NCBI GenBank assembly: GCA_009783365.1
Contig: WRHG01000106.1
Span: 1 to 6,468, forward strand
Reading direction: 5' to 3'
From: Clostridia bacterium
GTDB taxonomy: Bacteria; Bacillota_A; Clostridia; Christensenellales; Aristaeellaceae
Length of the DNA stretch: 6,468 nucleotides
This document shows positions 1 through 6,468 of this stretch, piece after piece (position 1 is the first letter of the stretch; each line of letters starts with the position of its first letter). The notes beneath the pieces are model-generated. The model was not told the DNA's origin, made no database searches, and was given only the letters and a program-made list of their open reading frames with translations. A program made the translations under genes and the position numbers.

Positions 1-1459
1 TGGGTATCAGCTTCGCCAGAGCCGAGATGTCCTTGTTCTGTTCGACCATCGCCTTAGCGGTATTGAACACGATGCTTGCCTGATTGATGTCGGCGGCGCA
101 GGAGTAGACCTCGGCGCCCGCCTCGCCGTCGGCGAACAGGAGGTACAGCGCGATTGCCGCGGCAAGCTCGCTGTTATGGGTCGGGATACAAGAGCGCCCC
201 GCTAGATAGAGGCGGGACGGACTATCCACCTGGATACATTGCATGCCCGGATTGGTGATCGGCTCAATACGGTCGATGTAGCGGAAATGGCTTCTGGTGC
301 TTGGGTTTCGGGGAACTGACCGCGCCCGTTTACGCATTATACCCGACACCGGCAGATCATCAAATGCCGTAAACTTGACGTAGTACAGCGTTTCGCCCGT
401 AAGCTCTCTCCCGCATTCCGCGCTTGGCATTGTCCAGTCTGTGCGTTGAGTGGATGGCGCGGTGTTTATAGCGTTCTTAATGCCAAGACTCCACAGCAAC
501 TCGCTGACACTCTCCGAGAGCACTTTTTCCGTGGATGTATAGATCGCCTGCCCTTTCACGGTACTGATGGCGCCGTCCGAATCCATCAGGCCCTGCAGCA
601 GCCGAAACCGCTGCGCTTTGGACGCGCGAAGATATAGGAGCGGGATCACCTTGTCATGGAAGCTCACCAACAAAATCTCCCTCAATGCCGGGAAGCGAAA
701 AACCAGACTGTCGCCCACGTTATGCCATGCGCCGGCCGTTTCGTGGGTTAGCACGATATTGCGCAGGACAGCCGCCACATCATCTGTTTTAACGGTGATT
801 TCCGGCTTTGTGGCGTTGCCATTTCCCAGCCAGTAGCCGAACAGATACGGTTCCACTGGCAGCGCGGCTTCCGGGGTATCGATGGCTTCAGCAAGAGGAA
901 TCCGAAAATCAAGTGAACGCTTCCGGGATAGCGCAAGCGAACGCCTGTACAGCCACTCGGTAGTAACCACACCGCTTTTCAGCTTGTTCGCTGATCTCCA
1001 CTCGCCATGCCACTGATGGTTCTCGCCCGCTTCAATGACCGCGCCGTCCTTGAAGGTGATGCGGAAAGCCTGCTCCGAATCGTCCACATCACTTTTGGCG
1101 ATCACCCGGCAAGGCTGGCCCAACTCGTCAAATACAACATCACCCGCATTGATTTCACCCATTGTGACAAAGCCTTCCGGTGTGGGCAAAAGTGTGTCAA
1201 GGGACAATTGCTTGCCGTTCTTTTTCCCGACCTCAACGTAAGCCGTGCGGAACTGGCGGTACCCGTCAGCGTTGACGATGCCGAAGATGTCGCGGACAAT
1301 CTGCTCCTGCCACGGCATTAGCTGGAACGGCTTCCCGTACCACTCGCCAGTCGTATGCTTGAGCATCGAGATGAAGTTCACGGCGAAGTCCGCCCGGCGC
1401 TGGTCGTAATGGCTGGTGGGCAGCATCAGGGGCGTAGGCGTGTAAATGAAATCTGGCAT
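1..1459 (-). CDS. terL: Phage terminase large subunit, N-terminal part, interrupted by an intein
   Basis: This is the ATPase/nuclease motor subunit that packages phage DNA into proheads. I translated the minus strand from ATG at 1459 without meeting a stop to the window edge (486 codons; the C-terminal half lies outside). The start has AAGGAGG (1473-1467) seven bases upstream. Residues 1-83 form the N-extein, with FQLMPWQEQIVRDIFG and then YVEVGKKNGK, the first part of a Walker A-type motif. Residues 84-429 are the intein. Residues 430-486 resume with SELAAAIALYLLFADGEAG and EVYSCAADINQASIVF, which matches the ATPase domain of Terminase_1-type (PF03354-like) large subunits. Joining the exteins gives GKKNGKSELAAAIALYLL, a normal P-loop and following helix. 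The ATPase Walker B and nuclease domain are outside the window. Family assignment is from memory of conserved motifs, with no search run. Confidence 0.93.
   Translation of the reverse strand, partial: MPDFIYTPTPLMLPTSHYDQRRADFAVNFISMLKHTTGEWYGKPFQLMPWQEQIVRDIFGIVNADGYRQFRTAYVEVGKKNGKQLSLDTLLPTPEGFVTMGEINAGDVVFDELGQPCRVIAKSDVDDSEQAFRITFKDGAVIEAGENHQWHGEWRSANKLKSGVVTTEWLYRRSLALSRKRSLDFRIPLAEAIDTPEAALPVEPYLFGYWLGNGNATKPEITVKTDDVAAVLRNIVLTHETAGAWHNVGDSLVFRFPALREILLVSFHDKVIPLLYLRASKAQRFRLLQGLMDSDGAISTVKGQAIYTSTEKVLSESVSELLWSLGIKNAINTAPSTQRTDWTMPSAECGRELTGETLYYVKFTAFDDLPVSGIMRKRARSVPRNPSTRSHFRYIDRIEPITNPGMQCIQVDSPSRLYLAGRSCIPTHNSELAAAIALYLLFADGEAGAEVYSCAADINQASIVFNTAKAMVEQNKDISALAKLIP
173..1210 (-). 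mobile_element. In-frame class 3-like intein with LAGLIDADG endonuclease, in Walker A of the terminase
   Basis: The 346-residue insertion runs from Gln1 (codon 1210-1208) to His345-Asn346 (codon 175-173) and is followed by extein Ser. Block A is QLSLDTLLPTPEGF plus INAGDVVFDELG. Block B is GENHQW, with His65 and Trp67. The endonuclease has block C YLFGYWLGNG (123-131) and block E LLQGLMDSDG (204-213). Block F is QCIQVDSPSRLYLAG (324-338), and block G is IPTHN (342-346). Residue 1 is not Cys, Ser or Thr, but W67, C325 and T344 make up the W-C-T triplet described for class 3 inteins. In that class the block F Cys starts splicing in place of residue 1. The site is the usual kind for inteins: a catalytic loop of an essential ATPase. 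The reading frame is intact throughout, which suggests splicing is maintained. Splicing itself is inferred. Confidence 0.92.
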
Positions 1460-1466
1460 CGGGGAG

Positions 1467-1473
1467 CCTCCTT
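1467..1473 (-). promoter_or_regulatory. Ribosome binding site of the large terminase
   Basis: AAGGAGG lies seven bases before ATG 1459. It decides the terminase start: an overlapping frame beginning at ATG 1514 has no comparable site and does not encode terminase sequence. Confidence 0.8.
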
Positions 1474-1571
1474 CCGTATGTTTTCCAGTGAAAAAGTACA
1501 GCGTTTATCAACATATATGTACAGTGACTAAAAAAGGACCTCCAAAGAAGCCCTCCAAATCTATCTATACG

Positions 1572-1592
1572 AGGGACAGTCCCTTGCGGGAC
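1572..1592 (-). repeat. Overlapping, mutually exclusive small hairpins before the terminase
   Basis: Two inverted repeats share one arm. AGGGAC (1572-1577) pairs with GTCCCT (1579-1584) around a single base. GTCCC (1579-1583) pairs with GGGAC (1588-1592) around a four-base loop, which reads GCAA (a GNRA-type tetraloop) in the minus-strand RNA. Only one can form at a time. The element lies between the stop at 1635 and the terminase start. No T-run follows directly, so a classical terminator is not supported. The rest of gap 1460-1634 holds a repeated TTTGGAGG on the minus strand, a short ACATATATGT palindrome (1512-1521) and the terminase ribosome binding site. No gene is visible there. Confidence 0.4.
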
Positions 1593-1634
1593 GTCACTCA
1601 GTAGTTATCAATTTTGTAAACCTTTGGTTACTTT

Positions 1635-1880
1635 TCAGTGTGTATCGCGTGTATCCAACGCCCCTGAATCTTCCGCCAGGCCGATCACCTGGCCTTCGTC
1701 AATGGAGAACCTGTATCCGTCTTCCGCTTCGACGCTAAAAACCAGCGGCGGCCTCTGAAGCCCTGATATCCCGAAACCATTTGATATTCCAATGATCGTG
1801 GCTGTTCCCAGCTTGGGCGTTACCCCGTAACGGTTCCCGTCGAATACCACCTTGTCCCCGACCTGATAATCCTTCGTCAT
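1635..1880 (-). CDS. Small phage protein of unknown function with a GDKVVF motif
   Basis: An 81-residue protein from ATG 1880, preceded by a purine-rich AGGGGGAAAGGAA ribosome binding site. It opens with YQVGDKVVFDGNRYG and continues with small residues and beta-prone stretches (TATIIGIS, PLVFSVEAEDGYRF). This would fit a small beta-barrel fold of the SH3/KOW sort, but that is only an impression. No catalytic motif, signal peptide or membrane segment is visible. It ends in an acidic, polar tail. It sits 39 bases after the preceding small gene and is the last gene before the large terminase, so it is probably co-transcribed with the packaging genes. I do not recognise a named family. Confidence 0.75.
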   Translation of the reverse strand: MTKDYQVGDKVVFDGNRYGVTPKLGTATIIGISNGFGISGLQRPPLVFSVEAEDGYRFSIDEGQVIGLAEDSGALDTRDTH

Positions 1881-1919
1881 TTCCTTTCCCCCTGCTTTGT
1901 GTTTTGCCCTTCTACCCGT

Positions 1920-2141
1920 TTACTCGGCGTGTTCACCGCGCTTGTAAGCCATGTCCGTGAGTTCCGTCAATCCCTGCAGGAAACGGCTGGCCGTACCGGC
2001 ATGGCCCCAGTTGATGCTGTCGGCATCGAAACCCATGTGGCCGTCGGCGAATGCCTTGAGTTCCTCAAGCCGCTCTTGGATCTGCCCGATGGTCCCGATG
2101 AAGTCGTCCAGTGCCTTTTTGTTCTTTCCGTTGTTTGTCAT
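1920..2141 (-). CDS. Small phage protein with an INWGHAGTA motif, function unknown
   Basis: A 73-residue acidic protein. It has a predicted helical N-terminal stretch (LDDFIGTIGQIQERLEELKA), then DGHMGFDADSINWGHAGTA and a second helix, LQGLTELTDMAYKRGE. I recall similar short proteins near the terminase genes in Clostridia phages, where the 'DxINWGHxGTA' core is kept, but none has a known role to my knowledge. I chose ATG 2141 because the conserved part begins just after it and GGGGG stands seven bases upstream, as at neighbouring genes. An upstream ATG at 2180, preceded by GAGGG at nine bases, would add 13 residues and cannot be excluded. The frame is open further back to 2261, but that extension looks non-coding. 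Confidence 0.8.
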   Translation of the reverse strand: MTNNGKNKKALDDFIGTIGQIQERLEELKAFADGHMGFDADSINWGHAGTASRFLQGLTELTDMAYKRGEHAE

Positions 2142-2232
2142 GTTTTTGCCCCCGCTTTCATGTTTTGTGCCGTTCGGCATGTACATAATCCCTCTTTTTC
2201 GCAACAATAGCAACTTGTGTTTTTTGAAGCAT

Positions 2233-2248
2233 TGTGTACATGTACACA
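2233..2248. repeat. Perfect 16-bp palindrome TGTGTACATGTACACA
   Basis: Both strands read TGTGTACATGTACACA. It lies in the 137-base gap between the DUF4314-like gene and the small gene at 2141, about 50 bases before the alternative start at 2180. A related ATGTACAT palindrome occurs at 2179-2186. The position upstream of a gene would suit an operator for a dimeric regulator. As RNA it could form an 8-bp stem only without a loop, so a DNA-level site is more likely. Confidence 0.45.
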
Positions 2249-2283
2249 GGGACGGACGCATAATCAGGTAGGTTTATGATTGA

Positions 2284-2312
2284 ATTTTGGAATTAGTGGG
2301 ATAAAAAGTCAC
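2284..2312 (-). promoter_or_regulatory. Weak possible sigma-70-type promoter
   Basis: On the minus strand GTGACT (2312-2307) is followed after 17 bases by CAAAAT (2289-2284). Each box matches four of six consensus positions. It lies just after the stop at 2318, and the 16-bp palindrome is about 35 bases downstream. AT-rich DNA throws up such pairs by chance, so this is only a candidate. Confidence 0.2.
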
Positions 2313-2317
2313 TGCGT

Positions 2318-2737
2318 TCAATCCACCAAATCCGAATCATCAAGTTCGCCTGTCAGGACCATGGCTGAATACCGCTTGCGGTCCGCGGCGATCAAAGCCG
2401 CCAGCTCGTTAAAGCCCATCTCCAGCGCGATTTCATATACTGTTCCCGCCGCGAACATGTTGGTCCTCCCTGTGGAGGCCACCTGCCTGCATTGGTTCTT
2501 AATAACCTCTGCTTTGGTCAGCAGCCGCACCGAATCCACTCCGTAGACCACGCCAAGGGTTGGGTTGTTGGTCCAATTCACAAAAATAGTGCCTGCGTCG
2601 TCGACTTCGATGACCTCCCCCGTTGTGCCGGGCGGTATGCTGGTAAATGGATCCTCCATAGACACACATTCAACCTTTGCGCCGGGAGGGTATGCCTTCC
2701 GGATCCGTTCCACCTGCTCTTTATTCGGAAATCTCAT
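2318..2737 (-). CDS. DUF4314-like plus DUF5049-like phage protein
   Basis: A 139-residue protein with two recognisable parts. Residues 1-80 (MRFPNKEQVERIRKAYPPGA, PPGTTGEVIEVDDAGTIFVNW, then VVYGVDSVRLL) resemble DUF4314, a small probable beta-barrel domain of phage proteins. Residues 83-139 (IKNQCRQVASTGRTNMFAAG, YEIALEMGFNELAALI, YSAMVLTGE) resemble DUF5049. Neither has an established function. The start at ATG 2737 is set by AGGAGGTG (2752-2745) seven bases upstream. The frame is open ten codons further back to 2767, but that stretch reads through the ribosome binding site. It overlaps the preceding gene by 17 bases in another frame, so the two are probably translationally coupled. Domain names are from memory. 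Confidence 0.88.
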   Translation of the reverse strand: MRFPNKEQVERIRKAYPPGAKVECVSMEDPFTSIPPGTTGEVIEVDDAGTIFVNWTNNPTLGVVYGVDSVRLLTKAEVIKNQCRQVASTGRTNMFAAGTVYEIALEMGFNELAALIAADRKRYSAMVLTGELDDSDLVD

Positions 2738-3566
2738 CGTCCGCCACCTCCTCGTTCTTTTTGCCATTTTTCCAGGCCGAGTTACCCGGGAGTTTGGAAC
2801 AAAGGGCCTTCCTGGAATGCCGGTACTCCAAACCGATCATGCCAAGGGAAAGCAGGAAGCAGCGCATGGCGTACTTGGGATTGTCGGTCAACCCGCGTTC
2901 TTTGGCGGTCACGCGCTTCTTCGCCTTCGCCGTGCTGCAGAGCGCGAAAATGAACTGCACATAGTAGGCAGCATCGCCTGGGTCGTCGAGTGTGAACCAG
3001 GGGAACAGGAGCGTTCCCTCGCCCATCTGGATCGGCAAGTCCTCCGCGCCGAGGGCCGCCTTGATCAGGGCTTCCTTGGCGATGACCATCTTCGTCAGGT
3101 TGTCGATAGCCTCGGGAGTCATATTGTCAAGCGGGTACTCGACCGTGAGCCTGTCTGTTTCATAACCTTCACTGGACTCTGGGACATCGCTTGCCATCAT
3201 CCCGTTCTCGCCATGGAAATCTTCATGGCGCTCCCGCCCAAGCCCAAGTTCCTCGCGCTCAGTGAGGGTCAGGTCCCCGTGTGCCGGCGTCCCTTCCGTT
3301 TCAGCAGCCGGCACATTCTCGTCACTGTCCTCGATCGTGCCGGCGTAGCCGAGTTGCCCGAGCCTCGCGATGATCCTGGCGTTCGTTTCATCCGTGACCG
3401 GACCTTCGGCAGTAAACTCGCCCGTCCTGCTGATCGTGTAGCCGCCCACCAAGTGGTATGCCGCGGTTGGCATTCCGGCGTACACCGGGACCTGGCCGAT
3501 GGCCTCCCCGATCGCGTAGGCGAGCTCCTTCCGCTCTGATCCCTTGACTTCATAGTTGATTTTCAT
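2721..3566 (-). CDS. Conserved phage protein, family often labelled 'virulence protein'
   Basis: A 281-residue protein from ATG 3566, which has GGAGGT eight bases upstream. A longer frame to 3632 lacks such a site. The N-terminal part (about 1-80; MKINYEVKGSERKELAYAIG, then AAYHLVGGYTISRTGEF) and the C-terminal part (about 150-265; DNLTKMVIAKEALIKAALG, LLFPWF, KRVTAKERGL, KYAMRCFLLSLGMIGLEY) resemble a protein common beside terminase genes in gut and Clostridia prophages. It is often annotated 'virulence protein' without experimental support known to me. An acidic, low-complexity linker of about 70 residues joins the halves. No membrane segment or catalytic motif is evident. The gene is separated from the methyltransferase by 177 bases and overlaps the DUF4314-like gene. 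Confidence 0.85.
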   Translation of the reverse strand: MKINYEVKGSERKELAYAIGEAIGQVPVYAGMPTAAYHLVGGYTISRTGEFTAEGPVTDETNARIIARLGQLGYAGTIEDSDENVPAAETEGTPAHGDLTLTEREELGLGRERHEDFHGENGMMASDVPESSEGYETDRLTVEYPLDNMTPEAIDNLTKMVIAKEALIKAALGAEDLPIQMGEGTLLFPWFTLDDPGDAAYYVQFIFALCSTAKAKKRVTAKERGLTDNPKYAMRCFLLSLGMIGLEYRHSRKALCSKLPGNSAWKNGKKNEEVADDEISE

Positions 3567-3592
3567 GTCCGTGACCTCCGTTTTTGTTGATT

Positions 3593-3614
3593 CCAAAGGC
3601 TTTGTGGCCTTCGG
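3593..3614 (-). repeat. Hairpin in the leader of the gene starting at 3566
   Basis: The minus-strand RNA can pair CCGAAGGC (3614-3607) with GCCTTTGG (3600-3593) across CACAAA: eight base pairs, including one G-U. It ends 27 bases before the ATG and about 14 bases before the GGAGGT site. No T-run follows, so a terminator is unlikely. A translational effect is only possible. The rest of gap 3567-3743 is AT-rich with no gene visible. Confidence 0.35.
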
Positions 3615-3743
3615 TGTGTCACATATTCGCATAAAGGCACGGAATAATCAACATGTAAACATACCAAGGTTTTTGGCTGTGTTACGGCAAATACTGTTTA
3701 GTACGGACAATACCTGACAGGAGAAAAACACCATAATCAATCG

Positions 3744-4922
3744 TCATGTACGGTTCCGTTCGATCCCGGCGATGGCCGCGAACACTGGGTAGAATTGCTG
3801 CGGTACGACGGCGTTTCCAAGCGCTTTCAGCTTGTTCACCCGGTCCGGTTCGCCATCCGTTATACGTGGTATGGAATCCCAATCGCAGTCCCAGGCGCCT
3901 ACAGGTCGAGCCAGCCATCCGGGAACCCCATCAGGCGGATCACCCAAGCGGCGCTGAGCTTCCCGCCGGCTTGCGCCGGAAGCGCCCTGGCGCTCTGTGG
4001 CAGGATTTCCGATGTTCCCATGGCCCCTGGATTCAGGTTCGGGCTCCTGTAATCCCCCGCTTGAGGGGTCCGCCACATCACCGCGTCTGAAAGCGAGTTG
4101 CTGGGCGTCCTGCCTTTCGCCGCCAGCGTTTCCGGCTTCCTGCCGCCTTTGTATTCCCGTTGCGTAGGCGTCGGCCACATTTTCACCGCCTCTTCCAGTG
4201 AGGGTGAAAAGCCCGCGCCGCTGCTGCCTCCAATCTTGTTCGCGCGCGGGGTTGGCCAGAGCTTTTGTTCCCTCTGGACATCCGTCCATCGTCGCTCCAT
4301 CTCCGGGTCCACCTGCTCCCGCAGGTTGGATGGCCTCGCCCGGCCTTTCCGGGCAACCGTCGCTTGCCGCGCCAGCGCCTCCGGCGAACGTTGCGGCAGA
4401 TGGTCCATCGTGTTTGGCGTGGCCCACAATGGCGACGCGGTACCGCCTGTGCGCGGCGCCGACGCCGCAAGCTGGAAGTACGAACGCCCCTGTTTCGTAA
4501 CCTTCGCCTTCCAGGTCAGCCAGCACATCGTCGAGCGCCAGATGGATGATCCCATCAACATTTTCGCCAACAATCCAAGCGGGCTTGAGCTCTCTAATGA
4601 CGCGGAGCATTTCAGGCCAGAGGTAACGGTCGTCCGCTTTGCTGAGACGCTTCCCGGCAACGCTAAAAGGCTGGCACGCTTACGGGAAGCCGCCGGACAC
4701 GAGGTCAACCGATCCAAGTCCCGTGGCTTCACAAAAATCACCCCCCGTCAGCGTGTGGATGTCGCGCCACCGCGGGACACCCGGCCAGTGTTTTTCCAAT
4801 ACCTTTGTAGGAAAGTCGGCCCATTCACATTGCCCAACCGTCGTAAATCCCGCCCATTCAGCGGCAATGTCAAGGCCGCCGATGCCGGAGAACAAGGAGA
4901 GGTGCGTTAGTCTGCGTGTCAT
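3744..4922 (-). pseudogene. dcm-like: C5-cytosine DNA methyltransferase with an in-frame TAA at the catalytic Cys
   Basis: Enzymes of this family methylate C5 of cytosine in double-stranded DNA using S-adenosylmethionine. ATG 4922 overlaps the previous stop (ATGA), with AGGAGG and GAGGTGAA upstream. Motif I is LFSGIGGLD (residues 10-18). The frame reaches VSGGFP at residue 80 and then meets TAA (4682-4680). In the same frame it continues with Ala, then [10 protein letters not shown] (motif IV, catalytic Cys), [15 protein letters not shown] (motif VI), [12 protein letters not shown] (motif VIII) and finally [16 protein letters not shown], ending at TGA 3746-3744. Without the two-codon insertion (TAA GCG) the protein would be 390 residues with every motif present. 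A restart at ATG 4610 would lack the catalytic Cys. Either the gene is broken, or the stop is read through or hopped. The stretch between motifs VIII and X is dual-open (see the overlapping frame). Confidence 0.8.
3899..4741 (-). CDS. Overlapping minus-strand frame with W-x-T-P repeats inside the cytosine methyltransferase
   Basis: This frame is open for 280 residues within the methyltransferase, from GTG 4741 or GTG 4732 (GGGGGG stands upstream of the latter). Residues 68-100 read like a conserved block ([31 protein letters not shown]). Four repeats follow: WATP (106), WPTP (162), WPTP (189) and WRTP (223). It ends with [20 protein letters not shown] recall phage and metagenomic hypothetical proteins with just this layout (repeated LWPTPTxxD, then a GGxLNPxWVxxLMGFPxGW ending). 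Each repeat lies opposite an A-[ND/K]-type unit of the methyltransferase frame, such as VADA. It may be a real overprinted gene, or only the conserved shadow of the methyltransferase. The frame is undisturbed by the TAA at 4680-4682. Translation is unproven. Confidence 0.35.
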
Positions 4923-6172
4923 TTCACCTCAACCTCCTTCACCAGGTCGGCGTACCGGAGCGTCTGGCCACCGCGTTCACAGGCGATATCATCACCGCCA
5001 GTCTGTTTGTGCGCAGCGTAACGTCGTAAAATAACGCTGGCGTATTTCTCATCCAATTCGAGCATGAAGCAGATACGATCTGTCTGTTCGCAAGCGATGA
5101 GCGTCGATCCGCTACCACCGAAGGTGTCCAGAACGATACTGTTAGCTTGGCTGCTGTTGCGGATCGGATACGCCAGCAGGTCGAGCGGCTTGCTGTTTGG
5201 GTGGTCGCTGTTGCGCTTCGGCTTAGGATAGTTCCAGATCGTCGCCTCTGAGCGGCCGGCGTACCACTTGTGCTTACCGGATTTCAGCCAGCCGTAGAGG
5301 ATCGGTTCATGCTGCCACTGATACGGAGAGCGGCCCATGACGAAACTGTCCTTTGCCCAGATGCAGGTGCCGGAGAGATGGAAGCCCGCTTCCCGGAACG
5401 CCCTGCGGAAATTCTCGCCCTCGGTGTCGGCATGGAAGATATACGCGGAGCCGCCGCCCTCCAGATTTTCCGCAAGGTTGCGGAACGCTGAAAGCAAAAA
5501 GGTGTAGAACTGGTCCGCCTTCATGCTGTCATTTTTGATCTTCAGCCCACTCGCCGACTCAAACGCGACATTGTACGGTGGATCTGTCAGGACTAGGTTC
5601 GCCTTGCGCCCGTCCATAAGCCTGCGGACGGTATCAGCGTCGGTGGCGTCGCCGCAGATGAGGCGGTGACGGCCCAGTGTCCAGACGTCACCGGGCAAAA
5701 CGAAGGCCGCCTCTTCTAAAGCGGCTGTCAGGTCGAAATCGTCGTCCTGTACATCCTCTTCGCCAGTGGCGAATAGCTTCTCGATCTCCTCCGCGTCAAA
5801 GCCGGTCAATTCCAGGTCGAAACCGAGTCCTTTCAGGTCGGCGAACTCAATGGCAAGCATCTCCTCATCCCACCCGGCGTTCATTGCCAGCCGGTTATCC
5901 GCCAGGATGTACGCGCGCTTCTGCGCGTCCGTCAGATGTTCCACAAAGACACATGGGACCTCTGCGTACCCTTCCGCTTTCGCCGCAAGGATCCTGCCGT
6001 GGCCTGCAATGATGTTCAGGTCTTTGTCCACGATACACGGGCTCACAAATCCGAACTCCCGGAGGCTTGAGCGAAGCTGAAGGACCTGTTCCTTGCTATG
6101 GGTGCGGGCGTTCCGCGTGTATGGGATAAGGCGGTCAACAGCCACCTTTTCAAATCTCTCCGTTGTTTGCAT
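4919..6172 (-). CDS. ParB-domain DNA methyltransferase (N6-adenine or N4-cytosine), beta class
   Basis: A 417-residue enzyme that should transfer a methyl group from S-adenosylmethionine to an exocyclic amino group in DNA. Residues 1-90 form a ParB/sulfiredoxin-like N-terminal domain (NARTHSKEQ at 21-29, GHGR at 57-60). The catalytic domain begins near 160 (PGDVWTLGRHRLICGDA). Motif IV DPPY is at 197-200, and motif I is LDTFGGSGSTLIAC (348-361). Motif IV before motif I marks the beta class. HPNSKPLDL (324-332) is the usual conserved stretch ahead of motif I. All key motifs are intact, so activity is likely; the target sequence cannot be read from the DNA. The gene starts three bases after the preceding stop, with GGGGG ten bases upstream, and its TGA overlaps the next ATG. 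Such phage enzymes often protect DNA from host restriction; that role here is inferred. Confidence 0.95.
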   Translation of the reverse strand: MQTTERFEKVAVDRLIPYTRNARTHSKEQVLQLRSSLREFGFVSPCIVDKDLNIIAGHGRILAAKAEGYAEVPCVFVEHLTDAQKRAYILADNRLAMNAGWDEEMLAIEFADLKGLGFDLELTGFDAEEIEKLFATGEEDVQDDDFDLTAALEEAAFVLPGDVWTLGRHRLICGDATDADTVRRLMDGRKANLVLTDPPYNVAFESASGLKIKNDSMKADQFYTFLLSAFRNLAENLEGGGSAYIFHADTEGENFRRAFREAGFHLSGTCIWAKDSFVMGRSPYQWQHEPILYGWLKSGKHKWYAGRSEATIWNYPKPKRNSDHPNSKPLDLLAYPIRNSSQANSIVLDTFGGSGSTLIACEQTDRICFMLELDEKYASVILRRYAAHKQTGGDDIACERGGQTLRYADLVKEVEVK

Positions 6173-6175
6173 TTG

Positions 6176-6468
6176 CTAGAACCCCCTGTTCGCCAGCAGT
6201 TGAAGGAACGCGTTTGCCGTGTCCCTGTTCGGATCAAAGTCCTTTGTCGCGTTCTGCGCGACGATCGACCAGATTTCCCGGTAGAAAGCGGTCATCTGCT
6301 TCATGTACTCTATCGTAATCCGTACATATGGGGATTGTTTGCCGCCCTGCATGACACGCCCGAGTTTGCGGTTCATGTATTCGCTTTCGAGGTAAGACCG
6401 CCGTGTAAAAGCGAAGTCTTCAATAAGCTGGCGCGGCACATACTTCTCACAGCCGGCCGAGCGTACCC
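6176..6468 (-). CDS. Terminase small subunit-like protein (P27-like), C-terminal part only
   Basis: The frame is open from the window edge to TAG 6178-6176 (about 97 codons visible). It reads YLESEYMNRKLGRVM, SPYVRITIEYMKQMTAFYRE, IWSIVAQNA and DPNRDTANAFLQLLANRGF at the end. The 'SPYV....YMKQ......IW.IV..N' pattern resembles C-terminal parts of P27-type small terminase subunits, which recognise phage DNA for packaging. The family is helical, and this stretch looks helical. A GTG at 6439 could serve as a start, but coding-like residues (RSAGCEKY) continue upstream, so I treat it as a truncated gene. Its place at the head of an operon leading to the large terminase supports the call. The assignment rests on pattern memory and position. 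Confidence 0.6.
   Translation of the reverse strand, partial: VRSAGCEKYVPRQLIEDFAFTRRSYLESEYMNRKLGRVMQGGKQSPYVRITIEYMKQMTAFYREIWSIVAQNATKDFDPNRDTANAFLQLLANRGF

What the first reader, a model, noticed from the sequence alone, without database searches (positions are those of the whole stretch)
173..1210. Class 3-like intein splits the Walker A motif of a phage large terminase
The minus strand encodes GKKNGK, then a 346-residue intein, then SELAAAIALYLL. Removing it restores a normal P-loop. All splicing blocks are visible and the W67-C325-T344 triplet matches the class 3 mechanism. Such inteins are much rarer than Cys1/Ser1 inteins, and they make DNA packaging conditional on splicing. No ordinary start-to-stop gene is visible within the window, so automatic annotation could easily miss it or call fragments.
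Basis: partly seen in the sequence, partly recalled or inferred. Interest (0 to 1): 0.85.

Follow-up and report, generated by a model that had tools for sequence, protein, structure and literature searches.

The report
Phage DNA-packaging gene's self-splicing insert
A phage's DNA-packaging motor gene is interrupted, exactly in its ATP-binding loop, by a self-removing protein insert of a known kind, but the insert's DNA-cutting domain belongs to a large family in which one of the two cutting residues has been swapped and the swap has been kept.

Summary
Confirmed: window 173-1210 (-) encodes a 346-residue class 3 intein (Q1, H65, W67, C325, T344, H345, N346) between Lys and Ser of the Walker A loop of a phage large terminase. 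Profile matches, a tree, a predicted structure (pLDDT 95.6; nearest PI-SceI and the class 3 DnaB inteins) and uninterrupted terminases about 90% identical in the flanks agree. Splicing itself is inferred.

Of 159 distinct inteins with the motif, all 143 that are at least 51% identical to the window (itself included) have Asn and the 16 others (at most 38%) have Asp; a second sample is Asn in 119 of 120; one change on the tree. Yet the domain is under purifying selection (dN/dS about 0.09), the intein is patchy among close terminases, and some copies have deleted the domain. This is a widespread, apparently mobile intein family with an altered, maintained half active site; nicking, full cutting or no cutting cannot be told from sequence.

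The parts
2..1459 (-). terminase large subunit (TerL) ORF with intein, ATG at 1459, open at the left edge of the window
   Evidence: ORF; TerL_ATPase 1e-08; phrog_9 terminase 6.3e-35
1211..1459 (-). N-extein, 83 aa, ends in Walker A GKKNGK
   Evidence: 76 of 83 residues identical to the uninterrupted terminase P0122
173..1210 (-). class 3 intein, 346 aa
2..172 (-). C-extein, first 57 aa, begins with the Walker A Ser (+1 nucleophile)
   Evidence: 50 of 57 residues identical to P0122
896..1210 (-). N-terminal half of the Hint splicing domain (about residues 1-105), blocks A and B; Q1 at 1208-1210, H65 at 1016-1018, W67 at 1010-1012
   Evidence: (alignment to 6rix and 6bs8); the end at residue 105 is approximate
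311..874 (-). LAGLIDADG homing endonuclease domain (about residues 113-300)
   Evidence: boundaries approximate
818..844 (-). LAGLIDADG motif 1 (residues 123-131, LFGYWLGNG); Asn130 at 821-823 aligns with PI-SceI Asp218
650..652 (-). Lys187 (block D), aligned with PI-SceI Lys301, retained
572..598 (-). LAGLIDADG motif 2 (residues 205-213); Asp212 at 575-577 aligns with PI-SceI Asp326, retained
173..298 (-). C-terminal half of the Hint domain (residues 305-346), blocks F and G; C325 at 236-238, T344 at 179-181, H345 at 176-178, N346 at 173-175

Best explanation
The segment is a mobile class 3 intein with a nested LAGLIDADG domain, inserted between Lys and Ser of the Walker A motif of a phage TerL. 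Inferred mechanism: Cys325 (block F), helped by His65 and Thr344, attacks the Lys(-1)-Gln1 bond; the N-extein passes to Ser+1; Asn346 cyclises with help from His345; and the joined exteins regain the continuous P-loop GKKNGKS. Until then the terminase should not bind ATP normally. The intein spreads among related terminases by homing-like transfer. It belongs to a large clade, mainly in Firmicutes phages and prophages where the organism is named, whose endonuclease has replaced the first catalytic Asp by Asn while staying under purifying selection, so the domain most likely still does something (probably DNA binding, with cutting or nicking of the empty site) through an altered active site 1. 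Shown by sequence: anatomy, class signature, empty sites, patchy distribution, single D-to-N change, purifying selection. Inferred: splicing, homing, and the enzymatic effect of Asn130.
Against: No experiment: splicing and homing are not shown. Three close pairs have inteins more diverged than their exteins at silent sites, and by amino acids most nearest pairs have exteins more alike than inteins, so not every pair points to recent transfer; ordinary recombination between phages could also move the segment. No co-conversion footprint was seen. Asn130 is not absolute: Lys in P0318, and Ser in the partial P0161, which carries an intein in a terminase close to the window's; P0256 has lost D212; P0065 ends in Lys instead of Asn346. 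31 of 160 terminase loci could not be classified, and 38 of the 43 intein-bearing rows of that tree came from the intein searches. The tree is a quick one with long branches on the Asp side. The dN/dS pairs are not independent.
Confidence: 0.9

Rival explanations
1. The endonuclease is dead in the whole clade (Asn130 abolishes cutting); the domain is kept as a structural or DNA-binding part, and the intein moves only by ordinary phage recombination.
For: PhoVMA, an archaeal intein with a block E deletion that removes a catalytic Asp, is reported inactive (PMC8966425, passages). Some members have deleted the domain and kept W/C/T/H/N: L013, L070, L073, L077, L078. L053/L056, L028/L029 and L045/L025 show mosaic identity profiles that ordinary recombination explains.
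Against: dN/dS of the domain (0.087) is close to that of the N-terminal splicing half (0.074); D212 is 159 of 159 where the motif is present and K187 above 99% in the clade; natural deletions suggest that splicing does not need the domain, so something else keeps it; the distribution is patchy among terminases above 90% identical.
Confidence: 0.35
2. The enzyme is a normal double-strand homing endonuclease; Asn at this position is tolerated because of other changes in active site 1 (the residue after the block D Lys also changed).
For: Strong purifying selection over both halves of the domain (0.083 and 0.089) and patchy distribution. The residue after Lys187 is His or Phe in 20 of 22 Asp relatives but Val in 104 of 143 clade members and varied in the rest, with Phe once and His never, so site 1 was remodelled, not just broken.
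Against: No LAGLIDADG enzyme working with Asn here was found in the papers searched (open-licence library only); an intein that lost such an Asp is inactive.
Confidence: 0.3
3. It is not an intein but a normal inserted domain, or it splices by the class 1 or class 2 route.
For: None found; no splicing experiment exists.
Against: Position 1 is Gln and varies among Q/E/L/A/M/R/G/D, so no class 1; the invariant block F Cys and W-C-T are the class 3 signature (PMC7664689 and PMC6195587, passages); 115 of 120 listed near relatives of the N-flank have an uninterrupted GK[ST].
Confidence: 0.02

Closest known systems
TerL1-a inteins of mycobacteriophages (Kelley et al. 2016, PMC5050341); sequence compared: Mycobacterium phage Rakim gp10 (L014)
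   Same: Phage TerL, insertion between the P-loop Lys and Ser/Thr, W-C-T triplet, LAGLIDADG domain of the same layout. That Rakim's allele is the paper's TerL1-a is my reading from the site.
   Different: 31% identity to the window intein; Rakim has Asp at the first LAGLIDADG catalytic position and KHVP in block D; other hosts.
Mycobacterium smegmatis DnaBi1 (6bs8) and M. chimaera DnaB1 (6rix) class 3 inteins
   Same: Class 3, DnaBi1 inserted in a P-loop, Hint fold 1.4-1.7 A, 38-39% identity over the splicing domain.
   Different: Helicase host; DnaBi1 lacks the endonuclease and 6rix is a 145-residue chain without one.
PI-SceI (VMA intein of yeast) and PhoVMA/TliVMA
   Different: Class 1 (recalled); PI-SceI has both Asp residues. 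PhoVMA lost one through a deletion and is inactive: a single degenerate case, not a clade holding Asn.

Membership tests
class 3 intein | no Cys/Ser/Thr nucleophile at position 1 | tested here: met
   Gln1; Q/E/L/A/M/R/G/D in 164 distinct inteins
class 3 intein | Trp-Cys-Thr triplet in blocks B, F, G | tested here: met
   W67, C325, T344; 164 of 164
class 3 intein | block B His, C-terminal His-Asn, +1 Ser/Thr/Cys | tested here: met
   H65, H345, N346, Ser+1
class 3 intein | Hint fold | tested here: met
   predicted model and VIA-align to 6bs8 and 6rix
class 3 intein | splices through a branched intermediate on the block F Cys | not testable with these tools
   needs expression
P-loop (TerL1-a type) terminase intein | insertion between invariant Lys and Ser/Thr of the TerL P-loop | tested here: met
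   GKKNGK|SELAA; empty relatives; site definition from PMC5050341
canonical LAGLIDADG homing endonuclease | two LAGLIDADG motifs and a LAGLIDADG fold | tested here: met
canonical LAGLIDADG homing endonuclease | catalytic acid at the end of both motifs | tested here: not met
   Asn130 in motif 1, Asp212 in motif 2
canonical LAGLIDADG homing endonuclease | double-strand cleavage of the empty site | not testable with these tools
   needs a cleavage assay
phage terminase large subunit | TerL ATPase domain | tested here: met
phage terminase large subunit | C-terminal nuclease domain | tested here: inconclusive
   lies outside the window; PF20441 (TerL nuclease, name recalled) is listed for most of the relatives of full length

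The most novel reading that the evidence does not exclude
A large family of phage inteins spreads with a LAGLIDADG endonuclease that has only one intact catalytic acid: a natural one-strand (nicking) LAGLIDADG homing enzyme, kept by selection since the common ancestor of the clade. A bolder variant, also not excluded: Asn130 is followed by Gly131, an Asn-Gly pair of the kind prone to spontaneous deamidation (recalled), so part of the enzyme could mature to an acid with time.
Probability: 0.27. Interest if true: 0.65.

Novelty: new variant of a known kind. Interest (0 to 1): 0.42.

Why it matters
If the Asn enzymes still drive homing, a central rule of LAGLIDADG enzymes (an acid in each motif; recalled) has a large natural exception, and selfish genes that may nick instead of break could be compared directly with their Asp relatives in the same host gene. 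If they are dead, hundreds of phage inteins persist and spread without a working endonuclease, which bears on the homing-cycle model. One cleavage assay tells which. The class 3 splicing part is ordinary.

Tried and rejected
Own-genome search: no genome is held for this window. Phage collection as a source of close relatives of the intein: 430 records matched, all under 60% identity and the best-ranked at 34.9%, so I saw the clade only in prophage, metagenome and virus-contig sequences. Clean co-conversion tracts around the insertion: in 5 intein/empty pairs, nucleotide identity did not rise steadily towards the insertion, so I claim no homing footprint; in L044/L047 and L021/L050 the N-flank is as alike as the intein while the C-flank is less so. 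First extein tree (8 changes) was rejected as a measure of mobility because its intein-bearing and empty rows came from different searches, sampled by extein, replaced it, though 38 of its 43 intein-bearing rows (34 full, 4 mini) were still added from the intein searches, and its two queries were exteins of intein-bearing terminases. Redox control by analogy with DnaBi1: its Cys48 falls on Ala48 here by the ungapped alignment, so it was not pursued. Literature: no paper describing the Asn clade, or a natural LAGLIDADG nicking intein, turned up in the listings of searches; only the open-licence library was searched, listings were mostly read as titles and abstract starts, and Tori and Perler 2011 is not held, so absence in print is not shown.

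Full report
OBSERVATION. The minus strand carries an ORF from ATG at 1459 to the left edge of the window. It reads as an N-terminal TerL part ending in GKKNGK, a 346-residue segment at 173-1210, and SELAAAIALYLL. An AGGAGG lies a few bases before the ATG. Pfam lists TerL_ATPase and LAGLIDADG_3 but no Hint model. phmmer against the PDB finds the class 3 DnaB inteins, both halves of the splicing domain, at 3.9e-19 and 3.4e-18.

CLASS. I collected 195 inteins with both junctions (the window, virus contigs, genome contigs, one phage record and the 120 listed proteins of one search); 14 partial hits were dropped; 164 were distinct. His65, Trp67, Cys325, Thr344 and His345 are present in all 164 and the terminal Asn in 163 (P0065 ends in Lys). 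Position 1 is Q 124, E 17, L 13, A 5, M 2, R 1, G 1, D 1. The residue after the intein is Ser 158 or Thr 6; the residue before is Lys in 162. These match the features of class 3 as given in PMC7664689 and PMC6195587 (passages). In a second protein sample W, C, T, both His and N346 were 120 of 120.

EMPTY SITES. Of 120 proteins listed (of 396 matches) as nearest to the window's N-extein, 115 have an uninterrupted GK[ST], 2 carry an intein (one is the window itself, the other the partial P0161), and 3 did not fit my pattern. The search's length limits exclude most full intein-bearing proteins, so this is not a frequency. The best, P0122, shares 76 of 83 N-flank and 50 of 57 C-flank residues. A phage genome from human faeces, PV036457.1 (Ca. 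Heliusvirales), has an uninterrupted 536-aa TerL behind a ParB-like gene and a DNA methyltransferase, as in the window.

MOBILITY. To avoid choosing by intein I fetched terminases by C-extein with two queries, both exteins of intein-bearing terminases; each scan kept the best 80 of at least 600. That gave 160 loci (some contigs twice): 129 could be classified, 7 with intein and 122 empty, 31 unclassified; by distinct C-extein 5 and 103. Adding 38 intein-bearing rows from the intein searches gave 146 distinct rows; intein presence needs at least 21 changes on the tree, 9 of them forced by well-supported branches (shuffled mean about 37, so it is clustered but patchy), and 16 of 43 intein-bearing terminases have an empty one at 90% or more C-extein identity. 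In close pairs of clade members with both values, synonymous divergence of the intein was lower than that of the C-extein in 12 of 16, equal in 1 and higher in 3. The nearest intein and the nearest extein were different loci in 16 of 36; by amino acids, exteins were more alike than inteins in most nearest pairs, with L044/L047 (intein 97%, extein 83%) and L017/L027 (77%, 63%) among the exceptions. I found no clean co-conversion footprint. Transfer is supported; that a nuclease drives it is inferred.

THE ENDONUCLEASE. The profile of the domain aligns PI-SceI Asp218 with Asn130, Lys301 with Lys187 and Asp326 with Asp212 (that these are PI-SceI's catalytic residues is recalled). Of the 164 distinct inteins, 143 have Asn at 130, 16 have Asp and 5 have a gap; motif 2 has Asp in 159 and a gap in 5. 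The split follows kinship: the Asn rows are 51.1% or more identical to the window, the Asp rows 37.6% or less. Seven further named phage class 3 inteins also have Asp. In a quick tree of 63 inteins built without column 130, the 41 Asn rows and 22 Asp rows are separated by one branch (SH-aLRT 100); the program warned of long branches, which lie on the Asp side. In the second sample (best 120 of 3,335) Asn is 119 of 120 (Lys in P0318) and motif 2 Asp 119 of 120 (Ala in P0256); among 15 partial sequences Asn 8, Ser 1 (P0161), Asp 2 (distant L084, L087), gap 4. Both Asn codons occur (AAC 33, AAT 10 of 43), so Asn has been held through synonymous change. The residue after Lys187, His or Phe in 20 of 22 Asp relatives, is Val in 104 of 143 clade members and varied in the rest.

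SELECTION. Nei-Gojobori dN/dS (ratio of sums) over 17 pairs with whole-intein dS 0.05-1.0: endonuclease 0.087, N-terminal splicing half 0.074, C-terminal splicing half 0.038, C-extein 0.044 (16 pairs). The pairs share sequences. The domain is thus held about as strongly as the N-terminal splicing half. It is not simply required for splicing if the natural mini-inteins are functional: L013, L070, L073, L077 and L078 keep every splicing residue at the same site without it, and their nearest relatives by splicing domain differ (L013 near P0097, L070 near P0011, L073 and L077 near L066, L078 unclear), so the loss happened at least three times by that reading.

HOW IT WORKS. Shown by sequence: site, signature, predicted fold, empty sites, patchiness, clade-wide Asn, purifying selection. 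Inferred from the family: Cys325 attacks the N-junction, Ser+1 takes over the N-extein, Asn346 cyclises, and the P-loop becomes continuous. PMC6195587 (passages) cites that an intein in the RadA P-loop disrupts ATPase function; the same is plausible here, so packaging should need splicing, but regulation is not shown. For the endonuclease three readings remain: dead binder, tolerant full nuclease, or nicking enzyme. PhoVMA, which lost a catalytic Asp through a deletion, is inactive (PMC8966425, passages), which favours the first; selection and spread favour the other two. Homing by nicking enzymes of the H-N-H family in introns is known (PMC3984707, passages), and engineered LAGLIDADG nickases exist (PMC3943268, passages).

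WHAT IS KNOWN. Kelley et al. 2016 (PMC5050341, passages) describe TerL1-a inteins between the P-loop Lys and Thr, class 3 inteins with W-C-T in mycobacteriophages, and cleavage by two TerL inteins (sites b and c). The window intein is thus a new member of a described kind; the Asn clade is, as far as these searches reach, an undescribed variant. Organisms named for clade members include Clostridia, Ruminococcus, Acetobacterium, Allobaculum, Lactococcus and Mobiluncus.

VERDICT. Observation confirmed; class 3 assignment supported; rarity overstated; the endonuclease change is the part worth testing.

Noticed in passing
window 4680-4922 and 3744-4610 (-): A C5-cytosine methyltransferase appears in two ORFs (Pfam DNA_methylase positions 2-70 and 95-164), so the reading frame is interrupted between them; the methyltransferase at that place in PV036457.1 is annotated as one CDS. 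Described only.
   Followed up: no
window 2318-3632 and 4919-6172 (-): Neighbours: amidoligase-like PHROG match, DUF4314/DUF5049 protein and a ParB-N/N6-N4 methyltransferase fusion; a ParB-like gene and a methyltransferase stand before TerL also in a Ca. Heliusvirales phage.
   Followed up: partly
L028, L029, L030 (Allobaculum mucilyticum) and L036: One genome holds three terminases with this intein, with mosaic blocks of identity between copies; in L036 (Allobaculum sp. Allo2) the intein frame is interrupted inside the endonuclease.
   Followed up: no
P0314: An intein-bearing terminase of 1227 aa, about 350 aa longer than most of the others listed, perhaps with a second insert.
   Followed up: no
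window residue C34 of the intein (1109-1111): Cys34 is conserved in at least 42 of 43 clade inteins with DNA but is not the position of the redox Cys48 of DnaBi1; possible second cysteine of interest, not tested.
   Followed up: no
P0161: A partial record of the listed intein-bearing terminase nearest to the window's N-flank has Ser at the motif 1 position, and its last residues look like adapter sequence (recalled).
   Followed up: partly
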